NCBI RefSeq assembly: GCF_900100665.1
Contig: NZ_FNCS01000002.1
Coordinates: forward strand, 1-64,000
DNA length: 64,000 nt
Reading direction: 5' to 3'
From: Pelagibacterium luteolum
Lineage (GTDB): Bacteria > Pseudomonadota > Alphaproteobacteria > Rhizobiales > Devosiaceae
Under the pieces are notes generated by a model that was not told the origin of the DNA, did not search any database, and saw nothing but the letters and a program-made list of their open reading frames with translations. This document shows, one piece after another, positions 1-64,000 of this stretch. The first letter of the stretch is position 1, and every line of letters starts with the position of its first letter. The position numbers and the translations under genes were made by a program.

Positions 1-85
1 GTGCTGTGTGGACAGAAGATATTTGCCGAGCGAGTGGAGCATGGCGTGCTTGCGCCGTGGGCCCGCAGGACGCAGCGCCTCAACC

Positions 86-277
86 TCATCGTCCAGCCAT
101 GTCGTCGTTGATCGAGTAGCGTTGTCCGAGCAACGTATCCGGCGCGCCCACTTTGACGTCCCCGAGCTGCCAGAGGTAATTCCCGTCACCGTCCTTCAGC
201 TTGCGAATGGCGGCCAAGGTTGTGTCGGAGAACATAAACCGCGCCTTCGGCGAACGGCGGTATGGGAATTTTCCCAT
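86..277 (-). pseudogene. Phage HK97-type major capsid protein fragment
   Basis: The 63-residue frame contains a stretch (FMFSDTTLAAIRKLKDGDG, then NYLWQ and DTLLG, then NDDM) that resembles the C-terminal third of HK97-fold phage major capsid proteins. A complete capsid protein is about 400 residues, so most of the gene is absent. The frame closes immediately after NDDMAG, where the family normally continues for 30 or more residues, so the end also looks broken, possibly by a frameshift. An AGGAGG sits seven bases before the ATG, so translation is possible. No other phage gene is recognisable nearby, so this is read as a prophage relic. The assignment rests on remembered family motifs only. 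Confidence 0.6.
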
Positions 278-352
278 GGGTCTTCCTCCTTTAGGCGCGC
301 AGAAAGCCGTGGCGCCGGTCTGCGCAGGTTGTCGATCGGTGATTTCGGTAGT

Positions 353-580
353 TTAGTTAGCGCGCCAGCGGCCCGCTGTGCGCGTGTAGACGGTGTCCAG
401 CTGCCCATCCGAGGCGGTCTGGATTTGCCGCACTGATGGATCAATCCGCTCAAAGAATGCAATGCAGCCGTCCATGTCGGTGCATCCGCCATCCGCCACG
501 ATGAGCATGCCCACCCGCATCCCGAAGTCGTAGGTCAACGATAGCGGGAAGCACTGCAGCTCTTTATGAAAGTCGCTCAC
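353..580 (-). CDS. Small hypothetical protein
   Basis: A 75-residue frame with a GTG start (MSDFHKELQ) and the segment DGGCTDMDGCIAFFERIDP. I do not recognise the family. It has two cysteines and no clear signal peptide or membrane segment. It lies just upstream of the phage capsid relic on the same strand and could belong to the same decayed element. The ribosome-binding site is weak (TTTTGG), so it may not be translated. Confidence 0.35.
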   Translation of the reverse strand: MSDFHKELQCFPLSLTYDFGMRVGMLIVADGGCTDMDGCIAFFERIDPSVRQIQTASDGQLDTVYTRTAGRWRAN

Positions 581-737
581 CCAAAACTAGCGTCAGCGCC
601 TTAATGCAACGCTGATATCGCTCGCTTAGCGCTCAAATCGCAGTCGTTTAGATCGGCGCAGTGGGCGACTTCGGGAATGTCGCAGAGAGTTATGAGCAGG
701 AAATGCCCCGCCCGGACTGGCCGGACGGGAGTGTGCT

Positions 738-1577
738 TTAGGGGATTTGGACGGTGACTCGCATGAATGAGGCGGGTATCGTCGTGCTGTTGTTGGTGGT
801 GGCCTGGTTTTGTCTGTTGAACAGCAGATCGAGTTCTCTCCAGAGGTCTTCGGCTTTTCCTGATTTGGTTGCCGCCTCGAAGGCGTTCATGGTCGGGCCG
901 TAGAAACTGCGGAACCTCTCGAGAAATTCGGAGGCCGGTCCCGGGTGATTGAACACGTAGGTGTCCTTCTCGCAGGTGATGTTGGCGCGGGGAATGCCGG
1001 CAGCCTCGAAACGCTCCCTGACTGTCTCTTCCGAGCCCCATGTCATCGGGCTGACGAAGCCTTCCGGTGGCGGTGGTGAATAGGCGGAACTGATCCTGAG
1101 TATCTGCGCCACCAGCGTCGGGTCGCCGGGTATCCAATTGCCCATCACAATCCTGCCGCCGGGCCTCGTGACCCGCACCATTTCCTTGGCCACATCGCCG
1201 GGTCGGGGCGCAAACATGGCACCGAAGATCGAGACGACAAGATCGAAGCGCTTGTCTTCAAGATGGGCGAGATCGCTCGCGTCCCCCTCTTCAAAGCGGA
1301 TGTTGGAAAGCCCCAAGGTCCGGGCACGCGCATTGCCCGCGGCAACCAGGTTGCGCGCGATATCGACGCCGAGCACGTCCGCCCCGGCCTGCGCCAAGGG
1401 TATGGCTGTGGTGCCATCACCACACCCGAGGTCGAGCACCCGCATGCCCTTCTTGACGCCGAGCGATTTAACGAGGTCCTCGCCACTCTCGCGCATCGCC
1501 GCAGCGATGCGGGTGAAATCACCTTTTTCCCAAAGCGCCTTATTCGCGTTGGGAGCAACAGTCGGTTTGATGTTCAT
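738..1577 (-). CDS. Class I SAM-dependent methyltransferase
   Basis: A 279-residue Rossmann-fold methyltransferase. Motif I is VLDLGCGDGTT near residue 50, the acidic ribose-binding loop is GVDIARN, and a later RPGGRIVMGNW segment matches the post-II/III region of UbiE/Methyltransf_11 enzymes. The substrate cannot be read from the sequence. The start at MNIKPTV is chosen because GAAAGGAAACT precedes it; an upstream in-frame start would add 22 residues without a ribosome-binding site. It lies 104 bases downstream of a winged-helix regulator on the same strand, so the two are probably co-transcribed. Confidence 0.85.
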   Translation of the reverse strand: MNIKPTVAPNANKALWEKGDFTRIAAAMRESGEDLVKSLGVKKGMRVLDLGCGDGTTAIPLAQAGADVLGVDIARNLVAAGNARARTLGLSNIRFEEGDASDLAHLEDKRFDLVVSIFGAMFAPRPGDVAKEMVRVTRPGGRIVMGNWIPGDPTLVAQILRISSAYSPPPPEGFVSPMTWGSEETVRERFEAAGIPRANITCEKDTYVFNHPGPASEFLERFRSFYGPTMNAFEAATKSGKAEDLWRELDLLFNRQNQATTNNSTTIPASFMRVTVQIP

Positions 1578-1681
1578 ATCCAGTTTCCTTTCAACACTGA
1601 ACGAAACCAGAAAATCACCCGGACATGCTGCTCGATAGTCCACGAAATGGAGCGCCCTGATACAGGTTCTGGAGCGCCTTG

Positions 1682-2383
1682 TTAGGCCACCGCACGTTGT
1701 GCTGCAGCGGCTGCATAGCTGCTGCGCACCATCCAGCGTTCCAGCGAGGCAATGAGCCTTCGGTCACCGATCAGAGCGATCTTGTTGGCGTGTATCTCAC
1801 TGGACAGGCTGGTCCACCCCATCCATGCCGAGGTCATCGCTTTCAGATCCGCCCTGATGAAAAGATCGACGTCGTGCCCGGGATCAAGCAGGCACAGATC
1901 GACGGGCCGTCCGGGACGCGCGACCAACCAGTAATGCCGCTCTTCCTGTGCCAGTTCAGGATACGTGAACTGGATCACCGTCGTTCTGCCGCGAGGCAGG
2001 ACATTGGCGTCGATCTTGCGGCGCATGTTCCACATCAAGAGACCTGCATCGAGCTTTTCGAGCGAGATTTCTCTGTCGATGTTGCGATGCGCCCATTTTC
2101 CCAGAGCCTGTACGACAGGCTCCAATTCATCGGCCATGGGTGTCGTGGCATAGCCCGGCTCACCAGCCTCGAAGCCGGTGCGGCGAACGAGGCCGTGGTG
2201 TTCCATCTCCTTGAGGCGCTTCGAGAGAAGCGTGGGGGAAATACCGGGTACGCCGCGGCGGATCTCGTTGAAGCGCCGCGCGCCGTGGGATAGTTCGCTC
2301 AGGATGAGCAGTGTCCAGCGCGGCTCGATGATCTCGCAGGCCTTGGCCACCGGACAAAAGCTGTTGTAGCTATCGGATGACAT
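1682..2383 (-). CDS. HxlR/winged-helix transcriptional regulator
   Basis: A 233-residue protein. The N-terminal third is an HxlR-type winged helix: a Cys-containing start (FCPVAKACEIIEPRW), then LLILSELSHGARRFNEI and LSKRLKEMEHHGLVRR. The C-terminal extension of about 110 residues looks like an SCP2-like or ligand-binding add-on seen in some HxlR members. The start MSSDSYN has GGGAGAGAAGTC in front; the longer frame has 31 extra residues and no such signal. It probably controls itself and the downstream methyltransferase; the conserved cysteine could serve redox or electrophile sensing (inference). Confidence 0.8.
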   Translation of the reverse strand: MSSDSYNSFCPVAKACEIIEPRWTLLILSELSHGARRFNEIRRGVPGISPTLLSKRLKEMEHHGLVRRTGFEAGEPGYATTPMADELEPVVQALGKWAHRNIDREISLEKLDAGLLMWNMRRKIDANVLPRGRTTVIQFTYPELAQEERHYWLVARPGRPVDLCLLDPGHDVDLFIRADLKAMTSAWMGWTSLSSEIHANKIALIGDRRLIASLERWMVRSSYAAAAAQRAVA

Positions 2384-2539
2384 GACTTCTCTCCCAAAGA
2401 CATATCCTGAACACCGGACCTGACCAGGCGTCCAGTCCAGAAAATGTAGCATCTCGAGATGGAAAAATAAGGGCATGCGAGCGCCTGCCCTGCGCCCCCT
2501 GCCAGGTAACGCCTATCGTCCTGATATCAATAATATCTC

Positions 2540-3175
2540 TCAGGGCGTCCATGCTTGATGTTCGTGCGCCAGCCAGACGGACTGGGGATCGAGATCGCGT
2601 ACTCGGAGCTGACCCACGGTGGCGGGCTGGTCGAGCTCGCCAAACCAGACCGCCACGTCGCCGCCCACAATGATCGGGCGGTCGTCGGTTTCGATCACCA
2701 CCACCTGCATGCCGGCCGTATGTCCCGGCGCAGGCAGCAGGCGCAGACCGGGCAGCAGTTCGAATTCGCCGTCCACCGCCACATACTGCACGCCGGGCGC
2801 ATCGACCCATTCGCGAAGAGGATATTCGGTTGCATTGCTGCGCGCGTCTTCAAGTTCGCGCCGCTGAACATAGATGGGCTTGCCGGCAAACAGATGGTTG
2901 CCGCCGCAATGGTCGGCGTGCAAATGGGTGTTGATCACGATGTCGATTGTGGACAAATCCAGCTTCTGCCGATCGAGCGGATGCAGGATTGGATCGAAGG
3001 CGGCGACCACACTTGGGTGCAGCTCGGTCATTCCGGTATCGACCAGCACACGGGCATCCGGGTGATCGATCAGGTGCACATAGACGGGCATGATTTCGCC
3101 CTCCACATGCAGTTCAGCCACCAGGATCGGGGTAACGGTAATCGCCGTTGCAAGGGTTATCGGGTCTCTCCACAA
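2540..3175 (-). CDS. Metallo-beta-lactamase-fold N-acylhomoserine lactonase-like protein
   Basis: A 211-residue metallo-beta-lactamase-fold hydrolase. The dinuclear metal site is visible: HLHADH at residues 84-89, GHTAG in the middle and a GGDVAV aspartate further on, with a late AHEH. The VLVDTGM before the metal motif and overall size match the AiiA/AttM lactonase branch, so opening of acylhomoserine lactones is the best guess, though related lactonases and glyoxalase-like enzymes share the motifs. The TTG start keeps the N-terminal strands conserved in the family; an internal ATG at 3091 has a better ribosome-binding site (GGAGGG) but would drop them. It follows the DHFR-like gene by 9 bases, so the pair form an operon. 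Confidence 0.75.
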   Translation of the reverse strand: MWRDPITLATAITVTPILVAELHVEGEIMPVYVHLIDHPDARVLVDTGMTELHPSVVAAFDPILHPLDRQKLDLSTIDIVINTHLHADHCGGNHLFAGKPIYVQRRELEDARSNATEYPLREWVDAPGVQYVAVDGEFELLPGLRLLPAPGHTAGMQVVVIETDDRPIIVGGDVAVWFGELDQPATVGQLRVRDLDPQSVWLAHEHQAWTP

Positions 3176-3184
3176 GGGCGCGGA

Positions 3185-3718
3185 TCACGCCGGGACGTAG
3201 CTCAGCCTCATGACATTGTCATCGACCTGCTCGCTGCCAGCCAGACGGAGAGGCGGGCGCGCCGCGGCAAAAAATGGCGTCCCCTCGCCAAGCACTTCCG
3301 GATGCAGGTAGATGCGGTATTCATCGATCAAGCCCAGTTCGGTGAGGCTGCGGGCCAGATTGGGTCCGCCAACGTCGATCTCGCCATCTAATTCGGCCTT
3401 GAGCTTGCGGACCTCGGTCTCCAGATCCCCCTGCACCAGCGTTGCATTGGGCCCGACCGCGGTCAGGGTGCTCGACACCACCCATTTCGGCACCTTGCGC
3501 CACGCCACGGCAAATTTGTGCTCTGCAGCGCCCCACTCAGGTTGGTCATCATCCCAATAGGTCATCAGCTCATAAAGATGCCGCCCATAAAGACTGCCGG
3601 CGAGACCGTTGGTTTGCTCGATGAAATGTCGGAACAGTTTTGGACTTGGTGGCCCCACGCGCATGTGGTCGACATAGCCGTCCAGCGATTGGTTCATCCC
3701 AAAGAAAATCCTCGCCAT
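3185..3718 (-). CDS. Dihydrofolate reductase/RibD C-terminal-like reductase
   Basis: A 177-residue protein of the RibD_C/DHFR-like superfamily (YwjB/YyaP type): MARIFFGMNQSLDGYVD at the start, a central PKWVVSSTL strand and the nucleotide-binding GGPNLARSL with ELGLIDEYRIYLHPEVLGEG near the end. Members bind NADPH, but most of this stand-alone branch have no proven substrate and are not folate enzymes. The start is supported by GGGAGG seven bases ahead. It is first in a two-gene unit with the lactonase-like gene and divergent from an HxlR regulator 123 bases away. Confidence 0.8.
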   Translation of the reverse strand: MARIFFGMNQSLDGYVDHMRVGPPSPKLFRHFIEQTNGLAGSLYGRHLYELMTYWDDDQPEWGAAEHKFAVAWRKVPKWVVSSTLTAVGPNATLVQGDLETEVRKLKAELDGEIDVGGPNLARSLTELGLIDEYRIYLHPEVLGEGTPFFAAARPPLRLAGSEQVDDNVMRLSYVPA

Positions 3719-3841
3719 CCCTAACCTCCCTGTAATGTGCGACACCCTGCCGTGCCTGCTGCCATGGTTCCCAAGACTGTGGTAACAGTCAGACCATGGT
3801 GAAAACCACCTCGATTTTACAACCAGTTTTGTGGTGATCCT
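3719..3841. promoter_or_regulatory. Divergent promoter region with inverted-repeat operator candidate
   Basis: This 123-base gap separates two divergent units. It holds ACCA/TGGT half-sites arranged as inverted repeats: ACCATGGT near 3793, GGTGAAAACCACC just after, and ACAACC...GTGGT near 3820-3835. HxlR regulators bind short palindromes in their own divergent promoters, so these are candidate operators. No exact -35/-10 pair is claimed. Confidence 0.45.
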
Positions 3842-4327
3842 ATGAGGCTAAGACGCTCCGGCTGCCCGATCAATTTAACGCTTGAAAGCTTTGGTGACCG
3901 ATGGAGCCTCATCATCCTGCGGGACCTAATGTTTGGCGGCCGCCGTCGTAGCTTCCGGTCGTTTCTCACCGAAAGCATTGAAGGCATTGCATCCAACATT
4001 CTCTCGGACCGCCTGCAGCGCCTGACCGCCAGTGGTCTGCTCACACGTGCGCCCGACCCCAGCCACAAACAGCGGGTGCTCTACAGCCTGACGGAAAGCG
4101 CTATCGAGTTGGTCCCCCTTATGGCGTTCATGGGAAGCTGGAGCATTCGGCACGCGCAGCCGTCCATCGAACTTTCAGCCCGCGCCAAGGTTCTCGAGGA
4201 CGGCGGTCCGCAATTGTGGACCGAATTCATGGATGAGTTACGCCATATTCACCTTGGGTTACCCGCACCCCAAACATCGGCCCTCGCCGCAATGCAGAAG
4301 GCATACGAAGCCTCCATGGCAAGCTAG
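3842..4327 (+). CDS. HxlR family transcriptional regulator
   Basis: A 161-residue single-domain winged-helix protein. The signature is at the very start: RSGCPINLTLESFGDRWSL, followed by ILRDLMFGG and ILSDRLQRLTASGLL. The conserved N-terminal cysteine, used for redox or electrophile sensing in several HxlR proteins, is present. It is divergent from the DHFR-like/lactonase-like pair, which is the likely target. The ribosome-binding site is weak, so the ATG at 3842 is the best available rather than certain. Confidence 0.85.
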   Translation: MRLRRSGCPINLTLESFGDRWSLIILRDLMFGGRRRSFRSFLTESIEGIASNILSDRLQRLTASGLLTRAPDPSHKQRVLYSLTESAIELVPLMAFMGSWSIRHAQPSIELSARAKVLEDGGPQLWTEFMDELRHIHLGLPAPQTSALAAMQKAYEASMAS

Positions 4328-4392
4328 ATCGACGCTCCGCGATTGTCTGCGTCGATGGCTCGTTACAACCTCGCGTTCCGGTCCTGAGATAT

Positions 4393-4770
4393 TCAGATTT
4401 TGGTGTCAGGCTGGGGCTCGCGGGCGGCGATGCGGCGGCGGGGTGCCGGCACGTCGGGGGCGCCTTCGGATCGGTCGCGGTGAAGGGCCGCGCGGGAGAG
4501 GAGCATCAGGGTCACCGGGGTGGTGATCACCACGAAGGCCGCGATCAGTATCTCGTGCATCACAGGGCGCCCCTCGGCGAGGGTGAAGTAGAGTGCTGAT
4601 GCGAAGATGATGCCGACCATGCCAAAGCTCGTCCCAAGCGTGGGACCGTGGATGCGGGCATAAAAAGCGTTGAAGCGCGCAAGACCGATGCAGCCGAGCA
4701 AGGTCAGCCCTGCCCCGCCAACGATCAGGATTGCAAAGGCGATAGCGCCCCAAAGAGGTATGGCATTCAT
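4393..4770 (-). CDS. mrpG: Na+/H+ antiporter subunit G
   Basis: A 125-residue MnhG/PhaG-family membrane protein with three predicted helices: GAIAFAILIVGGAGLTLLG, then GTSFGMVGIIFASALYF and LIAAFVVITTPVTLMLL. The RIHGPTLGTS motif between helices one and two is typical of the family. The start overlaps the mrpF stop by 4 bases (ATGA). It is the last gene of the operon and closes the membrane complex that exchanges Na+ or K+ for protons. The C-terminal tail is basic, probably cytoplasmic. Confidence 0.93.
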   Translation of the reverse strand: MNAIPLWGAIAFAILIVGGAGLTLLGCIGLARFNAFYARIHGPTLGTSFGMVGIIFASALYFTLAEGRPVMHEILIAAFVVITTPVTLMLLSRAALHRDRSEGAPDVPAPRRRIAAREPQPDTKI

Positions 4771-5048
4771 TCGATGACCTCGCCGCGCATGAGGAATTTC
4801 GCCAGGGCAACTGTGCTGACAAAGCCGAGCATGCCGATGATCAGAGCGACCTCGAAATAGACCGAACTGCCGGAGCGGATGCCGACGGTCACCAGCATGA
4901 GCATGCCGGTGATGTAAAAGGCATCAAGCGCCAGGACCCGGTCCTGAGCCCGGGGCCCGACGACCATGCGGAATACGGTGAGAAGCATGCCCACACCCAG
5001 CATCACCTGGGCAATGATGAGGGAAAAATCGATGATGGTTGCGCTCAT
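4767..5048 (-). CDS. mrpF: Na+/H+ antiporter subunit F
   Basis: A 93-residue MnhF/MrpF protein with three helices and the family motif RMVVGPRAQDRVLALD between the first and second, followed by the membrane helix FYITGMLMLVTVGI. Its start overlaps the mrpE stop by 4 bases and its stop overlaps mrpG. It has no activity alone; in characterised Mrp systems all small subunits are required for assembly of the antiporter complex. Confidence 0.93.
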   Translation of the reverse strand: MSATIIDFSLIIAQVMLGVGMLLTVFRMVVGPRAQDRVLALDAFYITGMLMLVTVGIRSGSSVYFEVALIIGMLGFVSTVALAKFLMRGEVIE

Positions 5049-5533
5049 GCAAAAATCTCCAGAAGGCGTCGCTCATACCTTTTGGTGATGAGGTCGATCC
5101 ACTGTTCCTCATCGACCAGATCGAGGACGTGGAGCAGCAATTCCCCTGCCTCTTCGTCAAATTCGAGCCACACTGTACCGGGCGTGGCCGTGAGGATTAT
5201 CGACAGGAACGCCAGCGCCGTGTGGTCTCGCAGTTTCAGCGGTACGCGCAGGAAGCCGGCGACACGGGGCGAATTGCCATGGGTGAGGATAACCCACGCG
5301 ACGGCGGCGTTGGAGCGGACGATATCGGCGAGGACCACGAATACGAGTTCGACGGCCTTCCATGGCTTGCCCATTTTCGGCTTGTCGAGGCCAAGGCTGC
5401 GGGTTGCCAGTCCGGCCGAAAGTCCGATCGCAAGGCCGAGAATGAGATTGCCGACCGATGCGCTCTGCTGAAGGATTAGCCAGAACAGCGTGAGCGCGAT
5501 GGTCAGAATGGGATGGGGGAGTATCCTGGTCAT
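5045..5533 (-). CDS. mrpE: Na+/H+ antiporter subunit E
   Basis: A 162-residue MnhE-family protein. Two N-terminal helices (ILTIALTLFWLILQQ and VGNLILGLAIGLSAG) precede a cytoplasmic domain containing AFLSIILTATPGTVWLEFDE, a conserved block of the family. The start MTRILPHP overlaps the mrpD stop by 4 bases; the longer open frame upstream reads through mrpD in the wrong phase and is not used. Its C-terminus overlaps mrpF. Confidence 0.92.
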   Translation of the reverse strand: MTRILPHPILTIALTLFWLILQQSASVGNLILGLAIGLSAGLATRSLGLDKPKMGKPWKAVELVFVVLADIVRSNAAVAWVILTHGNSPRVAGFLRVPLKLRDHTALAFLSIILTATPGTVWLEFDEEAGELLLHVLDLVDEEQWIDLITKRYERRLLEIFA

Positions 5534-7167
5534 GGCAGTTCTCCCCGACCGGGATAGGGTACCGGCTGCGAGGTCATGACACCGTCGACGTAAGCCACAG
5601 GATTGTGGAGTTCTGCTGCTGCGGCTTCGAAATAGGTCATGGAGGGCCCGGCAAATATCGTCAGCGCCAGACATGCGCCGATGAGCACGGTGATGGGGAC
5701 GATTTCCACGATGCCGATGGCCGGGGCCATGTCCTCGCGCGTGGCCCAGAAGGTATTGATCCCACCACGAAGCATGGCGATGAGAACCGCGAGACCCGAC
5801 GCGATCAAAAGGGTCACCGCAGCCCAATCGGCGCCGGCAAACTGGGTGCCGGGCGTACCTGCATCAACACCGATGATACCCGCCAGGATCGCGAACTTGG
5901 CGATGAAGCCCGAAAAGGGCGGCATGCCGGCGATGAGCAGCGCGCAGGCGATGAAGCTGATGCCGAGAATTGCGAGCTTGCCAGGGATCGGGATGCCGAC
6001 TTCTTCTTCGTCCGGCAGCACGTCCTCGTCCTCAAAGCCAAACGCTTCCATGGTGACGGCGAGAACGTCGGCACCGGCCATGCGCCCGCGTTCGATCAGT
6101 TCAACCAGCATGAACAGTGCCGCCAGCGCGAGCGTCGAGCCGACCATGTAGTAAAAGGCTCCGGCGGCCACTTCCACGCCGCCGATACCGATTGCCGTGA
6201 GCATTGTGCCTGAGGATACGATGACGGCGTAGGAGGTGAGGCGCGCCAAGCCTTGCGAGGCGAGCACACCGACCGAGCCGAAGATCAGTGTCGCTAGGCC
6301 TCCGATCAACAGCCAGTTCTGGGCAAGACCGCCCGAAGGGCCGGTATCGAGGCCAAAGACCAGCAATGACAGGCGCCAGATGATATAGATGCCGACCTTG
6401 GAAAGGATGGCAAAAATGGCGGCGACTGGTGATACGGCAGCCGTGTAGGTCGAGGGCAGCCAGAAGCAGAGCGGCCACATACCCGCCTTCACCAGAAACG
6501 CGATGCCAAGCACCGCCGCACCGATTTCGAGCAGCATCCGATCGGCATCGGAGACTTCGGGCACACGCATGGCGAGTTCTGCCATGTTGAGCGTGCCGGT
6601 GACGCCGTAGATGAGGCTGACGCCGACGAGGAAAACCGATGAGGCGACGAGGTTGATCGCAATGTAATGCAGGCCCGAGCGGACCTTGGCGACCGTCGAG
6701 GCATGCAGCAGCAGGCCATAGGATGCGGCCAGCATGATCTCGAAAAAGACGAAGAGATTGAACAAATCGCCGGTCAGAAAGGCGCCGTTGACCCCCGCGA
6801 CAAGGAACAGGAACAGCGTATGGAAATGCGGCCCTGCCCCATTCCAGCGCGCCGAGGCAAAGCTCATGGCGGTCAGGCCGAGCACTGCGGTCAGGGTCAC
6901 CATGATCGCGGCGGCCCTGTCAGCAACAAGGACGATGCCGAAGATCGGCGACCAGTTGCCCAGATGATAGACGCCCACCCATGTGTCGTCGCCCAGTCCA
7001 CTGGTAAGGACCAGAAGCGCTATGGCGATACCCAGCAAGGCGACCATCGTTGTGGCCACCGCGATGGCCTTGGCGATCTTGTGCTGGTCTTTAAAGAGCA
7101 GCAAGAAGGCGCCCACCGCGAGCGGCAGGAGAATGGGCAGGATAACGGCGTGGTCGAGTGGGGTCAT
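5530..7167 (-). CDS. mrpD: Na+/H+ antiporter subunit D (NuoN/NuoM-like)
   Basis: A 545-residue polytopic protein of the proton_antipo_M family, homologous to NuoM/NuoN of complex I and usually about 500 residues with 14 helices. It shows a conserved glutamate in the helix NLFVFFEIMLAASYG and lysines in later helices (FLVKAGMWPLCFWLP), the residues thought to carry protons. About 45 acidic residues form a loop (EDEDVLPDEEEVG) around residue 380-395 that is not typical and may be cytoplasmic. The start overlaps mrpC by 4 bases. Confidence 0.93.
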   Translation of the reverse strand: MTPLDHAVILPILLPLAVGAFLLLFKDQHKIAKAIAVATTMVALLGIAIALLVLTSGLGDDTWVGVYHLGNWSPIFGIVLVADRAAAIMVTLTAVLGLTAMSFASARWNGAGPHFHTLFLFLVAGVNGAFLTGDLFNLFVFFEIMLAASYGLLLHASTVAKVRSGLHYIAINLVASSVFLVGVSLIYGVTGTLNMAELAMRVPEVSDADRMLLEIGAAVLGIAFLVKAGMWPLCFWLPSTYTAAVSPVAAIFAILSKVGIYIIWRLSLLVFGLDTGPSGGLAQNWLLIGGLATLIFGSVGVLASQGLARLTSYAVIVSSGTMLTAIGIGGVEVAAGAFYYMVGSTLALAALFMLVELIERGRMAGADVLAVTMEAFGFEDEDVLPDEEEVGIPIPGKLAILGISFIACALLIAGMPPFSGFIAKFAILAGIIGVDAGTPGTQFAGADWAAVTLLIASGLAVLIAMLRGGINTFWATREDMAPAIGIVEIVPITVLIGACLALTIFAGPSMTYFEAAAAELHNPVAYVDGVMTSQPVPYPGRGELP

Positions 7168-7511
7168 TGGCCGGGCTCCCTTCCGTCGACGTGATCAGTG
7201 CCGGTCTGCCCGCGCGAGACGATCAGGACGACGAGGAACAGTGCCGTCATGGCAAAGCCGATGACGATCGCGGTGAGGACGAGCGCTTGTGGCAGAGGAT
7301 CGGTGAAGACCGACGTGTCCATAGGCATATTGGGATCGATCACCGGTGGCAGACCAGTGCCAAGCCGCCCCATCGCAAAGATGAAGAGATTGACGGCATA
7401 GGACAGCAAGGACAGTCCGATAATGACCTGAAAGCTGCGCGGACGCAGGATGAGCCAGACGCCAGAACCCGCCAAAACGCCGATGCCGATTGCCAAAATG
7501 AGTTCCATCAT
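7164..7511 (-). CDS. mrpC: Na+/H+ antiporter subunit C (NuoK-like)
   Basis: A 115-residue oxidored_q2/MnhC protein, homologous to NuoK, with three helices (LILAIGIGVLAGSGVWLIL, VIIGLSLLSYAVNLFIF and ALVLTAIVIGFAMTALFLVV). The family motif GLSLLSYAVNL and DPLPQALVLTAIVIG are both present. It overlaps mrpAB upstream and mrpD downstream by 4 bases each, indicating translational coupling. It forms part of the ion-translocating core. Confidence 0.93.
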   Translation of the reverse strand: MMELILAIGIGVLAGSGVWLILRPRSFQVIIGLSLLSYAVNLFIFAMGRLGTGLPPVIDPNMPMDTSVFTDPLPQALVLTAIVIGFAMTALFLVVLIVSRGQTGTDHVDGREPGQ

Positions 7512-10447
7512 GCGTCTCCCTGGCTGAGTTCGGTTTCGGCTTGGGCTTCGGAGGTGTCGTCATCGCCCGCCCGTTTCTTGGGTCGGCGGATCGACTGGTG
7601 GGCAATAGCGATCAACATCAGCACCGTGGCACCCACGACAAGGCTGAAGACGCCCAGATCGAAGAGCAGCGCCGACGCTGTCGGAACGCGGCCGATATAG
7701 GGCACTTCAGTGTACTGGAAGAACGATGTGAGGAACGGGTAGCCAAACACCCATGACCCGATACCCGTCGCCAACGCGACGAGCAGGCCAAAAGCGATCC
7801 AGCGGACTGGAAGGATGCGCAGGCGCTCTTCGACCCAGCGCGTGCCACCGGCCATGTATTGCAGGAGGAAGGCGATGGACATGGCGATACCGGCGGCAAA
7901 GCCACCGCCCGGCGCGTCATGGCCGCGGAAGAAGAGATAGGCCGCGAGAACGATGATCACCGGGAACATCCAGTGCATGATCACCGCAGCGATCGGCATG
8001 TAGCGGGCGCCACCGGTGGAGCCCACATCATCGCCACGACCGTAGATCTCGATCAGCCGCTGCTGCTGGGCGGGACGCTCCATGCTTTCGGGTGCCGGGC
8101 GGAACCGGCGCAGAAGCGCGAACACCGACAGCGCGACGATGGCCACGACGACGATTTCCCCAAACGTATCGAAGCCACGGAAATCGACGAGAATGACGTT
8201 CACCACATTGCGCCCGCCGCCCTCGGGGTAAGCCAGCTCAAGGAAATAGGTGGCAATCGTGTTTCCGAGTTCACGGGTCATCACAAAGTAGGCGATGGTC
8301 GTGGTCGCAAGCCCGACGCCGATGGCGATCAAAAGATCGCGCCCGCGCCGGATCAGGACGGATGCCGGCATGATGACCTGGCCATAGATGTCGGGCTTGC
8401 GCTGGGGCATCCAGCGCAGGCCCAGCAGGATCAGCACGGTCGTGACGACCTCCACCAGAAGCTGGGTGATGGCGAGGTCGGGGGCCGAGAACCATACGAA
8501 GGTCAGAACCGTCACGAGCCCTGCCCCGCTCATCAGAACAAGTGCGACCAGGCGATGGTATTTGGCCTGATAGGCCGCACCGATCGCGCAGATAACGCCG
8601 GCGGTCCAGATGAGAGCGAAAATCGGATCGGATTCGACTGTCGGGAATTCGAACCCCACCCAATCGAACCGGGTCGTCACCGCCACACCGGCGGCGAGCA
8701 CGGTGATGAGCATGATGGCGATCTGGGTCTGGAGCTTGCGCGTACCGAGCAGGTTTTCGAGGCTACGCGCCCATTTCCAGGAAATGGCTACCATCATGCG
8801 CTCGAACATGCGCTGCCCCTTGAGGTAGCGCACGAGCGGCGGGCCATCCATCTGGCGGGCCAGATTGCGGATGGCGAAGTAGAGCAGCACGCCACCGACA
8901 AGCGCGATGATGCTCATGATCAGCGGCTCGTTGAACCCGTGCCAAATGGCAAGGCTGTAATAGGGTGTCTCAGCGCCGAGAACCGAATAGACCGCCGTAT
9001 GGAGAAACGGCCCGATGGTGATGCCCGGGATGATGCCGACGATGAGGCAGAGAAGCACCAGAAATTCGATTGGCACGCGCATCCAGCGCGGCGGCTCATG
9101 GGGCGTTTTGGGCAGGTCTACGGGGTCGGGACCAAAGAACACCCCTGCGATGAAGCGCACGGAGTAGACCACGGCAAAAAGGCTTGCGAGCGTCGCGACG
9201 TAGGGCAGTGAGAGATCGAGCAGCGATCCTGTGTGGGTTTCGACCGCTTCGGCGAAGAACATTTCCTTTGAAAGGAAACCGTTCAGCAGCGGCACGCCGG
9301 CCATGGCGGCGCTGGCGACCATGGCGGCCGTCGCGGTGATGGGCATGAAGCGGAACAGGCCCGAGAGCTTGCGCATGTCGCGCGTGCCGGTTTCATGGTC
9401 GATGATGCCGGCCGCCATGAACAGCGACGCCTTGAACGTGGCGTGATTGACGATGTGGAAGATCGCCGCCACGAGGCCGAGCGGGCTCGAAATGCCGATC
9501 AGAACGGTGATGAGGCCGAGATGGCTTATGGTCGAATAGGCCAGTAGGCCCTTCAAATCCTGTTGGAAGATTGCCGAATAGGCGCCCAGCAACAGGGTGA
9601 TCAATCCTGCCGATCCGACCACCCAGAACCAGATGTCGGTACCAGCCATGACGGGCCAGAGCAGCACGAGCAGAAAGACGCCGAGCTTCACCATTGTCGC
9701 CGAGTGCAGATATGCCGAAACGGGCGTCGGCGCCGTCATGGCATTGGGCAGCCAGAACTGGAACGGGAACTGGGCGCTCTTGGTCAAAGCGCCGATAAGG
9801 ATCAGGCCAAGGGTGATGTTATAAAGGTCGTTGCTGATGATCTGGTCGCGCGAGCCGAGGATGACGTCGAGGTCGTAGCTGCCCACGATATGGCCGAGCA
9901 AAAGCATGCCCGCCATGAGGCACAGCCCGCCGCTTGCGGTGATCGTCAGCGCCATGCGCGCGCCGTCGCGGGCGGCGGCGTTGTGATACCAGTAGCCGAT
10001 CAAAAGGAATGAAAAGAGGCTGGTGATCTCCCAGAACACCACGAGCTGGATGACGTTGCCTGACAAAACGACGCCGAGCATGGACCCCATGAAGGCGAGA
10101 AGGAAGGCAAAGAACCGCTGCACCGGATCGTCTGGCGACATGTAATAGCGCGCATAGAGCATGATCAGCGCGCCGATGCCCGTTACGAGCGTCGTGAACA
10201 GCCAGGTGAACCCATCCATGCGGAAGATCAGATCGAGCCCGATCGTGGGGACCCACGGGATCACCAGACGAACGACGTCGCCGTTCAGGACCGATGGATA
10301 AAAGCTCAGCGTTATCGCCAATCCCACCAATGCCACTGCGAGCGCAGCCCATGACGATGTCGACCGGGTGAACCGGCCAAGAGCCACGACAAGGGCTGCC
10401 AAGAATGGCAGGCCCACAATGACAACGAGGAAAATGCCTTTTTCCAT
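7508..10447 (-). CDS. mrpAB: Na+/H+ antiporter subunit A/B fusion
   Basis: A 979-residue fusion. Residues about 1-770 are MrpA: the NuoL-like proton_antipo_M core (NVIQLVVFWEITSLFSFLLIG with the conserved glutamate, then TKSAQFPFQFWLPNAM with its lysine) and the extra C-terminal helices. From about residue 820 an MnhB domain follows (HWMFPVIIVLAAYLFFRGHD, GGGFAAGI). The same A/B fusion is known from the rhizobial Pha system, where it supports growth at alkaline pH and with K+ or Na+. The start MEKGIFLVV is chosen over one 17 residues upstream because the family begins at the first helix. It is the first gene of the operon, giving the full set A-G. Confidence 0.93.
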   Translation of the reverse strand: MEKGIFLVVIVGLPFLAALVVALGRFTRSTSSWAALAVALVGLAITLSFYPSVLNGDVVRLVIPWVPTIGLDLIFRMDGFTWLFTTLVTGIGALIMLYARYYMSPDDPVQRFFAFLLAFMGSMLGVVLSGNVIQLVVFWEITSLFSFLLIGYWYHNAAARDGARMALTITASGGLCLMAGMLLLGHIVGSYDLDVILGSRDQIISNDLYNITLGLILIGALTKSAQFPFQFWLPNAMTAPTPVSAYLHSATMVKLGVFLLVLLWPVMAGTDIWFWVVGSAGLITLLLGAYSAIFQQDLKGLLAYSTISHLGLITVLIGISSPLGLVAAIFHIVNHATFKASLFMAAGIIDHETGTRDMRKLSGLFRFMPITATAAMVASAAMAGVPLLNGFLSKEMFFAEAVETHTGSLLDLSLPYVATLASLFAVVYSVRFIAGVFFGPDPVDLPKTPHEPPRWMRVPIEFLVLLCLIVGIIPGITIGPFLHTAVYSVLGAETPYYSLAIWHGFNEPLIMSIIALVGGVLLYFAIRNLARQMDGPPLVRYLKGQRMFERMMVAISWKWARSLENLLGTRKLQTQIAIMLITVLAAGVAVTTRFDWVGFEFPTVESDPIFALIWTAGVICAIGAAYQAKYHRLVALVLMSGAGLVTVLTFVWFSAPDLAITQLLVEVVTTVLILLGLRWMPQRKPDIYGQVIMPASVLIRRGRDLLIAIGVGLATTTIAYFVMTRELGNTIATYFLELAYPEGGGRNVVNVILVDFRGFDTFGEIVVVAIVALSVFALLRRFRPAPESMERPAQQQRLIEIYGRGDDVGSTGGARYMPIAAVIMHWMFPVIIVLAAYLFFRGHDAPGGGFAAGIAMSIAFLLQYMAGGTRWVEERLRILPVRWIAFGLLVALATGIGSWVFGYPFLTSFFQYTEVPYIGRVPTASALLFDLGVFSLVVGATVLMLIAIAHQSIRRPKKRAGDDDTSEAQAETELSQGDA

Positions 10448-10660
10448 AAACGCCTGACAGTGCTTCTTGCGATTGCGGGTCCGGCGCTCGCCAGACACAA
10501 TCGCGGTTATCAGCCCACCGATATCCGCCCAATCCGAAAACGGGGGCGGCGGTTGGCGATCTCGTCGGCCCAGCCGGCGCGTGCCGGCAAAAGCTGAAAT
10601 GGATATCCGGGCCGAAATGCGCAGGGATTACGAGCCCGGCGACACCTGGCGAACCGGGTG
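10448..10660. promoter_or_regulatory. Region upstream of the mrp operon
   Basis: This 213-base gap separates the mrpAB start from the stop of the preceding small gene on the same strand and should contain the mrp promoter. I see no convincing -35/-10 pair, riboswitch or strong hairpin. Confidence 0.3.
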
Positions 10661-11053
10661 TCAGAAATGCGCTGTATCGAACGGCGGCGCCCGTTTAAGG
10701 GCAAGAGTATCAAGGGTATGGGAAAAATGGGGTGCAGGCGTTGCTATCGTTTCGACCGGTCCCGTGGCACGAGCGACGGTGACGCTTTCTGAAACGATCA
10801 TCGCATCGTCGTCGCGATCGAGATCGGCAAGAGGGTACGCCGTCTTGTCGACCTGGCCGCGCAGGATCAGCTTGGCGGCTTTAGCACCGTCATAGGCCTG
10901 CTCATAGGCGGTGGGCAGATGCTCGCAGGCGATCTGCTGCATGGTTGCGTGGGCGGGGGCCACGAAAAGCAGGAGGATGGCAAAGCACCTGGCGAACAGC
11001 ATGGCTGCCCGACCGCACAACCGTCCCGCAATAGTGGTTCTGGCCAGATCCAC
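10661..11053 (-). CDS. Hypothetical exported protein
   Basis: A 130-residue protein of unknown family. Near the N-terminus a hydrophobic stretch (AMLFARCFAILLLFVAPAHA) followed by ATMQQ looks like a Sec signal peptide with an AHA cleavage site, so the mature protein of about 95 residues would be periplasmic. The start may be GTG at 11053 (used here, GGACGTCGG ahead) or ATG at 11002, which would give a standard signal peptide. It is upstream of the mrp operon on the same strand, separated by 213 bases. No function is proposed. Confidence 0.45.
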   Translation of the reverse strand: MDLARTTIAGRLCGRAAMLFARCFAILLLFVAPAHATMQQIACEHLPTAYEQAYDGAKAAKLILRGQVDKTAYPLADLDRDDDAMIVSESVTVARATGPVETIATPAPHFSHTLDTLALKRAPPFDTAHF

Positions 11054-11169
11054 CCGACGTCCAATCGCTAATTTCGTGCTATCCTATCGAGATAAGGCGC
11101 AAGTGCCTGTTTCGTCAACCGGTATTGGCCGATTAATCTGGCCTTCGCGTCGCAAGGTCGCGGCTGGTC

Positions 11170-12282
11170 TCAGAGACTCACCCAGCGCCCGTCGCGATGG
11201 CTGTGGGCCATGGCGTGCACGGCGCGCTCGATCTCCAGCCCTTTTGCGAAATCGATGATATGAGCGGGCTCGCCCCCGATGGCGCGCAGCACTTCGCGGG
11301 CCTCGATGATCTTGAGTTCGTTGAACCCGAGCCCGTGCCCCGGTGCGGGGATGAATTTATCATAGGGCGGGTGGTTGGGGGCGGCCAGAATGGTGCGGAA
11401 ACCCTGCTCGCTTGCCCTACCCTCGCGGGTAAACAGCTGCAGTTCGTTCATCCGCTCCTGGTCATAGGCGATGGTGCCGTGCGACCCGAAGATTTGGATG
11501 GCGATCCGGCCCTTCCGGCCCCATGCGGAGCGGGAGAGTTGAACCGCGCCTGCAATGTCGCCGGACAGGCGCAGGAGGATGTTGGCGATATCGAAGGTTT
11601 CGACCTCGCGCGACTTTCTATCGGCCGTTGGACGGGTCGCGAAAGGTTTGGCGAGATCGGCCATGACCCGTTCGACGGGGCCGAGCAGCGTCGTGATGAT
11701 CGAGAGCGGGTGCACGCCGAAATCATCGAGCGCACCATAGCCGGAACTCGCTTCGCTCTTCCAATAAAACAGGGCTTCGGGGTCCGCCATGAAATCTTCG
11801 TCCATCTCGACGCGGACGGAGTGGACGGTACCGATGGACCCCTCATCGAGCAGTTTGCCAATGTGGCGAACGAGCGGGTTCTGGATGTAGTTGTAGCCGA
11901 GAACGGCGACACGGCCCGATGCTTTGGCCGCCGCGGCCATAGCTTCTGCGTCGGCGAAATGGGGCGCCATGGGCTTTTCGCACCAGACGTGCTTGCCGGC
12001 GTTGAGTGCCGCGATTGCCATTTCGGGGTGGAAGGCGTTGGGGGTGGTGATGGAGACCACGTCGACCGCTGGGTCGGCGATGAGGTCGCGCCAATCGCCG
12101 GTGGATTTTTCAAAACCCAGCGCTGTCGCCTGGCGGGTTGCCAGATCGGCGTTTGCGTCCGCGAGATGGACGAGACGTGGGCGCGCGACGTCCCCGAAAA
12201 CCGGAGCGACAGCGTTCCAGGCGAGGGCATGGCATTTTCCCATATAGCCAGTGCCGATGAGGCCTATGCCGAGCGGTTTCAT
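11170..12282 (-). CDS. Gfo/Idh/MocA family oxidoreductase
   Basis: A 370-residue NAD(P)-dependent dehydrogenase. The N-terminal Rossmann motif is GLIGTGYMGKCHALAW and the family's catalytic lysine motif is VWCEKPMAPH near residue 95. Members act on inositols, sugars or their phosphates. It lies downstream of the ABC importer in the inositol region, so oxidation of an inositol stereoisomer or related cyclitol is a reasonable guess, but it is clearly different from the iolG at 18579 and the substrate is not shown. The start MKPLGIG is at the usual distance from the Rossmann loop. A strong hairpin separates it from the binding-protein gene, which may reduce its expression. Confidence 0.85.
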   Translation of the reverse strand: MKPLGIGLIGTGYMGKCHALAWNAVAPVFGDVARPRLVHLADANADLATRQATALGFEKSTGDWRDLIADPAVDVVSITTPNAFHPEMAIAALNAGKHVWCEKPMAPHFADAEAMAAAAKASGRVAVLGYNYIQNPLVRHIGKLLDEGSIGTVHSVRVEMDEDFMADPEALFYWKSEASSGYGALDDFGVHPLSIITTLLGPVERVMADLAKPFATRPTADRKSREVETFDIANILLRLSGDIAGAVQLSRSAWGRKGRIAIQIFGSHGTIAYDQERMNELQLFTREGRASEQGFRTILAAPNHPPYDKFIPAPGHGLGFNELKIIEAREVLRAIGGEPAHIIDFAKGLEIERAVHAMAHSHRDGRWVSL

Positions 12283-12309
12283 GGATATGGCCTCATGCTC
12301 AAAACAGAA

Positions 12310-12340
12310 GAGACGGCGCGGTTGCGGGCCGCGCCGTCTC
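12310..12340 (-). terminator. Rho-independent terminator/attenuator after the binding-protein gene
   Basis: A perfect 12-bp stem (GAGACGGCGCGG and its complement) with a 7-base loop. Read on the minus strand it is followed by TTCTGTTTT. It begins 18 bases after the stop of the sugar-binding protein gene and ends 28 bases before the oxidoreductase start, so it can end or attenuate the transporter transcript. Confidence 0.85.
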
Positions 12341-12358
12341 CCCTCCCCACAGGGTCGA

Positions 12359-13261
12359 TTACTGGTATTCGGCGGCGTTGGATGCGTCGACGAGGACCGT
12401 TCCGGTATCGACCCAATCTTCGATGGTTTCGCCATTCGAGAGCGCGATCAGCGACTCGATAGCGAACTTACCCATATTGCCCGGAGCCTGGGCGATCGAG
12501 GCGGTCATTTCGCCCGCAAGGATCGAATTGGCGGCGTCGGGGTTGGCGTCAAAGCCCACCACCATGACGTTGTCGAGCATGGCGGCCTGTTTCAGCGCTT
12601 CGACGGCGCCGAGGGCCATGTTGTCGTTGGACCCGAAGATACCGGCAATATTGGGGTTGCCGGCAAGGATGGTTTCGGTGACCGAAAGGCCTTCGGCGCG
12701 GTCCCAGTTTGCGGGCTGTTCGGCGACGATATTGAGGCCACAGGCCTCAAGGCCCTCATGGGCGCCGGTGGCGCGTGCCTGGCCGGTGGACTGGCTGATC
12801 AGGCCCTGCAGGATGGCGACATCGGCGCCTTCGGGCAGGTTTTCGCACATGTATTCCGCAGCGAGCGCGGCGCCGACTTCGTTGTTGGTGCCGATGAAGG
12901 ACACGCCCTCATTGGTGCCTTGCGTATCGACGAAAACCACCGGAATGCCTTGGGCGATTGCGGCATCGACCACAGGGGCCAAGGCGTTGGGGTCGGTCGG
13001 TGCGAGGGCGATGCCGTCGACACCCTGGGCGATCAGATCCTCGATCTGGTTGATCTGGGACTGGACGTCGGATTCCTGCGGCGGGGCGACGACGATCACC
13101 TCGACGCCGTTTTCCTCACCGGCCTCGATGGCGCCGGCTTCGACGGCGGCCCAGAACGGGTTGCCGGCGCCCGGGCCTTTCATGCCGAGAACATAGGTCT
13201 GCGCATTTGCGCCCACCGTCATGGCGGAAAGCGCGATGCCTGCCAGAAGCAATGCTTTCAT
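12359..13261 (-). CDS. ABC transporter periplasmic sugar-binding protein (probable inositol)
   Basis: A 300-residue RbsB-type (Peripla_BP_4) binding protein. The first 20 residues (MKALLLAGIALSAMTVGANA) are a Sec signal peptide with cleavage after ANA. Family landmarks are NPFWAAVEAGAIEAG, QINQIEDLIAQGVDGIALAP and VVFVDTQ, with GIFGSNDNMALGAVEAL late. The start has GGGAGGACC ahead. It is the third gene after the ATPase and permease, an order seen in rhizobial sugar importers. Its setting beside an RpiR regulator and iol genes makes myo-inositol the likely ligand (compare Caulobacter IbpA), but related proteins bind ribose, fructose or other sugars. Confidence 0.88.
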   Translation of the reverse strand: MKALLLAGIALSAMTVGANAQTYVLGMKGPGAGNPFWAAVEAGAIEAGEENGVEVIVVAPPQESDVQSQINQIEDLIAQGVDGIALAPTDPNALAPVVDAAIAQGIPVVFVDTQGTNEGVSFIGTNNEVGAALAAEYMCENLPEGADVAILQGLISQSTGQARATGAHEGLEACGLNIVAEQPANWDRAEGLSVTETILAGNPNIAGIFGSNDNMALGAVEALKQAAMLDNVMVVGFDANPDAANSILAGEMTASIAQAPGNMGKFAIESLIALSNGETIEDWVDTGTVLVDASNAAEYQ

Positions 13262-13340
13262 TGTTTGGTCCTCCCTACGAACCGTTCTCCACTTGCGATT
13301 GGGCCCGTCCCCGGCTGGAGCGCACCGGGGCGGGTCTATA

Positions 13341-14324
13341 TCAGCGGCGAACTGCCGCCCTGCGCCGGATCACGTCGATCCAGACAGCGAAGATGATGAC
13401 GGCACCGATCAGCACCATCTGCCAGAAGGAACTGACATTGTTGATGTTCAGCCCGTTTCGCAGCAGGCCCATGATGAGCACGCCGGCGAGCACGCCAATG
13501 ACCGTGCCGCGGCCGCCGAAGAACGAGGCGCCGCCGATGATGACTGCCGCGATGGCGTCGAGCTCGAGGCCGATGCCGGCATTGGGGAATCCCGAGTCCG
13601 TGCGGCCGGCCAAAAGCAGTCCGCCAAGACCGGCCATGAATCCGGAAATCATGTAAACAAGCACCAGCACCCTATCGACATTGACGCCGGACACTCGCGC
13701 CGCCTGAGGGTTGCCGCCGATGGCGTAGATGTGTCGGCCGGTGTTGGTTTTTTCCAAGAAGAACCAAAGCCCTATGGCGCAGACCGCAACAAGGATGAGG
13801 CTGGCGGGAATGCCGGCGGGGGGCGCGAAAATGCCGAGGTCGTAATAGGCCTGACCGAGATAGCGGACTTCCGGCTGCAGCCCGGAAACCGGGGCGCCGT
13901 CGGTGACGAGATAGGTAAGACCCCGGGCGACGTTGAGCGTACCGAGCGTCATGATGAAGGGGTGTGGTAATCGCAGCCAAGTGAGTCCGACGCCGTTGAC
14001 GATACCGACTACGATACCGACCATCGGACCGATCAGAAGCACCACGGGCCATGGCAGCCCTGCCCGGCTGGCGATCGCAAGCGTGACCATGGACAATGCC
14101 ATGGTCGAGCCCACCGAAAGGTCGATGCCGGCGGTGACGATCACGACGAACATTCCCAGCGCCAGAAGCGCCAAAGTGGCGTTTTGCTTGAGGATGTTGG
14201 TGAGATTTTGCGGCGTCAAGAACACGTCGGGGCGCGAGATGGCGATGACAACCATCATGGCAATGACGACGAGGATGATGCCGTAGGTTTCGAGGAACTT
14301 GGAGAGCTTGGGGCTGTAAATCAT
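13341..14324 (-). CDS. ABC transporter permease (RbsC type, probable inositol)
   Basis: A 327-residue BPD_transp_2 family permease, usual length for RbsC-like proteins, with about nine helices. The conserved block GIDLSVGSTMALSMV is near residue 70, and ELDAIAAVIIGGASFFGGRGT near residue 250 is the ATPase-contact region. The start ATG is preceded by GGGAGGGCGGC. It lies 13 bases after the ATPase gene and 79 bases before the binding-protein gene. Confidence 0.9.
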   Translation of the reverse strand: MIYSPKLSKFLETYGIILVVIAMMVVIAISRPDVFLTPQNLTNILKQNATLALLALGMFVVIVTAGIDLSVGSTMALSMVTLAIASRAGLPWPVVLLIGPMVGIVVGIVNGVGLTWLRLPHPFIMTLGTLNVARGLTYLVTDGAPVSGLQPEVRYLGQAYYDLGIFAPPAGIPASLILVAVCAIGLWFFLEKTNTGRHIYAIGGNPQAARVSGVNVDRVLVLVYMISGFMAGLGGLLLAGRTDSGFPNAGIGLELDAIAAVIIGGASFFGGRGTVIGVLAGVLIMGLLRNGLNINNVSSFWQMVLIGAVIIFAVWIDVIRRRAAVRR

Positions 14325-14337
14325 ATGCCGCCCTCCC

Positions 14338-15123
14338 CTAGTTCAGCCTGTCATGGGCGAGGGACGCTGTGTGTCCCTTGGTGCCCATGATCCAGCCGAT
14401 GACTTCGTTGCGGCTGGTTTCCGCCAAGCCGCTCTCGGCAAAATTGGTGCCTTGATAGAGCGCCATGACGCGGTCGCAGCAGTAAAAGATATCGTCCATG
14501 CGGTGGGAGATGATGATCACCGCAACACCATGATCTTTCAGCCTTTTGATCAAATCGAGCACCTTGCCGACTTCCTTGATCGCAAGGGCGGCGGTGGGTT
14601 CGTCCATGATGACGAGCTGGGCGTGGAATGCCGTGGCGCGCGCTATGGCGACGGCCTGACGCTGGCCACCGGACAAATCCTCGGTGTTCTGGTCGACCGA
14701 TTTGACGTGGATATGGAGGTTGTCGAGATGGTTCTGCGCCATCTCGCGAGCCTTCTTGTGGTCGATGATGGTGAGGGGGCCGAACTTCCTGCCCGGCTCG
14801 CGGCCCATGTAGATGTTTTCGTAGATCGCCATGTTTCCGGCGAGCGCAAAGTCTTGATAGACCATCTCAATTCCGGCGGCACGAGCGTCTTTGGGGCTGG
14901 AGAATTTGGCCGGTTTGCCGTCGAGGATCAGCTCGCCCTCTGAGGGCTGATAGAGGCCGGAGAGGATCTTCATCAGCGTGGATTTACCGGCGCCGTTGTC
15001 ACCAACAACGCCGAGGACTTCGCCATGCCCGACGTGGAAATTCACGTCGTGGAGTGCGGTGATCGCGCCAAAGTATTTGGCGATTCCGCGCGCTTCGAGC
15101 AGCGGCGTGTCCGACTGAACCAT
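14338..15123 (-). CDS. Sugar ABC transporter ATP-binding protein (probable inositol)
   Basis: A 261-residue single ABC domain with Walker A GDNGAGKST, signature LSGGQRQAVAIARA and Walker B LVIMDEPTAAL. Most ribose/inositol-type ATPases (RbsA, IatA) are about 500 residues with two ABC domains; this short form resembles FrcA and acts as a homodimer. The start MVQSDTP is chosen because GGGAGGGAGAG precedes it, seven codons inside a longer frame. It heads the transporter operon and has a candidate IolR operator 63 bases upstream, divergent from the regulator gene. Confidence 0.88.
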   Translation of the reverse strand: MVQSDTPLLEARGIAKYFGAITALHDVNFHVGHGEVLGVVGDNGAGKSTLMKILSGLYQPSEGELILDGKPAKFSSPKDARAAGIEMVYQDFALAGNMAIYENIYMGREPGRKFGPLTIIDHKKAREMAQNHLDNLHIHVKSVDQNTEDLSGGQRQAVAIARATAFHAQLVIMDEPTAALAIKEVGKVLDLIKRLKDHGVAVIIISHRMDDIFYCCDRVMALYQGTNFAESGLAETSRNEVIGWIMGTKGHTASLAHDRLN

Positions 15124-15376
15124 ATCTCTCCCTCCCCGTTCCATTTGCCCAAAATAGAATGCTTGATGCGCAATGGAAATTATATGGAATATTCATTCCA
15201 CTTATGTCAGGGTGCGTCAAGACGAAAAAGCGCCGCCTGAGGCGCGAATAAGGGGCTGAATGGGGTCATCGGGGGCGTTCTGCCCTGATCTTGCGGAAAA
15301 TTCGCAAATCGGGGGAAAGACCGGGGCCAGTATAGGACGCGCCCGTGGTGGGGGGATAAGAAGGGGTGCAACGGAT
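15124..15376. promoter_or_regulatory. Divergent promoter region of transporter operon and RpiR-type regulator
   Basis: A 253-base gap. Its transporter-proximal half holds an AT-rich segment with TATAAT on the minus strand (15184-15179) directly beside the GGAA-N6-TTCC palindrome at 15186-15199. The rest is GC-rich with no clear feature beyond the ribosome-binding site AAGGGG ahead of the regulator gene. Confidence 0.5.
15186..15199. promoter_or_regulatory. Candidate IolR operator (GGAA-N6-TTCC)
   Basis: The sequence GGAATATTCATTCC fits the GGAA-N6-TTCC motif that, to my recollection, was described for rhizobial IolR of the RpiR family. Another GGAA half-site lies 11 bases away at 15175. The palindrome abuts a minus-strand TATAAT, where a bound repressor would block the transporter promoter. 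Confidence 0.65.
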
Positions 15377-16237
15377 ATGCCGCGCGGGAAGATGATGGAC
15401 CAGAACAACACGACTGCGACGCCACCGCGCGACTATGCGGCACTGCGCGAAATGGTCATCGCGCGCTGGGAAGATTTGCCGCGCCGGCTGACGCAGGTGG
15501 CCGAATATGCGCTGAACAATCCCGACGACGTGGCATTCGGCACCGCAGCCTCGATCGCGGCGAAGGCCGAGGTGCAGCCTTCGACGCTGGTGCGGTTTTC
15601 ACAGGCGCTCGGGTATCAGGGGTTTTCGGACCTGCAGGACGTGTTCCGCTCGCGGCTGCGCGATCAGGTGCTGGGCTATGACGAGCGCATGGCGCAATTG
15701 CGCGAGCACGGCCATGGCGCCTCGCGGGCCTCGATGATCCTTGATGGCTTTGCCGATGCGTCGATGCGGTCGCTATCGGCGATGCGCAACAGGCACGACG
15801 AAGACGTCATGGAAAGGGCGCTCGACACGCTCGAGGGGGCCGACACGATCTATCTGATCGGGCTGCGGCGATCGTTTCCGGTGACCTCCTACATGGCGTA
15901 CGCTTTGGGCAAGCTGGGGATAAAGACCATCCTGATCGATGCCGTGGCAGGGTTGGCGGCCGAACAGGCAGGGTTCGTCACCAAGCAGGATGCGGCCATC
16001 ACCATATCGTTCACCCCCTATGCCAGCGAAACCGTGGCGTTGAGCCAACAGGTGCGGGACAAGGGTGCCGGGGTCGTCGCGATCACGGATTCTGTGTTTT
16101 CACCACTGGCGGGGCTGGCCGATGTCTGGTTCGAGGTGGCTGAAGCCGATTTCGAGGGGTTTCGGACCCTGAACGCAACGATGACGCTGGCCATGGCGCT
16201 GACGGTCGCATTGGCGGATCGACGCAAGGCGAAATAA
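15377..16237 (+). CDS. iolR: MurR/RpiR family regulator, probable IolR
   Basis: A 286-residue protein with an N-terminal HTH_6 domain (PSTLVRFSQALGYQGFSDLQ, residues about 60-80) and a C-terminal SIS domain (TIYLIGLRRSFPVTSYMAY, ISFTPYASETV) that binds phosphosugars. In Sinorhizobium and Caulobacter the myo-inositol repressor IolR is of this family. It is divergent from the ABC importer and near the iol genes, and operator-like sites matching its motif are present. Start options are ATG 15377 (AAGGGG ahead) or the ATG pair at 15392/15395. The SIS domain probably senses a phosphorylated pathway intermediate (inference). Confidence 0.82.
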   Translation: MPRGKMMDQNNTTATPPRDYAALREMVIARWEDLPRRLTQVAEYALNNPDDVAFGTAASIAAKAEVQPSTLVRFSQALGYQGFSDLQDVFRSRLRDQVLGYDERMAQLREHGHGASRASMILDGFADASMRSLSAMRNRHDEDVMERALDTLEGADTIYLIGLRRSFPVTSYMAYALGKLGIKTILIDAVAGLAAEQAGFVTKQDAAITISFTPYASETVALSQQVRDKGAGVVAITDSVFSPLAGLADVWFEVAEADFEGFRTLNATMTLAMALTVALADRRKAK

Positions 16238-16266
16238 CCGCCAGGGGGCGCGGCGCAAGGTCGATC

Positions 16267-16292
16267 GGGCGGCTCCATGGGGCCGCCCTTTT
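16267..16292 (+). terminator. Rho-independent terminator after the RpiR-type regulator
   Basis: A GGGCGGC...GCCGCCC hairpin with extra C-G pairs around an ATG loop, followed by TTTT, 30 bases after the stop of the regulator gene and before the convergent hydrolase gene. Confidence 0.75.
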
Positions 16293-16302
16293 GGGTTACC
16301 CA

Positions 16303-17067
16303 TCACGGTGTCGCGCCGCTGGCGGCCTCGATGATGAGATCCGCAGTGGCCTGGGGGTCGGCCATGAACGCCAGATGGCCACCACTAATTTCGACAAGGG
16401 TCGCCCCTGCCCGCTCGGCCATCTGCCGCTGAATTTCGGGCGGGATGACGTGGTCGGCGTTCGCCAGTTGATACCAGCTCGGCTTGTCATGCCAGGCGGC
16501 GACGCTGAGGGTGGCGTTGCCGGCTTCTTCAAAGGCGATCGGCACCTGGGAATCGCGCATGAATTCGGCGAGCTCCGGATCGACGCTGTCGGCAAAGCCG
16601 GGCACGAACGCATCGGCACTAAAGAACACGAAGCCGTCTTCGGTGAATTCGAAGGGCGGCTCGACGCCTTCCTGTTGCGGGATGAGACCGAAGACGGATT
16701 CCCCCGCATCTGGAACGAAGGCTTCGACATAGACGAGGCCGGCGACATTGTCGTGGTCTCCCGCCTCGCTGATCACGGCGCCGCCATAGGAATGGCCAAC
16801 CAGAATGGCCGGGCCATCCTGACGATCGAGCACCCTGTCGGTGGCTGCGACATCGTCGGCCAGCGAGGTGAGCGGGTTCTGGACGATAGAGACCGCATAG
16901 CCTTGGTCCGTGAGGATGTCGTAGATTTCGCGCCAGCCCGAGCCATCGGCCCAGGCGCCGTGGACGAGCACCACATTGGTGATCCCGCCTTCCTGCGCAA
17001 AGGATGGGGCGGTGCAGGCACACAACGCAGCGCCCAGCAGCGAAACTATTCGCAGATGTGAAGACAT
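16303..17067 (-). CDS. Exported alpha/beta-fold hydrolase
   Basis: A 254-residue alpha/beta hydrolase (Abhydrolase_6, EstC/salicylate-esterase-like). A signal peptide (VSLLGAALCACTAPSFAQ) ends about residue 25. The oxyanion motif HGAWADGSGW follows, the nucleophile elbow is GHSYGG with Ser93, and the C-terminal histidine is in ISGGHLAFM. Length is typical. The substrate is unknown; close relatives hydrolyse small aryl or alkyl esters. It is convergent with the RpiR regulator and divergent from an AraC regulator 203 bases away, which might control it. Confidence 0.82.
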   Translation of the reverse strand: MSSHLRIVSLLGAALCACTAPSFAQEGGITNVVLVHGAWADGSGWREIYDILTDQGYAVSIVQNPLTSLADDVAATDRVLDRQDGPAILVGHSYGGAVISEAGDHDNVAGLVYVEAFVPDAGESVFGLIPQQEGVEPPFEFTEDGFVFFSADAFVPGFADSVDPELAEFMRDSQVPIAFEEAGNATLSVAAWHDKPSWYQLANADHVIPPEIQRQMAERAGATLVEISGGHLAFMADPQATADLIIEAASGATP

Positions 17068-17270
17068 TGTCGGGTTCCTCTCTGGTTGATGCGGGGCTCA
17101 GGGTTTCCCGGCCCGCGGGGCGAGGCTAGCGACTAGCGTTGCGATGAGGCTTGGAGGAAACGGCGATCTTTGTACGAAATCGATTACAATGTTGGCCGCC
17201 CAATATGGTATTGTCGCCCGAGTGACTGCTTTTGTGCCGGACCATCCCGGCGTTCTGCAGAGTGCTAGAC

Positions 17271-18284
17271 ATGTCGGGTGCGGCAAAAAACGGCGACAAA
17301 ACACCCAACGCGCGCGCAGTCGGCGTGCCTGCCGTCAAGATCATCGACAAGGGGCAGTTGCTGGCCATTCGCGGCGCCCTCACCCTGCCTGCCGGCGGGG
17401 AGCCCATTTCCATCCCCAGTTTCGGGCCGAGCGACGGCTATTACGTTTCGGTGCAGTTGCGCCCGCTCAGGCGCGCCGAAGTCTGGCGCAATGGCCGACA
17501 TGTCGCGACGGTCAACGCGCCGAGCGCCGGAGTGCATATTTTCGACATGCGGGAGCGCTGGCGGGCGCTGATCTACAGCTCATTCCAGTCGGTGACGTTT
17601 TCGCTGCCGCGGACCGTGTTTGCCGGCGAGGACGATGGCACGGCGCGAACGGCATTGCCCGAGATCGACATCGGTCTCATCGACCCCACCCTGCGCCATC
17701 TGGCGATGGCGCTTACGCCTGCCTTCGCGCGGCCCAGCGAGGTTTCCCAGCTCTTTGCCGAGCATGTGCTGGAGGCTGTGGGGCAACATTTGCGGCGCGC
17801 TTATGGCGAGATCAGCTTTTCCGAACTGCAGCCGACGGGAGGGCTGGCCCCGTGGCAGAAGCGCCGGGCCAGCGACATGATGCGGGCAGCGCTGGACGGC
17901 GAGATCAGCAACGCCGACCTGGCGCGCGAATGCGGCCTTTCCCCGGGGCATTTCGCCAAGGCGTTCCGGCAATCTTTCGGGCTACCGCCGCATCGCTGGC
18001 TGATGCGGGAACGGGTGCGGCGCGCCATGGACATCATGACCGGCACGGCGCTGCCGCTCGACGAGATTGCCCTGGCGTGCGGGTTTTTCGACCAAGCGCA
18101 TTTGACGCGCGTGTTTCGCGTCATGGTGGGACATACGCCAGCGGCGTGGCGGCGGGATCGGGGCCGTGGGGGTAGCGGGGACGCGAATGGGCGGGGCATT
18201 GTTGGAGAGGGTGGCGGGCTTGGCGTAGGCCCTCGGGTCAAGCCCGAGGGTGACGGTTTGGGGGTGGGCGGTGCGGCGGGTTAG
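17271..18284 (+). CDS. AraC family transcriptional regulator
   Basis: A 337-residue regulator with a C-terminal AraC HTH (SNADLARECGLSPGHFAKAF, then LPLDEIALACGFFDQAHLTR and GHTPAAWRR, ending near residue 300) and an N-terminal sensor half without a recognised ligand. AraC proteins normally stop soon after the PxxWR motif; here about 40 glycine-rich residues follow and end in GPRVKPEGDG, the translation of an intergenic palindromic repeat. The tail is probably not functional. The start is the ATG at 17271, 13 codons inside a longer frame. The target is unknown; the divergent hydrolase is a candidate. Confidence 0.82.
   Translation: MSGAAKNGDKTPNARAVGVPAVKIIDKGQLLAIRGALTLPAGGEPISIPSFGPSDGYYVSVQLRPLRRAEVWRNGRHVATVNAPSAGVHIFDMRERWRALIYSSFQSVTFSLPRTVFAGEDDGTARTALPEIDIGLIDPTLRHLAMALTPAFARPSEVSQLFAEHVLEAVGQHLRRAYGEISFSELQPTGGLAPWQKRRASDMMRAALDGEISNADLARECGLSPGHFAKAFRQSFGLPPHRWLMRERVRRAMDIMTGTALPLDEIALACGFFDQAHLTRVFRVMVGHTPAAWRRDRGRGGSGDANGRGIVGEGGGLGVGPRVKPEGDGLGVGGAAG
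18230..18256 (+). repeat. Palindromic repeat, family A (inside the AraC gene 3' end)
   Basis: CCCTCGGG-tcaag-CCCGAGGG followed by TGACGG. The core matches the other family A copies. It lies within the coding frame and supplies the residues PRVKPEGD. Confidence 0.8.
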
Positions 18285-18413
18285 CCGAGAGGTGGGTGGC
18301 GTTAAGGCTGGGTGAGAGACGGACTGGGTGGCATCAGATTGTTTGACTGAGACGAGCTGGGCTCAGTGGGTAACTTAGGGAAGTTAATCGCAGACGTTTC
18401 GCGACGTTCCAGT

Positions 18414-18526
18414 GTCCTCCCGGGCTAAGACCCGGGATCCGGTATGCTCGGCGGGGTGGTGGAGCGTCAGTGTTCCAACTTTTCAATCTGAGCATACTGG
18501 GTCCCGGCTCAAGGCCGGGATGACGG
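18414..18526. repeat. Pair of family A palindromic repeats in opposite orientation
   Basis: An inverted copy at 18414-18450 (CCCGGGctaagaCCCGGG then GGTATGCTC) faces a direct copy at 18490-18526 (GAGCATACTGGGTCCCGG, then CCGGGATGACGG). The pair lies between the convergent AraC and iolG genes, resembling a BIME-like composite that could act as a bidirectional terminator. Confidence 0.8.
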
Positions 18527-18578
18527 GGTGGGGTGTGGTGGCGGGTTGGTTATATCGGAGGCTGTGCGCGTGGGTGCG

Positions 18579-19571
18579 CTAGGAGAGTTGTACCACCTGC
18601 CTTGTCCGAAGGCTTTCGCTGGCGGCTTCGGCGAGTTTTTGGGCCATGAGGCCGTCGTGGCCGGAGGCGCGGGGGGCCTCGCCTTTTTCGAGGAAATCCA
18701 GGAACTTGTGGATTTCGGCGGTGTAGGCGAGTTGGTAACGCTCCACGAAAGAGAAGGGAATCTTGTCTTCGGTCCAGCCGTTTTCGTTGGCGAGTTCGAC
18801 TGTGGTGTCATGAATGTTGGCGGCGCGGAGCAGGCCTTTGGAGCCATGGACTTCGATGCGCTGGTCGTGGCCGTAGGTGGCGCGGCGGGAGTTGGTGATG
18901 ACGACGATCTTGCCGGAGGCCGTCTGCATGTGGACGGCGGCGGTGTCGATATCGCCGGCCTTGCCGATCTCGGGATCGGTCATGACGCCGCCAAGGGCGT
19001 GGACCGTGACGATCTCATCGCCGCCCAGCAGGAAACGGGCCATGTCGAAATCGTGGATCATCATGTCGCGGTAGAGCCCGCCCGAGCGCTCGATATAGGA
19101 GACCGGGGGCGCTGACGGATCGCGGCAGGTGATGGTGATGATCTCGGGATCACCGATTTCGCCGGCGCGGAGACGTTTCTCGAGGAAAGCGAAGTTGGGA
19201 TCGTAGCGGCGGTGAAAGCCGATCATCAGGGGAACGCCGGCGTTTTCAACCACTTTCAGGCATTGTTCGATCCGTTCGACCGAGAGGGATACGGGCTTTT
19301 CGCAGAGGATCGCTTTTCCGGCGCGGGCGGCCTGTTCGATGAGATCGGCGTGGGTGTCCGTGGGTGTCGCGATGAGGATGGCGTCGACGTCGGGGGCGGC
19401 GATAATTTCTTCTACCGACTGGGTTTTCGCGCTGACGATACCGGCGAGTTTGGTGGCCGCCTCGGGCATGGCGTCGGCAATGTAACTGACCGTGGCGCGG
19501 CCCGAATTGGCGATGGCGCGGGCATGAACATTGCCGATGCGCCCTGCCCCCAGGATACCGAAACGCAGCAT
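18579..19571 (-). CDS. iolG: Inositol 2-dehydrogenase
   Basis: A 330-residue Gfo/Idh/MocA protein that oxidises myo-inositol to 2-keto-myo-inositol (scyllo-inosose) with NAD+, the first step of the pathway. The Rossmann motif GILGAGRIGNVHA is at the start, the catalytic lysine lies in ILCEKPVSL near residue 95, and the active-site region is GGLYRDMMIHDFDMARFLLG, with the Asp and His conserved in inositol dehydrogenases. The start MLRFGIL follows AGGGAGGAAATA. It is divergent from iolC, sharing a 246-base control region with operator-like sites. Confidence 0.93.
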   Translation of the reverse strand: MLRFGILGAGRIGNVHARAIANSGRATVSYIADAMPEAATKLAGIVSAKTQSVEEIIAAPDVDAILIATPTDTHADLIEQAARAGKAILCEKPVSLSVERIEQCLKVVENAGVPLMIGFHRRYDPNFAFLEKRLRAGEIGDPEIITITCRDPSAPPVSYIERSGGLYRDMMIHDFDMARFLLGGDEIVTVHALGGVMTDPEIGKAGDIDTAAVHMQTASGKIVVITNSRRATYGHDQRIEVHGSKGLLRAANIHDTTVELANENGWTEDKIPFSFVERYQLAYTAEIHKFLDFLEKGEAPRASGHDGLMAQKLAEAASESLRTRQVVQLS

Positions 19572-19817
19572 TATTTCCTCCCTATCGATCTCAATATTGC
19601 CGTGCACAACCTCGCATATATGGTTCGAGATCGGCGAATGTGTGCATGATCGACAGCGCTATACCGGACTTGGCAACACCCACGTGCGATCGAGACGATT
19701 TTTGCCGCAGGACGGAGCGGAATGCAATGGCAAAATGGAACGTATATTCTGAATTGACACCTTTTCGGAATTGATGTTTCACTTAACGTCTTACGAAACC
19801 GGGAGGGCAGCCGAAAG
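19572..19817. promoter_or_regulatory. iolG/iolC divergent control region with two IolR-like sites
   Basis: Two near matches to GGAA-N6-TTCC lie 30 bases apart: GGAACGTATATTCT at 19737-19750 and GGAATTGATGTTTC at 19767-19780, each with one mismatch. A TTGACA hexamer at 19754-19759 sits between them and could be the iolC -35 box, though no good -10 follows at 17 bases. The spacing of about three helical turns would allow cooperative binding. Confidence 0.6.
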
Positions 19818-21728
19818 ATGAGCGGGAGCGACGACCGGCTCGACGTGATCACCATCGGGCGTGCCTCGGTGGACCTTTACGGCCAGCAGATCGGCAGCCG
19901 GCTCGAGGACGTCGCGAGCTTTGCCAAATCGGTGGGCGGGTGCCCAGCCAACATCGCCATCGGCACGGCGCGGCTGGGGCTGAAATCGGCGTGGCTGGGT
20001 CGGGTCGGCGATGAACAGTTCGGGCGCTTCATCATCGAACAGATGGCGCGCGAGGGCGCTTCGAGCGAGGGAATCGTCGTCGATCCGCAGCGGCTGACGG
20101 CGCTGGCCATTCTGGCCGTCGAGGACGATAAAAAGTTTCCGCTGATCTTTTACCGCGAGGACTGCGCGGACATGGCGCTCGACGAGAGCGACGTGGACGA
20201 GGATTTCGTCATGCGCGCGGAATCGGTGCTGGTGACGGGGACGCATTTTTCGCGTCCCAATACGGCGGCGGCGCAGCATCGGGCCATCAAGATCGCGCGC
20301 AAAAATGGGCTAAAGGTTATCTTCGATATCGATTATCGGCCCAACCTTTGGGGGCTGGCTGGGCATGCGGCGGGGGAAGAGCGCTATATCGCCTCCTCGA
20401 TCGTCTCGGAAAAGCTCAGAGAGGTTCTGCCCCATTGCGACCTTGTGGTGGGCACCGAAGAAGAAGTGCTGATCGGTTCGGGGGAAGCCGATCTTCACGC
20501 CGCGCTCAGGACGATCCGGTCCCTATCCTCCGCCGTGATCGTCCTGAAGCGCGGACCCATGGGGTGCATCGTTTATGACGGGCCAATCCCCGACGACCTT
20601 GAAGACGGGGTCGTGGGGCAAGGGTTCCCCATCGAGGTCTATAATACGCTGGGCGCGGGCGACGCGTTCATGAGCGGGTTTTTGCGCGGGTGGTTGCGCA
20701 GAGAGACGCTGGACGTCTGCGCGACCTGGGCCAATGCGTGCGGGGCGTTTGCCGTGTCGCGGCTTTTGTGTTCGCCGGAGATTCCGAGCTTTGAGGAGTT
20801 ACAGTATTTTCTGGCGCATGGGAGCGCGGAAAAGGCGCTGCGCAAAGATGCGGCGCTTAATCATATCCATTGGGCGACGACCGGGCGGCGGCGGGATTTT
20901 CCGCAATTGATGGCGCTGGCCATCGACCATCGGGTGCAGCTTGAGGAGATCGCCGATCGGGTGGGCGCGGCGCGGGAGCGGATCGGGGCGTTCAAGGTGC
21001 TGGCGGTCGAGGCTGCCGCGCAGGTGGCCGATGGGCGCGACGGGTTCGGGATGCTGATCGATGAAAAACATGGGCGCGAGGCGCTGTTTGCGGCCTCCAA
21101 GCAGGAAAAATTCTGGATCGGGCGGCCGGTGGAGCAGCCGGGATCGCGGCCGCTGACGTTTGAATTTTCACAGGATATCGGGTCGATGCTTGTGGAATGG
21201 CCGGTCGACCATTGCATCAAGTGCCTGGCGTTTTATCACCCGGACGATGCCGATGCGTTGCGGGAGGAGCAGATCGAGACACTGGCGCGGCTCTACGATG
21301 CGGCGCGCAAGGTGGGACGGGAGCTGTTGATCGAGATCATCGCCGGCAAGGCGGGGCTGGTCGATGACGAGACTGTGCCGCGAGCGCTGCAGGCAATTTA
21401 TGATCGCGGGATCAAGCCGGACTGGTGGAAGCTGGAGCCGCAGGCCGGAGCGAGCGCCTGGGCGCGGATCGATGAGGTGATCGAGGCGAACGATCCCTAT
21501 TGCCGTGGCGTGGTTCTGTTGGGGCTGGAGGCGCCGCGCGAGGAGCTGGAGGCGGCGTTTGCCGCGACGGCGGGGTCGCGGACGGTCAAGGGGTTTGCCG
21601 TCGGGCGGACGATTTTTGCATCGGCTGCAGAGGCGTGGCTGGGGGGCGCGATGGGGGATGATGAGGCGGTTGCGGATATGGCGGAGCGGTTTGGGGAATT
21701 GGTGGACGCGTGGGGGGCGCGGGGGTGA
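19818..21728 (+). CDS. iolC: 5-dehydro-2-deoxygluconokinase fused to DUF2090 (aldolase-like) domain
   Basis: A 636-residue two-domain protein. Residues 1-325 are a PfkB sugar kinase (GCPANIAIGTARLGLKSAWLG, and NTLGAGDAFMSGFLRG with the catalytic Asp282) that phosphorylates 2-deoxy-5-keto-D-gluconate. Residues about 345-630 are DUF2090, a TIM-barrel related to class I aldolases of the IolJ/LacD type (LMALAIDHRVQLEEIAD, EIIAGKAGLVDD). The same fusion is common in rhizobia and could carry out the next step, cleavage to malonate semialdehyde and DHAP; this explains why no separate iolJ is seen. It is first in iolC-D-E-B. Confidence 0.93.
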   Translation: MSGSDDRLDVITIGRASVDLYGQQIGSRLEDVASFAKSVGGCPANIAIGTARLGLKSAWLGRVGDEQFGRFIIEQMAREGASSEGIVVDPQRLTALAILAVEDDKKFPLIFYREDCADMALDESDVDEDFVMRAESVLVTGTHFSRPNTAAAQHRAIKIARKNGLKVIFDIDYRPNLWGLAGHAAGEERYIASSIVSEKLREVLPHCDLVVGTEEEVLIGSGEADLHAALRTIRSLSSAVIVLKRGPMGCIVYDGPIPDDLEDGVVGQGFPIEVYNTLGAGDAFMSGFLRGWLRRETLDVCATWANACGAFAVSRLLCSPEIPSFEELQYFLAHGSAEKALRKDAALNHIHWATTGRRRDFPQLMALAIDHRVQLEEIADRVGAARERIGAFKVLAVEAAAQVADGRDGFGMLIDEKHGREALFAASKQEKFWIGRPVEQPGSRPLTFEFSQDIGSMLVEWPVDHCIKCLAFYHPDDADALREEQIETLARLYDAARKVGRELLIEIIAGKAGLVDDETVPRALQAIYDRGIKPDWWKLEPQAGASAWARIDEVIEANDPYCRGVVLLGLEAPREELEAAFAATAGSRTVKGFAVGRTIFASAAEAWLGGAMGDDEAVADMAERFGELVDAWGARG

Positions 21729-21810
21729 GGCCTCTTTTGAGCTGGCGCAAGCGGAGCCTCGGGGCGGATGCTGAGGAGCGATGGGAGGCTGGGGGATGAT
21801 CGCTGGCACG

Positions 21811-21850
21811 GAGCATACTGGGTCCCGGCTCAAGGCCGGGATGACGACGG
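21811..21850 (+). repeat. Palindromic repeat, family A, between iolC and iolD
   Basis: GAGCATACTGGGTCCCGG-ctcaagg-CCGGGATGACG. Inside the predicted iolC-iolD transcript, in the 213-base gap. Confidence 0.8.
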
Positions 21851-21941
21851 GAGATGCGGACACGTTTGGGGAGCCAATTTGGAGAGGTGGCCGGCGGGCC
21901 GGTGAGGGGTGCGGCGGTTGCCAAGTACAAAGGACGACACG

Positions 21942-23786
21942 ATGACCGAGACGATCAGGCTGACCATGGCGCAGGCTTTGGTGCGGTATTTGGCGGCGCA
22001 GAGGACTATGGTCGAGGGGGACACCGTGCCGCTGTTTGCGGGGGTCTGGGCGATTTTCGGGCATGGGAATGTCGCGGGGATGGGTGAGGCGCTGTATGGG
22101 GTGCGCGACGCGCTGCCGACCTATCGGGCGCATAATGAGCAGGGCATGGCGCATGCGGCGATCGGGTTTGCCAAGGCGAGTTTTCGGCGTCAGATGATGG
22201 CGTGCACCACCTCCATCGGGCCGGGGGCGACCAATATGGTGACCGCGGCGGCGCTGGCGCATGTGAACCGGTTGCCGGTGCTGTTTTTGCCCGGCGACGT
22301 GTTTGCCAACCGGCGGCCTGATCCGGTGTTGCAGCAGGTCGAGGATTTCGGTGACGGTACGGTTTCGGCCAACGATTGCTTTAGACCCGTATCGCGCTAT
22401 TTCGACAGGATTTCGCGGCCCGAGCAGATCATCCCTGCCCTGCGGCGGGCGATGCAGGTTTTGACAGACCCGGCGGAATGCGGGCCGGTTACGTTGGCGC
22501 TATGCCAGGATACGCAGGCGGAGGCCTATGATTATCCGGTGTCGTTTTTCGACGAGACCGTGTGGGGGCAAAGGCGGGTTCGGCCCGACGAGGACGAACT
22601 GGCGCGGGCTGTGGAAGCCATCAGGGCGGCGAAAAAGCCGGTGCTGATCTCTGGTGGCGGGGTGCTGTATTCGGGCGCGAGCGGGGCGTTGGCGCGGTTT
22701 GCCGAGACCTATGGCGTGCCGGTAATGGAGACGCAGGCGGGGAAATCGGCCCTGCCCTCTTCTCATCGGTTCAATATGGGATCGGTGGGCGTGACGGGCA
22801 CGAGCGCGGCGAATCGGCTGGCGGAAGAGGCGGATCTGGTTTTGGCGGTGGGGACGCGGCTGGCCGATTTTACGACCGGGTCGTGGGCGCTGTTTCAGAA
22901 CCCGGATGTGCGGTTCGTGGGGCTGAATGTGGTGGCGGCGGATGCGGCGAAGCATTCGGCACTGCCGCTGGTGTGCGATGCCAAGATGGGGCTTGGGGCG
23001 CTCGATGAGGCGTTGAGCGGGTGGCATACGCCGGAAGGCTGGCAGGGCGAAGCGCGGCGCGGCAAGTCCGAATGGGAAGAGGCGGCGGGCAAGGTGACGA
23101 TGGCGAGCAATGTTGCGCTGCCGAGCGATGCGCAGGTGATCGGCGCGGTGCAGCGGGTGGCGGGGGATGCCGTCGTCGTTTGCGCGGCGGGCGGTTTGCC
23201 GGGGGAATTGCACAAGCTGTGGCAGGCGGAGCGGCCGGGCAATTATCACCTGGAATATGGGTTTTCATGCATGGGGTATGAGATTGCCGGCGGCCTCGGC
23301 GTGAAGCTGGCGCGGCCCGATGACGAGGTGGTCGTGATGGTGGGGGATGGGAGCTATATGATGCTCAATTCCGAACTGTCGACGGCTGTCATGATGGGGG
23401 TCAAACTGACCGTCGTGCTGCTGGACAATCGCGGGTTCGGGTGCATCAACCGGCTGCAGATGGGCACGGGTGGGGCGAACTTCAACAATCTGTTTGCCGA
23501 TGCGCATCGAGAGGTGATGCCCGATATCGATTTCGTCGCGCATGCGGGCGCGATGGGTGCGCATGCGGAAAAAGTGGCGGGGATTGCCGAACTCGAAACG
23601 GCGCTGAAGGCCGCGCGGGCGCGGGATGCAACGAGTGTGATCGTGATCGATACCGATGCGTTGGTGACCACCGAGGCCGGAGGGCATTGGTGGGACGTTG
23701 CGGTGCCGGAGGTGAGCGCGCGCGATGAGGTGCGGGCGAAGCGGGGTGCGTATGAGGAGGGGGTGAAGGGGCAGAGGATTGGGTGA
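21942..23786 (+). CDS. iolD: 3D-(3,5/4)-trihydroxycyclohexane-1,2-dione acylhydrolase
   Basis: A 614-residue thiamine-diphosphate enzyme that opens the ring of the diketo-inositol to 5-deoxy-glucuronate. The domains are TPP_enzyme_N (ALYGVRDALPTYRAHNEQGMAHAAIGFAKA, with the conserved glutamate region), the central domain (PVLISGGGVLYSG) and TPP_enzyme_C with the cofactor motif GDGSYMMLNSELSTAVM near residue 469. Length fits IolD. The start MTETIR is set at the beginning of the conserved N-terminus. It follows iolC by 213 bases containing a repeat. Confidence 0.95.
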   Translation: MTETIRLTMAQALVRYLAAQRTMVEGDTVPLFAGVWAIFGHGNVAGMGEALYGVRDALPTYRAHNEQGMAHAAIGFAKASFRRQMMACTTSIGPGATNMVTAAALAHVNRLPVLFLPGDVFANRRPDPVLQQVEDFGDGTVSANDCFRPVSRYFDRISRPEQIIPALRRAMQVLTDPAECGPVTLALCQDTQAEAYDYPVSFFDETVWGQRRVRPDEDELARAVEAIRAAKKPVLISGGGVLYSGASGALARFAETYGVPVMETQAGKSALPSSHRFNMGSVGVTGTSAANRLAEEADLVLAVGTRLADFTTGSWALFQNPDVRFVGLNVVAADAAKHSALPLVCDAKMGLGALDEALSGWHTPEGWQGEARRGKSEWEEAAGKVTMASNVALPSDAQVIGAVQRVAGDAVVVCAAGGLPGELHKLWQAERPGNYHLEYGFSCMGYEIAGGLGVKLARPDDEVVVMVGDGSYMMLNSELSTAVMMGVKLTVVLLDNRGFGCINRLQMGTGGANFNNLFADAHREVMPDIDFVAHAGAMGAHAEKVAGIAELETALKAARARDATSVIVIDTDALVTTEAGGHWWDVAVPEVSARDEVRAKRGAYEEGVKGQRIG

Positions 23787-24214
23787 TGGTGGGGCTTTAT
23801 CGAGACTCAGCGCCCCCTCATCCGACCCTTCGGGCCACCTTATCCCACCAGGGGACAAGGAAGACTTCGGCAGCCCTGGTGAAAGAGCTGCACCGCCGAC
23901 CAAGCGCTTTCCTTCGGTGGAGAGTCGGCGTGGTCGATAGAACCACCAATGCGGAGGATACTGGGTCCCGGGTCAAGCCCGGGATGACGGTGAGGGTCGT
24001 GGCGGGCTCGGGTGCGGCAGAGCATTATGGGGTACGGGCTCTGGGGCTGATCATAGGATAGCGATAGAGGAAGGCCCCCCACCCGCCGCTTGGCGGCGAC
24101 CCGGATCACGTCCGGGGCAGGCTCTCTTCCCGGAGGGAGAGGTTAAAAGCGAAGGCTAAGTTTACTGGACTTTAAAACGCTTGGCGTGGGCCGGGCAAAG
24201 GAATGGAAGAGAGT
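23787..24214. repeat. Gap between iolD and iolE holding repeats of both families
   Basis: This 428-base gap has no credible gene. It contains a degenerate family B element at 23812-23860 (CCTTATCCCACCAGGGGACAAGG), a family A copy at 23953-23990 (ATACTGGGTCCCGGGTCAAG then CCCGGGATGACGG) and a second family B element at about 24076-24143 ending CCGGAGGGAGAGG. The remainder is anonymous. Confidence 0.75.
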
Positions 24215-25108
24215 ATGATCCGGATCGGTGCGAACCCTATTGGGTGGTCCAATGACGACATGATCGAAATCGGTGGGGAGACGCCGTTGGAGGTGTGTCT
24301 GAGCGAGGCGCGGGAGGCGGGGTTTACCGGCATGGAGCTGGGCAACAAGTTTCCGCGTGAGGCGGAGGCGTTGCGGCCGATACTCGAGAGCCATGGGCAG
24401 TCTCTTGTTTCGGGGTGGTATTCGACCGAGCTGTTGCTGCGGGACGAAAATGCGGAGCTTGAGGCGGCGCAGGCGCATGCGAGCCTTTTGCGCGACATGG
24501 GGTGCACGGTGATGATCGTGTGCGAGACCTCGAACGCCATTCATGGGCAGATGGAGACGCCGCTTTCGGCGCGGCCGGTGTTGCCGCACGAGGTGTGGGC
24601 GCGGTTCGGGATGCGGCTGACGGCGTTTGCGCAAAAGCTGAAACAGGCGTTCGGGCTGACGCTGGTCTATCACCATCATATGGGGACGATCGTGCAGACC
24701 GAAGCCGAGATCGATCGGCTGATGGCCGCGACGGGGGATGCAGTGCATCTGCTGCTCGATACGGGGCATGTGACCTGGGGCGGTGGCGATCCGGCGCGGG
24801 TGGCGCGCAATTATCGGGGGCGGATCGCGCATGTACACACAAAGGATGTGCGGGCCGATGTGATGATGAAATCGAACGCCGAGGACTGGAGCTTTCTGCG
24901 CTCGGTGCTGGCGGGGGTCTATACGGTGCCCGGCGATGGGCTCGTGGATTTTTCGCGCGTGTTTGCCGAGCTTGGCGGGTACGCGGGGTGGGTCGTGGTG
25001 GAGGCCGAGCAGGACCCGGAGAAAGCACATCCGTTGACCTACGCGAAGATGGGATATGGACATTTGCGCGGGGTGCTGGAGGGCGCGGGGTTTGAGGTTG
25101 GGGTGTGA
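24215..25108 (+). CDS. iolE: Myo-inosose-2 dehydratase
   Basis: A 297-residue xylose-isomerase-like TIM barrel that removes water from 2-keto-myo-inositol to give the diketone used by IolD. Landmarks are IRIGANPIGWSNDDM at the start, GFTGMELGNKFP, the metal-ligand regions LVYHHHMGT and LLDTGHVTWGG, and AHVHTKDVR with VPGDGLVDF. Length is typical (about 300). The start at 24215 has GGAAGAGAGT ahead; four codons upstream is another ATG. Third in the iol operon. Confidence 0.95.
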   Translation: MIRIGANPIGWSNDDMIEIGGETPLEVCLSEAREAGFTGMELGNKFPREAEALRPILESHGQSLVSGWYSTELLLRDENAELEAAQAHASLLRDMGCTVMIVCETSNAIHGQMETPLSARPVLPHEVWARFGMRLTAFAQKLKQAFGLTLVYHHHMGTIVQTEAEIDRLMAATGDAVHLLLDTGHVTWGGGDPARVARNYRGRIAHVHTKDVRADVMMKSNAEDWSFLRSVLAGVYTVPGDGLVDFSRVFAELGGYAGWVVVEAEQDPEKAHPLTYAKMGYGHLRGVLEGAGFEVGV

Positions 25109-25474
25109 TGCCTCCGTCGATATGATCTGACTCTTGGGGAGCGGAGACTCAGCGCACTCCTCGGCGATGCGAAGCCATGGGGTGGGATGGAGCCGTTAAA
25201 GCAGAGCATACTGGGTCCCGGGTCAAGCCCGGGATGACGGCGGCGGTTGTGGCGAGGCTGGGGATAGTTCGAGGTCTGCGGTGATTTTCGGCGCCACGAC
25301 AGCGACATGCTTGAGCGTCGTCCCGGGCGGAGACCCGGGAGCCAGTATGCTCGAGCGTGATGGGATCGGATTGGGACTACATCGATCTCGGAGCATACTG
25401 GGTCCCGGCGCGAGGCCGGGATGACGGATGGGGGTAAGGCGGGGGTTGGGGGTGGATTTGGATTTAGGAGGAAG
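25109..25474. repeat. Gap between iolE and iolB holding three family A repeats
   Basis: A 366-base gap without a gene. It has a direct family A copy at 25204-25240, an inverted copy at 25318-25352 (CCCGGGcggagaCCCGGG then CAGTATGCTCGAG) and another direct copy at 25391-25427. The inverted and direct copies face each other as a composite. Just before iolB there is a good ribosome-binding site (TAGGAGGAAG). Confidence 0.8.
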
Positions 25475-26272
25475 ATGATGTCGGAATTGCTCGTCAAACC
25501 CAGTGGTCATACCGGAAAGGTGATCGAAGTGACGCCGGAGAGTGCGGGGTGGGCCTATGTGGGGTTTGCGCTGCACAGGCTGGGGTCGGGCGACAGCGTG
25601 GCGGAGGTGACCGGGGAGCGGGAGGTCTGTCTGGTGCTGGTGTCGGGGACGGCGCAGATTTTGGCGGGGGGTAAGGATTTCGGGGCGGTCGGAGAGCGGA
25701 TGAGTCCGTTCGATGGGAAACCGGCGGCGGTTTATGTGCCGGGGGATAGCGACTGGCGGGTGGAGGCAGTTACGGATGTGGAGTTGGCCGTGTGTTCCGC
25801 CCCTGCCCTGTCGGACAAAAAGGTTCGGCTGATTGCGCCGGATGCAATGAGCCAGGAGGTGCGGGGCAAGGGCACCAATACGCGGTATGTGACCAATATC
25901 CTGCCCGAGACCGATCCCACGGCGGATTCGCTGCTGGTGGTGGAGGTGATTACGCCGGGCGGGCATACCTCGTCCTACCCGCCGCATAAGCATGACCAGA
26001 ACGATCTTCCCCATGAGAGCTATCTGGAAGAGACCTATTATCATCGGCTGAACCCGCCGCAGGGGTTCGGATTTCAGCGGGTTTATACCGACGACCGGTC
26101 ACTGGACGAGGTGTTGCTGATCGAGGATGGGGTCACCGCGCTGGTGCCCAAGGGGTACCACCCGTGCGCGGCGATCCATGGGTATGATCTTTATTATCTC
26201 AACGTGATGGCGGGACCGCAGAGGATTTGGCGGTTTCACAATCAGGCGGAGCATGAGTGGTTGCTGAAGTAG
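25475..26272 (+). CDS. iolB: 5-deoxy-glucuronate isomerase
   Basis: A 265-residue bicupin (IolB/KduI family) that converts 5-deoxy-glucuronate to 2-deoxy-5-keto-gluconate. The metal-binding cupin motif is SSYPPHKHDQ, followed by LEETYYHRLNPPQGFGFQRVY and KGYHPCAAIHGYDLYYLNVMAG, all characteristic of IolB. The start is ATG 25475 or 25478 after TAGGAGGA; a longer frame would begin inside a repeat. It completes iolC-D-E-B; iolA (malonate-semialdehyde dehydrogenase) is not in this window. Confidence 0.95.
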   Translation: MMSELLVKPSGHTGKVIEVTPESAGWAYVGFALHRLGSGDSVAEVTGEREVCLVLVSGTAQILAGGKDFGAVGERMSPFDGKPAAVYVPGDSDWRVEAVTDVELAVCSAPALSDKKVRLIAPDAMSQEVRGKGTNTRYVTNILPETDPTADSLLVVEVITPGGHTSSYPPHKHDQNDLPHESYLEETYYHRLNPPQGFGFQRVYTDDRSLDEVLLIEDGVTALVPKGYHPCAAIHGYDLYYLNVMAGPQRIWRFHNQAEHEWLLK

Positions 26273-26329
26273 GTGGGCGTGGGCCCGTGGGGCGAAAGGT
26301 GACGCGGTGGTGAGATCGCGGGCCGATGC

Positions 26330-28030
26330 TCAGCCGTAGGCGAAGGTGATCATGGCGAGGCTGATGAGGATCGACATCACGGTCAGGGGCCAGCCGAGGC
26401 GGGCGTAGTCGAAGAAGCGGTAGCCGGCGATGCCCATGACGAGGGTGTTGTTGTGGTGGCCGATGGGCGTCAGGAAATCGAGCGATGCGCCGATGGTGAT
26501 GGCGATGAGCACGGGCGTGGCCGGGACGCCGTATTGTTCGGCGAAGGCAACGCCTACGGGGGCGAGCACCAGGACAGTCGTGGGGTTGTTGACGAAGGGG
26601 GTGAGGATCACGGCGCTCACCAGCATGACGGCGACGAGGGCCGCAAGGCCGGCCGTTGGCGCAACGCCGGCGCCGAACCGCGCGAGCGCTTCGGCAGCGC
26701 CGGTATCGGCGACGGCGCCGCCAAGAGGGATCATGGCGCCCAGGAGAATGAGAATGGGCCAATTGAGGCCCTCGAATCCCTGCCGCAATGACAGATGGCG
26801 GGTCAGCGCGAGGACGAGGACGACCAGACCGAAGGCGACAACGGGCTGGACGCCGCCGAACGCCGCGGCGATGACGCCGACGGCGAAGATGGCCAGCGGG
26901 ACGAAATCGGGGCGTGGGCGGTGGGCTGCGGCAGGGGCGATCTGGAGCATGCCGCTCTCGGCGCATTCGCGCGCGATGATGGTAGGATCCCCTGTAAAGA
27001 CCACGATATCGCCGACCGAAAGGCGGGCATCGGAGAGCCGTGCCTCGACGCGGCGCGGGGTGATGCCGAGGGCGGAGATGCGGACGCCTGCCTGCTCGAA
27101 GGCCACCATGTCCTCAATCGCGGAGCCGACATAGATGCTTTCGGGCAGGACGACGGCCTCGATGGTGACAGCATCGGCGGCGGACAAGGGGCCATCGAGC
27201 GCGGCTAGTGCCTCCTGAGAGGCTTCGATCACCAAGATATCGGCGGGCTCGACGCGCTTGTCCTTGCGTCCGAAAACGAAGGCGCCATTGCGGACGATGT
27301 TGTGGATGGTGACGCCGTGGCGGGCTTCGATTTCGCCCAGCGACATGCCGGCCAGCGGAGATGCGGGCGGGAGCGTCAGCTCGGTGAGATAGTTGCGCGC
27401 GTGGTGGCCGTGGACGGGATCGGACTGACGCCGCGATGTGCGGGGAATGACGAACCAGAGATAGAGGAGCCCGACCAGCGTCAAGGGCACGCCGACAATG
27501 CCGAGTTCGAAGAACCCGAGCGGGGTGCCCCGGACTTCGGCGACGGCGGTCGATCCCAGAAGATTGGCCGGGGTGCCGACCAGCGAGCAGAGGCCGCCGA
27601 GAAGGGTCGCAAAGCTTATGGGCATCAGGACGCGTTCGAGGGCGATGGCGCGGCGTTCGCAGAGGGAAACCGAGAGCGGCAGCATTAGCGCCAAAGCGCC
27701 GATATTGTTCATGAACACCGAAGCGAAGGCGCCGATGGCGCAGAGGCCGATGATGAGGGTGCGATCGTCCGAGAGTAGCCCGCCCAGTCGATCGGACGCG
27801 GCGTCCAGAATTGCCGAGCGCTTGAGAACCTCGACGATCAGCAGGATTTCAACGACGGTAACGACGGTGGCGCTCGAAAAGCCGGAAAAGAGCGCGGGAA
27901 CGGGAACAAGCCCGACAAGGCCGCTGACGGCGAGGCCGCTCAGGGCGACGATCTCGAAACGCCGGACCATCGCGAAGGCGACCATCATGGCCGCCAGGAG
28001 CGCAAAAATGGCGATCTGCTCGAAACTCAT
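26330..28030 (-). CDS. SLC13-family permease with TrkA-C domains (putative sulfate transporter)
   Basis: A 566-residue membrane protein of the CitMHS/SLC13 superfamily. Two blocks of helices carry the repeated family motifs (FASVFMNNIGALALMLPLSV and SLVGTPANLLGSTAV; then LTPFVNNPTTVLVLAPVGVA and LDFLTPIGHHNNTLVMG). Between them, about residues 200-380, lie two TrkA_C (RCK_C) domains, as in algal and bacterial SAC1/SLT-type sulfate transporters. Substrates in the superfamily include sulfate, dicarboxylates and phosphate. Sulfate is favoured because an Rrf2 regulator is 65 bases upstream and cys genes lie divergently. Start ATG 28030 (GGGG ahead) or GTG 28036. Confidence 0.82.
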   Translation of the reverse strand: MSFEQIAIFALLAAMMVAFAMVRRFEIVALSGLAVSGLVGLVPVPALFSGFSSATVVTVVEILLIVEVLKRSAILDAASDRLGGLLSDDRTLIIGLCAIGAFASVFMNNIGALALMLPLSVSLCERRAIALERVLMPISFATLLGGLCSLVGTPANLLGSTAVAEVRGTPLGFFELGIVGVPLTLVGLLYLWFVIPRTSRRQSDPVHGHHARNYLTELTLPPASPLAGMSLGEIEARHGVTIHNIVRNGAFVFGRKDKRVEPADILVIEASQEALAALDGPLSAADAVTIEAVVLPESIYVGSAIEDMVAFEQAGVRISALGITPRRVEARLSDARLSVGDIVVFTGDPTIIARECAESGMLQIAPAAAHRPRPDFVPLAIFAVGVIAAAFGGVQPVVAFGLVVLVLALTRHLSLRQGFEGLNWPILILLGAMIPLGGAVADTGAAEALARFGAGVAPTAGLAALVAVMLVSAVILTPFVNNPTTVLVLAPVGVAFAEQYGVPATPVLIAITIGASLDFLTPIGHHNNTLVMGIAGYRFFDYARLGWPLTVMSILISLAMITFAYG

Positions 28031-28095
28031 GCGCACCCCATGGCTGCCGATGGAGCGATGACAACCCTATTTGCGGGAGGCGCGCAACCGAACTT

Positions 28096-28533
28096 TCAGG
28101 ATGCCAGCTGCGTTTCGAACGGCTCGGCCACCGCGTCGGCGATGGTGGTGGTATCGAGGACGCGGCGTGTCTGGGTGGCGACTTCGGAAAAGACCCGGCG
28201 GGTTTCGCAGCGTTGCTCATCGATGCAGTCGGCGCAGCGGCGATAGGCCGTGATGCTCAGACAGGGCAACGGCGCGATGGGGCCGTCGATGATCCGGAGC
28301 ACTTCGCCATAAGAAATCCGGTCGGCGGGTTTCAGCAGGATATAGCCCCCGCCCTTCCCGCGCTTACTCTCGAGAATGCCGTGATGCTTGAGATCGAGCA
28401 GGATCTGCTCGAGAAATTTCTTGGGGATATGTTGGCTCTTGGCAATGTCGGAAATGGCCAGCGGCCGGTCCTGATCAGCGCGGGCAAGGGCGACAAGCGC
28501 GCGCAACGCATACTTGGCTTTGTGCGAAATCAT
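28096..28533 (-). CDS. Rrf2 family transcriptional regulator (four-Cys type)
   Basis: A 145-residue Rrf2 winged helix beginning MISHKAKYALRALVALARA; the wing is SKRGKGGGYILLKPADRIS. The sensor loop holds four cysteines spaced C-x8-C-x2-C-x5-C (CLSITAYRRCADCIDEQRC), which differs from the three-Cys loops of IscR and RirA. A similar spacing occurs in Rrf2 proteins of sulfur-assimilation loci, as I recall. It is the upstream neighbour of the SLC13 permease and probably controls it. It is paralogous to the Rrf2 at 30503. The start is placed at the family N-terminus rather than 15 codons upstream. Confidence 0.88.
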   Translation of the reverse strand: MISHKAKYALRALVALARADQDRPLAISDIAKSQHIPKKFLEQILLDLKHHGILESKRGKGGGYILLKPADRISYGEVLRIIDGPIAPLPCLSITAYRRCADCIDEQRCETRRVFSEVATQTRRVLDTTTIADAVAEPFETQLAS

Positions 28534-29026
28534 CGAGCGGAGAGCCGTTCGTCCTTTGGGGATGTAGGTGGTCACCATTCTAATCCCGATTAAGTCTATC
28601 TGCTTTTAATTAAGAAACCGAGTCGATGCAATTGGGGTCGGGGCGCGATCAAACCCGATGTGATTTTTATACTAGACTAGTTTGATAGGGTATAGCAGGA
28701 TTACGCATGGTGGTTCGAACGAGGGGTTCGGATCGCAGAGGCCCAGCCTTGCGACAGGAGAACGCAATGACACAGGTGTCCCGAAAAAGCCGCTGAGTTC
28801 AGTTGCGGCGCATCACGTTCTTCCCAATTCGTCCCGCCGGGTGCTCACGCGCTCCCGGTCCAAATCTTGCATCCTATTTTCAGGAGACCATGATGTTTCG
28901 ACGATGTTGGCTTGATGCCGATCGCTTCCACTTCGCCTCTCCGCTGTCAATCGCGGCCCGAGGCACGATCCCTAGCGCACGCCTATGCCACACGATCATT
29001 CCCGCAGCGTTCAGGGGGACGATGCG
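28534..29026. promoter_or_regulatory. Divergent control and leader region of the sulfur locus
   Basis: A 493-base region between the Rrf2 gene (minus) and the flavoprotein gene (plus). Near the Rrf2 side is an AT-rich stretch (28580-28620, with CTTTTAATTAAG). At 28668-28693 lies TACTAGACTAGTTTGATAGG then GTATAG, whose GATAGGGT core recurs upstream of the sulfate-binding protein gene. The last 270 bases hold two short ORFs with good ribosome-binding sites, annotated separately. No known riboswitch class was recognised. Confidence 0.5.
28767..28796 (+). CDS. Possible leader peptide 1 (9 residues)
   Basis: A nine-codon ORF (MTQVSRKSR) preceded by AGGAGA at 28756-28761, five bases from the ATG. 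It is far too short for homology. The ribosome-binding site is better than those of most genes in this window, and it is followed by a second short ORF and the flavoprotein, so a leader function is possible. Confidence 0.3.
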   Translation: MTQVSRKSR

Positions 29027-29030
29027 ATGA
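28893..29030 (+). CDS. Possible leader peptide 2, coupled to the flavoprotein gene
   Basis: A 45-residue ORF starting MFRRCWLDADRFHF, with AGGAGA five bases before the ATG at 28893 (an ATG at 28890 is in frame). Its TGA overlaps the flavoprotein start codon as ATGA, so ribosomes finishing it could start the next gene. It has two cysteines and many arginines but no recognisable domain. It may be a cysteine- or translation-sensing leader for the sulfur locus (inference). Confidence 0.4.
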   Translation: MFRRCWLDADRFHFASPLSIAARGTIPSARLCHTIIPAAFRGTMR

Positions 29031-30391
29031 ACGCACAATCTCAAGATTTCACCTCGGTCGTCATCGTAGGCGGTGGCGCAAGCGGTGTTCTGCTGGCGGC
29101 GCATCTGTTGCGCGATCCGGCTGCGAACGTGCGGGTCACCATCGTTGAAAAGTCCAATCGCGTCGGCCATGGCATGGCCTATTCGACGGACAATCCCGAG
29201 CATGTGCTCAACGTGCCCGCCAAGGGCATGAGCGCCTTTCCGGACGATCCGGACCATTTTTACCGCTGGCTCAACGCCATCGACCCGGCGATCACGCCCG
29301 ACAGTTTCCCGCCGCGCGCGCGTTACGGGCACTATCTGAGCCAATTGCTGGCCGATCTCGACGCGCGGTCGGACCGCAAGAGGCTGCACCTCGTCAATGC
29401 CCACTGCGAGGCGATCGAAGATACCGCCAAGGGCGTCGAGGTCCGGCTGGACGATGGGAGTTCGATCGTAGCGCATACGGGCGTTCTGGCCGTGGGCCAT
29501 GAAGAACGCCAGGTGCGCGGCAACGAATTGGCCGTGCGGGCCGGCAGCATCGCCGACACTCCGCTCGACCCCTATGCGAAAGTTCTGGTGCTCGGGTCGG
29601 GGCTCAGCATGGTCGATGCCTGGCTGACACTGGCGGGGCGCCGGCATCAGGGGCCGATCATCGTCGTGTCGCGTCACGGGCTCTTGCCGCGCAAACACAA
29701 GCCGGTCGAGCCGGTTTCGCTCGATATCGCGGATATTCCAATGGGGACCTCGCTGACCCCGTTCGTGCACTGGTTTCGCGAACTGGTGGCCGACACTGTC
29801 GCCAAGGGCGGTGACTGGCGCTCGGCGGTGGATGGGCTGCGGCCGTTCAACCAGAAGATCTGGCAGAGCTGGTCGAAACAAACGCGGCAGCGCTTCCTCA
29901 AATATGTGCGACCGATCTGGAATATTCATCGCCACAGGCTGCCGCCCGTACTCCATGAGAGGCTGGAAGCGGCTGTCGAGAGCAGCCAGATCACGCTTAT
30001 TGCAGGAGAGTTCCTAGGGCTCGAAGCGGGCGAAGGCTCGGGCGTGACGGCTACGATACGGCGGCGCGGACTGACCACGACCGAGGCGATGGATGTTGCG
30101 CGCGTCTATGATTGCGGCGGCGTGGCGGTCAATGTCAGCCAGAGTTCCAATCCGGTGATCCAGAAGCTGGTGTCAGCCGGCAAGGCACGACCGGACGCGA
30201 TGCGGATCGGGCTGGACGTCACGCGCGATTGCGCGGTGGTCGACAGAGACGGACATGCGAGCGGGCGGCTGTTTGCCGTGGGCCCGCTGACGCGCAGCCA
30301 GTTCTTTGAAATCGAGTCCGTGCCGGAAATCCGCCTTCAGGCGCATATGCTGGCCAATCATCTGCGCAGCCGCGCATGGGCGAAACGCTGA
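29027..30391 (+). CDS. FAD/NAD(P)-binding protein (COG4529 type)
   Basis: A 454-residue flavoprotein. An N-terminal dinucleotide fold begins VVIVGGGASGVLLAAHLL, followed by VGHGMAYSTDNPEHVLNVPAKGMSAFPDDP, the pfam NAD_binding_9/COG4529 hallmark. A second glycine motif (VLVLGSGLSMVDAWLTL) near residue 190 suggests NAD(P)H binding. The reaction is not known for this family. It lies between two Rrf2 genes and directly upstream of the sulfate importer genes, so a role in sulfur metabolism or its redox chemistry is inferred. The start MNAQSQD overlaps the leader ORF stop. Confidence 0.8.
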   Translation: MNAQSQDFTSVVIVGGGASGVLLAAHLLRDPAANVRVTIVEKSNRVGHGMAYSTDNPEHVLNVPAKGMSAFPDDPDHFYRWLNAIDPAITPDSFPPRARYGHYLSQLLADLDARSDRKRLHLVNAHCEAIEDTAKGVEVRLDDGSSIVAHTGVLAVGHEERQVRGNELAVRAGSIADTPLDPYAKVLVLGSGLSMVDAWLTLAGRRHQGPIIVVSRHGLLPRKHKPVEPVSLDIADIPMGTSLTPFVHWFRELVADTVAKGGDWRSAVDGLRPFNQKIWQSWSKQTRQRFLKYVRPIWNIHRHRLPPVLHERLEAAVESSQITLIAGEFLGLEAGEGSGVTATIRRRGLTTTEAMDVARVYDCGGVAVNVSQSSNPVIQKLVSAGKARPDAMRIGLDVTRDCAVVDRDGHASGRLFAVGPLTRSQFFEIESVPEIRLQAHMLANHLRSRAWAKR

Positions 30392-30502
30392 CCGCCAAGC
30401 GTTGCGCGGCGAACGTTAAGACTGTATTGAGCGAGCCTGAATGAGGACCGCCCTGCGCATGTGTGGGGCGGTTCTTGCGCATTTCTCTGGTTGGATCGGC
30501 CC

Positions 30503-30955
30503 ATGATTTCGCAAAAGGCGCGCTACGCCTTCCGAGCCCTCATTTCTCTTGCCCGTCGCGGCGAGGGGCACTCGGTGGTGATTGCCGAACTGGCGCGGGC
30601 CGAGGACATTCCACAAAAGTTTCTCGAGCAAATCCTGCTCGATCTCAAGCGTGCCGGGCTGGTGACAAGCCGTCGTGGGAAGATCGGCGGGTACATGCTG
30701 ATCAAAGATCCGCGTGAAATATTTTTCGGTGAAGTGCTGCGCCTGATCGACGGTCCGGTTGCCCCTCTGCCCTGCTTGAGCAAAATCGCCTACCGTAAGT
30801 GCGATGACTGTAAAAACGAAAACAATTGCGCTGTGCGGCAGGTGTTCGAGCAGGTCGCAATAGCGACACGAATGGTGCTGGACGGGACCTCAATCGCGCA
30901 TGCCGCTGAAGGCAATATAGCTGAAATAACAACGCTTTACGCCCAGAGCGCTTAG
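30503..30955 (+). CDS. Rrf2 family transcriptional regulator (second, four-Cys type)
   Basis: A 150-residue paralogue of the Rrf2 at 28096: MISQKARYAFRALISLARR, a wing of SRRGKIGGYMLIKDPRE and a sensor loop CLSKIAYRKCDDCKNENNC with the same C-x8-C-x2-C-x5-C spacing. The DNA-reading helix region is nearly the same (IPQKFLEQILLDLK in both), suggesting overlapping operators. It lies 110 bases upstream of the sulfate-binding protein gene on the same strand. The family N-terminus fixes the start at 30503; the ribosome-binding site is weak. Confidence 0.88.
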   Translation: MISQKARYAFRALISLARRGEGHSVVIAELARAEDIPQKFLEQILLDLKRAGLVTSRRGKIGGYMLIKDPREIFFGEVLRLIDGPVAPLPCLSKIAYRKCDDCKNENNCAVRQVFEQVAIATRMVLDGTSIAHAAEGNIAEITTLYAQSA

Positions 30956-31004
30956 GGGTTGAAATGATCACCGCGTGGCCCGGAGTTGCCGCATTTCCAC
31001 CTTC

Positions 31005-31032
31005 TTGACAATCCCGACCTACTAGATAGGGT
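31005..31032 (+). promoter_or_regulatory. Candidate promoter of the sulfate importer operon
   Basis: TTGACA at 31005-31010, a 16-base spacer and TAGGGT at 31027-31032. The downstream box is part of CTAGATAGGGTTT, which resembles the GATAGGGT element ahead of the flavoprotein. The overlap of a shared motif with the -10 position would suit repression by Rrf2. Confidence 0.5.
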
Positions 31033-31064
31033 TTGAAAGTCGATCCAATCAGGAGGGTGACGAT

Positions 31065-32081
31065 ATGACTTTCAAACGCACACTGGCATTAGCCGCACTG
31101 ACAGGCTCCATGCTGCTGGTCGGCGGCGTTACGGCGCACGGGCAGACGTTAATCAACGTCTCGTACGATCCGACCCGCGAGCTCTACCGCGAGTATAACG
31201 AAGCCTTCAACGCCTATTGGCAGGAACAGGGCAACCCCGCAGTCACCATTCAGGTTACGCATGGTGGGTCGGGCTCGCAGGCCCGTACGGTGATCGACGG
31301 TCTGGACGCCGACGTCGTGACCCTGGCGCTGGCCAGCGACATCGACGCGATTGCCGAAAACTCGGGCAAGGTGCGCGAAGACTGGCTGGGCACGCTGGCC
31401 AACAACAACGCACCCTACACCTCGACGATCGTCTTCCTCGTCCGCAAGGGCAATCCCAAGAACCTTCTCGACTGGGGTGATCTGGTCGGCGAGGGCGTCG
31501 AAGTGATTACGCCCAATCCCAAGACATCGGGCGGCGCGCGCTGGAACCTTCTGGCCGCATGGGCATGGGCCGAGGAAGAATTCAACGACGACGAAGAGCA
31601 GGTTCGCCAGTTCGTCGGCGACCTCTATCGCAACGTGCCGGTGCTCGACAGCGGTGCGCGCGGCTCGACGACGACCTTCGTGCAGCGCGGCATCGGCGAC
31701 GTCCTTTTGGCCTGGGAAAACGAAGCGTTCCTCGCCATCGAAGAACTCGGCCCGGATGCATTCGACATCGTGGTCCCCTCGATCTCGATCCTGGCAGAAC
31801 CCTCGGTTGCAGTCGTCGACGAAGTGGTCGATGCCAAAGGTACGCGCGAACTGGCTACGGCCTATCTCGAATATCTCTACTCCGACGTCGGCCAGACACT
31901 TGCGGCCAAGCACTATTACCGTCCGTCCGATCCTTCGGTGGTGACCGACCAGAGTCTGCTCGAACGCTTCCCGGACGTGCAGCTGGCAACCATCGATGAT
32001 TTCGGTGGCTGGGGCGTGGTTCAGCCGGAATATTTCGGCGACGGCGGCATCTTCGACCAAATCTACCAGCCGGCACAGTAG
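31065..32081 (+). CDS. sbp: Sulfate ABC transporter periplasmic binding protein
   Basis: A 338-residue Sbp/CysP protein. Residues 1-26 are a Sec signal peptide (LAALTGSMLLVGGVTAHGQ). The mature start LINVSYDPTRELYREYNEAF and the sulfate-site motifs GGSGSQARTVIDGLDADVV and NPKTSGGARWNLLAAWAWA are the family signatures; sulfate is bound by backbone amides and the Ser/Gly-rich loops. The ribosome-binding site is AGGAGGGTGACG. First in sbp-cysT-cysW-cysA. It could equally be named cysP; thiosulfate may also be bound. Confidence 0.95.
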   Translation: MTFKRTLALAALTGSMLLVGGVTAHGQTLINVSYDPTRELYREYNEAFNAYWQEQGNPAVTIQVTHGGSGSQARTVIDGLDADVVTLALASDIDAIAENSGKVREDWLGTLANNNAPYTSTIVFLVRKGNPKNLLDWGDLVGEGVEVITPNPKTSGGARWNLLAAWAWAEEEFNDDEEQVRQFVGDLYRNVPVLDSGARGSTTTFVQRGIGDVLLAWENEAFLAIEELGPDAFDIVVPSISILAEPSVAVVDEVVDAKGTRELATAYLEYLYSDVGQTLAAKHYYRPSDPSVVTDQSLLERFPDVQLATIDDFGGWGVVQPEYFGDGGIFDQIYQPAQ

Positions 32082-32084
32082 CAT

Positions 32085-32945
32085 ATGAGTGTCGTCACCT
32101 CCTCCAAGGCAAGGTGGCGATGGAAACAGCCGAGCGTCATTCCAGGATTTGGACTGACGCTCGGTTTTGCCATCGCGTATCTGAGCCTCATCGTTCTCAT
32201 CCCCCTTGCCGGCGTCGCCTGGCGGTCAGCAGCGCTCGGCTGGGATGAGTTTTTCCGCATAGCAACCGATGCCCGCGTGGTGGCCGCCCTCCGCACCAGT
32301 TTCTGGACAGCCGGGCTAGCGGCCGTGATCAACGCCGTATTTGGCGTCATCGTCGCCTGGGTGCTCGTGCGCTACGAGTTTCCCGGACGCCGCCTTGTCG
32401 ACGCGGCGGTCGATCTGCCCTTTGCGCTGCCGACTGCAGTGGCCGGTATCGCACTTACGGCGCTTTATGCATCGACCGGATGGATCGGGCAGTATTTCGT
32501 CGATTGGGGGATCAGGATCGCATACACGCCGACGGGTATCGTCATCGCGCTGATCTTTATCGGCCTGCCCTTCGTGGTGCGCACGGTGCAGCCGGTTCTC
32601 GAAGACTTCGACAGTGAGGTCGAGGAGGCAGCGGCAACGCTGGGTGCGAGCCGGACACAGACGATCTTTTCGATCATCCTGCCGGCGCTGTTTCCAGCGA
32701 TCCTCACCGGGTTCGCGCTCGCGTTCGGGCGTGCGGTGGGGGAATACGGATCGGTGATCTTTATCGCCGGCAATATCCCCTATGTCTCTGAAATCGCGCC
32801 ACTTCTGATCGTGATGCGGCTCGAGGAGTTCAACTATCCCGCGGCGGCGGCGATCGGCGCGATCATGCTGATCTTTGCCTTCATCATTTTGTTTGCGATC
32901 AACCTCATTCAGGCCTGGAGCCGCAGGAGGTATGGCCATGGGTAG
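32085..32945 (+). CDS. cysT: Sulfate ABC transporter permease CysT
   Basis: A 286-residue inner-membrane permease with six helices and the ATPase-contact EAA loop ([24 protein letters not shown]). The block [20 protein letters not shown] is conserved in CysT (CysU). The gene starts three bases after sbp stops and overlaps cysW, so the operon is tightly coupled. Confidence 0.94.
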
Positions 32946-33792
32946 AGCTGATTTCCGGAACCCGGTCTCGGAGTCTCGCCGTGCCAAATGGATCACGATC
33001 TTCGTGGCGGGCGTCTTTCTGGCGCTGGTGCTGTTCATTCCGCTGGTGGCGGTTTTCGTCGAGGCGTTTCGGCTGGGCTGGGGCGCGGTGCTGGCGGCCA
33101 TAACGCAGCCAGACGCGCTGGCGGCTATTCGCCTGACATTGCTGGTGGCGGCCATTTCGGTGCCGCTCAACATGGTGTTCGGCGTGGCGGCAGCGTGGGC
33201 GATCGCCAAATACGAGTTCAAGGGCAAGGCGTTTTTGACGACGCTGATCGACCTTCCGTTCTCGGTTTCGCCGGTGATCGCCGGGCTTGTCTATGTGCTG
33301 CTGTTTGGCACGGGCAGCTTTCTCGGTCCGATCTTCAACTCCGCGGGCATGCAAATTCTCTTTGCGGTACCGGGCGTGGTTCTGGCGACGATGTTTGTCA
33401 CCTTCCCGTTCGTTGCGCGCGAATTGATCCCGCTGATGGAAGATCAGGGCACGGGTGACGAAGAGGCGGCGATTTCGCTTGGGGCTAGCGGGTGGCAGAC
33501 GTTCTGGCGCGTTACCCTGCCCAATATCAAATGGGGGTTGCTCTATGGCGTGCTGCTATCGAACGCGCGGGCAATGGGCGAATTTGGTGCCGTATCGGTC
33601 GTTTCGGGCCGGCTGCGGGGCGAGACCGTGACCATGCCTCTGCATATCGAAATCTTGTATAACGAATATAATTTTGCCGCTGCGTTTGCCGTGGCTGCGC
33701 TGCTTGCGCTGCTGGCGTTGGTGACGCTCGTGCTCAAAGCGCTGCTGGAACGGGTCTATGGACGCGATCACGCCGGCGCCGTGCGGCATTAG
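32938..33792 (+). CDS. cysW: Sulfate ABC transporter permease CysW
   Basis: A 284-residue permease paralogous to CysT. Landmarks are [22 protein letters not shown], the EAA loop [20 protein letters not shown] and [17 protein letters not shown] near the end. The ATG at 32938 is chosen because AGGAGG lies seven bases ahead; the ATG at 32932 is too close to it. It overlaps cysT by 8 bases and pairs with CysT as the heterodimeric channel. Confidence 0.94.
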
Positions 33793-33808
33793 GATCGGGG
33801 AGCACATA

Positions 33809-34846
33809 ATGGAAGTCAAAGTCAAAAACGTCCGCAAGGAATTCGACAAGTTCCCGGCACTCAAAGACGTGTCGCTCAACATCAAGTCGGGCGAACTGAT
33901 CGCCTTGCTCGGGCCGTCCGGCTCCGGCAAGACCACCCTGCTCCGCCTGATTGCCGGGCTGGATTTCCCCAATGTCGGGGCGATCTATTTCGGCGACCAG
34001 GACGCATCGCAGAAAAGCGTGCGTGAACGCAATGTGGGGTTCGTGTTCCAGCATTATGCGCTGTTTCGGCATATGCGGGTGCTCGATAATGTCGGTTTCG
34101 GGCTCAAGGTGCGCAAGAAGGGCGATCGGCCATCCAAGGCCGAGATCGAACGCAGGGCAATGGAGCTGCTGGACTTCGTGCAGCTCAAGGGGCTTGAAAA
34201 GCGCTATCCCAATCAACTTTCGGGGGGGCAAAGGCAGCGCGTCGCACTGGCGCGGGCGTTAGCCATCGAGCCCAAGGTGCTGTTGCTGGACGAACCTTTC
34301 GGGGCGCTGGATGCGCAGGTGCGCAAGGAGTTGCGGCGCTGGTTGCGCGATATTCACGACAAGACCGGGCACACGACGGTGTTCGTGACCCATGACCAGG
34401 AAGAAGCGCTGGAGCTTGCCGACCGGGTGGTGGTGATGAGCCAGGGGCGCATCGAACAGGTCGGGACGCCCGACGAGATCTACGACACGCCCAACTCGCC
34501 GGCGGTGTTCTCGTTTATCGGAGAATCCTCAAAGCTGCCGGTGTCGATCGAAAATGGTCAGCTTTATCTCGCCGATCGGCCGCTGGGGCTCGATGCCAAG
34601 GGTGTTCCGGATGGCGAGGGGCAATTGTTTTTCCGCCCGCATGACGTGGAAGTGGTGGAGACCGGAGAGACGGCGATCGTAGGGACTGTTGTTGTCAGCC
34701 GCCGTACGGCGGGGACGCGGCAGGTGGAGCTTGAAGTCGGTGGCGCCAAGGAGCGCGTGGAGATCGAAATCCCGGTGGATCATCCAGCGACGAGCCGCAG
34801 CCGGATCGCGTTTCGGCCGAAAAAGTGGAGTGTGTTTGCGGGGTAG
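33809..34846 (+). CDS. cysA: Sulfate/thiosulfate ABC transporter ATPase CysA
   Basis: A 345-residue ATPase: Walker A GPSGSGKTT, signature LSGGQRQRVALARA, Walker B LLLDEPFGALD, H-loop FVTHDQEEA, then a C-terminal TOBE-like domain from about residue 240 (FIGESSKLPV, LFFRPHDVEV) as in CysA. The start MEVKVKNV has GGGGAG ahead; a longer frame overlaps cysW. It ends the operon; a family A repeat follows 51 bases later. Confidence 0.95.
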   Translation: MEVKVKNVRKEFDKFPALKDVSLNIKSGELIALLGPSGSGKTTLLRLIAGLDFPNVGAIYFGDQDASQKSVRERNVGFVFQHYALFRHMRVLDNVGFGLKVRKKGDRPSKAEIERRAMELLDFVQLKGLEKRYPNQLSGGQRQRVALARALAIEPKVLLLDEPFGALDAQVRKELRRWLRDIHDKTGHTTVFVTHDQEEALELADRVVVMSQGRIEQVGTPDEIYDTPNSPAVFSFIGESSKLPVSIENGQLYLADRPLGLDAKGVPDGEGQLFFRPHDVEVVETGETAIVGTVVVSRRTAGTRQVELEVGGAKERVEIEIPVDHPATSRSRIAFRPKKWSVFAG

Positions 34847-34896
34847 CGACCGATTGCGACTAGGAGAAACCTTTCATGCGCCGGACGGCGCATGGC

Positions 34897-35102
34897 TGGT
34901 CCTCGGGTGAAGCCCGGGGATGACGGTGGGGGTTTGGTTGGAGCTGGGGGGCTATCGGCGCTGCAAACACGCTCGAGATATGAGCGACTGCGCACTTGGT
35001 GAAGGCCCCCTCACCCGGCCTGCGGCCGACCTCTCCCCCTAGGGAGAGGTTGTTTTATGGCGGACGCAGCGGCAGCCTTGACCTCTCCCGCTAGGGAGAG
35101 GT
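34897..35102. repeat. Family A and family B repeats after cysA
   Basis: A family A copy (CCTCGGGtgaAGCCCGGGG then ATGACGG) lies at 34897-34926. Two family B elements follow: one at 35006-35050 (ACCTCTCCCcctaGGGAGAGGT at its end) and a perfect palindrome ACCTCTCCCgctaGGGAGAGGT at 35081-35102. They fill the space between the convergent cysA and ATP-grasp genes and could act as terminators. Confidence 0.8.
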
Positions 35103-35130
35103 GGTGACCGGGGAGAGGTTGTGCCCTCCT

Positions 35131-36174
35131 CTAAAGCGTTGCCAGTTCTCGGTTGTCGAGCTGTGCACCGTAGCCTTCGCGGATGGTCATTTTGGATTCC
35201 AGGGCTGCGATGACGGTGTCGCAGAAATTGGTGCCCATCAGCTCGGAGACGTTGTTGAGGCCGCCGGGGGTGAAGGTGTTGATCTCCAAGATCTTGTCGC
35301 CAACGATGTCGAGGCCGACAAGGAACATGCCGTCGTGGATCAATTTGGGACGGACGGCTTCGGCGACGGCCAGAATTCTGTCGCTGATCTCGACGGGCGC
35401 GACCGTGCCGCCACGGTGGACGTTGGAGCGGGTTTCGCCTTCGGCGGGGACGCGGCGGAAGGCGGCATATTTGCCATCGCGGACCAGCGGTTTACCGTTC
35501 ATCATGAAAAAGCGAACATCGCCTTCGGACGCCTCGGGCATGAAGCTCTGGGCGATGAGGTAGCCTTCTTCGCTGACGGCCTCGAAAATCTGGTTGAGGT
35601 TGGCGTCTTTCGGCGAAGCGATCTTGAAGACATTCTTGCCGCCCGAACCCTGCAGGGGCTTGATGATGACGCCCTTGCGCTGGCCGTCGATGAAATTGCG
35701 GATTTCCTCGATGCTCTTGGTGATCATCGTGTCGGGGCGGACGGACTGGGGAAAGTCCTGGAAATAGAGCTTGTTCTGGGCCTTGGCGAGACCATCGGGG
35801 TCGTTGACGACGAGCACGCCGCGCGCTGCGGCGAGGCGACCGAACAGGGCGCCGACATGGGCTGCCCATGGGTGTTCGGCGGCATCGAGCGAGGGGTCGT
35901 TGCGCAGGAACAGAACGTCGATTTCGCTGGCGTCGAAACGCTTTACTTCGCCTTTTTCCTGCAGATCCTTAAAGAGCGTGCTGGACTTCTTGTATTTGGC
36001 GGACGGCAGGGTCAGGGCGCGCACGGCGAGGCTGTCGTCGGGGCAGAGGACGAAATCGCCCGGCGTCACATAGCAGACCTCATGGCCGCGCTGGATGGCG
36101 GCGAGAGCGAGAACTGTCGTCGTATAATTGGGGGATTCGCCCTTGATGGAATTGACGAAGAAAGCGATGCGCAT
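35131..36174 (-). CDS. Glutathione-synthetase-like ATP-grasp ligase
   Basis: A 347-residue ATP-grasp protein related to GshB/RimK. An N-terminal GshB-like domain (MRIAFFVNSIKGESPNYTT) precedes the ATP-grasp fold: VIIKPLQGSGGKNVFKI (nucleotide loop), EASEGDVRFFMMNGKPLVR, and the metal-binding end GLDIVGDKILEINTFTPGGLNN. True GshB is about 315 residues and its gene is usually not in this setting. Together with the DUF1704 gene 8 bases upstream, it forms a conserved trio whose role is unknown; an amide ligase acting on a peptide or amino acid is inferred. GGAG precedes the ATG. Confidence 0.8.
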   Translation of the reverse strand: MRIAFFVNSIKGESPNYTTTVLALAAIQRGHEVCYVTPGDFVLCPDDSLAVRALTLPSAKYKKSSTLFKDLQEKGEVKRFDASEIDVLFLRNDPSLDAAEHPWAAHVGALFGRLAAARGVLVVNDPDGLAKAQNKLYFQDFPQSVRPDTMITKSIEEIRNFIDGQRKGVIIKPLQGSGGKNVFKIASPKDANLNQIFEAVSEEGYLIAQSFMPEASEGDVRFFMMNGKPLVRDGKYAAFRRVPAEGETRSNVHRGGTVAPVEISDRILAVAEAVRPKLIHDGMFLVGLDIVGDKILEINTFTPGGLNNVSELMGTNFCDTVIAALESKMTIREGYGAQLDNRELATL

Positions 36175-36182
36175 GGGTGCTC

Positions 36183-38048
36183 CTATGCGTTGATCATGTC
36201 GAGGGGAGAGAGGCCGGCACGGGCTTTTTCGAGACGCTCCGACGCTCCCTTTTGCGTGAGGAACCGCGGCAGGATGCGGGGGGATTTGAGGAGGCCGCGA
36301 CCGCCCAGCTCCTGCATGACGGGGAAATGGGATGCGGCGACCTTGCCCATCCAGAAGGGGTCGAGGCTGCCGCCGCCTTCCAAATGGGCGAGAATTTCCA
36401 AGAGACCGCGCAGATAAACGGCATCCTTGGCCAGCCCGCCACCACGATAGACGCGCAAAGTGAGGGTGAAGGCCGTGCTTTGGGAAAAGCCGTAATCGCG
36501 GGTCATGGCGTTAAACGTGGTCTGGAACGGCGCGCCGTCGAGCATCATGGAACAGGCAATGACGCGGGCCGCGATCAGGCGCAGGCGCGCGGGAGTCATG
36601 CCGCCGACGAGATATTCGGCGAGGACGGCGAGGCCCTCCTGCAGCCCCTCATAGCCGGCAAGGCCGGAGCGGAAGAGGCGCAGGCCCTGGGCGGAACCGT
36701 TGAAATAGGTAAGCAGATGGACGCCGACTTCGTGGCTCAACAAAGCCTCGACGCGGCCCTTGGGCATCGACATGCCGTTGGAGATCAGGAGGCGCCGTCC
36801 CGTGACCATCATGCCCGAGGGGAGATCATCGCGGAGTTCGATGGCTGCGTTGAAGGTCGGATCATCGCCGGCATAAGCGGCGATCATGGCGTCGGCCCGC
36901 TTCTTGACGAGCGCGGTGCCGACCTGTGTGGTGTCGGTGGCGCTGCCGGGGCCGCATTTATCGAGGATGGATTTGGCCGCTTTGAGCAGAGAGGGCTCGA
37001 TCGAGCCGTACAACGCGCGACCGAATTCGCGAAAACGCGGGGTTTCGCGCGAGGCTATCATCGAGAGTTGTAGATCGAGTTCCTGGCGCTTTTCTTCGTA
37101 GAGGCGCGAGAGGACGGGATCTTCGAACCTGTCGAGATCGATCGAGTACAGCGCGCGCTTCTGGCGGTCCACGCTGGCGGTGAGCGGGCGATAGAGAAAG
37201 CGCGGGGTGCGCTTGCAGCCGCTTTCCACGAACTGCTCGTGCGCGGGGCGCGCATTGATCGGGGTGACCGAGAGCAGGAAATCGAAGGACTGTGCGACCT
37301 CGTCGATGGCGCGGTCGGCGCGGGTGACCGTGTCGATGAAGACCTGGCGGCCGAGTGCGCGATGGGTCGCGGGCTTCATGGCCCCGGTCTTGCGGGCAAA
37401 GGCGGCGCTGGCCTGGAGCAGCGAATCCACCATGTTCTCGATGACGCGTTCGCGCAGGTCGGGATAAACTGTGTCTGCATCCGGCGCGCGGTAGATGGGC
37501 GCGAAGGCGACGTGCAAGGCCGGCAAATCGGTGAGGCGAGCGACCAGCGGGGCGGACTTTCCCGTGGCGAGGGCGGATTTGGAGACCTGGGGCAGACGGA
37601 ATTTGACGTCTGTCGACTGGATGGCTGTGGCCATCGCGGCAAGAGCCGACTGGGTGGCGTCGTCTTCGGAGGCCGCCAATTCGATCTCGAATGGCGGGAG
37701 GTGGGCGGCGTCTTCTGCGAGGTGGTCTTTTTCGAGTTCGCCGATTTCGATGACCAGGAAAGCGCCAAATTTTTCGGTCATGGCGGCGCTGACCTGCGCA
37801 ATGATGGCGCGGGCTTCTGACTGGTTGCGGAACAGGAGATAGGACGCATTGGCCGAGGCAACGGCGCGAGCAGCCTCGCGGACGCGATCGAGGCGGTGGA
37901 TGACGAGGAAGGGCAGCGCCCGGTCGATGTGCAGGCGCGCACCGCGCCCGAGGTCGCAGCGCAGGGCCTCGCCGTTTTCAAGCGCAGCGGCGATGGTTTC
38001 GGCGAGGGGCCGGTTCTTTTGAGGCGTCGGCTTGCGTTTTGCCGTCAT
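36183..38048 (-). CDS. DUF1704/QEGLA-motif zinc metalloprotease-like protein
   Basis: A 621-residue protein of the DUF1704 family, named in databases for its QEGLA motif and labelled 'flavohemoglobin expression-modulating' on little evidence. Metal ligands can be read: HEVGVH with His439, Glu440 and His444, and the QEGLA glutamate Glu471, 27 residues later, giving an HExxxH...E zinc site. The eukaryotic relatives KIAA0895L/MATCAP are carboxypeptidases that remove the C-terminal tyrosine of tubulin. The bacterial substrate is unknown. There is no signal peptide, so it is probably cytoplasmic. Start MTAKRKP; it overlaps the upstream amidohydrolase gene by 4 bases. Confidence 0.85.
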   Translation of the reverse strand: MTAKRKPTPQKNRPLAETIAAALENGEALRCDLGRGARLHIDRALPFLVIHRLDRVREAARAVASANASYLLFRNQSEARAIIAQVSAAMTEKFGAFLVIEIGELEKDHLAEDAAHLPPFEIELAASEDDATQSALAAMATAIQSTDVKFRLPQVSKSALATGKSAPLVARLTDLPALHVAFAPIYRAPDADTVYPDLRERVIENMVDSLLQASAAFARKTGAMKPATHRALGRQVFIDTVTRADRAIDEVAQSFDFLLSVTPINARPAHEQFVESGCKRTPRFLYRPLTASVDRQKRALYSIDLDRFEDPVLSRLYEEKRQELDLQLSMIASRETPRFREFGRALYGSIEPSLLKAAKSILDKCGPGSATDTTQVGTALVKKRADAMIAAYAGDDPTFNAAIELRDDLPSGMMVTGRRLLISNGMSMPKGRVEALLSHEVGVHLLTYFNGSAQGLRLFRSGLAGYEGLQEGLAVLAEYLVGGMTPARLRLIAARVIACSMMLDGAPFQTTFNAMTRDYGFSQSTAFTLTLRVYRGGGLAKDAVYLRGLLEILAHLEGGGSLDPFWMGKVAASHFPVMQELGGRGLLKSPRILPRFLTQKGASERLEKARAGLSPLDMINA

Positions 38049-38908
38049 GTCACCGCCTTGAGTTTTTCGCTCAGCACGGGAAGCGTGGCGGTGATGGCGG
38101 CGCGAAACTGATCGAGATGGCTGAGCGAGGGTTCGCCGGTCCATTCGTCCATGAAGACCTTCTTGAATTCGATGGCGATGGCGCAGCCGGTTTTGGGGAA
38201 GCGCTCGTGGACGAAGCGGGTCTGCTCTCCCCTGCCCTCGAAAGCGACGTTTTCGCGCACGTCGATGGGAGCGCCATCGACGGATTGCGCGGCAAGGGCT
38301 TCGAGGAAGGGATCGAGTAGCGGGGCCCAGCGGTCACGATCCATCGAGAAGGTGCCGATGTTGATGACCGGCGCCTTTTCGGGATCGGTCGGTGTGGCGT
38401 CGGCGCCGTCGCGGCGGTGATTGTAGGAGTGGATGTCGAGAAGGATAAAGCCGCCATGCATGGCCTCGAGACCCGCCAGGGTCTGTTCGAGCATGGCGTA
38501 ATAGGCGTCGTGAATGGCGAGGGACGCGTCGACCTGTGCTTGCGGGAGCGTGTCGTGCCAGACGTTAAGGCCCCAAGCCTGGTCGGGGCGCAGATAGACG
38601 GCGGCGTCGCGGGCGCGGTTGAGGTCGATTTCGAAGCGCGAGCGGTGGAAGATGACGCGGTTGGGGAGGTCCCGGATGAAATATTCGGTGAAGGGGTCTT
38701 CTTCGCGCAGGCGGCCATCTTCGGGGAGCGCGTAGTGGGGCGTGAGGTCCGGGCGGGTGTGGTGGCCGTTGTGGATGGCGGTGCCGATGATGGGCGAAGC
38801 GCTACGCTCGACGGTCCAGAGGGGATCGGCGGTCGTGACAACATGTCCGGTGCGCGCGGCAAACTGCTGGTGCGTGGTCAAAGGTCCGGTCTCAATGGCT
38901 TTAATCAA
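38045..38908 (-). CDS. N-formylglutamate-amidohydrolase-like protein
   Basis: A 287-residue FGase-family protein related to carboxypeptidase-type zinc hydrolases. Likely motifs are GTAIHNGHHTRPDL near residue 42, RFEIDLNRARDAAVY, and LLDIHSYNHRRDG, where the His residues are candidate metal ligands. HutG-type enzymes split N-formylglutamate to glutamate and formate, but no histidine-degradation gene is nearby, so this member probably acts on another N-acyl amino acid or peptide. It leads the three-gene unit. The start is uncertain: TTG at 38908 without a clear ribosome-binding site. Confidence 0.8.
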   Translation of the reverse strand: MIKAIETGPLTTHQQFAARTGHVVTTADPLWTVERSASPIIGTAIHNGHHTRPDLTPHYALPEDGRLREEDPFTEYFIRDLPNRVIFHRSRFEIDLNRARDAAVYLRPDQAWGLNVWHDTLPQAQVDASLAIHDAYYAMLEQTLAGLEAMHGGFILLDIHSYNHRRDGADATPTDPEKAPVINIGTFSMDRDRWAPLLDPFLEALAAQSVDGAPIDVRENVAFEGRGEQTRFVHERFPKTGCAIAIEFKKVFMDEWTGEPSLSHLDQFRAAITATLPVLSEKLKAVT

Positions 38909-39040
38909 AAATTCGGGCGTTTGGCCCGTGCGTGCCGATGAGAACGGATGAGGTCCGGGGTGGTTCCGGGGGATCGGTTTTGGGGGAGTTTCGGGTGGGG
39001 CTCAGCCGGGCGGGTGAGGGCTGGGTGGGCGCTCTGTGGG

Positions 39041-39135
39041 TTCTGGTTCGAGCCCGAGGATGACGGTTGGGATGGGCTGAGGGTCTCTTTCCATCGATCG
39101 CTTGCGCCCGCCTTCTCCCACGAGGGGAGAAGGCG
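39041..39135. repeat. Family A and family B repeats upstream of the amidohydrolase gene
   Basis: A degenerate family A copy (GGTTCGAGCCCGAGGATGAC) at 39041-39066 and a family B palindrome CGCCTTCTCCC-acga-GGGGAGAAGGCG at 39109-39135. They occupy the 251-base space between the glgX stop and the amidohydrolase start and may serve as the glgX terminator. Confidence 0.75.
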
Positions 39136-39159
39136 AACAGCGACAAATCAGTGCCAGAT

Positions 39160-41223
39160 TTAGTTTACGCGGGCGAAGGCCATGACGGTTTGCCAAGGGA
39201 CAGTAATGGCGCCAGAGGCGGAGTCTTCGCAGGCGACGTCGTCACGGGAGGTGTCGATGCGAAGGATCCAGTCGCCCTCGGGCAGGGTAAATTCGCAGTC
39301 ATCGCCTGCGTTGAGGATGATCAACACGTCGCCTCCCAGGGAGGCGCAAATGTTGAGGCCGAAGCAGCGGAGGTCGCCATCCTGCCAGGCGCCGTCGGAC
39401 ATGATTTCGCCCGAGGGGTGGAGCCATGCAGCGGTCGGCTGGACGTCGGGTTCGTCGGTTTCAGCCACGGTGAAGCGGGCCTTGGACAATTGCATCGACT
39501 TGCGGAACGCTGCGAGTGCGGCGACCGCGTCGACAAGTTCGGGGCGCGCCGCGGACCAGTCGAGCCAGGAGATCTCATTGTCCTGGCAGTAAGCGTTGTT
39601 ATTGCCATTCTGGGTGTTGCCGAATTCGTCGCCAGCCAAGATCATCGGGACGCCCTGGCTCAGAAGGACCGTGCCGAGCATGGCGCGGGCGCGGCGGATG
39701 CGGGCGGCGATGATGTCCTGGTTTCCGGTCTCGCCTTCCTCGCCCATATTGTCCGAGATGTTGTGGTCGTGACCGTCATTGTTGTCTTCGCCATTCGCCT
39801 CGTTGTGCTTCTGGGTGTAGCTGACGGTGTCCCACAATGTGTAGCCATCATGAGCAGCGACGAAGTTGACGCTGGATGTGGCTGGGCGATGGCTGTGATT
39901 AAACTGCACGGGTGAGCCGGCGAGGCGTTCGGACATGGCACCGATGAGGCCGGGATCCTTGCGCCAGAAGCCGCGCGTGTCGTCGCGAAATTTGTCATTC
40001 CATTCGCGGAACGGCCAGCGGTAACCGCCAACCTGATAGCCGCCATCGCCGATGTCCCAGGGTTCGGCGATGAGTTTTACGCCGCCGAGGACCGGGTCCT
40101 GACGCAGGGCGTTGAAGAACGAGCCATCACGCTCGAAACCTTCGGATTCACGACCGAGGGTGGAGGCGAGATCGAAGCGGAAGCCGTCGACATGCATAGC
40201 CTGCACCCAGTAGCGCAGGCTGTCGAGCACCATGCGGAGGACCATGGGGTGCGCGACGTTCAATGTGTTGCCGGTGCCGGTGGTGTCGAAGCTGTGGCGC
40301 TTGTTGTCCGAGAGCAGATAGTAGCTGGCGTTGTCGATGCCGCGGAAAGACAGGGTCGGGCCGAGTTCGTTGCCTTCGCAGGTATGGTTGAAGACTACGT
40401 CGAGGATGACTTCGATGCCGGCAGCGTGGAATTTCCTGACGGCCTCCTTCACTTCGCGGATTTGGCCGGTGTGAAGGTATGGCGCGTGAGGGGCGAAGAA
40501 CGAAAGGGTGGAGTAGCCCCAATAGTTCGAGAGACCCTGATCGACGAGATAGCGGTCATTGGCAAAGGCGTGGACGGGCAAGAGCTCCACGGCGGAGACA
40601 CCGATGTGCTTGAGGTGTTCGATGAAGCCGTCTGTGGCGAGGCCCTTGAAGGTGCCGCGAAGCTCTTCGGGCACGTCGTCGCGCTGCATGGTGAGGCCGC
40701 GTACGTGGCCCTCATAGACGAATGTGTCCTGCCAGCGGGTGCGCAGGGCCTCGTCGGTGTCCCAATCGAAAGCCGGGTCGGCGACGACGCCCTTGGGCAT
40801 GAAGGGGGCGCTGTCGCGCTCGTCGAAACTCAAGTCGTCTTCGCCGATGGTGTAGCCGTGCAGCGCGTCGTCCCATTGGACGGCGCCTCGCAGTTCGCGG
40901 GCGTAGGGGTCGAGCAGGAGCTTATTGGGGTTGAAGCGGTGGCCCTCTTCGGGGGCGTAGGGGCCGTGGACGCGGTAGCCATAGACCTGGCCGGGCTTGA
41001 TGCCCGGGAGATAGCCGAACCAGATGCCGCCTTCCATGGCGGGGAGATCGAGCCGGTGGAGCTCGGTTTCACCGGTGGGATCGAACAGGCAAAGCTCGAC
41101 GCGTTCGGCGTGCTCGGAAAAGAGCGCGAAATTGGTGCCCTCGCCGTTATAGTCGGCGCCGAGAATATCGGCGCGCGCAGAATGCAGGTCAAAGACCGGC
41201 TTTTCGTCAAGGGTTTTAAGCAT
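39160..41223 (-). CDS. glgX: Glycogen debranching enzyme (isoamylase type)
   Basis: A 687-residue GH13_11 enzyme. A CBM48 domain occupies about residues 15-110 (GTNFALFSEHAERVELCLFD). The catalytic triad is visible: nucleophile Asp351 in VDGFRFDLAS, acid/base Glu387 in LIAEPWD and Asp459 in FVAAHDG. It hydrolyses alpha-1,6 branches. In an operon with treZ and treY it supplies linear maltodextrins, the role called TreX elsewhere. The start overlaps the GlgC-like gene stop by 8 bases. Confidence 0.93.
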   Translation of the reverse strand: MLKTLDEKPVFDLHSARADILGADYNGEGTNFALFSEHAERVELCLFDPTGETELHRLDLPAMEGGIWFGYLPGIKPGQVYGYRVHGPYAPEEGHRFNPNKLLLDPYARELRGAVQWDDALHGYTIGEDDLSFDERDSAPFMPKGVVADPAFDWDTDEALRTRWQDTFVYEGHVRGLTMQRDDVPEELRGTFKGLATDGFIEHLKHIGVSAVELLPVHAFANDRYLVDQGLSNYWGYSTLSFFAPHAPYLHTGQIREVKEAVRKFHAAGIEVILDVVFNHTCEGNELGPTLSFRGIDNASYYLLSDNKRHSFDTTGTGNTLNVAHPMVLRMVLDSLRYWVQAMHVDGFRFDLASTLGRESEGFERDGSFFNALRQDPVLGGVKLIAEPWDIGDGGYQVGGYRWPFREWNDKFRDDTRGFWRKDPGLIGAMSERLAGSPVQFNHSHRPATSSVNFVAAHDGYTLWDTVSYTQKHNEANGEDNNDGHDHNISDNMGEEGETGNQDIIAARIRRARAMLGTVLLSQGVPMILAGDEFGNTQNGNNNAYCQDNEISWLDWSAARPELVDAVAALAAFRKSMQLSKARFTVAETDEPDVQPTAAWLHPSGEIMSDGAWQDGDLRCFGLNICASLGGDVLIILNAGDDCEFTLPEGDWILRIDTSRDDVACEDSASGAITVPWQTVMAFARVN

Positions 41224-42382
41224 TTCGGTTTTCCATGGCGGGCCGGAGGCCGGCGGGGCTGAAAGTATTGCGCGATGCGCGGCGCAAAGTCACCATGGTT
41301 GTCGGCGAGCGCTGTTCGGCGCGGCGGTCTAGCATGGGTTGGGTGATAAGGATGGTGCCTTCCGCGGTGCGGCGGAACCATTTGCGGTCTTCGAGCGGGT
41401 CTTCGCCAACGACAAGGCCCGGTGGCAGTTTGGCGCCAGGGGCGACAATCGCGCGCGACAGGCGGACCCAGCTCGATGTCGTAGCGCCGGGCATGACGAT
41501 GCTATCGGCGCCGAAACGCCATTTATGGCCCGATTGCGGGCCGGGGAGCACGACGGGAGGCGCGGCGGCGAAATCGAGATGGGCAAGGCGCAGGGCATCG
41601 AGGGTCCCGACATCGCGCCAATAGGATTTGCCGGTGGCCGTGGATGGCGGCAGGCGCCAGGCGTTGGCACCCCCCTGCTCTACGGCGTGCGGGATGATGT
41701 GGTGGCCGAAATCGGTTGCGTCTTCGTCTTCGGCAAGAGCGCTTTGCAGCCAGGCACGCGAGAAGACGTAGATGCCCATGCTGGCGAGCGATTTGTCGGG
41801 CTGACCCTCGATAGACGGCGGATTGGCGGGCTTTTCGTGGAAGGCGATGATGCGGCCATCGGCGCGCGCGTGCATGACGCCGAAACCGGATGCCTCGGCA
41901 CGCGGGACCACGTCGACGGCGACGGTCACGTCGGCGCCCGAGCGGCGGTGATCGGCAATCAGCGCTCCATAATCCATCTCATAGATATGGTCGGCGGCAA
42001 GGACGAGGATTTCGGTCGCGCCAAGGGCTTCGATTTCGGCCCAGTTGCGGCGCACGGCGTCCGCGGTGCCGAGGTAAGCGTTGCGGCCATCGCGAAGCAA
42101 AAGATTGCCTTGGGGGAAATGGCCGGCCCAACGGTGGGGCAAGTGGGCATGGAGCGTATCGGGTGCGAACTGAGTTGCGACGATAAGACTGGACAGGCCG
42201 GCACGAGCAGCATTGGCCATTGAAAAATCGATGATACGATTGGCACCGGCGAAGAACACCGCAGGCTTGCTTTCCGCGACGGTCAACTCATGAAGCCGGG
42301 TGCCCTTGCCACCGGCGAGCAGAATGGTTGCAACACCGGAAAGATCGGTGTCGGCGGACGGAGATTGCAGCGCAACGGTCAC
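41216..42382 (-). CDS. glgC: Glucose-1-phosphate adenylyltransferase-like protein, shortened
   Basis: A 388-residue GlgC-family nucleotidyltransferase (family usually 400-430). The catalytic domain keeps ILLAGGKGTRL, ESKPAVFFAG, RIIDFSMANA, YLGTADAV, ADHIYEMDY, AFHEKP and YWRDVGTLDAL. The C-terminal left-handed beta-helix is visibly short between LDFAAAPPVVLPGP and IVMPGATTSSW, where the canonical protein has several more coils, yet the end GEDPLEDRKWFRRT is normal. GGK-F-R in the phosphate/effector region is replaced by AGANR, so allosteric control may be altered. The GTG start at 42382 has GAGGA eight bases ahead; a TTG 15 bases upstream is alternative. Confidence 0.85.
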   Translation of the reverse strand: MTVALQSPSADTDLSGVATILLAGGKGTRLHELTVAESKPAVFFAGANRIIDFSMANAARAGLSSLIVATQFAPDTLHAHLPHRWAGHFPQGNLLLRDGRNAYLGTADAVRRNWAEIEALGATEILVLAADHIYEMDYGALIADHRRSGADVTVAVDVVPRAEASGFGVMHARADGRIIAFHEKPANPPSIEGQPDKSLASMGIYVFSRAWLQSALAEDEDATDFGHHIIPHAVEQGGANAWRLPPSTATGKSYWRDVGTLDALRLAHLDFAAAPPVVLPGPQSGHKWRFGADSIVMPGATTSSWVRLSRAIVAPGAKLPPGLVVGEDPLEDRKWFRRTAEGTILITQPMLDRRAEQRSPTTMVTLRRASRNTFSPAGLRPAMENRNA

Positions 42383-42400
42383 GCGAGCGGTCCTCAAATG

Positions 42401-42477
42401 TTGAAAAGCCCGACGACATATGTCCGGCGCTTTTCAAACGCGGCTTTGACGCGCCGGTTCCGGTGCGCTGCGGTCAA
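42401..42477 (-). promoter_or_regulatory. Two tandem hairpins between treY and the glgC-like gene
   Basis: The 102-base gap holds two inverted repeats: TTGAAAAGC...GCGCTTTTCAA at 42401-42437 and TTTGACgCGCCGG-tt-CCGGtGCGctgcgGTCAAA at about 42444-42477. Together they cover most of the space ahead of the GTG start. No long U-tract follows, so processing or attenuation is more likely than simple termination. Confidence 0.5.
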
Positions 42478-42484
42478 AATTGAC

Positions 42485-44746
42485 CTAATGGGGTGCGGCG
42501 TTTTGGCGCCAACCCAGAGAAAGGGTTTTACCGCCAAAGTCTTGCGCCCAGAGCGTATCGGTTTCGTCTTCGGGAGCAGGACCGAAGCTGGCGATAAGCG
42601 CGCGGTTTTCAATGTATCTTATGAGGGTGAAACCCGCGTCGGTCACGTCGAGTTCGGCGGTCGCGGCGGCGAAGAATTCGGGATGCTCGCGACGCAGGCG
42701 CAACAAGAGATGGGTGAGGCGCGCCTTATCAGATGATAGTCCCTCGTCGGCGTGGAGTTCGGCCAATGCCGACCAATCGACCGGCAGGCGGTTGTCGGGA
42801 TCGGTGAGGGCGAGGAAAATCGCCTCGGACCCGCGATAGAAATCGGGAAAACCGGGCAGGATCGCTTTGAGGATCAGCTGGGCGAAGATCAGGCCGTCGC
42901 CAATGGCGATGAGCGTATCGAGTTCAGCCGGACGGGTTTCGCGCCACGTGTCGCAGAGGGCATCGGCAAAGGCGATAGCGGCGACTTCGACCGGTGAATT
43001 GGGATGGGTCCAGAAGGTGGACTGCTTGGCCTCCCGCATGGCTTTGAGGATATGGGCATCGAGGCGCTGGGTGCGGTCGGCATCGGCCTCGTCCCAGATC
43101 GCGAGGGCGGACTGGGCGATGTACCAGCGCCATTTCGGCTCTACAGCCTCGGCGGCGGGGAGCTGGACCGCCTGATTGTGAAGGGCGGCGAAGGCATCGG
43201 GCGCGTGGCTTATGGCGACAAGGCGCATGCGGGAATCTTCGGAGCGCTTGGTGTCGTGGGTCGAGGTCAGCGTCATGTCCCAAGGGGTGCGCTGGGCGAA
43301 AAAGGCGTTAGCCTCTTCGTCCGTCACCGACGCCTGTTCGGGTTCGGCACCAACTTCATTGGCGGCGAGGTAACGCGTCCAGCGGAAACCTGCGGTGTCC
43401 TCTTGCGATTTGGCAAGAAGCGCGCCCGAGACCTGCTGGAAGCGGATCGCGAGGGCCTGGCGGGCCGGCGTATAGGGATCGGACAGCGCCGTGGCGAGGA
43501 TATCGACCACAATGCCCGAGCGCAGACCGGTTTTGGCGGTGTCGGCCATTCTGGCGATGACAGCCTTATCGTCGGCGCTGGTCCCGTCGGCATCGATATA
43601 AGTGCGATAGCGCGGTGTAGCCGAGAGAAGTGCAACAAGCGCTTCGCGCAGAGCCTCGGGCCCGGGTTCGGCAATGGGCGAGTTGCGGGTGGCCTGATGG
43701 GCCAGCACGACAAGCTTGTGGAGTTCGGCGGCGAGTTCGTTTTCGAGGATGTCGCGCTTTGCGATGTGGAGGGCAGCATCGAAATTCTCGGTGATGCCGG
43801 TTGCTTCGCGCCAATGGGTGTCGAGCTGCCGCACCCCATCTTCGGGCGTGAGAATGCGGGCGATGAGGCGCGCGGCTTCGTAGCCCGTGGTGCCCACTGT
43901 TTGCCAGGCGAATGGCAGGGTTTCTTCGCCGACGAGGATTTTTTCGACCCAGACGGGCGTGCCGGGCAGCGCGGTGGCGAGGCGGTCGAGATAGGTTTTG
44001 GGGTCCGCAAGGCCATCGATGTGATCGACGCGGAGGGCATCGACTTGACCGGATTTGACCAGATCGATGATCAGGGCATGGGTATCGTCAAAGACCTTTT
44101 CGTCCTCGACGCGCATGCCGATGAGGCCCGTGACGTTGAAAAAGCGGCGATGGGTGATGGAATCGCGCTCGGCCTCCCAATGGCGGAGGCGCCAATATTG
44201 GGTTTCGTGCAGACGGCGGATGGCGCGGGCGCCGGTGCCATCAAGGCCAGTGCCCTTGCCGAGCGGCACGCGGGTTTCGTCAAAGACGAGATGATCGTCT
44301 TCGACGGTGAATTTGTCCTCGGCGAGCATCTTTTCGAACGGTTCGGGGAGGATGGGCAGGACCAGCGGACCGGCCTGCCAATCGATATCGAAATGGGGGG
44401 CGTAGCGGCTGGACGGGCCCTCGATAAGGACTTCGCGCAGCCATGGGTTTTCGAGCGAAAACGCCGTGTGGTTGGGGACGATATCGAGGATTATGCCCAG
44501 GCCGGCACCGTGTGCGGCATCGGACAGGCTCTCGAACGCTTGTCGGCCGCCCAGGGCGGGATCGATCTCGGTCGGGTCGATGGCATCATAGCCATGGGTG
44601 GAGCCGGTGGTGGCCGTGAAAATCGGCGAGAGATAGAGATGGGAGATGCCAAGATCGGCCAGATAGGGGATGCGGCGTTCGATCTCGGCAAAGTCGACAC
44701 CCTCGCGGAGCTGGATGCGATAGGTGGCGATGGGGGGCGTAGTCAT
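42485..44746 (-). CDS. treY: Maltooligosyltrehalose synthase
   Basis: A 753-residue GH13_26 enzyme that turns the reducing-end maltose unit of a maltodextrin into a trehalose unit. N-terminal landmarks are TYRIQLREGVDFAEIERRIPYLADLGISHLYLSP and ILDIVPNHTA. The triad is Asp241 (ALRVDHIDGLADP), Glu268 (VWVEKILVGEE) and Asp498 (STHDTKRSED). Length is close to the usual 700-800. Its start overlaps the treZ stop by 4 bases (ATGA). Confidence 0.95.
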   Translation of the reverse strand: MTTPPIATYRIQLREGVDFAEIERRIPYLADLGISHLYLSPIFTATTGSTHGYDAIDPTEIDPALGGRQAFESLSDAAHGAGLGIILDIVPNHTAFSLENPWLREVLIEGPSSRYAPHFDIDWQAGPLVLPILPEPFEKMLAEDKFTVEDDHLVFDETRVPLGKGTGLDGTGARAIRRLHETQYWRLRHWEAERDSITHRRFFNVTGLIGMRVEDEKVFDDTHALIIDLVKSGQVDALRVDHIDGLADPKTYLDRLATALPGTPVWVEKILVGEETLPFAWQTVGTTGYEAARLIARILTPEDGVRQLDTHWREATGITENFDAALHIAKRDILENELAAELHKLVVLAHQATRNSPIAEPGPEALREALVALLSATPRYRTYIDADGTSADDKAVIARMADTAKTGLRSGIVVDILATALSDPYTPARQALAIRFQQVSGALLAKSQEDTAGFRWTRYLAANEVGAEPEQASVTDEEANAFFAQRTPWDMTLTSTHDTKRSEDSRMRLVAISHAPDAFAALHNQAVQLPAAEAVEPKWRWYIAQSALAIWDEADADRTQRLDAHILKAMREAKQSTFWTHPNSPVEVAAIAFADALCDTWRETRPAELDTLIAIGDGLIFAQLILKAILPGFPDFYRGSEAIFLALTDPDNRLPVDWSALAELHADEGLSSDKARLTHLLLRLRREHPEFFAAATAELDVTDAGFTLIRYIENRALIASFGPAPEDETDTLWAQDFGGKTLSLGWRQNAAPH

Positions 44747-46464
44747 GCGCTGTGGCTCCAGGCGGCGATGGCGAATGTGTCGCGCGTTATGTCGAAGAGG
44801 GAAAAGTCGGGGTCGCGATCCATCGGTGGATGGTCGCCGACGTCGCCGAAATTGAGGTGGATGACGAGTTCGCCCGCTTCGTAGGTCCAGTGGGCCGTGA
44901 GCGCCTTTTCGGCGGTGCGGCGGATGATGGGATCTCCGGCGCGCTCAGTGGCGATGAGCGGGGCCACATAGGCGTTACGGAAGGTGAGTGCGGCGCGGGT
45001 GAGGTCGAGCCATTCGCGGGCGCTCCCAGTCTCGGACCAGTCGATCTTTGAATCGGTAAAGGTCTGTTCCGCGATCGGATCAGGGACACCATCGCCCAGA
45101 GCGGCGATGCCTGCGAACTCGGCCGCCCTGCCCTTTCGCACGGCCTCGGCCAGCTCGCCCTCGTAGTCGGCGAAGAACAGGAACGGCGATGTGGCGCCGC
45201 GCTCTTCGCCCATAAAGACCATGGGGATGAAGGGGCTGAGGAGCAGCAAAGCATAAGCGGTTTTGACGCCCTCGGCATCGGCGAGGGTCAGCAAGCGATC
45301 GCCATGGGCGCGGTTGCCGATCTGGTCGTGGGTTTGCGTGGAATTGACGAAGCTGGTGAAGGGCAAATGGGCGCAGCTTTGGCCGCGCGGTTCATCGCGC
45401 CCTGGGCGGAACTGGCCCTCCTCCACATGGCCGCGTTCGAGAGCGCGGGCGATATCGCCGACTGGCTCGACGGCGAAGGGAGCATAGTAGTCCTGGCTCT
45501 CGCCGGTGAGGGCGGTGTGGATGGCGTGGTGGAAATCATCGTTCCAGGTGGCGGTATAAAGGCCGGATTCGCGCAAGCCCGGCTCGTTACCCTCATCCTC
45601 GACAATGAGGTGGAGAGGGCGGCCGAGATCGAGATCGGCTACGGCTTGGCCGAAATCGGCAAAGAAGCGGTCGGCGCCTGGCCCCTTGATCTGGTGGACA
45701 GCATCAAGACGCAGGCCGTCGAGGCGGTAATCGGTGAGCCACATAAGAGCGCAATCGATCCAGTAGCGGCGGACTGCGGGCTGATCGAAGTCGATGGCGG
45801 CACCCCAAGGGGTGTGGGCCTTTTCGTCGAAGAATTTTGGGGCTGTCTGGTGAATATAAGCTCCGTCTGGGCCGAAATGGTTCATGACCAGATCGAGGAT
45901 GACCATGAGGCCCGCGGACTGGGCGGCCTCGATAAGCTGGCGCAGATCGTCGGGGGTGCCGTAGGCGGGGTGCGGGGCATAGGGCAGGACGCCGTCGTAG
46001 CCCCAGCCGCGCGCGCCGGACCATTGGCCGATGGGCATGATCTCGATAGCTGTGAAGCCGAGTTCGGCAAGGTGGCTCATTTTTTCGGCGGCGGACGCGA
46101 AAGTGCCTTCAGGCGTGAAGGTGCCGATATGAAGTTCGTAGATGACGGCTTCGTGCCATGGGCGGCCGGGCCACTCCGATGACCATTGGTAGGCGGGATC
46201 GGTGAGGCGCGAGGGGCCGTGGACGTCCGACTCTTGCTGGTGGCTGGCGGGATCGGGGAATTTCTGGCCGTCGATAACAAAGGTGTAGGCGGCGCCTGCC
46301 GGGGCCGCGATCGTTCCAGACCAGAAGCCTTCGACATTGGGCTGGAGAGGGTGGGCGGATCCGTCGATCTCAACGGCCACGACTTTGGCGTCAGGCGCCC
46401 AGGTCGAAATTGCCCACTGGCCATTGCCGTCGGGCCGTGCGCGCCAGAAGTTTTCACTCGTCAT
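44743..46464 (-). CDS. treZ: Maltooligosyltrehalose trehalohydrolase
   Basis: A 573-residue GH13_10 enzyme that releases trehalose from the product of TreY. An N-terminal CBM48-like domain (VVAVEIDGSAHPLQPNVEGFW) precedes the barrel (YELHIGTFTPEGTFASAAEKM, GWGYDGVLPYAPHPAYG). The triad is Asp254 (LDGLRLDAVHQI), Glu289 (LIVEDEGNE) and Asp380 (TQTHDQIGNRAHG). It heads treZ-treY-glgC-glgX, divergent from a lactate dehydrogenase gene; trehalose is an osmoprotectant. Confidence 0.95.
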   Translation of the reverse strand: MTSENFWRARPDGNGQWAISTWAPDAKVVAVEIDGSAHPLQPNVEGFWSGTIAAPAGAAYTFVIDGQKFPDPASHQQESDVHGPSRLTDPAYQWSSEWPGRPWHEAVIYELHIGTFTPEGTFASAAEKMSHLAELGFTAIEIMPIGQWSGARGWGYDGVLPYAPHPAYGTPDDLRQLIEAAQSAGLMVILDLVMNHFGPDGAYIHQTAPKFFDEKAHTPWGAAIDFDQPAVRRYWIDCALMWLTDYRLDGLRLDAVHQIKGPGADRFFADFGQAVADLDLGRPLHLIVEDEGNEPGLRESGLYTATWNDDFHHAIHTALTGESQDYYAPFAVEPVGDIARALERGHVEEGQFRPGRDEPRGQSCAHLPFTSFVNSTQTHDQIGNRAHGDRLLTLADAEGVKTAYALLLLSPFIPMVFMGEERGATSPFLFFADYEGELAEAVRKGRAAEFAGIAALGDGVPDPIAEQTFTDSKIDWSETGSAREWLDLTRAALTFRNAYVAPLIATERAGDPIIRRTAEKALTAHWTYEAGELVIHLNFGDVGDHPPMDRDPDFSLFDITRDTFAIAAWSHSA

Positions 46465-46682
46465 TATGGGGAGCCCCTGCCCGCGCTGTTGATCGTCGAG
46501 ACGACCTAACGCCGGGCTTTAATTGGCGTTCCTGATGTTTATGACGAATTGTTTGCAGCTATGGGCTCGCGGCGGTGCCGGGGGCTGACATAGGACCCAT
46601 GCTCGATTATGCAGCTATGATGCCAGCTCTGGCCGAGCCGAGCCTCGCGGCCGGGTATGCGGCGCGCTGGCGGGAGGGTGTT

Positions 46683-47837
46683 ATGAACGCTTATACGATT
46701 GCCGATCTCAAGGCACAGGCGCAGCGGCGCGTGCCGCGCATGTTCTTCGACTATGCCGATTCCGGATCGTGGACCGAGGGGACGTATCGGTCCAACGAGG
46801 AGGATTTTCATAAAGTCCTGTTCCGGCAGCGGGTGGCTGTGGACATGACCAACCGATCGCTGAAATCAACCATGGTTGGGGATGAGGTGTCGATGCCCGT
46901 GGCGATCGCGCCGACCGGGTTCGGCGGCATGCAGCACCCGGACGGGGAAATGCTGGGCGCCAGGGCTGCGCGGGCGTTCGGGATACCGTTCACGCTGTCG
47001 ACGATGAGCATCTGTTCGATCGAGGACGTGTCGGAGGCGACCGGCGGGGCGCCGTTCTGGTTCCAGCTCTACGTGATGCGGGACCGGGAGTTCATGTACA
47101 ATTTGATCGACAGGGCCAAGGCTGCCGGTTGTTCCGCGCTGGTTCTGACGCTCGATTTGCAGATTCTAGGGCAGCGGCACAAGGATTTGCGCAACGGGCT
47201 TTCGGCGCCGCCCAAGATCAATCTCAACACGTTCTGGCAATTGGCTAGCCGGCCGCGCTGGTGTTTGTCGATGCTCAAGACCAAGCGGCACACGTTCCGC
47301 AACATCGTGGGGCACGCGAAATCGGTGGGCGATCTGTCTTCGCTGTCGTCCTGGACAGCCGAGCAGTTCGACCCGCAATTGAGCTGGAAAGATATCGAGT
47401 GGATCAAGGAGCGCTGGGGCGGCAAGCTGATCCTCAAGGGCATCATGGACCCCGAAGACGCGCGGATGGCGGCGGCGTCGGGGGCCGATGCGCTGATCGT
47501 GTCCAATCATGGCGGGCGCCAGCTCGACGGAGCGCCCTCCTCGCTGGCGGCGCTGCCGGCGATCGTCGAAGCGGTGGGCGACAAGATCGAAGTGCATATG
47601 GATGGCGGCATCCGCTCGGGGCAGGACGTGATGCGGGCGCTGTGCCTTGGGGCCAAGGGGGTCTATATCGGGCGGCCATGGCTTTATGGCGTGGCGGCGG
47701 GCGGAGAGGCTGGTGTGAAGACCGCGCTCGATATCATCCGCAAAGAGCTCGATCTGACCATGGCGTTTTGCGGCGAGCGCGATATCCGCAATGCTGGGCG
47801 GCACAATCTGGTGAACCCGGACGTGTTCAAGGGATAG
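46683..47837 (+). CDS. lldD: FMN-dependent L-lactate dehydrogenase/alpha-hydroxyacid oxidase
   Basis: A 384-residue FMN_dh protein, normal length for LldD. The N-terminal PRMFFDYADSGSW, the FMN-binding VAIAPTGFGGMQHPDGE, and the active-site VSNHGGRQLDG with catalytic His276 followed by VHMDGGIRSGQD are all present. It oxidises L-lactate (or a related 2-hydroxyacid) and passes electrons to the quinone pool. The start MNAYTIADLK follows GGGAGGGTGTT; a longer frame of 36 residues is not supported. It is a single gene followed by repeats. Related oxidases act on glycolate or mandelate, so the substrate is not certain. Confidence 0.88.
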   Translation: MNAYTIADLKAQAQRRVPRMFFDYADSGSWTEGTYRSNEEDFHKVLFRQRVAVDMTNRSLKSTMVGDEVSMPVAIAPTGFGGMQHPDGEMLGARAARAFGIPFTLSTMSICSIEDVSEATGGAPFWFQLYVMRDREFMYNLIDRAKAAGCSALVLTLDLQILGQRHKDLRNGLSAPPKINLNTFWQLASRPRWCLSMLKTKRHTFRNIVGHAKSVGDLSSLSSWTAEQFDPQLSWKDIEWIKERWGGKLILKGIMDPEDARMAAASGADALIVSNHGGRQLDGAPSSLAALPAIVEAVGDKIEVHMDGGIRSGQDVMRALCLGAKGVYIGRPWLYGVAAGGEAGVKTALDIIRKELDLTMAFCGERDIRNAGRHNLVNPDVFKG

Positions 47838-48254
47838 AGGCTGGTGTGTGTGGCGGGTTCTGCTGGGTCCTCGGGTCAAGCCCGAGGATGACGGTTGGAG
47901 GTGGGTGGGCGCTGTGGGAAGCCCCTTTGCGCTGGCGGAACTCCTTCGTTGGTTAAGCCCCTCCGCTCACCGAAACCCACCGCTGTCATCACGTGCGGAG
48001 ACCTGGGATCCAGTATGTTCGGCGGGGCGGGAGGGCACGGGGACAATATCGGGCGCGGAGCATACTGGGTCCCGGCGCAAGGCCGGGATGACGGGTGCGG
48101 TGACCTGACGAATGGGCGATAGCCTCAAAGGTCGTCATCCTCGGGAGTGACCGGAGAGATGACGGTTGGTGGGGTGGTGGCGCGGTGTGGGTCGCACTGG
48201 CGGTGATCGATACCTAGCAAGAGCCAATGTGGCTCGTGCCGGGAGACGAAATGA
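47838..48254. repeat. Gap after lldD with four family A repeat copies
   Basis: No gene is seen in this gap of about 420 bases. It has a direct family A copy at 47861-47894, an inverted copy at 47983-48020 (ending GATCCAGTATGTTC), a direct copy at 48058-48094 and a degenerate copy at 48132-48164. The inverted and following direct copy form a composite like those at 18414 and 25318. Confidence 0.8.
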
Positions 48255-48280
48255 AAAAGGGCGCCGTGGGGCGCCCTTTT
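48255..48280 (-). terminator. Bidirectional terminator after the efflux pump gene
   Basis: A perfect 11-bp stem AAAAGGGCGCC-gtgg-GGCGCCCTTTT, six bases beyond the stop of the DHA2 gene. Both strands end in a run of T, so it can stop transcription from either side. Confidence 0.88.
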
Positions 48281-48285
48281 GTCGC

Positions 48286-49779
48286 TTAGTGGCCCGGAAC
48301 CGGGGTGGCGGCGACGGGTTGCGGCGGGCGGCGGATGAAGAAGGCCGCGAGGACCGCGAAGAGCGAGATGATCGCGCCGCAGAGGAAGGCAAGCTGGATG
48401 CCTTGTGAGGTGGCGGGGACGAGTTCCGCGCCATCGGCGACCAGTTCGGTGGTGCGCAGGGTCATCAGCGAGACGAACAGGGCGATGCCAGCCGCGCCCG
48501 CAACCTGCTGCACCGTGCCGATCACCGCGCTGCCGTGCGAATAGAATTTCGGCGTCAGCGACCCAAGGCTCGAGGTGAAGAGCGGCGTGAACATCAGCGC
48601 AAGGCCTATGCTCAGCACGACGTGCAGCGAGAGCAGGAACGGGATTGCCGTGAACTGATCGAGGGTCGTCATTGTCCAGAGAACGCCGCTGACCAGAATC
48701 GAGCCGGGCACGATCAGCACCGTCGGTCCGAACTTATCGAACAGGCGACCGACGAACGGCGCCATCAGGCCCATGACGAGGCCGCCGGGAAGCAGCATGA
48801 GGCCCGTCTGAGACGCATCGAGGCCCAGAACGTTCTGCATGTAGATCGGCAGTAGGATCAGCGAACCGAACATGGCCATCATCGAAATGGCCATCATCAC
48901 AACGCAGATCGTAAAGAGCGGCGTAGCGAAGGTGCGCAGGTCGAGCAGCGCTGCATCGCGCTTTTGCAGCGCGAACTGGCGGGCGACGAACAGTCCGAGG
49001 CCGATGACACCGACAGCGACGGGCAGCCACGCCGGGAAGATCGACGGCCCTGCCCCGTGCGAGGTATCGCCACCGAGACTCGACAGACCATAAACGAGAC
49101 CGCCAAAGCCGAGGGCGGCAAGAACGACCGAGAGCGGATCGAACGGCGCCTTGGATGGTGTCGTGACGTTCTGAATCTTGGCTGCGCCAAGCGCGAGCGC
49201 GCCAATGGCGATGGGCAGGACGAGATAGAACATCCAGCGCCATTCGAAATGCTCGAGGATGAACCCGCCAATGGTCGGGCCGAGCGCGGGGGCAACGGAA
49301 ATGACGATCGAAATGTTGCCCATGGTGCGACCACGCGATTGCGCCGGGACGAGGTTCATGACCGTTGTCATGAGCAGCGGCATCATGATCGCGGTGCCGC
49401 AGGCCTGGACGATGCGACCGACGAGAAGAATTTCAAATCCGGGCGCGGTGCCCGAAATGAGTGTGCCTGCGGTAAACAGCGACATGGCCAGTATGAACAC
49501 TGGGCGCGTGTTGAGGCGTTGCAGCAGATAGCCGGTGATGGGGATGACCACGGCCATGGTGAGCATGAACGCCGAGGTGAGCCACTGGGCCGAACTGGCC
49601 GTGATGCCGAGGTCGGTCATCAGGTGCGGGATGGCCACGCTCATGATGGTTTCGTTGAGGATCACAACGAAGGCGGACACCAGCAAGAGGCCGATGACCA
49701 GCCGGTTGCGGGCCGTCATGTCGGGCTCGCCCATAGGCGTTTGAGGCGCGGTGGCGCCGTTCACATCTGTCGGGGACAT
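48286..49779 (-). CDS. MFS transporter, DHA2 (EmrB/QacA-type) drug efflux
   Basis: A 497-residue major-facilitator protein of the 14-helix DHA2 group. Motif A-like and motif C-like signatures are VILNETIMSVAIPHLMTDLGIT in helix 1, QWLTSAFMLTMAVVIPITGYL in helix 2 and GPTIGGFILEHFEWRWMFYLVLP (motif C) near residue 165. It probably exports cationic or amphiphilic drugs in exchange for protons; the substrate cannot be read. There is no EmrA-type partner next to it. The start at MSPTDVNG is chosen; MTARNRL, 20 codons later, is also possible. Confidence 0.88.
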   Translation of the reverse strand: MSPTDVNGATAPQTPMGEPDMTARNRLVIGLLLVSAFVVILNETIMSVAIPHLMTDLGITASSAQWLTSAFMLTMAVVIPITGYLLQRLNTRPVFILAMSLFTAGTLISGTAPGFEILLVGRIVQACGTAIMMPLLMTTVMNLVPAQSRGRTMGNISIVISVAPALGPTIGGFILEHFEWRWMFYLVLPIAIGALALGAAKIQNVTTPSKAPFDPLSVVLAALGFGGLVYGLSSLGGDTSHGAGPSIFPAWLPVAVGVIGLGLFVARQFALQKRDAALLDLRTFATPLFTICVVMMAISMMAMFGSLILLPIYMQNVLGLDASQTGLMLLPGGLVMGLMAPFVGRLFDKFGPTVLIVPGSILVSGVLWTMTTLDQFTAIPFLLSLHVVLSIGLALMFTPLFTSSLGSLTPKFYSHGSAVIGTVQQVAGAAGIALFVSLMTLRTTELVADGAELVPATSQGIQLAFLCGAIISLFAVLAAFFIRRPPQPVAATPVPGH

Positions 49780-50042
49780 AAGGGTACTCGCGTCATGGCG
49801 CATCCGCCGCTCCAGCGGACGCGAATTGGGCCGTGTTCATTCTGCCTGTTGGGCAAAAGAGTCAAGCCATGGGTGTAGAAAAGTTTGAGTGTCTGGGCGC
49901 GGCATGTGCGATTTGCGCTTGCCCGAGAGAAGATATGGGCTTTCACTGCCCGGGTCGGCCCTTCGGCCGACCAGACTTCGCCAGAACTTTCGCATCGCCC
50001 TGGGGGTCGGGCTGCGGCCAATGTCAAAGGATGAGGATGATC

Positions 50043-51773
50043 ATGCATTTCAAACGCAGAAGCGGAGCCTTGCTCTCCGCCGCACTCCTGTCGTCGGTTC
50101 CCGTCTGGGCACAGGACGTTCCCCAACCCGAAGATACGACAGCGATTGCCGATAACGAATCCGTGACCGCAGAGGATTTCATGGTGGCGTCCGCCCACCC
50201 GCTGGCCACACAGGCCGGTTACGATGTTCTCGCCGCCGGTGGTTCGGCGGCGGATGCGGCGGTGGCCGTGCAGACGATGCTGGGGCTGGTCGAGCCCCAA
50301 AGCTCGGGTCTCGGCGGGGGCGCATTCCTTGTTTACTGGGACGCCGAAGCCGGCGCGCTTTCGACCTATGACGCGCGCGAAAAAGCGCCAATGGCGGCTG
50401 ACGGCGACTATTGGCTCGATGAGAACGGCGAGCCGATGGCGTTCATGGAGGCCGTCGTTGGTGGACGGTCCGCCGGTGTGCCGGGCACGCCGATGCTGCT
50501 TGAACGGCTGCATGCGGATCATGGGTCGATGGAGTGGGCGGAATTGCTGCGGCCGGCCATCGATACGGCGACCGAAGGATTTACCGTCAGCCAGCGCATG
50601 GCGGATTCGGTGGAAGCGGCCGAAGGGCTCGATGCATTCGTTACCACGTCGGAGTATTTTCTGCCGGGCGGCGAGCCGATCGCGGAAGGCTCGACGCTGA
50701 CCAACCAGGAGTATGCCGATACACTGGCGCTGTTTGCGGCAGAGGGCGCGGCGCCGTTCTATACCGGCGAGATCGCCGAGGACATCGTTGCGGCACTTCA
50801 GACCAACATCAATCCCGGCATCCTCACCATGGAGGATTTTGGGGCCTATACCGTGGAACTGCGCGATCCGGTGTGTGCCGATTATCGTGGCTATGAAGTG
50901 TGCGGGATGGGGCCGCCATCTTCCGGCGCCTATACGGTGGGGCAGATTCTCGGGATTCTCGAGCCGTTCGACATTCCTTCCATGGAAGACGGGGTCGAGT
51001 TCCGGCATCTGTTCGCCGAAGCCTCGCGCCTGGCGTTCGCCGATCGCGGGCTTTACCTCGCCGACAGCGATTTCGTGGAGATTCCCGAAGGCTATCTCGA
51101 TGAGGCGTACCTGACCGAGCGTAGTGCGTTGATCGATCCCGATATGTCGATGGGTCCCGCAGCGCCGGGCGTTCCACCGGGGTGGGACGAGGCTTCGCTG
51201 GCGTCCGATATCGAGCGTCCGCGTGCGGGCACCTCGCATTTCGTCATCGTGGATGCCGAGGGCAACATGATCTCGGCGACCACGACGATCGAAAGTGGGT
51301 TCGGTAGCCGTGTGATGACGCGCGGCTTCCTGCTCAACAACGAGTTGACGGACTTCTCGTTTGCGCCGGAAGCCGATGGCGTGCCCATCGCAAACCGTGT
51401 CGAGCCGGAAAAGCGGCCGCGGTCGTCGATGGCGCCCACCATTGTTCTCGAAAATGGCGCACCGGTGTTGCTGACCGGTAGCCCGGGCGGCGCGGCGATC
51501 ATCCACTATACGGCGCTGTCGCTGGTTTCGATGCTCGATTGGGGCATGGACCCGCAGGAGGCGATCGACCTGCCGCATTCGACCAACCTCAACGGCGCAA
51601 CCAATGTCGAGGAAGGCGAAGGGGCCGAGGAACTGGCCGCCGGGCTGACTGAGCTGGGCCACGAGGTCAACATCACCAACCTCAACTCGGGACTGCATGT
51701 GATTGCGATCACCGATGAGGGGCTGGTCGGGGCCGCCGATAAGCGGCGCGAAGGCACCGTGATGGGTGACTGA
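50043..51773 (+). CDS. ggt: Gamma-glutamyltransferase, exported
   Basis: A 576-residue precursor of a periplasmic Ntn-hydrolase that cleaves glutathione and other gamma-glutamyl compounds. A signal peptide (SGALLSAALLSSVPVWAQ) ends near residue 20. The self-cleaving site is AGTSHFVIVDAEGN with catalytic Thr397, the expected position (Thr391 in E. coli). The conserved PRSSMAPT and SPGGAAIIHYT loops follow. The protein is strongly acidic. The start has three in-frame ATGs (50031, 50037, 50043) with AGGATGAGG; the last is taken. A hairpin with a T-run lies downstream. Confidence 0.92.
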   Translation: MHFKRRSGALLSAALLSSVPVWAQDVPQPEDTTAIADNESVTAEDFMVASAHPLATQAGYDVLAAGGSAADAAVAVQTMLGLVEPQSSGLGGGAFLVYWDAEAGALSTYDAREKAPMAADGDYWLDENGEPMAFMEAVVGGRSAGVPGTPMLLERLHADHGSMEWAELLRPAIDTATEGFTVSQRMADSVEAAEGLDAFVTTSEYFLPGGEPIAEGSTLTNQEYADTLALFAAEGAAPFYTGEIAEDIVAALQTNINPGILTMEDFGAYTVELRDPVCADYRGYEVCGMGPPSSGAYTVGQILGILEPFDIPSMEDGVEFRHLFAEASRLAFADRGLYLADSDFVEIPEGYLDEAYLTERSALIDPDMSMGPAAPGVPPGWDEASLASDIERPRAGTSHFVIVDAEGNMISATTTIESGFGSRVMTRGFLLNNELTDFSFAPEADGVPIANRVEPEKRPRSSMAPTIVLENGAPVLLTGSPGGAAIIHYTALSLVSMLDWGMDPQEAIDLPHSTNLNGATNVEEGEGAEELAAGLTELGHEVNITNLNSGLHVIAITDEGLVGAADKRREGTVMGD

Positions 51774-51799
51774 GGCGCTGGTGTCTTTGGGAACACTGA

Positions 51800-51833
51800 A
51801 GCTGGATCCCGGGGATTAACCCCGGGATGACAG
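51800..51833 (+). repeat. Palindromic repeat, family A, after ggt
   Basis: CTGGATCCCGGGGATTAACC followed by CCGGGATGACAG, a diverged copy 27 bases after the ggt stop. Confidence 0.75.
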
Positions 51834-51874
51834 TGGAGGGTGGGTGGAGCGCGGTGACATCACTAGCGCTCGAT

Positions 51875-51927
51875 ACCCCCTCCCCGGGCTGCCGCCCACC
51901 CTCTCCCCCGAAGGGAGAGGGTTTTTT
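51875..51927 (+). terminator. Family B repeat acting as ggt terminator
   Basis: ACCCTCTCCC-ccgaa-GGGAGAGGGT followed by TTTTT at 51899-51931 is a good rho-independent terminator structure for ggt. The preceding CCCCCTCCCCGGGCTGCCG belongs to the family B element, so the repeat itself supplies the terminator. Confidence 0.75.
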
Positions 51928-51971
51928 GTTGCGCGGGGGTTGGTGGGAAGAACTGTTGCCAGGGCGGAGAA

Positions 51972-52757
51972 TTATTCAGGCAGCGTGCCGCCGAGGGAAA
52001 GGGTCAACTCCTTGGCGGCTTCGGCGACGAGTTCGCCAAGGCCGTGGAGGCGGTCTTTGGTGACGCGGACAGAGAGGCCGGAGATGGAGATGGCGCAGAG
52101 GGCTTCGGCCTGGACATTGTGGACCACCGCCGCGACGCAGCGCAGGCCGAGGACGTATTCCTCGTCGTCGATGGCATAACCGCGCTGGCGGATCGCCGCG
52201 ATGTCCGCGCGCAGGGCCGATGGTGAGGTAATCGAGTGTTCGGTGGCTTTGCGCAGGCCGCGAGCCGAGATGATTGCGTCGATATCGGGATCGGCGTAGC
52301 TGGCGAGGATGGCTTTGCCCATGCCCGAATTGGCCATGGGCGCCCTGCCCCCGACGCGGGTTATGGCGCGCATGATTTCGCGGCTTTCGACCTGCGTGAG
52401 CACCACGACTTCACCATCGTCGACGACGCCGAGATTGGCGGTTTCGCGGGACTGGTCACGCAGGCGGCGCAGGATTGGCAGCGCTGGGGCGACGAAATTG
52501 CGCTGGCGCACGAAGGCCGAACCAATGGTGAAAGCACCGCGCCCGATGTGCCACATGCCATCGGAACGATCGAACTGGACGAAGCGGCGCTGTTCAAGCG
52601 TGGTGAGCAGGCGATGGACGGTGGAGACGGAGAGGCCGGTGCGCTTTGCGAGGTCGGTGAGGCGAAAGCCGTCCTCGTCCTCACCCAGTGCTTCAAGGAT
52701 TGCCATGGCGCGCTCGACCGATTGAACAGTGCCGCTGCGCTTTTCCTGTCCGGTCAT
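51972..52757 (-). CDS. IclR family transcriptional regulator
   Basis: A 261-residue IclR protein: an N-terminal winged helix (SVERAMAILEALGEDEDGFRLTDLAKRTGLSVSTVHRLL) and a C-terminal effector domain (PMANSGMGKAILASY, IDDEEYVLGLRCVAAVV, AISISGLSVRV). IclR proteins sense small organic acids; the effector here is unknown. It is convergent with ggt and lies downstream of the polyamine genes, from which a terminator separates it, so no target is assigned. The start MTGQEKRSG is used because GGAGGG is at the right distance; ATG 52763 is too close. Confidence 0.87.
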   Translation of the reverse strand: MTGQEKRSGTVQSVERAMAILEALGEDEDGFRLTDLAKRTGLSVSTVHRLLTTLEQRRFVQFDRSDGMWHIGRGAFTIGSAFVRQRNFVAPALPILRRLRDQSRETANLGVVDDGEVVVLTQVESREIMRAITRVGGRAPMANSGMGKAILASYADPDIDAIISARGLRKATEHSITSPSALRADIAAIRQRGYAIDDEEYVLGLRCVAAVVHNVQAEALCAISISGLSVRVTKDRLHGLGELVAEAAKELTLSLGGTLPE

Positions 52758-52794
52758 CGCCATCCCTCCGTACACCGCGCAATCCCCAAAACGA

Positions 52795-52824
52795 ACCGCC
52801 CGCGCCATCACTGGCACGGGCGGT
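52795..52824 (-). terminator. Terminator after the carboxynorspermidine dehydrogenase gene
   Basis: ACCGCCCGcGCC-atcact-GGCaCGGGCGGT, one mismatch, 23 bases beyond the stop of the dehydrogenase gene; on the minus strand it is followed by TCGTTTT. Confidence 0.8.
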
Positions 52825-52847
52825 CTTTATTCATCAAGCGGTATCGA

Positions 52848-54137
52848 TCAGCGCTTTGATGCCATCCGGGTCGCGGCGACGGGGGTTGGTACCCAGTCGT
52901 CGAAGGATAGGTCGCGGTCGCCGTTTTCATCGCGGATCGAGGTTTGCAGGCCCATCTGGTTCAAGAGGCCAAGGAAGGGCTGCGGAGGCAGTTCTTCGAT
53001 GTTGACCATCTTGTGTACGTCCCAGGTGCCCCTGGCGATAAGCATCGCCGCGGCAACGGCGGGAACACCGGCGGTATAGGAAATGCCCTGGCTCCCGACT
53101 TCCTCGAAGGCTTCCTTGTGGTCGGCCACGTTGTAGATGAAGATCTCGCGCTCCTCACCGTCCTTGGTGCCCTTGACCAGATCGCCGATGCAGGTCTTGC
53201 CCTCGTAATTGGGGGCAAGCGACGACGGATCAGGCAAAACGGCCTTCACCACTTTGAGCGGCACGACTTCGAGGCCCTCTGCGGTGGTCACGGGCTGCTC
53301 GGAGAGCAGGCCGAGGCTCTGCAGGACCGTAAAGACGTTGATGTAGTGCTCGCCGAACCCCATCCAGAAGCGGATGTCGGGGACGTTCAGATTGCGCGAC
53401 AGCGAGTGCAGCTCGTCATGGCCCGAGAGATAGGACGTGAACTCGCCCACCACCGGCAGATCGTCGGTGCGCGAAACCTCGAACATCTTGTTGGTCTGCC
53501 ACTGGCTGTTCTGCCAGGAATAGACGACGCCGGTGAATTCCCGGAAATTGATTTCCGGATCGAAGTTCGTGGCGAAGTATTTTCCGTGGCTGCCGGCGTT
53601 GATGTCGATGATGTCGATCGAGGAGACCTCGTCGAAATACTCTTCGACAGCCAGAGCCGCATAGGCATTGACCACGCCGGGATCGAACCCTGCGCCGAGC
53701 ACGGCGGTGATGCCGGCCTTTTCGCAGCGTTCACGACGCTTCCACTCGTAATTGCCGTACCAGGGCGGGGTCTCGCAGATCTTTTCGGGCTCTTCATGGA
53801 TGGCCGTGTCGATATAGGCCACACCCGTCTGGATGCACGCCTCGAGCACGCTCATGTTGATGAAGGATGAGCCCACATTGATCACGATCTGCGATCGCGT
53901 CCGGGAAATCAGCGCTTTTGTCGCCTCGATATCGAGGGCATCGAGCTGATGGGCTTCGATGACACCGGGCTTTTTCAGCGCCTTCTTATCGAGGACGCTT
54001 TTGACGATGTCATGGCATTTGTCGACGGTCCGGGAGGCGATATGGATATCGCCAAGCACGTCATTGTTCTGCGCACACTTATGCGCGACGACCTGCGCCA
54101 CACCTCCGGCACCAATGATCAGAACGTTCTTTTTCAA
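52848..54137 (-). CDS. Carboxynorspermidine dehydrogenase (saccharopine dehydrogenase family)
   Basis: A 429-residue member of the saccharopine dehydrogenase family (LYS9-like), matching carboxynorspermidine/carboxyspermidine dehydrogenase. The Rossmann motif is NVLIIGAGGVAQVVAHKCA; INVGSSFINMSVLEACIQTGVAYIDTA, GAGFDPGVVNAYAA and DINAGSHGKYFATNFDPE are characteristic. It condenses aspartate semialdehyde with putrescine or diaminopropane, using NADPH, to give carboxy(nor)spermidine for NspC. It lies 72 bases after nspC on the same strand. In alphaproteobacteria this route gives spermidine in place of SpeD/SpeE; which polyamine is made here is inference. Confidence 0.92.
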   Translation of the reverse strand: MKKNVLIIGAGGVAQVVAHKCAQNNDVLGDIHIASRTVDKCHDIVKSVLDKKALKKPGVIEAHQLDALDIEATKALISRTRSQIVINVGSSFINMSVLEACIQTGVAYIDTAIHEEPEKICETPPWYGNYEWKRRERCEKAGITAVLGAGFDPGVVNAYAALAVEEYFDEVSSIDIIDINAGSHGKYFATNFDPEINFREFTGVVYSWQNSQWQTNKMFEVSRTDDLPVVGEFTSYLSGHDELHSLSRNLNVPDIRFWMGFGEHYINVFTVLQSLGLLSEQPVTTAEGLEVVPLKVVKAVLPDPSSLAPNYEGKTCIGDLVKGTKDGEEREIFIYNVADHKEAFEEVGSQGISYTAGVPAVAAAMLIARGTWDVHKMVNIEELPPQPFLGLLNQMGLQTSIRDENGDRDLSFDDWVPTPVAATRMASKR

Positions 54138-54209
54138 TTTTCACGAAACACCTTTTCAGAGGTTGAACCAAGCTACGCACGCTGTTCGAAATCGGGATCT
54201 CACCCCAGG

Positions 54210-55316
54210 TTACGACAGGCTTTGCGCGTAGTCCTCAAACGTGAACTCTTTTACGAGTTCCACCTGTCCGTCCAGGTGACGTACCGCGATAGACGGCATC
54301 TGGACCCCGTTGAACCAGTTCTTCTTGACCATGGTATACCCGCCGGCATCCAGGAACGCGATGCGGTCCCCAGCCTTGAGTTCATGTTCGAACTGGAACT
54401 CTCCAAAAATGTCTCCGGCAAGACAGGTTTTGCCGCAGACAATATAGGTGTGCGGCCCGGTATTGGGGGCCACGCTTGTATATTCGCTGTAGGTCAGCAG
54501 ATCGAGCATATGCGCTTCGGTCGATGAGTCAACGATTGCAACGTTTTTGCCATTGAACACCGTGTCGAGGACGGTGACCTCAAGGGTGGTCGATTTGGTG
54601 ACCGAGGCCTCGCCGGGCTCGAGATAGAGCTGGATGCCGTAGCGCTCGCTCATATCTTTCAGGCGCTTGGCCAGCGTGTCGATGGGGTAGTTCTCGTTTG
54701 TGAAACGGATTCCGCCGCCGAGGCTAACCCATTCCAGCTTATGAAGGATTTCGCCGTAGCGTTCCTCGATGGCCTTGAGCAGCGTATCGAGGCTTTCGTA
54801 TTCGTCGTTCTCACAGTTGAAGTGGAACATCACACCCGAGATGCGATCGAGCACCGGGGTGACGCGGTCCATGTCCCATTCGCCAAGGCGCGAAAAAGGG
54901 CGCGCCGGGTCGGCGAGCAGGAAATGGGAGTGGGAGATGCCGGGGTTGAGGCGCAGCCCGATCTTCTTGTTCTGCGCTTCTGCCTTTTGGGCGTAGCGCT
55001 CGAACTGGCTGACCGAATTGAAGATGATCTTGTCGCAGGCCGCGATCGCTTCGTCGATCTCGTGATCGGCCCAGGCTACCGAATAAGCATGGGTCTCGCC
55101 GCCGAATTTCTCGCGGCCGAGTTTGACTTCATAAAGCGATGAGGATGTCGTTCCATCCATGTGCTCTGCCATCAGGTCGAACACCGACCATGTGGCGAAG
55201 GCCTTGAGCGCAAGGACGCATTTGACGCCCGATGTCTGACGCAAATACGATATTTTTTCCAGATTTCGGAGAAGTACCGATTTGTCGAGCAGGTAATAGG
55301 GTGTCTGTAGCGTCAA
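54210..55316 (-). CDS. nspC: Carboxynorspermidine decarboxylase
   Basis: A 368-residue PLP-dependent fold-III decarboxylase (alanine-racemase-type barrel). TPYYLLDKSVLLRNLEKI opens the protein and the PLP-binding lysine lies in VLALKAFATWSVF, about residue 35. SLGGGIRFTNENYP and LYLEPGEASV are PLP-phosphate and substrate regions, and CGKTCLAGDIFGE contains the cysteine contributed across the dimer. The start is uncertain: TTG at 55316 fits the family N-terminus, but AGGAGG is 14 bases upstream; ATG at 55364 would add 16 atypical residues. It is first in the two-gene polyamine operon. Confidence 0.9.
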   Translation of the reverse strand: MTLQTPYYLLDKSVLLRNLEKISYLRQTSGVKCVLALKAFATWSVFDLMAEHMDGTTSSSLYEVKLGREKFGGETHAYSVAWADHEIDEAIAACDKIIFNSVSQFERYAQKAEAQNKKIGLRLNPGISHSHFLLADPARPFSRLGEWDMDRVTPVLDRISGVMFHFNCENDEYESLDTLLKAIEERYGEILHKLEWVSLGGGIRFTNENYPIDTLAKRLKDMSERYGIQLYLEPGEASVTKSTTLEVTVLDTVFNGKNVAIVDSSTEAHMLDLLTYSEYTSVAPNTGPHTYIVCGKTCLAGDIFGEFQFEHELKAGDRIAFLDAGGYTMVKKNWFNGVQMPSIAVRHLDGQVELVKEFTFEDYAQSLS

Positions 55317-55386
55317 TTCTTGCGATCGAACCTCCTTGGTCCTCGAGCATGAGGATGAGAGCATGGCAGAGCGATTTTTATCGGTC

Positions 55387-55431
55387 GCGTTCCCGAACCG
55401 AAAAAGTGGGAGCCACTTTTTCTAGGAACGC
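55387..55431. repeat. Nested inverted repeat upstream of nspC and cobF
   Basis: An inner perfect palindrome GAAAAAGTGG-gag-CCACTTTTTC (55400-55422) is enclosed by outer arms GCGTTCC (55387-55393) and GGAACGC (55425-55431). Elements with a GAAAAGTGG...CCACTTTTC core are, as I recall, scattered through Hyphomicrobiales genomes. It lies in the divergent space, so it is unlikely to be a simple terminator. Confidence 0.75.
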
Positions 55432-55559
55432 TCCATAAAAAAATCCGCGCCGGATGAAACGCGGAAGACACCCCATCTAACGATTGGGTGTGCCACACAC
55501 AAGACCCCATCGGCAAAAATTTCGTGACGCCGTGATAAGGCTTTGGTTTAAGCCGGGGT

Positions 55560-56306
55560 ATGAAAACGCTTTATGTCATCGGCATCGGAACGGGCAATCC
55601 CGAGCATATCACCATGCAGGGCATCGCTGCGCTCAATCGGGCCGACGTTGTGTTCATTCCAACAAAGGGTGAGGACAAGGCGGCGCTTGCGGCGGTGCGG
55701 CGAGAGGTTTGCGCGCGGTATATTTCGCGCGATGTGCGGATGGTGGAATACGCGATCGGGTCACGGGACGATAGCGTCGTCGATTATGGCCAGCGGGTGC
55801 GCGACTGGCACGATGAGATTGCCGGGCGCTACGAGGAGATGTTTTCGCAGGCGCCCGAAGATGGCAATGGCGCGCTGCTCGTCTGGGGAGATCCGGGGCT
55901 CTACGACAGCACGCTGCGGATATTGGAGGCCGTGCGTCGCGGCGGCATGGATTTTGAGGTCAGGGTCATTCCCGGCATCACTGCTATCCAGGCGCTAACG
56001 GCAGCGTTTGCGATACCGCTCAATACCATCGGCAATCCGGTGACGATCACGACGGGGCGGCAGTTGGCTGCGGGTTGGCCGGAGGGGGCGGATACGGTTG
56101 TGGTTATGCTGGATGGCAAGCGGACATACGAGGCGCTGGACCCCGACTTGCATATCTACTGGGCGGCGTATGTCGGGATGGAAATGGAGATTTTGATCGA
56201 GGGGAAGCTGGGTGCGGTCCGGGAGGAGATCAGCGTAGCGCGAGAGGCGGCGCGGGCGCGGCATGGATGGGTGATGGATATTTATCTGTTGCGGAAGATG
56301 GGTTGA
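55560..56306 (+). CDS. cobF: Precorrin-6A synthase (deacetylating)
   Basis: A 248-residue tetrapyrrole methylase that methylates C1 of precorrin-5 and releases acetate, a step of the aerobic cobalamin pathway. Motifs are YVIGIGTGNPEHITMQG (N-terminal loop), VFIPTKGEDK and LVWGDPGLYDSTLRILE (SAM binding), and VRVIPGITAIQ. It is divergent from nspC; 145 bases separate it from cobG, so it may be transcribed separately from the tightly packed cobG-M block. Confidence 0.93.
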   Translation: MKTLYVIGIGTGNPEHITMQGIAALNRADVVFIPTKGEDKAALAAVRREVCARYISRDVRMVEYAIGSRDDSVVDYGQRVRDWHDEIAGRYEEMFSQAPEDGNGALLVWGDPGLYDSTLRILEAVRRGGMDFEVRVIPGITAIQALTAAFAIPLNTIGNPVTITTGRQLAAGWPEGADTVVVMLDGKRTYEALDPDLHIYWAAYVGMEMEILIEGKLGAVREEISVAREAARARHGWVMDIYLLRKMG

Positions 56307-56451
56307 AGGGCGAAGGGTGACGGTTCTTGGCTGATCGCTCGCCCTGGCGTCATACTAGACTCGGCGCCCCCCTTATTTCAGATGGCCAATACCCAATCAC
56401 GACGGGATGTGACTCCTATCTCATAGCGTCTCGGCTTGCTAAGAGACGGGC

Positions 56452-57723
56452 ATGATCGACTCTGCAGCAAAACTCTCGCCCCGGGGCGCCTGCCCTACTC
56501 TTGATGATCCGATGCCGGTGGCCGATGGGCTGTTGGCGCGGTTCCGGCCGGAGGGAGGGCTTTCGCCGGATCAGGTGTTGGCGCTGGCCGAGGCTGCGGA
56601 CGGGCATGGGAACGGGTTGATCGAGGTGACGGCGCGGGGCAATCTGCAGGTGCGCGGGCTCTCCGCAGGAAGCGCGGGCGCGTTTCGGGCGGCGATCATC
56701 GATGCTGGAATCGCGCCGCAGCCAGCACCGGCGATCGAGATTTCGCCGCTGGCAGGGCTGGACCCCAAGGCCCGCGTCGATCCTCGTCCTCTGGCGGCCG
56801 CGCTGCGTGCGGTCTGCGATGCGGCGCTGGCGGCCGGGCCGCTTTCGCCGAAATTGTCGATCGTGCTCATCACGGGTGGGCAGGTTCTGCTCGACGGGTT
56901 GAAGGCCGACATCCGGCTGATCGCGCTCAGCGAAGGTTGGGCGCTGGAGCTGGGGAGCGACACGCTGGGGGCGCTGGCGACCGAGGCCGTGCCCGATGCG
57001 GTGGCGACGATCCTTGCGATGGTGCAGGCGCTGGGGCCAAGGGCTCGGGCCAGCGATTTGCGGAGCGAGGATGCGGCCACGGCGATCAAGGGGCTGACGT
57101 CCTTGGAGCATACGAGCGTGCGGCCAGCGAGTTACATGATCGGGCCGCTGAGCCTTGCCGATGGGGCGCCGGCGCTGCGGGTCGGCTTGCCGTTCGGGCA
57201 GGTGCGCGCGTGGCATTTGCGGGAACTCGCGCGGGTGATGGATACCCATGACATCGCGGAAGCGCGCCCGGCGCCGGACCGGACGCTGGTGCTGCTGGGC
57301 GTAACCGCTGCGGGGCTGCGGGCGTTATCGCCGGCGCTGGCAGGCATCGGGTTCTGGACGCGGCCCGATGTGACGGGCGCGCGGCTTTCGATCTGTTCGG
57401 GAGCTGAGCGCGACGATGGCGGGGCGATCCAGGCGGCAGAATTGGCGCAGGCGCTTTATGCCGGTGGCCCGGATTTGATCGACGGGTCGTTTCACATCCA
57501 CGTTTCCACTTGCGCCAAGGGGTGTCCGCATGCGGGGCGGCCGGGGATCATGCTCGATGGCAACGCGCTGAGGCTTTATCGCGGTGCGGCAGAAAACCCG
57601 TTTGCAAGGCTCGATCCGGACGCTATTGAGACCTCCATCGTTTCTTTGGCCAGCCGAATCCGCGATACTCGCCAGCCCGGCGAGTCGACGCTTTCCGTGC
57701 TGGACCGGCTGGGGCATCAATGA
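56452..57723 (+). CDS. cobG: Precorrin-3B synthase
   Basis: A 423-residue member of the nitrite/sulfite-reductase ferredoxin-like family. It is the monooxygenase that hydroxylates C20 of precorrin-3A with oxygen, so it marks the aerobic route. GNGLIEVTARGNLQVRGLS is the first half repeat; HVSTCAKGCPHAGRPG near residue 350 holds two of the iron-sulfur cysteines, and the upstream LSICSGA may supply another. It overlaps cobH by 4 bases. Confidence 0.92.
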   Translation: MIDSAAKLSPRGACPTLDDPMPVADGLLARFRPEGGLSPDQVLALAEAADGHGNGLIEVTARGNLQVRGLSAGSAGAFRAAIIDAGIAPQPAPAIEISPLAGLDPKARVDPRPLAAALRAVCDAALAAGPLSPKLSIVLITGGQVLLDGLKADIRLIALSEGWALELGSDTLGALATEAVPDAVATILAMVQALGPRARASDLRSEDAATAIKGLTSLEHTSVRPASYMIGPLSLADGAPALRVGLPFGQVRAWHLRELARVMDTHDIAEARPAPDRTLVLLGVTAAGLRALSPALAGIGFWTRPDVTGARLSICSGAERDDGGAIQAAELAQALYAGGPDLIDGSFHIHVSTCAKGCPHAGRPGIMLDGNALRLYRGAAENPFARLDPDAIETSIVSLASRIRDTRQPGESTLSVLDRLGHQ

Positions 57724-58352
57724 CCGCATACGACTATATCCGCGACGGACAGGAGATTTATCGGCAGTCCTTTGCGACGATTCGCGCCGAGGCCGATCTG
57801 TCGCACTTTTCGCCCGAGGAAGCCGATGTCGCCGTGCGGATGATCCATGCATGCGGGATGGTGGAGGCAGCCCAGTTCTTTCGGTTTTCCGATGGGTTCG
57901 TTGCGGCGGCGCGGACGGCGCTGGAACGGGGCAAGCCGATTTTTACCGATGCCGAAATGGTAGCGCGCGGGGTGACGCGGTCGCGGTTGCCGGCGAATAA
58001 CGAAGTGATCTGCGAGGTCCATAATCCCGAGACGCCCTATCTGGCGCAGGATCATGGCAATACGCGTTCTGCTGCGGCGATCCATATCTGGCTGCCGCGC
58101 ATGGAAGGCGCTGTGGTGGCGATCGGCAATGCGCCAACGGCCTTGTTTCACTTGCTCGAACTGTTGCGCGACGGGGCGCCCAAGCCTGCGGCGATCATCG
58201 GGATGCCGGTGGGGTTTGTCGGCGCGGCTGAGTCAAAACAGGCGCTTAGCGAAAATTCCTACGGCGTTCCTTTCGCCATCGTCGAGGGCAGGCTTGGGGG
58301 CAGCGCCATGACGGCGGCGGCGCTCAATGCGCTGGCACGGCCCGGCATATGA
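57720..58352 (+). CDS. cobH: Precorrin-8X methylmutase
   Basis: A 210-residue CbiC/CobH protein that moves the C11 methyl to C12, forming hydrogenobyrinate. The catalytic histidine lies in VRMIHACGMVEAAQFFRFSDG near residue 42; ADVLARGVTR-like and GNAPTALFHLLELL, with IIGMPVGFVGAAESK, follow. Length is typical. Both ends overlap neighbours by 4 bases. Confidence 0.95.
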   Translation: MTAYDYIRDGQEIYRQSFATIRAEADLSHFSPEEADVAVRMIHACGMVEAAQFFRFSDGFVAAARTALERGKPIFTDAEMVARGVTRSRLPANNEVICEVHNPETPYLAQDHGNTRSAAAIHIWLPRMEGAVVAIGNAPTALFHLLELLRDGAPKPAAIIGMPVGFVGAAESKQALSENSYGVPFAIVEGRLGGSAMTAAALNALARPGI

Positions 58353-59074
58353 GCGCGCGGCTGATCGGGGTCGGGACGGGTCCGGGCGATCCGGAGCTGC
58401 TGACGCTCAAGGCGGTGCGGGCGATCCTCGATGCCGATGTGATCGCGCATTTTCTCAAACGCGGGAGGGCGGGCAATGCCCGTGCGATCGTTGCAACGCA
58501 CTGGCCGGAGACAGCGATCGAGCTGCCCCTGCCCTATCCGGTGACCACCGAAATGCACCGGCACCACCATGGGTACAAGAGCCAGATTGCCGGGTTCTTC
58601 GACGAGTCGGCACACCAGATTGCGGAGCATCTCGATGCGGGGCGAACGGTGGCGGTGCTGTCGGAGGGCGATCCGTTCTTTTATGGCTCGTACATGCATA
58701 TCCATGTTCGGCTGGCCGATCGCTATGAGACTGAGGTGATCCCGGGGATTACGTCGCTGTCGGGGTGCTGGTCGCAGGCGGGCGTGCCGCTGATGCAGGG
58801 GGACGATATCTTCACCGTGCTCCCCGGCACGCTGGATGTCGAGGCGCTGGCGCAGCGATTGGCCAATACCGATAGCGCGGTGATCATGAAGGTCGGGCGC
58901 AACCTGCCGAAAATCCGGCAAGCACTTGAAGCTGCGGGGAAGATGGCGGGCGCGATCTATGTCGAGCGCGGCACGATGCAAAACGCCGTCGTCATGCCGC
59001 TGGCCGAGCGCGACGACGCCCCTGCCCCCTATTTCAGCCAGGTGCTGGTGCCCGGGTGGGCGGGGCGGCCATGA
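58349..59074 (+). CDS. cobI: Precorrin-2 C20-methyltransferase
   Basis: A 241-residue tetrapyrrole methylase that converts precorrin-2 to precorrin-3A. Motifs are IGVGTGPGDPELLTLKAV at the start, VLSEGDPFFYGSYMHIHVRL and VIPGITSLSGCW. It overlaps cobH and cobJ by 4 bases each. Confidence 0.95.
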   Translation: MSARLIGVGTGPGDPELLTLKAVRAILDADVIAHFLKRGRAGNARAIVATHWPETAIELPLPYPVTTEMHRHHHGYKSQIAGFFDESAHQIAEHLDAGRTVAVLSEGDPFFYGSYMHIHVRLADRYETEVIPGITSLSGCWSQAGVPLMQGDDIFTVLPGTLDVEALAQRLANTDSAVIMKVGRNLPKIRQALEAAGKMAGAIYVERGTMQNAVVMPLAERDDAPAPYFSQVLVPGWAGRP

Positions 59075-59838
59075 CGGGGATGCTTTATGTCATCGGGCTG
59101 GGGCCTGGCGACGAGGGGCAGGTGACGCCGGAAGCGCGCGAGGCGATCGCGGCGGCGAGCCATTTCTTTGGCTACAAGCCCTATGTCGCGCGGCTGGATT
59201 TGAGGAATGACCAGATCGCGGTGCCATCGGATAATCGCGAGGAACTGGACCGGGCAAGCGCGGCGCTGACGCTGGCGGCGGAGGGCAAGACGGTTGCCGT
59301 GGTTTCGGGAGGCGATCCGGGAATTTTCGCAATGGCCTCAGCTGTTTGCGAGGCGATTGATGAGGGGCCGGAGGCTTGGAAATCGGTGGATTTGCGGGTG
59401 GTGCCGGGGATTACCGCCATGCTGGCGCTGGCCGCGAAAATCGGGGCGCCGCTGGGTGGGGATTTTTGCACGATCTCGCTGTCGGACAATCTAAAGCCTT
59501 GGGAAACAATCGAAAAACGGTTGCGGCTGGCCGCGGAGGGGGAGTTTGCGATTGCGATCTACAACCCGATCTCGAAAGCGCGGCCTTGGCAATTGGGTAA
59601 GGCTTTCAACATCTTGCGTGAAATATTGCCCAAAGAGATTCCGGTGATTTACGGGCATTCGGTGGGACGCGAGAACGAGAAAATCGACATCACGACGCTG
59701 GGCGAAGCCGTGGCGGAGGACGCGAATATGTCCACATGTCTGGTAGTTGGCAGCCGGTTTACGCGCGTGATCGACCGCCGGGATCGGCCTTTCTTGGCCT
59801 ATACGCTTCGCCATGTGCGGGAGGGGCAAAATGACTGA
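59071..59838 (+). CDS. cobJ: Precorrin-3B C17-methyltransferase
   Basis: A 255-residue tetrapyrrole methylase that contracts the ring and methylates C17. Motifs are YVIGLGPGDEGQVTPEAREAI, VVSGGDPGIFAMASAV, VPGITAMLALAAKIGAPLG and FAIAIYNPISKAR, the last typical of CobJ/CbiH. The start MTGMLYVIG overlaps cobI by 4 bases; its 3' end overlaps cobL by 8 bases, leaving no room for cobK, which sits here in the classic Pseudomonas denitrificans cluster. Confidence 0.94.
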   Translation: MTGMLYVIGLGPGDEGQVTPEAREAIAAASHFFGYKPYVARLDLRNDQIAVPSDNREELDRASAALTLAAEGKTVAVVSGGDPGIFAMASAVCEAIDEGPEAWKSVDLRVVPGITAMLALAAKIGAPLGGDFCTISLSDNLKPWETIEKRLRLAAEGEFAIAIYNPISKARPWQLGKAFNILREILPKEIPVIYGHSVGRENEKIDITTLGEAVAEDANMSTCLVVGSRFTRVIDRRDRPFLAYTLRHVREGQND

Positions 59839-61042
59839 GCGCTGGCTGACGATCGTGGGGATCGGCGAGGATGGATTGGACGGGCTGACCGACCTTACCA
59901 AGGCGCGGATCGCAGACGCCGAAGTGGTGTTTGGCGGGCAGCGTCATCTCGACATGATCCGTGGGATGAACCTCGCCGAGCGGCGGCGGTGGCAGAGCCC
60001 CATCGAGATTTCGGTGGAGGAAGTGGCGCGGCTGCGCGGGCGCAAGAAAGTGTGCGTTCTGGCCAGCGGCGATCCATTCCATTACGGGATCGGGGCGACA
60101 CTGGCGCGGTTGATACCGGGCCGCGAGATGATTGTCGTCACCTCCCCCTCGTCGTTCTCTCTTGCGGCAGCGCGGATGGGGTGGGCGTTGCAGGACGTAA
60201 CGGTGCTGTCGCTGCATGGGCGGCCCATCGAACTGGTGCGACGGCATCTGCATCCGGGGCGAAAGATTCTGGCGCTGACGTCCGACGAGAACGGGCCAAA
60301 AGAAATCGCGGCGCTGCTTGACGCGTCGGGGTTCGGGCCGAGTGGGTTGACCGTGCTTGAGGCCGTAGGCGGGCCGCGCGAAAAGCTGCGGGACACGAAC
60401 GCCGCGGATTTCGATATCGAGGGCATTTCGCCGCTCAATGTGCTGGCGATCGACGTGCGAGCCGATGCCGATGCGCTGGTTTTGCCGCTGACGCCTGGGC
60501 TGCCGGACGAGTGGTTCGCCCATGACGGTCAGATCACCAAGCGCGAAGTGCGGGCCTTGACGCTGGGTGCGCTGGCGCCGCGGCGGGGGGAAACGCTGTG
60601 GGACATTGGCGCGGGGTCGGGGTCGGTCGGCATCGAATGGATGCTGATGGACCCGTCGCTTTCGGCCATCGCCATCGAGCACGAGCCCGAGCGGATCGAC
60701 AGGATTGCCGAGAACGCTGCGATGCTGGGCGTGCCGGGGCTGACGATCAAGCGCGGGCGGGCGCCCGATGCGCTGGAAAAGCTTGCATCGCCTGATGCCA
60801 TTTTTATCGGTGGCGGCGGGACCGATGACGGCGTGGTGGATGCCGCGATCGAGGCGCTGAAGCCCGGTGGGCGGCTGGTAGCCAATGCCGTGACGCTTGA
60901 GATGGAGGCGCTCCTTGCGCTGCTGCATCAGCAGATGGGCGGCAGCCTCACGCGCATCCAGATTGCGCGCGCCGAAGCACTGGGGACGATGAGCGGGTGG
61001 AAGCCGGCCATGCCAATCACCCAATGGGTTTGGGTCAAATGA
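59831..61042 (+). CDS. cobL: Precorrin-6Y C5,15-methyltransferase (decarboxylating)
   Basis: A 403-residue fusion. Residues 1-200 are CbiE-like ([43 protein letters not shown]), methylating C5 and C15; residues about 215-400 are CbiT-like with a class I SAM site ([16 protein letters not shown]), decarboxylating the C12 acetate. Length is normal for CobL. Start MTERWLT; overlaps cobJ by 8 and cobM by 4 bases. Confidence 0.94.
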
Positions 61043-61797
61043 AGGTCCACTTCATCGGCGCCGGTCCGGGGGCTGCGGACCTGATTACGGTGCGCGGACG
61101 GGACCTTCTGGCGCGGTGTCCGGTGTGCCTTTACGCGGGCTCGATCGTGCCGAAGGCGATGCTGGACTGGTGTCCGCAAAGCGCGAGATTGGTCGACACG
61201 GCGCCGATGTCGCTCGACGAGATCGAGGCGGAGTATGTTGCGGCTCGGGACGCGGGACAGGATGTTGCACGGCTGCATTCGGGCGATCTGTCGGTGTGGA
61301 GCGCAGTGGCCGAGCAGATCCGGTTGCTGGAGCGGCTGGGGATTGACTATACGCTCACGCCGGGCGTGCCGGCCTTTGCGGCGGCGGCAGCGGCCTTGGG
61401 GCAAGAACTGACCAAGCCGGGGCTGGCGCAAAGCCTAGTCCTGACGCGGGTGTCGGGGCGGGCGTCGCCGATGCCAGCGGGCGAGACACTGGCGGGGTTC
61501 GGCGCGACGGGGTCGACGCTTGCCATTCATTTGGCGATCCATGCGATCGAGACGGTCGTGGCCGATTTGACCCCGCTCTATGGGGCTGATTGTCCCGTGG
61601 CGGTCGTCGCGTGGGCGAGCTGGGACAGCGAGCGCATCGTGCGCGGGACGCTCGGGACGATCGCCGGGCTTTTGGCGAGCGATCCGATCGAAAGGACGGC
61701 GATCATATTCGTGGGGCCGACGCTGGACGCGGACGGGTTCCGCAACAGCGCGCTGTATGACTCGGAGTATCAGCGGCGGTTTCGGGGGAAGGCTTAG
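61039..61797 (+). CDS. cobM: Precorrin-4 C11-methyltransferase
   Basis: A 252-residue tetrapyrrole methylase: [52 protein letters not shown] and [19 protein letters not shown] are CobM/CbiF signatures. It methylates C11 of precorrin-4. Last gene of the cob block; no clear terminator follows in the 113-base gap before the convergent diguanylate cyclase gene. Confidence 0.95.
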
Positions 61798-61910
61798 GTC
61801 TCATACGGCGGTATAAGACCGCTGGTGCACCTTCCGAGCCGTCGCGCGTATTGAGGCTCAACGCACCCTCAAGCACCCTGATCTCAACGTCGTTGCAGGA
61901 GTTGCTACCC

Positions 61911-63857
61911 CTACCCGCCGGGCTTGTTGTTGACGACGAGGCGATGGCGGGGATTATCTACCTTATCGACGACGACGCGGTCGCGACCGTTGGTTTTGGC
62001 AGCGTAGAGGGCGGCGTCGGCGTCGCGGATCAGGTCGGCGGGCGTAGCAAGCGCAGTGTCGAGATTGTATTCGGCGACGCCCAGGCTGGCGGTGATCCTG
62101 GTGCCGATGCTGCCGATGCGCACGATGCTGGCGGCGGTAATCGCCTGGCGGATCCGTTCCGCAACGGCAGCCGCCCCTTCGCTATCGGTTTCGGGCAAAA
62201 TGACGGCGAACTCCTCCCCACCATAGCGGGCGGCAAGATCGGCGGGGCGGTGCAGTCCCCCCTTGATCGCGTCGGCGACCATGACGAGGCATTCGTCGCC
62301 CGCCTGGTGACCATAGGTGTCGTTGTAGCGCTTGAAGTGGTCGACATCGAGCAGGATAAGGCTGAGCGGGGTCCCTGCCCGGCCGCAGCGGGCCATGTCG
62401 CGCGCCAGCGTCTCGTCGAATACGCGGCGATTGGCGAGCCCGGTGAGCGCGTCGGTGGATGCCTGCCGCGACAGGTCGGCATTGGCTTCTATCAGCGCCT
62501 TTTCGGCGAGTTTCAGGTCGGTCACGTCGGTGACCATGACAATTGAGCTGTCATTGGGCGCGGGACGATTGCGGATCTGGACGAAACGGCCATCGAACAA
62601 CTCGACGGTGACAACGTTGGGAATACGCAAAAGACTGCCGACGCGCTCGGCCCAGCCCTCAACATCGTCCTGGGGCACATCGACCTGCTCCCCGGTGCGA
62701 GCGCATTCGCGCAAGATCTCATTGACGTGGACGCCGGGCACGCGGACATGAGCGGAGAGCGGGAAATTCGACCGATACTGCTCGTTGCAAAAGACGAGAT
62801 AGCCCATCGAATCGAAAACAGCGAGGCCGTCGCTCATTTCGCTGAGGGCGAGGGACAGCCTGTCGCGACTCTCGATCAACTCCGTTTCAAGTCGTTTGAG
62901 GTGGGTCGTCTCCACGGTCACGCCGGCAAGGCCCATGACGTGGCCGTCGCGGTCTCGCACAGGAACCTTGGATGAGCGGAAGCAACGCTTTTCACCGTAA
63001 TCATCGACCTCTTCCTCTTCCACATCGAGTGTGGGTTGGCCGGTTTCGATGATCTGCTGTTCCTGCGCCAGCAGCCTGTCGGCATGCTCCTTGTCGGTAA
63101 TGTCACGATCGGTAAGGCCGATCATCTGCCGTGGATCGGTAAATCCGTTGTGGCGCGCCACTGCATGATTGGCGGCGATAAAGCGGCTGGAGGCATCCTT
63201 CACGTAAATGAACTCAGGCGTCTGGGCGAGCGCGGCGGCGAGGATGCGGCGCTCGCGCACCACCATGCGGCCCTTTCGAATCGCCAGCCCCATGATCAGC
63301 GTGGCGACAAAGCTCAGTAGCGTCGTGGGCGGCATGAACTCGCGAATGACCGCATCGTCGACCGAGGTGCGCAAAAGGAGCGCTGTTGCCAGAACCACAA
63401 CGGATGTCGCGAGAGCGAGATTGACGAGCCAGATGCTCGATGGGGTGGGCGAGCGGGCCCCCACGCGCATCGCCCAGCCTATGAGAACCGCAGCGGAAAT
63501 GTAGAAGACGCCGGCATAGACACCTGAGCCCCCTTCGAGGACCCGATAGGTTATGGCGATAGCTGCGGCGATGATCCCGGAAACGGGTCCGGCAAAGAAT
63601 GCGGCGACCGAAATGATGCCCGCGCGCAGATCAAAGAAGACGCCCGGCGCGACTTCGACTGCCATGAACATGGTGCCGATGGCGCCAACGCCGGCGAGAC
63701 CACCAACGGCAAGCTTGCGTAACGCCCGTGGCTGATCGTCCAGCCAATCGGTAAGCTGGAACCAGATTGCCGCAAAAAGTGCGACCACCGCCAGGTTGGC
63801 GACTAACTCATGCCATGTAGCCGTCACGCGCTTCTCTAAATCCTTACATAGGGCCAT
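61911..63857 (-). CDS. Membrane diguanylate cyclase (5TMR-PAS-PAS-GGDEF)
   Basis: A 648-residue protein. Residues about 15-200 hold several membrane helices of 5TMR_LYT type (DLRAGIISVAAFFAGPVSGIIA). Two PAS domains follow, about 215-330 (ILAAALAQTPEFIYVKDASSRFIAANHA) and 335-450 (LSEMSDGLAVFDSMGYLVFCNE). The GGDEF domain runs from about 475: active GGEEF at 546-550 and an RxxD product-inhibition site (RPAD) five residues upstream. It should make cyclic di-GMP and be feedback-inhibited. There is no EAL domain. Its signal is unknown; it is convergent with the cob block. Confidence 0.92.
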   Translation of the reverse strand: MALCKDLEKRVTATWHELVANLAVVALFAAIWFQLTDWLDDQPRALRKLAVGGLAGVGAIGTMFMAVEVAPGVFFDLRAGIISVAAFFAGPVSGIIAAAIAITYRVLEGGSGVYAGVFYISAAVLIGWAMRVGARSPTPSSIWLVNLALATSVVVLATALLLRTSVDDAVIREFMPPTTLLSFVATLIMGLAIRKGRMVVRERRILAAALAQTPEFIYVKDASSRFIAANHAVARHNGFTDPRQMIGLTDRDITDKEHADRLLAQEQQIIETGQPTLDVEEEEVDDYGEKRCFRSSKVPVRDRDGHVMGLAGVTVETTHLKRLETELIESRDRLSLALSEMSDGLAVFDSMGYLVFCNEQYRSNFPLSAHVRVPGVHVNEILRECARTGEQVDVPQDDVEGWAERVGSLLRIPNVVTVELFDGRFVQIRNRPAPNDSSIVMVTDVTDLKLAEKALIEANADLSRQASTDALTGLANRRVFDETLARDMARCGRAGTPLSLILLDVDHFKRYNDTYGHQAGDECLVMVADAIKGGLHRPADLAARYGGEEFAVILPETDSEGAAAVAERIRQAITAASIVRIGSIGTRITASLGVAEYNLDTALATPADLIRDADAALYAAKTNGRDRVVVDKVDNPRHRLVVNNKPGG

Positions 63858-64000
63858 TCGGCTATGCGCCCAATGGACTCCCTATTCTGGTTCGGTCGCG
63901 CCAGCCTAGTGCCATAGCTCTCAGCGTGCTGCAAATGCGCGAACTGTTCTGCGCCCCAACGAACTATGCCCTACACCTTTCTGGATGCAAACGGGGTTAA
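63858..64000. other. Right-hand end of window
   Basis: 143 bases upstream of the diguanylate cyclase gene. It should contain that gene's promoter, but I see no clear -35/-10 pair, repeat or start of a further gene. Confidence 0.3.

What the first reader, a model, noticed from the sequence alone, without database searches (positions are those of the whole stretch)
35131..38908. Ligase-protease-amidohydrolase cassette of unknown function
Three overlapping or abutting genes encode an N-formylglutamate-amidohydrolase-like enzyme, a DUF1704 protein with a readable HExxxH...E zinc site (His439, Glu440, His444, Glu471) and a GshB/RimK-like ATP-grasp ligase. DUF1704's animal relative MATCAP removes a terminal amino acid from tubulin. 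A ligase, a carboxypeptidase-like protease and an N-acyl amino acid hydrolase together look like an add-and-remove system for amino acids on a peptide, protein or small metabolite. No histidine-degradation or glutathione genes are next to it.
Basis: partly seen in the sequence, partly recalled or inferred. Interest (0 to 1): 0.8.

Follow-up and report, generated by a model that had tools for sequence, protein, structure and literature searches.

The report
Stress-linked peptide ligase–hydrolase gene cassette
Three bacterial genes that stay together across many phyla encode one enzyme that should join amino acids and two zinc enzymes that should split them off again, and their settings point to stress and salt adaptation, but what they act on is still unknown.

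Summary
Window 38908-35131 (minus) carries an FGase-family hydrolase, a DUF1704 protein (Pfam MATCAP) and a GshB-like ATP-grasp ligase, coupled by a 4-nt overlap and an 8-nt gap. Some genomes fuse FGase to MATCAP; some planctomycetes have tandem ligases.

MATCAP's model is confident, its best solved match is human MATCAP, and HExxxH...E is kept in 81 of 81. The ligase is not this genome's canonical glutathione synthetase; the FGase is not HutG.

New: an EcfG stress-promoter motif precedes the operon in many Alphaproteobacteria; MscS channel genes lie nearby too often elsewhere; a published Photobacterium transcriptome shows neighbouring ligase and MATCAP genes up 38- and 28-fold at low salt. 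I propose a stress-controlled cycle adding and removing glutamate-type residues at a peptide or protein end. The module is well supported; substrate and direction are inferred. I found no description in the library searched.

The parts
38045..38908 (-). FGase-family (PF05013) zinc-hydrolase-like protein, first gene of the cassette; TTG start, exact start uncertain
   Evidence: PF05013 81.6 bits; HutG model 20.3 of 278.75 bits; AlphaFold2 pLDDT 91.6; Foldseek best hits FGases 2q7s and 2odf, then M14 carboxypeptidases; His46 69 of 70 and His160 70 of 70; metal role of these His inferred
36183..38048 (-). MATCAP/DUF1704/QEGLA gluzincin-type metallopeptidase-like protein, 621 aa; catalytic domain about residues 245-610, N-terminal domain about 1-240 possibly a degenerate FGase
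   Evidence: H439 E440 H444 E471 81 of 81; profile hit to human KIAA0895-like 7z5g E 1.6e-17; model pLDDT 94.4; Foldseek best 7z6s_C human MATCAP E 4.5e-8; N-domain against FGase hhalign P 6.5e-5, probability 64
35131..36174 (-). GshB-like ATP-grasp ligase, subfamily NF009110, 347 aa; preceded by AGGAG
   Evidence: conserved ATP-grasp positions in 77 sequences; distinct from the genome's canonical GshB
38943..38967 (-). EcfG-type promoter motif GGAAC-N16-CGTT, ending 34 nt before the FGase start
   Evidence: motif enriched near the FGase start in alphaproteobacterial relatives; NepR present in the genome
38914..38928 (-). short hairpin plus T run (terminator-like) between the motif and the FGase start; role unknown
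   Evidence: 5 such sites found in the region against 4.1 expected in shuffles, so possibly chance

Best explanation
The three genes are one stress-induced enzyme set that reversibly changes the ends of a glutamate-rich peptide (a small peptide or a protein tail). The GshB-like ATP-grasp ligase uses ATP to join an amino acid to a carboxylate. MATCAP, a zinc carboxypeptidase-like enzyme, takes the C-terminal residue off again. The FGase-fold zinc hydrolase cuts an N-acyl or terminal glutamyl amide, recycling the amino acid. In Alphaproteobacteria the operon is switched on by the general stress sigma factor EcfG; elsewhere it is tied to changes in external salt. Shown here: gene order, coupling, conserved motif residues, folds of FGase and MATCAP, promoter motif, neighbours. 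Inferred: that the three act on the same molecule, that the residue is glutamate-type, the direction of each reaction, the control by EcfG, and the osmotic role.
For: Both partners adjacent to MATCAP in 63 of 80 loci, ligase in 72, FGase in 65. Ligase subfamily NF009110 over cut-off in 8 of 299 and 9 of 149 genomes; MATCAP in 7 of those 8 and 9 of those 9 (pooled Fisher 1.3e-14; the two index genomes are included). FGase-MATCAP fusion in L032 and one open frame in Photobacterium L061. An AstE/AspA-type enzyme beside MATCAP where FGase is missing in L033 and L153. Motif residues conserved. MATCAP fold. EcfG motif strict in 7 of 29 and loose in 17 of 29 alpha loci against 0.32 and 1.15 expected; 0 of 39 non-alpha loci. 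MscS genes in 6 of 51 non-alpha loci against 0.53 expected. Photobacterium damselae: GshB and QEGLA genes with neighbouring tags up 38.4- and 27.5-fold at low salt (PMC10308900, passages). Animal MATCAP/TMCP enzymes remove C-terminal Tyr and Glu and polyglutamate (PMC10499314, passages).
Against: No substrate or target gene was found conserved. The glutamate inference rests on relatives and neighbours, not on residues that I could assign. 42 of 58 MATCAP genomes in the two samples lack this ligase subfamily. In five loci without FGase whose upstream gene I scanned, none was FGase-like: WbqC, two without a Pfam hit, DUF4253, Asn synthase. The Photobacterium ligase passes NCBI's cut-off for one glutathione synthase model (292 of 272 bits). 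The MscS enrichment was noticed first and tested afterwards. The rlo neighbours occur in one genus only. The EcfG loci are related, so expected counts are nominal, and window-wide the motif count is not striking (5 against 1.9, reached by 6 of 100 shuffles).
Confidence: 0.5

Rival explanations
1. A small-molecule pathway: the ligase builds a stress metabolite (an N-acylated di- or tripeptide, a compatible solute or thiol) and the two hydrolases degrade or mature it; no protein is modified.
For: The nearest solved relative of the ligase is a glutathione synthetase (1gsa, E 7e-35). FGase is an N-acyl amino acid hydrolase family (general knowledge). Tandem extra ligases (L104, L108, L122; G403 three in tandem) suit stepwise peptide building. 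TreY, TreZ and GlgX next door are solute genes.
Against: The characterised MATCAP enzymes act on protein tails. I found no exporter, amidotransferase or acyltransferase conserved with the cassette among the neighbours clustered or scanned; the Asn synthase beside L153 is ordinary AsnB.
Confidence: 0.35
2. A glutathione-related side system: the ligase is a second glutathione synthetase and the hydrolases salvage gamma-glutamyl or N-formyl peptides.
For: Annotated as glutathione synthetase; 43 of 78 positions conserved in the cassette ligases are shared with the genome's GshB; L061 passes one GshB model's cut-off.
Against: Window ligase 209.2 of 299.05 bits for TIGR01380 and 220.2 of 272 for NF003573; a canonical GshB (411.8 bits) lies elsewhere; 35 of 78 conserved positions differ, including the loop after Glu297-Ile-Asn.
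Confidence: 0.08
3. A regulatory protein set: MATCAP (named 'flavohemoglobin expression-modulating' by NCBI) acts on gene expression and the enzymes are partners of unrelated chemistry.
For: The NCBI family name.
Against: Zinc-motif residues identical in 81 of 81; no Pfam domain other than MATCAP in the protein at E 0.01; the name occurs in one paper of the library, as a gene label only.
Confidence: 0.05

Closest known systems
Eukaryotic tubulin-tail cycle: TTL/TTLL ATP-grasp ligases, CCP (M14) and MATCAP/TMCP carboxypeptidases
   Same: ATP-grasp ligase plus an M14-fold and a MATCAP-family hydrolase; MATCAP homology by sequence and fold; TMCPs remove Tyr and Glu (PMC10499314, passages)
   Different: No tubulin; ligase is GshB-type, not TTL-type (TTL class recalled, not tested); the M14-fold partner is FGase, not CCP; genes form one operon; substrate unknown
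RimK/RimB and RloABC (Pseudomonas)
   Same: ATP-grasp ligase paired with a peptidase; RloA cleaves poly-Glu and the system acts in hypoosmotic stress (PMC12239564); rlo-like genes follow the cassette ligase in L034 and L038, one genus
   Different: No PF05618 protease among the three window proteins; ligase scores 76.6 of 143.4 bits for the RimK family
Glutathione synthetase GshB
   Same: ATP-grasp family, shared ATP-site positions
   Different: Below two GshB cut-offs; separate canonical GshB in the genome
HutG N-formylglutamate deformylase
   Same: PF05013 family and fold
   Different: 20.3 of 278.75 bits for HutG; no hut genes among the neighbours scanned
NAGGN osmolyte system (asnO, ngg, peptidase; recalled)
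   Same: Stress-linked peptide ligase and peptidase genes
   Different: Neither AsnO nor Ngg among the three window proteins; L153's synthase is ordinary AsnB

Membership tests
MATCAP / TIGR02421 / PF08014 | profile score above curated cut-off | tested here: met
   373.5 of 338.65; 307.8 of 27
MATCAP / TIGR02421 / PF08014 | HExxxH plus downstream Glu metal motif | tested here: met
   H439 E440 H444 E471 in 81 of 81; aligned with human KIAA0895-like
MATCAP / TIGR02421 / PF08014 | MATCAP fold | tested here: met
   Foldseek rank 1 is 7z6s_C, E 4.5e-8, TM by target 0.68; second aligner unavailable
MATCAP / TIGR02421 / PF08014 | metal bound in the site | not testable with these tools
   model coordinates not readable
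MATCAP / TIGR02421 / PF08014 | carboxypeptidase activity on C-terminal Tyr or Glu | not testable with these tools
   needs purified protein
NF009110 (PRK12458 subfamily) | score above cut-off | tested here: met
   457.2 of 408
Glutathione synthase (TIGR01380, NF003573) | score above cut-off | tested here: not met
   209.2 of 299.05 and 220.2 of 272; the relative L061 does pass NF003573, 292 of 272
RimK family ligase (TIGR00768) | score above cut-off | tested here: not met
   76.6 of 143.4
HutG (TIGR02017) | score above cut-off | tested here: not met
   20.3 of 278.75
FGase family PF05013 | score above cut-off and fold | tested here: met
   81.6 of 28.9; 2q7s E 4.3e-11
EcfG general stress regulon | GGAAC-N16/17-CGTT promoter motif (consensus recalled) and NepR in the genome | tested here: met
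   window 38967-38943; NepR 52 of 25.7 bits
EcfG general stress regulon | EcfG-dependent transcription | not testable with these tools
   needs RNA-seq of an ecfG/rpoE2 mutant
RloABC / RimB systems | PF05618 retropepsin-like protease in the cassette | tested here: not met
   absent from the three window proteins; homologues of the L038 protein found beside the cassette only in L034, L036 (a short piece) and L038, one genus, among the loci given

The most novel reading that the evidence does not exclude
Bacteria carry an operon-encoded, stress-switched counterpart of the eukaryotic tubulin-tail code: an ATP-grasp ligase writes glutamate-type residues on a peptide or protein end, and a MATCAP and an M14-fold enzyme erase them, so that cells can buffer glutamate (and thus osmotic pressure) or tag a target when external salt falls. 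The MATCAP enzymes of animals would then descend from an ancient bacterial peptide-end eraser.
Probability: 0.15. Interest if true: 0.85.

Novelty: new variant of a known kind. Interest (0 to 1): 0.62.

Why it matters
MATCAP was described in animals as a tubulin-tail enzyme, while its bacterial family bears a name whose origin I could not find and its partners are annotated as glutathione synthetase and formylglutamate amidohydrolase. Showing that the three form one module across about eight phyla, with a stress promoter motif and an osmotic setting, gives those probably misnamed genes a testable joint function and a tractable model (Sinorhizobium meliloti pSymB), and bears on where animal MATCAP came from.

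Tried and rejected
Single-protein genome scan found no relative; the alignment-based repeat worked. Glutathione role: disfavoured by cut-offs and a separate GshB. HutG role: rejected. NAGGN link through L153's Asn synthase: rejected, it is ordinary AsnB. Sigma-70 promoter scan of 34700-39300: none found, 0.5 expected. Rfam in 34500-39500: none at gathering threshold. Phage carriage: no match in the phage collection.

Literature searches: DUF1704 with ATP-grasp, 0 papers; DUF1704, 1, on malaria by its title; QEGLA, 1; MATCAP with bacteria, 12 papers, 11 listed, one opened; N-formylglutamate amidohydrolase with ATP-grasp, 0; family accessions, 28 papers, 20 listed, mostly malaria papers that from titles and abstracts I took for chance matches of an accession string (one, PMC3091676, opened for passages); amidoligase terms, 33 papers, 20 listed, one opened; 'flavohemoglobin expression-modulating', 1; guessed S. 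meliloti locus tags, 3 papers (in the one I opened, PMC3687685, the tag lies elsewhere on pSymB, so the guess was wrong) and 0 papers. Iyer et al. 2009 on amidoligases (PMC3268129) is not held and may already mention part of this.

Corrections made on the way. I first counted three independent rlo cases; they are one genus, and L036 shows only short pieces. The MscS figure of 5 in 23 is biased, because I chose the 23 genomes knowing the five positives; 6 of 51 is fairer (a seventh, L146, at 27 bits, was left out). Two of the 17 misses (L077, L145) are artefacts of stop-to-stop frames: one search shows FGase directly before MATCAP there; I kept the lower count. In L137, counted as complete, FGase comes last.
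Full report
What is there. The order of transcription is FGase, MATCAP, ligase. The MATCAP start is taken as the ATG at 38048, which overlaps the FGase stop by 4 nt; the ligase starts 8 nt after the MATCAP stop behind an AGGAG. The same 4-nt overlap is annotated in 10 of the 11 annotated plasmid relatives fetched, and the second gap is 8-11 nt in the 9 of those 10 with a listed ligase; in the 11th, S. medicae L055, two group II intron reverse-transcriptase genes lie between FGase and MATCAP. This looks like a translationally coupled operon.

Is it a cassette? Yes. In 63 of these 80 both partners are adjacent to MATCAP on its strand; the ligase is adjacent in 72 and FGase in 65; 28 of 29 in Alphaproteobacteria and 35 of 51 elsewhere. 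FGase comes first in these except in L137, where it comes last. By record title the complete non-alpha cases fall in Gammaproteobacteria, Gemmatimonadota, Planctomycetota, Acidobacteriota, Kiritimatiellae, Bacteroidota, Calditrichaeota and Desulfobacterales, so about eight phyla in all. The 17 counted misses are L077, L109, L112, L118, L120, L123, L128, L130, L135, L144-L148, L150, L152 and L153. L077 and L145 are counting artefacts (one search shows FGase directly before MATCAP); L128, L130, L146 and L148 end at a contig edge on one side; L112 and L130 carry both partners on the other strand; L120 has the ligase farther off on the other strand.

A less biased test uses genomes drawn by the tool. 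In the window's phylum MATCAP is in 29 of 299 genomes and the ligase subfamily NF009110 is over its cut-off in 8 of 299; 7 of these 8 have MATCAP, and in the eighth (G109, 82% complete) the ligase starts 48 bases from a contig end. Of the 10 ligase genes over cut-off, 9 lie beside MATCAP. In the phylum of G349 (a planctomycete by its record title) the ligase is in 9 of 149 and MATCAP in 29 of 149; all 9 have MATCAP, and 17 of 19 ligase genes lie within 4 kb of one on the same contig. Each sample includes the genome that prompted it; without these the counts are 6 of 7 and 8 of 8. Fisher tests with them: 3e-7, 1.3e-7, pooled 1.3e-14. The ligase thus goes with MATCAP; the reverse is not true, since 42 of the 58 MATCAP genomes lack this ligase. 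In one search the scores leave a gap (456.7 bits and above, 240.9 and below). In one search there are intermediates: one of 303 bits (G426) lies beside a MATCAP, one of 285 (G379) is in a genome without MATCAP.

Fusions and variants. In L032 one 661-aa protein carries FGase and MATCAP, and in Photobacterium sp. DA100 one 662-aa open frame does, by tblastn and TIGR02421, with the ligase upstream in both. In planctomycetes L108 and L122 the order is FGase-MATCAP-ligase-ligase-MATCAP-ligase; L104 and G403 have two and three tandem ligases. In L033 (the same contig as L144, by length) an AstE/AspA-type enzyme stands beside MATCAP, and in L153 one follows the ligase; but the genes upstream of MATCAP in L118, L123, L150, L152 and L153 are not FGase-like. 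The N-terminal domain of MATCAP aligns to FGase by profile (P 6.5e-5, probability 64), without the D-x-H motif; the Foldseek hits to that kind of fold are weak. I read it as a probable degenerate FGase, not proven.

Are the enzymes intact? MATCAP H439, E440, H444 and E471 are kept in 81 of 81 sequences; FGase His46 in 69 of 70 and His160 in 70 of 70; the ligase keeps Lys135, Lys172, its glycine loop, Asp289, Glu297 and Asn299 in 74 to 77 of 77. AlphaFold2 gave mean pLDDT 91.6 for FGase and 94.4 for MATCAP. FGase matches solved FGases first, then M14 carboxypeptidases and, weakly, the poly-glutamate-bound hydrolase YndL (rank 13, E 3.8e-4). MATCAP matches human MATCAP first, and its profile finds human KIAA0895-like with the zinc motifs aligned. 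Model coordinates could not be read, so zinc geometry was not measured.

Not glutathione, not histidine. The genome has a canonical GshB elsewhere (411.8 bits, cut-off 299.05); the cassette ligase is below both GshB cut-offs and differs from that GshB at 35 of 78 positions conserved in the cassette family. Against this, the Photobacterium ligase passes one GshB cut-off. A second, higher-scoring FGase gene lies elsewhere in the genome (249.4 bits), and the cassette FGase fails the HutG cut-off.

Regulation and setting. An EcfG-type motif (consensus recalled) lies 34 nt before the FGase start. The whole window has 5 such sites against 1.9 in shuffles (6 of 100 shuffles reach 5), which is weak, but 3 of the 5 sit 34-43 nt before the first genes of minus-strand operons: FGase, the GlgC-like gene with GlgX, and TreZ with TreY. 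In a first look at 17 plasmid trios the strict motif was near FGase in 4, three of these Sinorhizobium at about 290-303 nt. In 29 alphaproteobacterial loci of the genome scan, from 300 nt before to 60 nt after the projected FGase start, the strict motif occurs in 7 and a looser form in 17, against 0.32 and 1.15 expected from the same loci; in 39 non-alpha loci 0 and 0 against 0.22 and 1.15. Several sites fall just after the projected start, so true starts may lie a little downstream. The loci are related, so this is strong but not independent. NepR is present in the genome. MscS-type channel genes lie in the flanks of 6 of 51 non-alpha loci (a seventh is weak) against 0.53 expected from 168 such genes in 130.3 Mb of 23 genomes; this was tested after it was noticed. 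In two genomes of one genus full rlo-like sets stand next to the cassette, with short pieces in a third (L034, L038, L036; probably Magnetococcales, inferred from the shared contig length with L144). RloA of Pseudomonas cleaves poly-glutamate and serves hypoosmotic survival (PMC12239564: outline with abstract, passages and one section). In Photobacterium damselae the neighbouring tags for GshB and the QEGLA protein rise 38.4- and 27.5-fold at 1% against 3% NaCl (PMC10308900, passages only); that this pair is the cassette is inferred from gene names, tags and the L061 relative. In Vibrio vulnificus a COG3930 gene and a glutathione synthetase have neighbouring tags (PMC3091676, passages).

Origin. 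None of 40 relatives, 12 of them congeners, has a MATCAP match, so the cassette was probably acquired here. TreY is patchy too: strong in 2 of 12 congeners. MATCAP relatives occur in 126 of 72,556 plasmid records, 79 of them Sinorhizobium.

Reading. The composition matches, type for type, the enzymes that write and erase tubulin tails in eukaryotes: an ATP-grasp ligase, an M14-fold hydrolase and a MATCAP. Animal MATCAP relatives remove polyglutamate (PMC10499314, passages). Together with the stress and osmotic setting I commit to a reversible, glutamate-type peptide-end cycle. What is shown is the module, its conserved motif residues and its setting; the substrate and the directions are inference. 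I found no paper in the library searched that describes the trio, but the key review of amidoligases was not held.

Noticed in passing
window 42437-42461 (-) and 46508-46532 (-): EcfG-type motifs 39 and 43 nt before the GlgC-like/GlgX pair and the TreZ/TreY pair, suggesting a stress island of three operons.
   Followed up: partly
window 35030-35049 and 35082-35101: Two near-identical palindromes CCTCTCCC..GGGAGAGG downstream of the cassette and a weaker copy at 24123-24142; 6 matches (both strands of 3 places), 0 of 100 shuffles reach that.
   Followed up: partly
window 34911-34931, 39051-39071, 47879-47899, 18241-18261: A 21-nt repeat that brackets the cassette and recurs twice elsewhere in the window with 1-2 mismatches; possibly an intergenic repeat family.
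   Followed up: partly
L055 4047-7205 (Sinorhizobium medicae ml29): Two group II intron reverse-transcriptase genes lie between FGase and MATCAP.
   Followed up: no
L108, L122, L104 and G403 contig 57: Tandem duplicated ligases, and in L108 and L122 a second MATCAP, which may allow stepwise addition of different residues.
   Followed up: partly
L109 8917-9882: A glutaminyl cyclase-family gene whose frame begins at the end of the ligase, in a locus without a detected FGase.
   Followed up: no
L035, L036, L038, L105, L107, L114: CorA-type Mg transporter homologues near the cassette, three of the six at only 51-78 bits.
   Followed up: no
family TIGR02421 and NF009110: The NCBI name 'flavohemoglobin expression-modulating' has no source in the papers searched; it and 'glutathione synthetase' for NF009110 look misleading.
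   Followed up: partly
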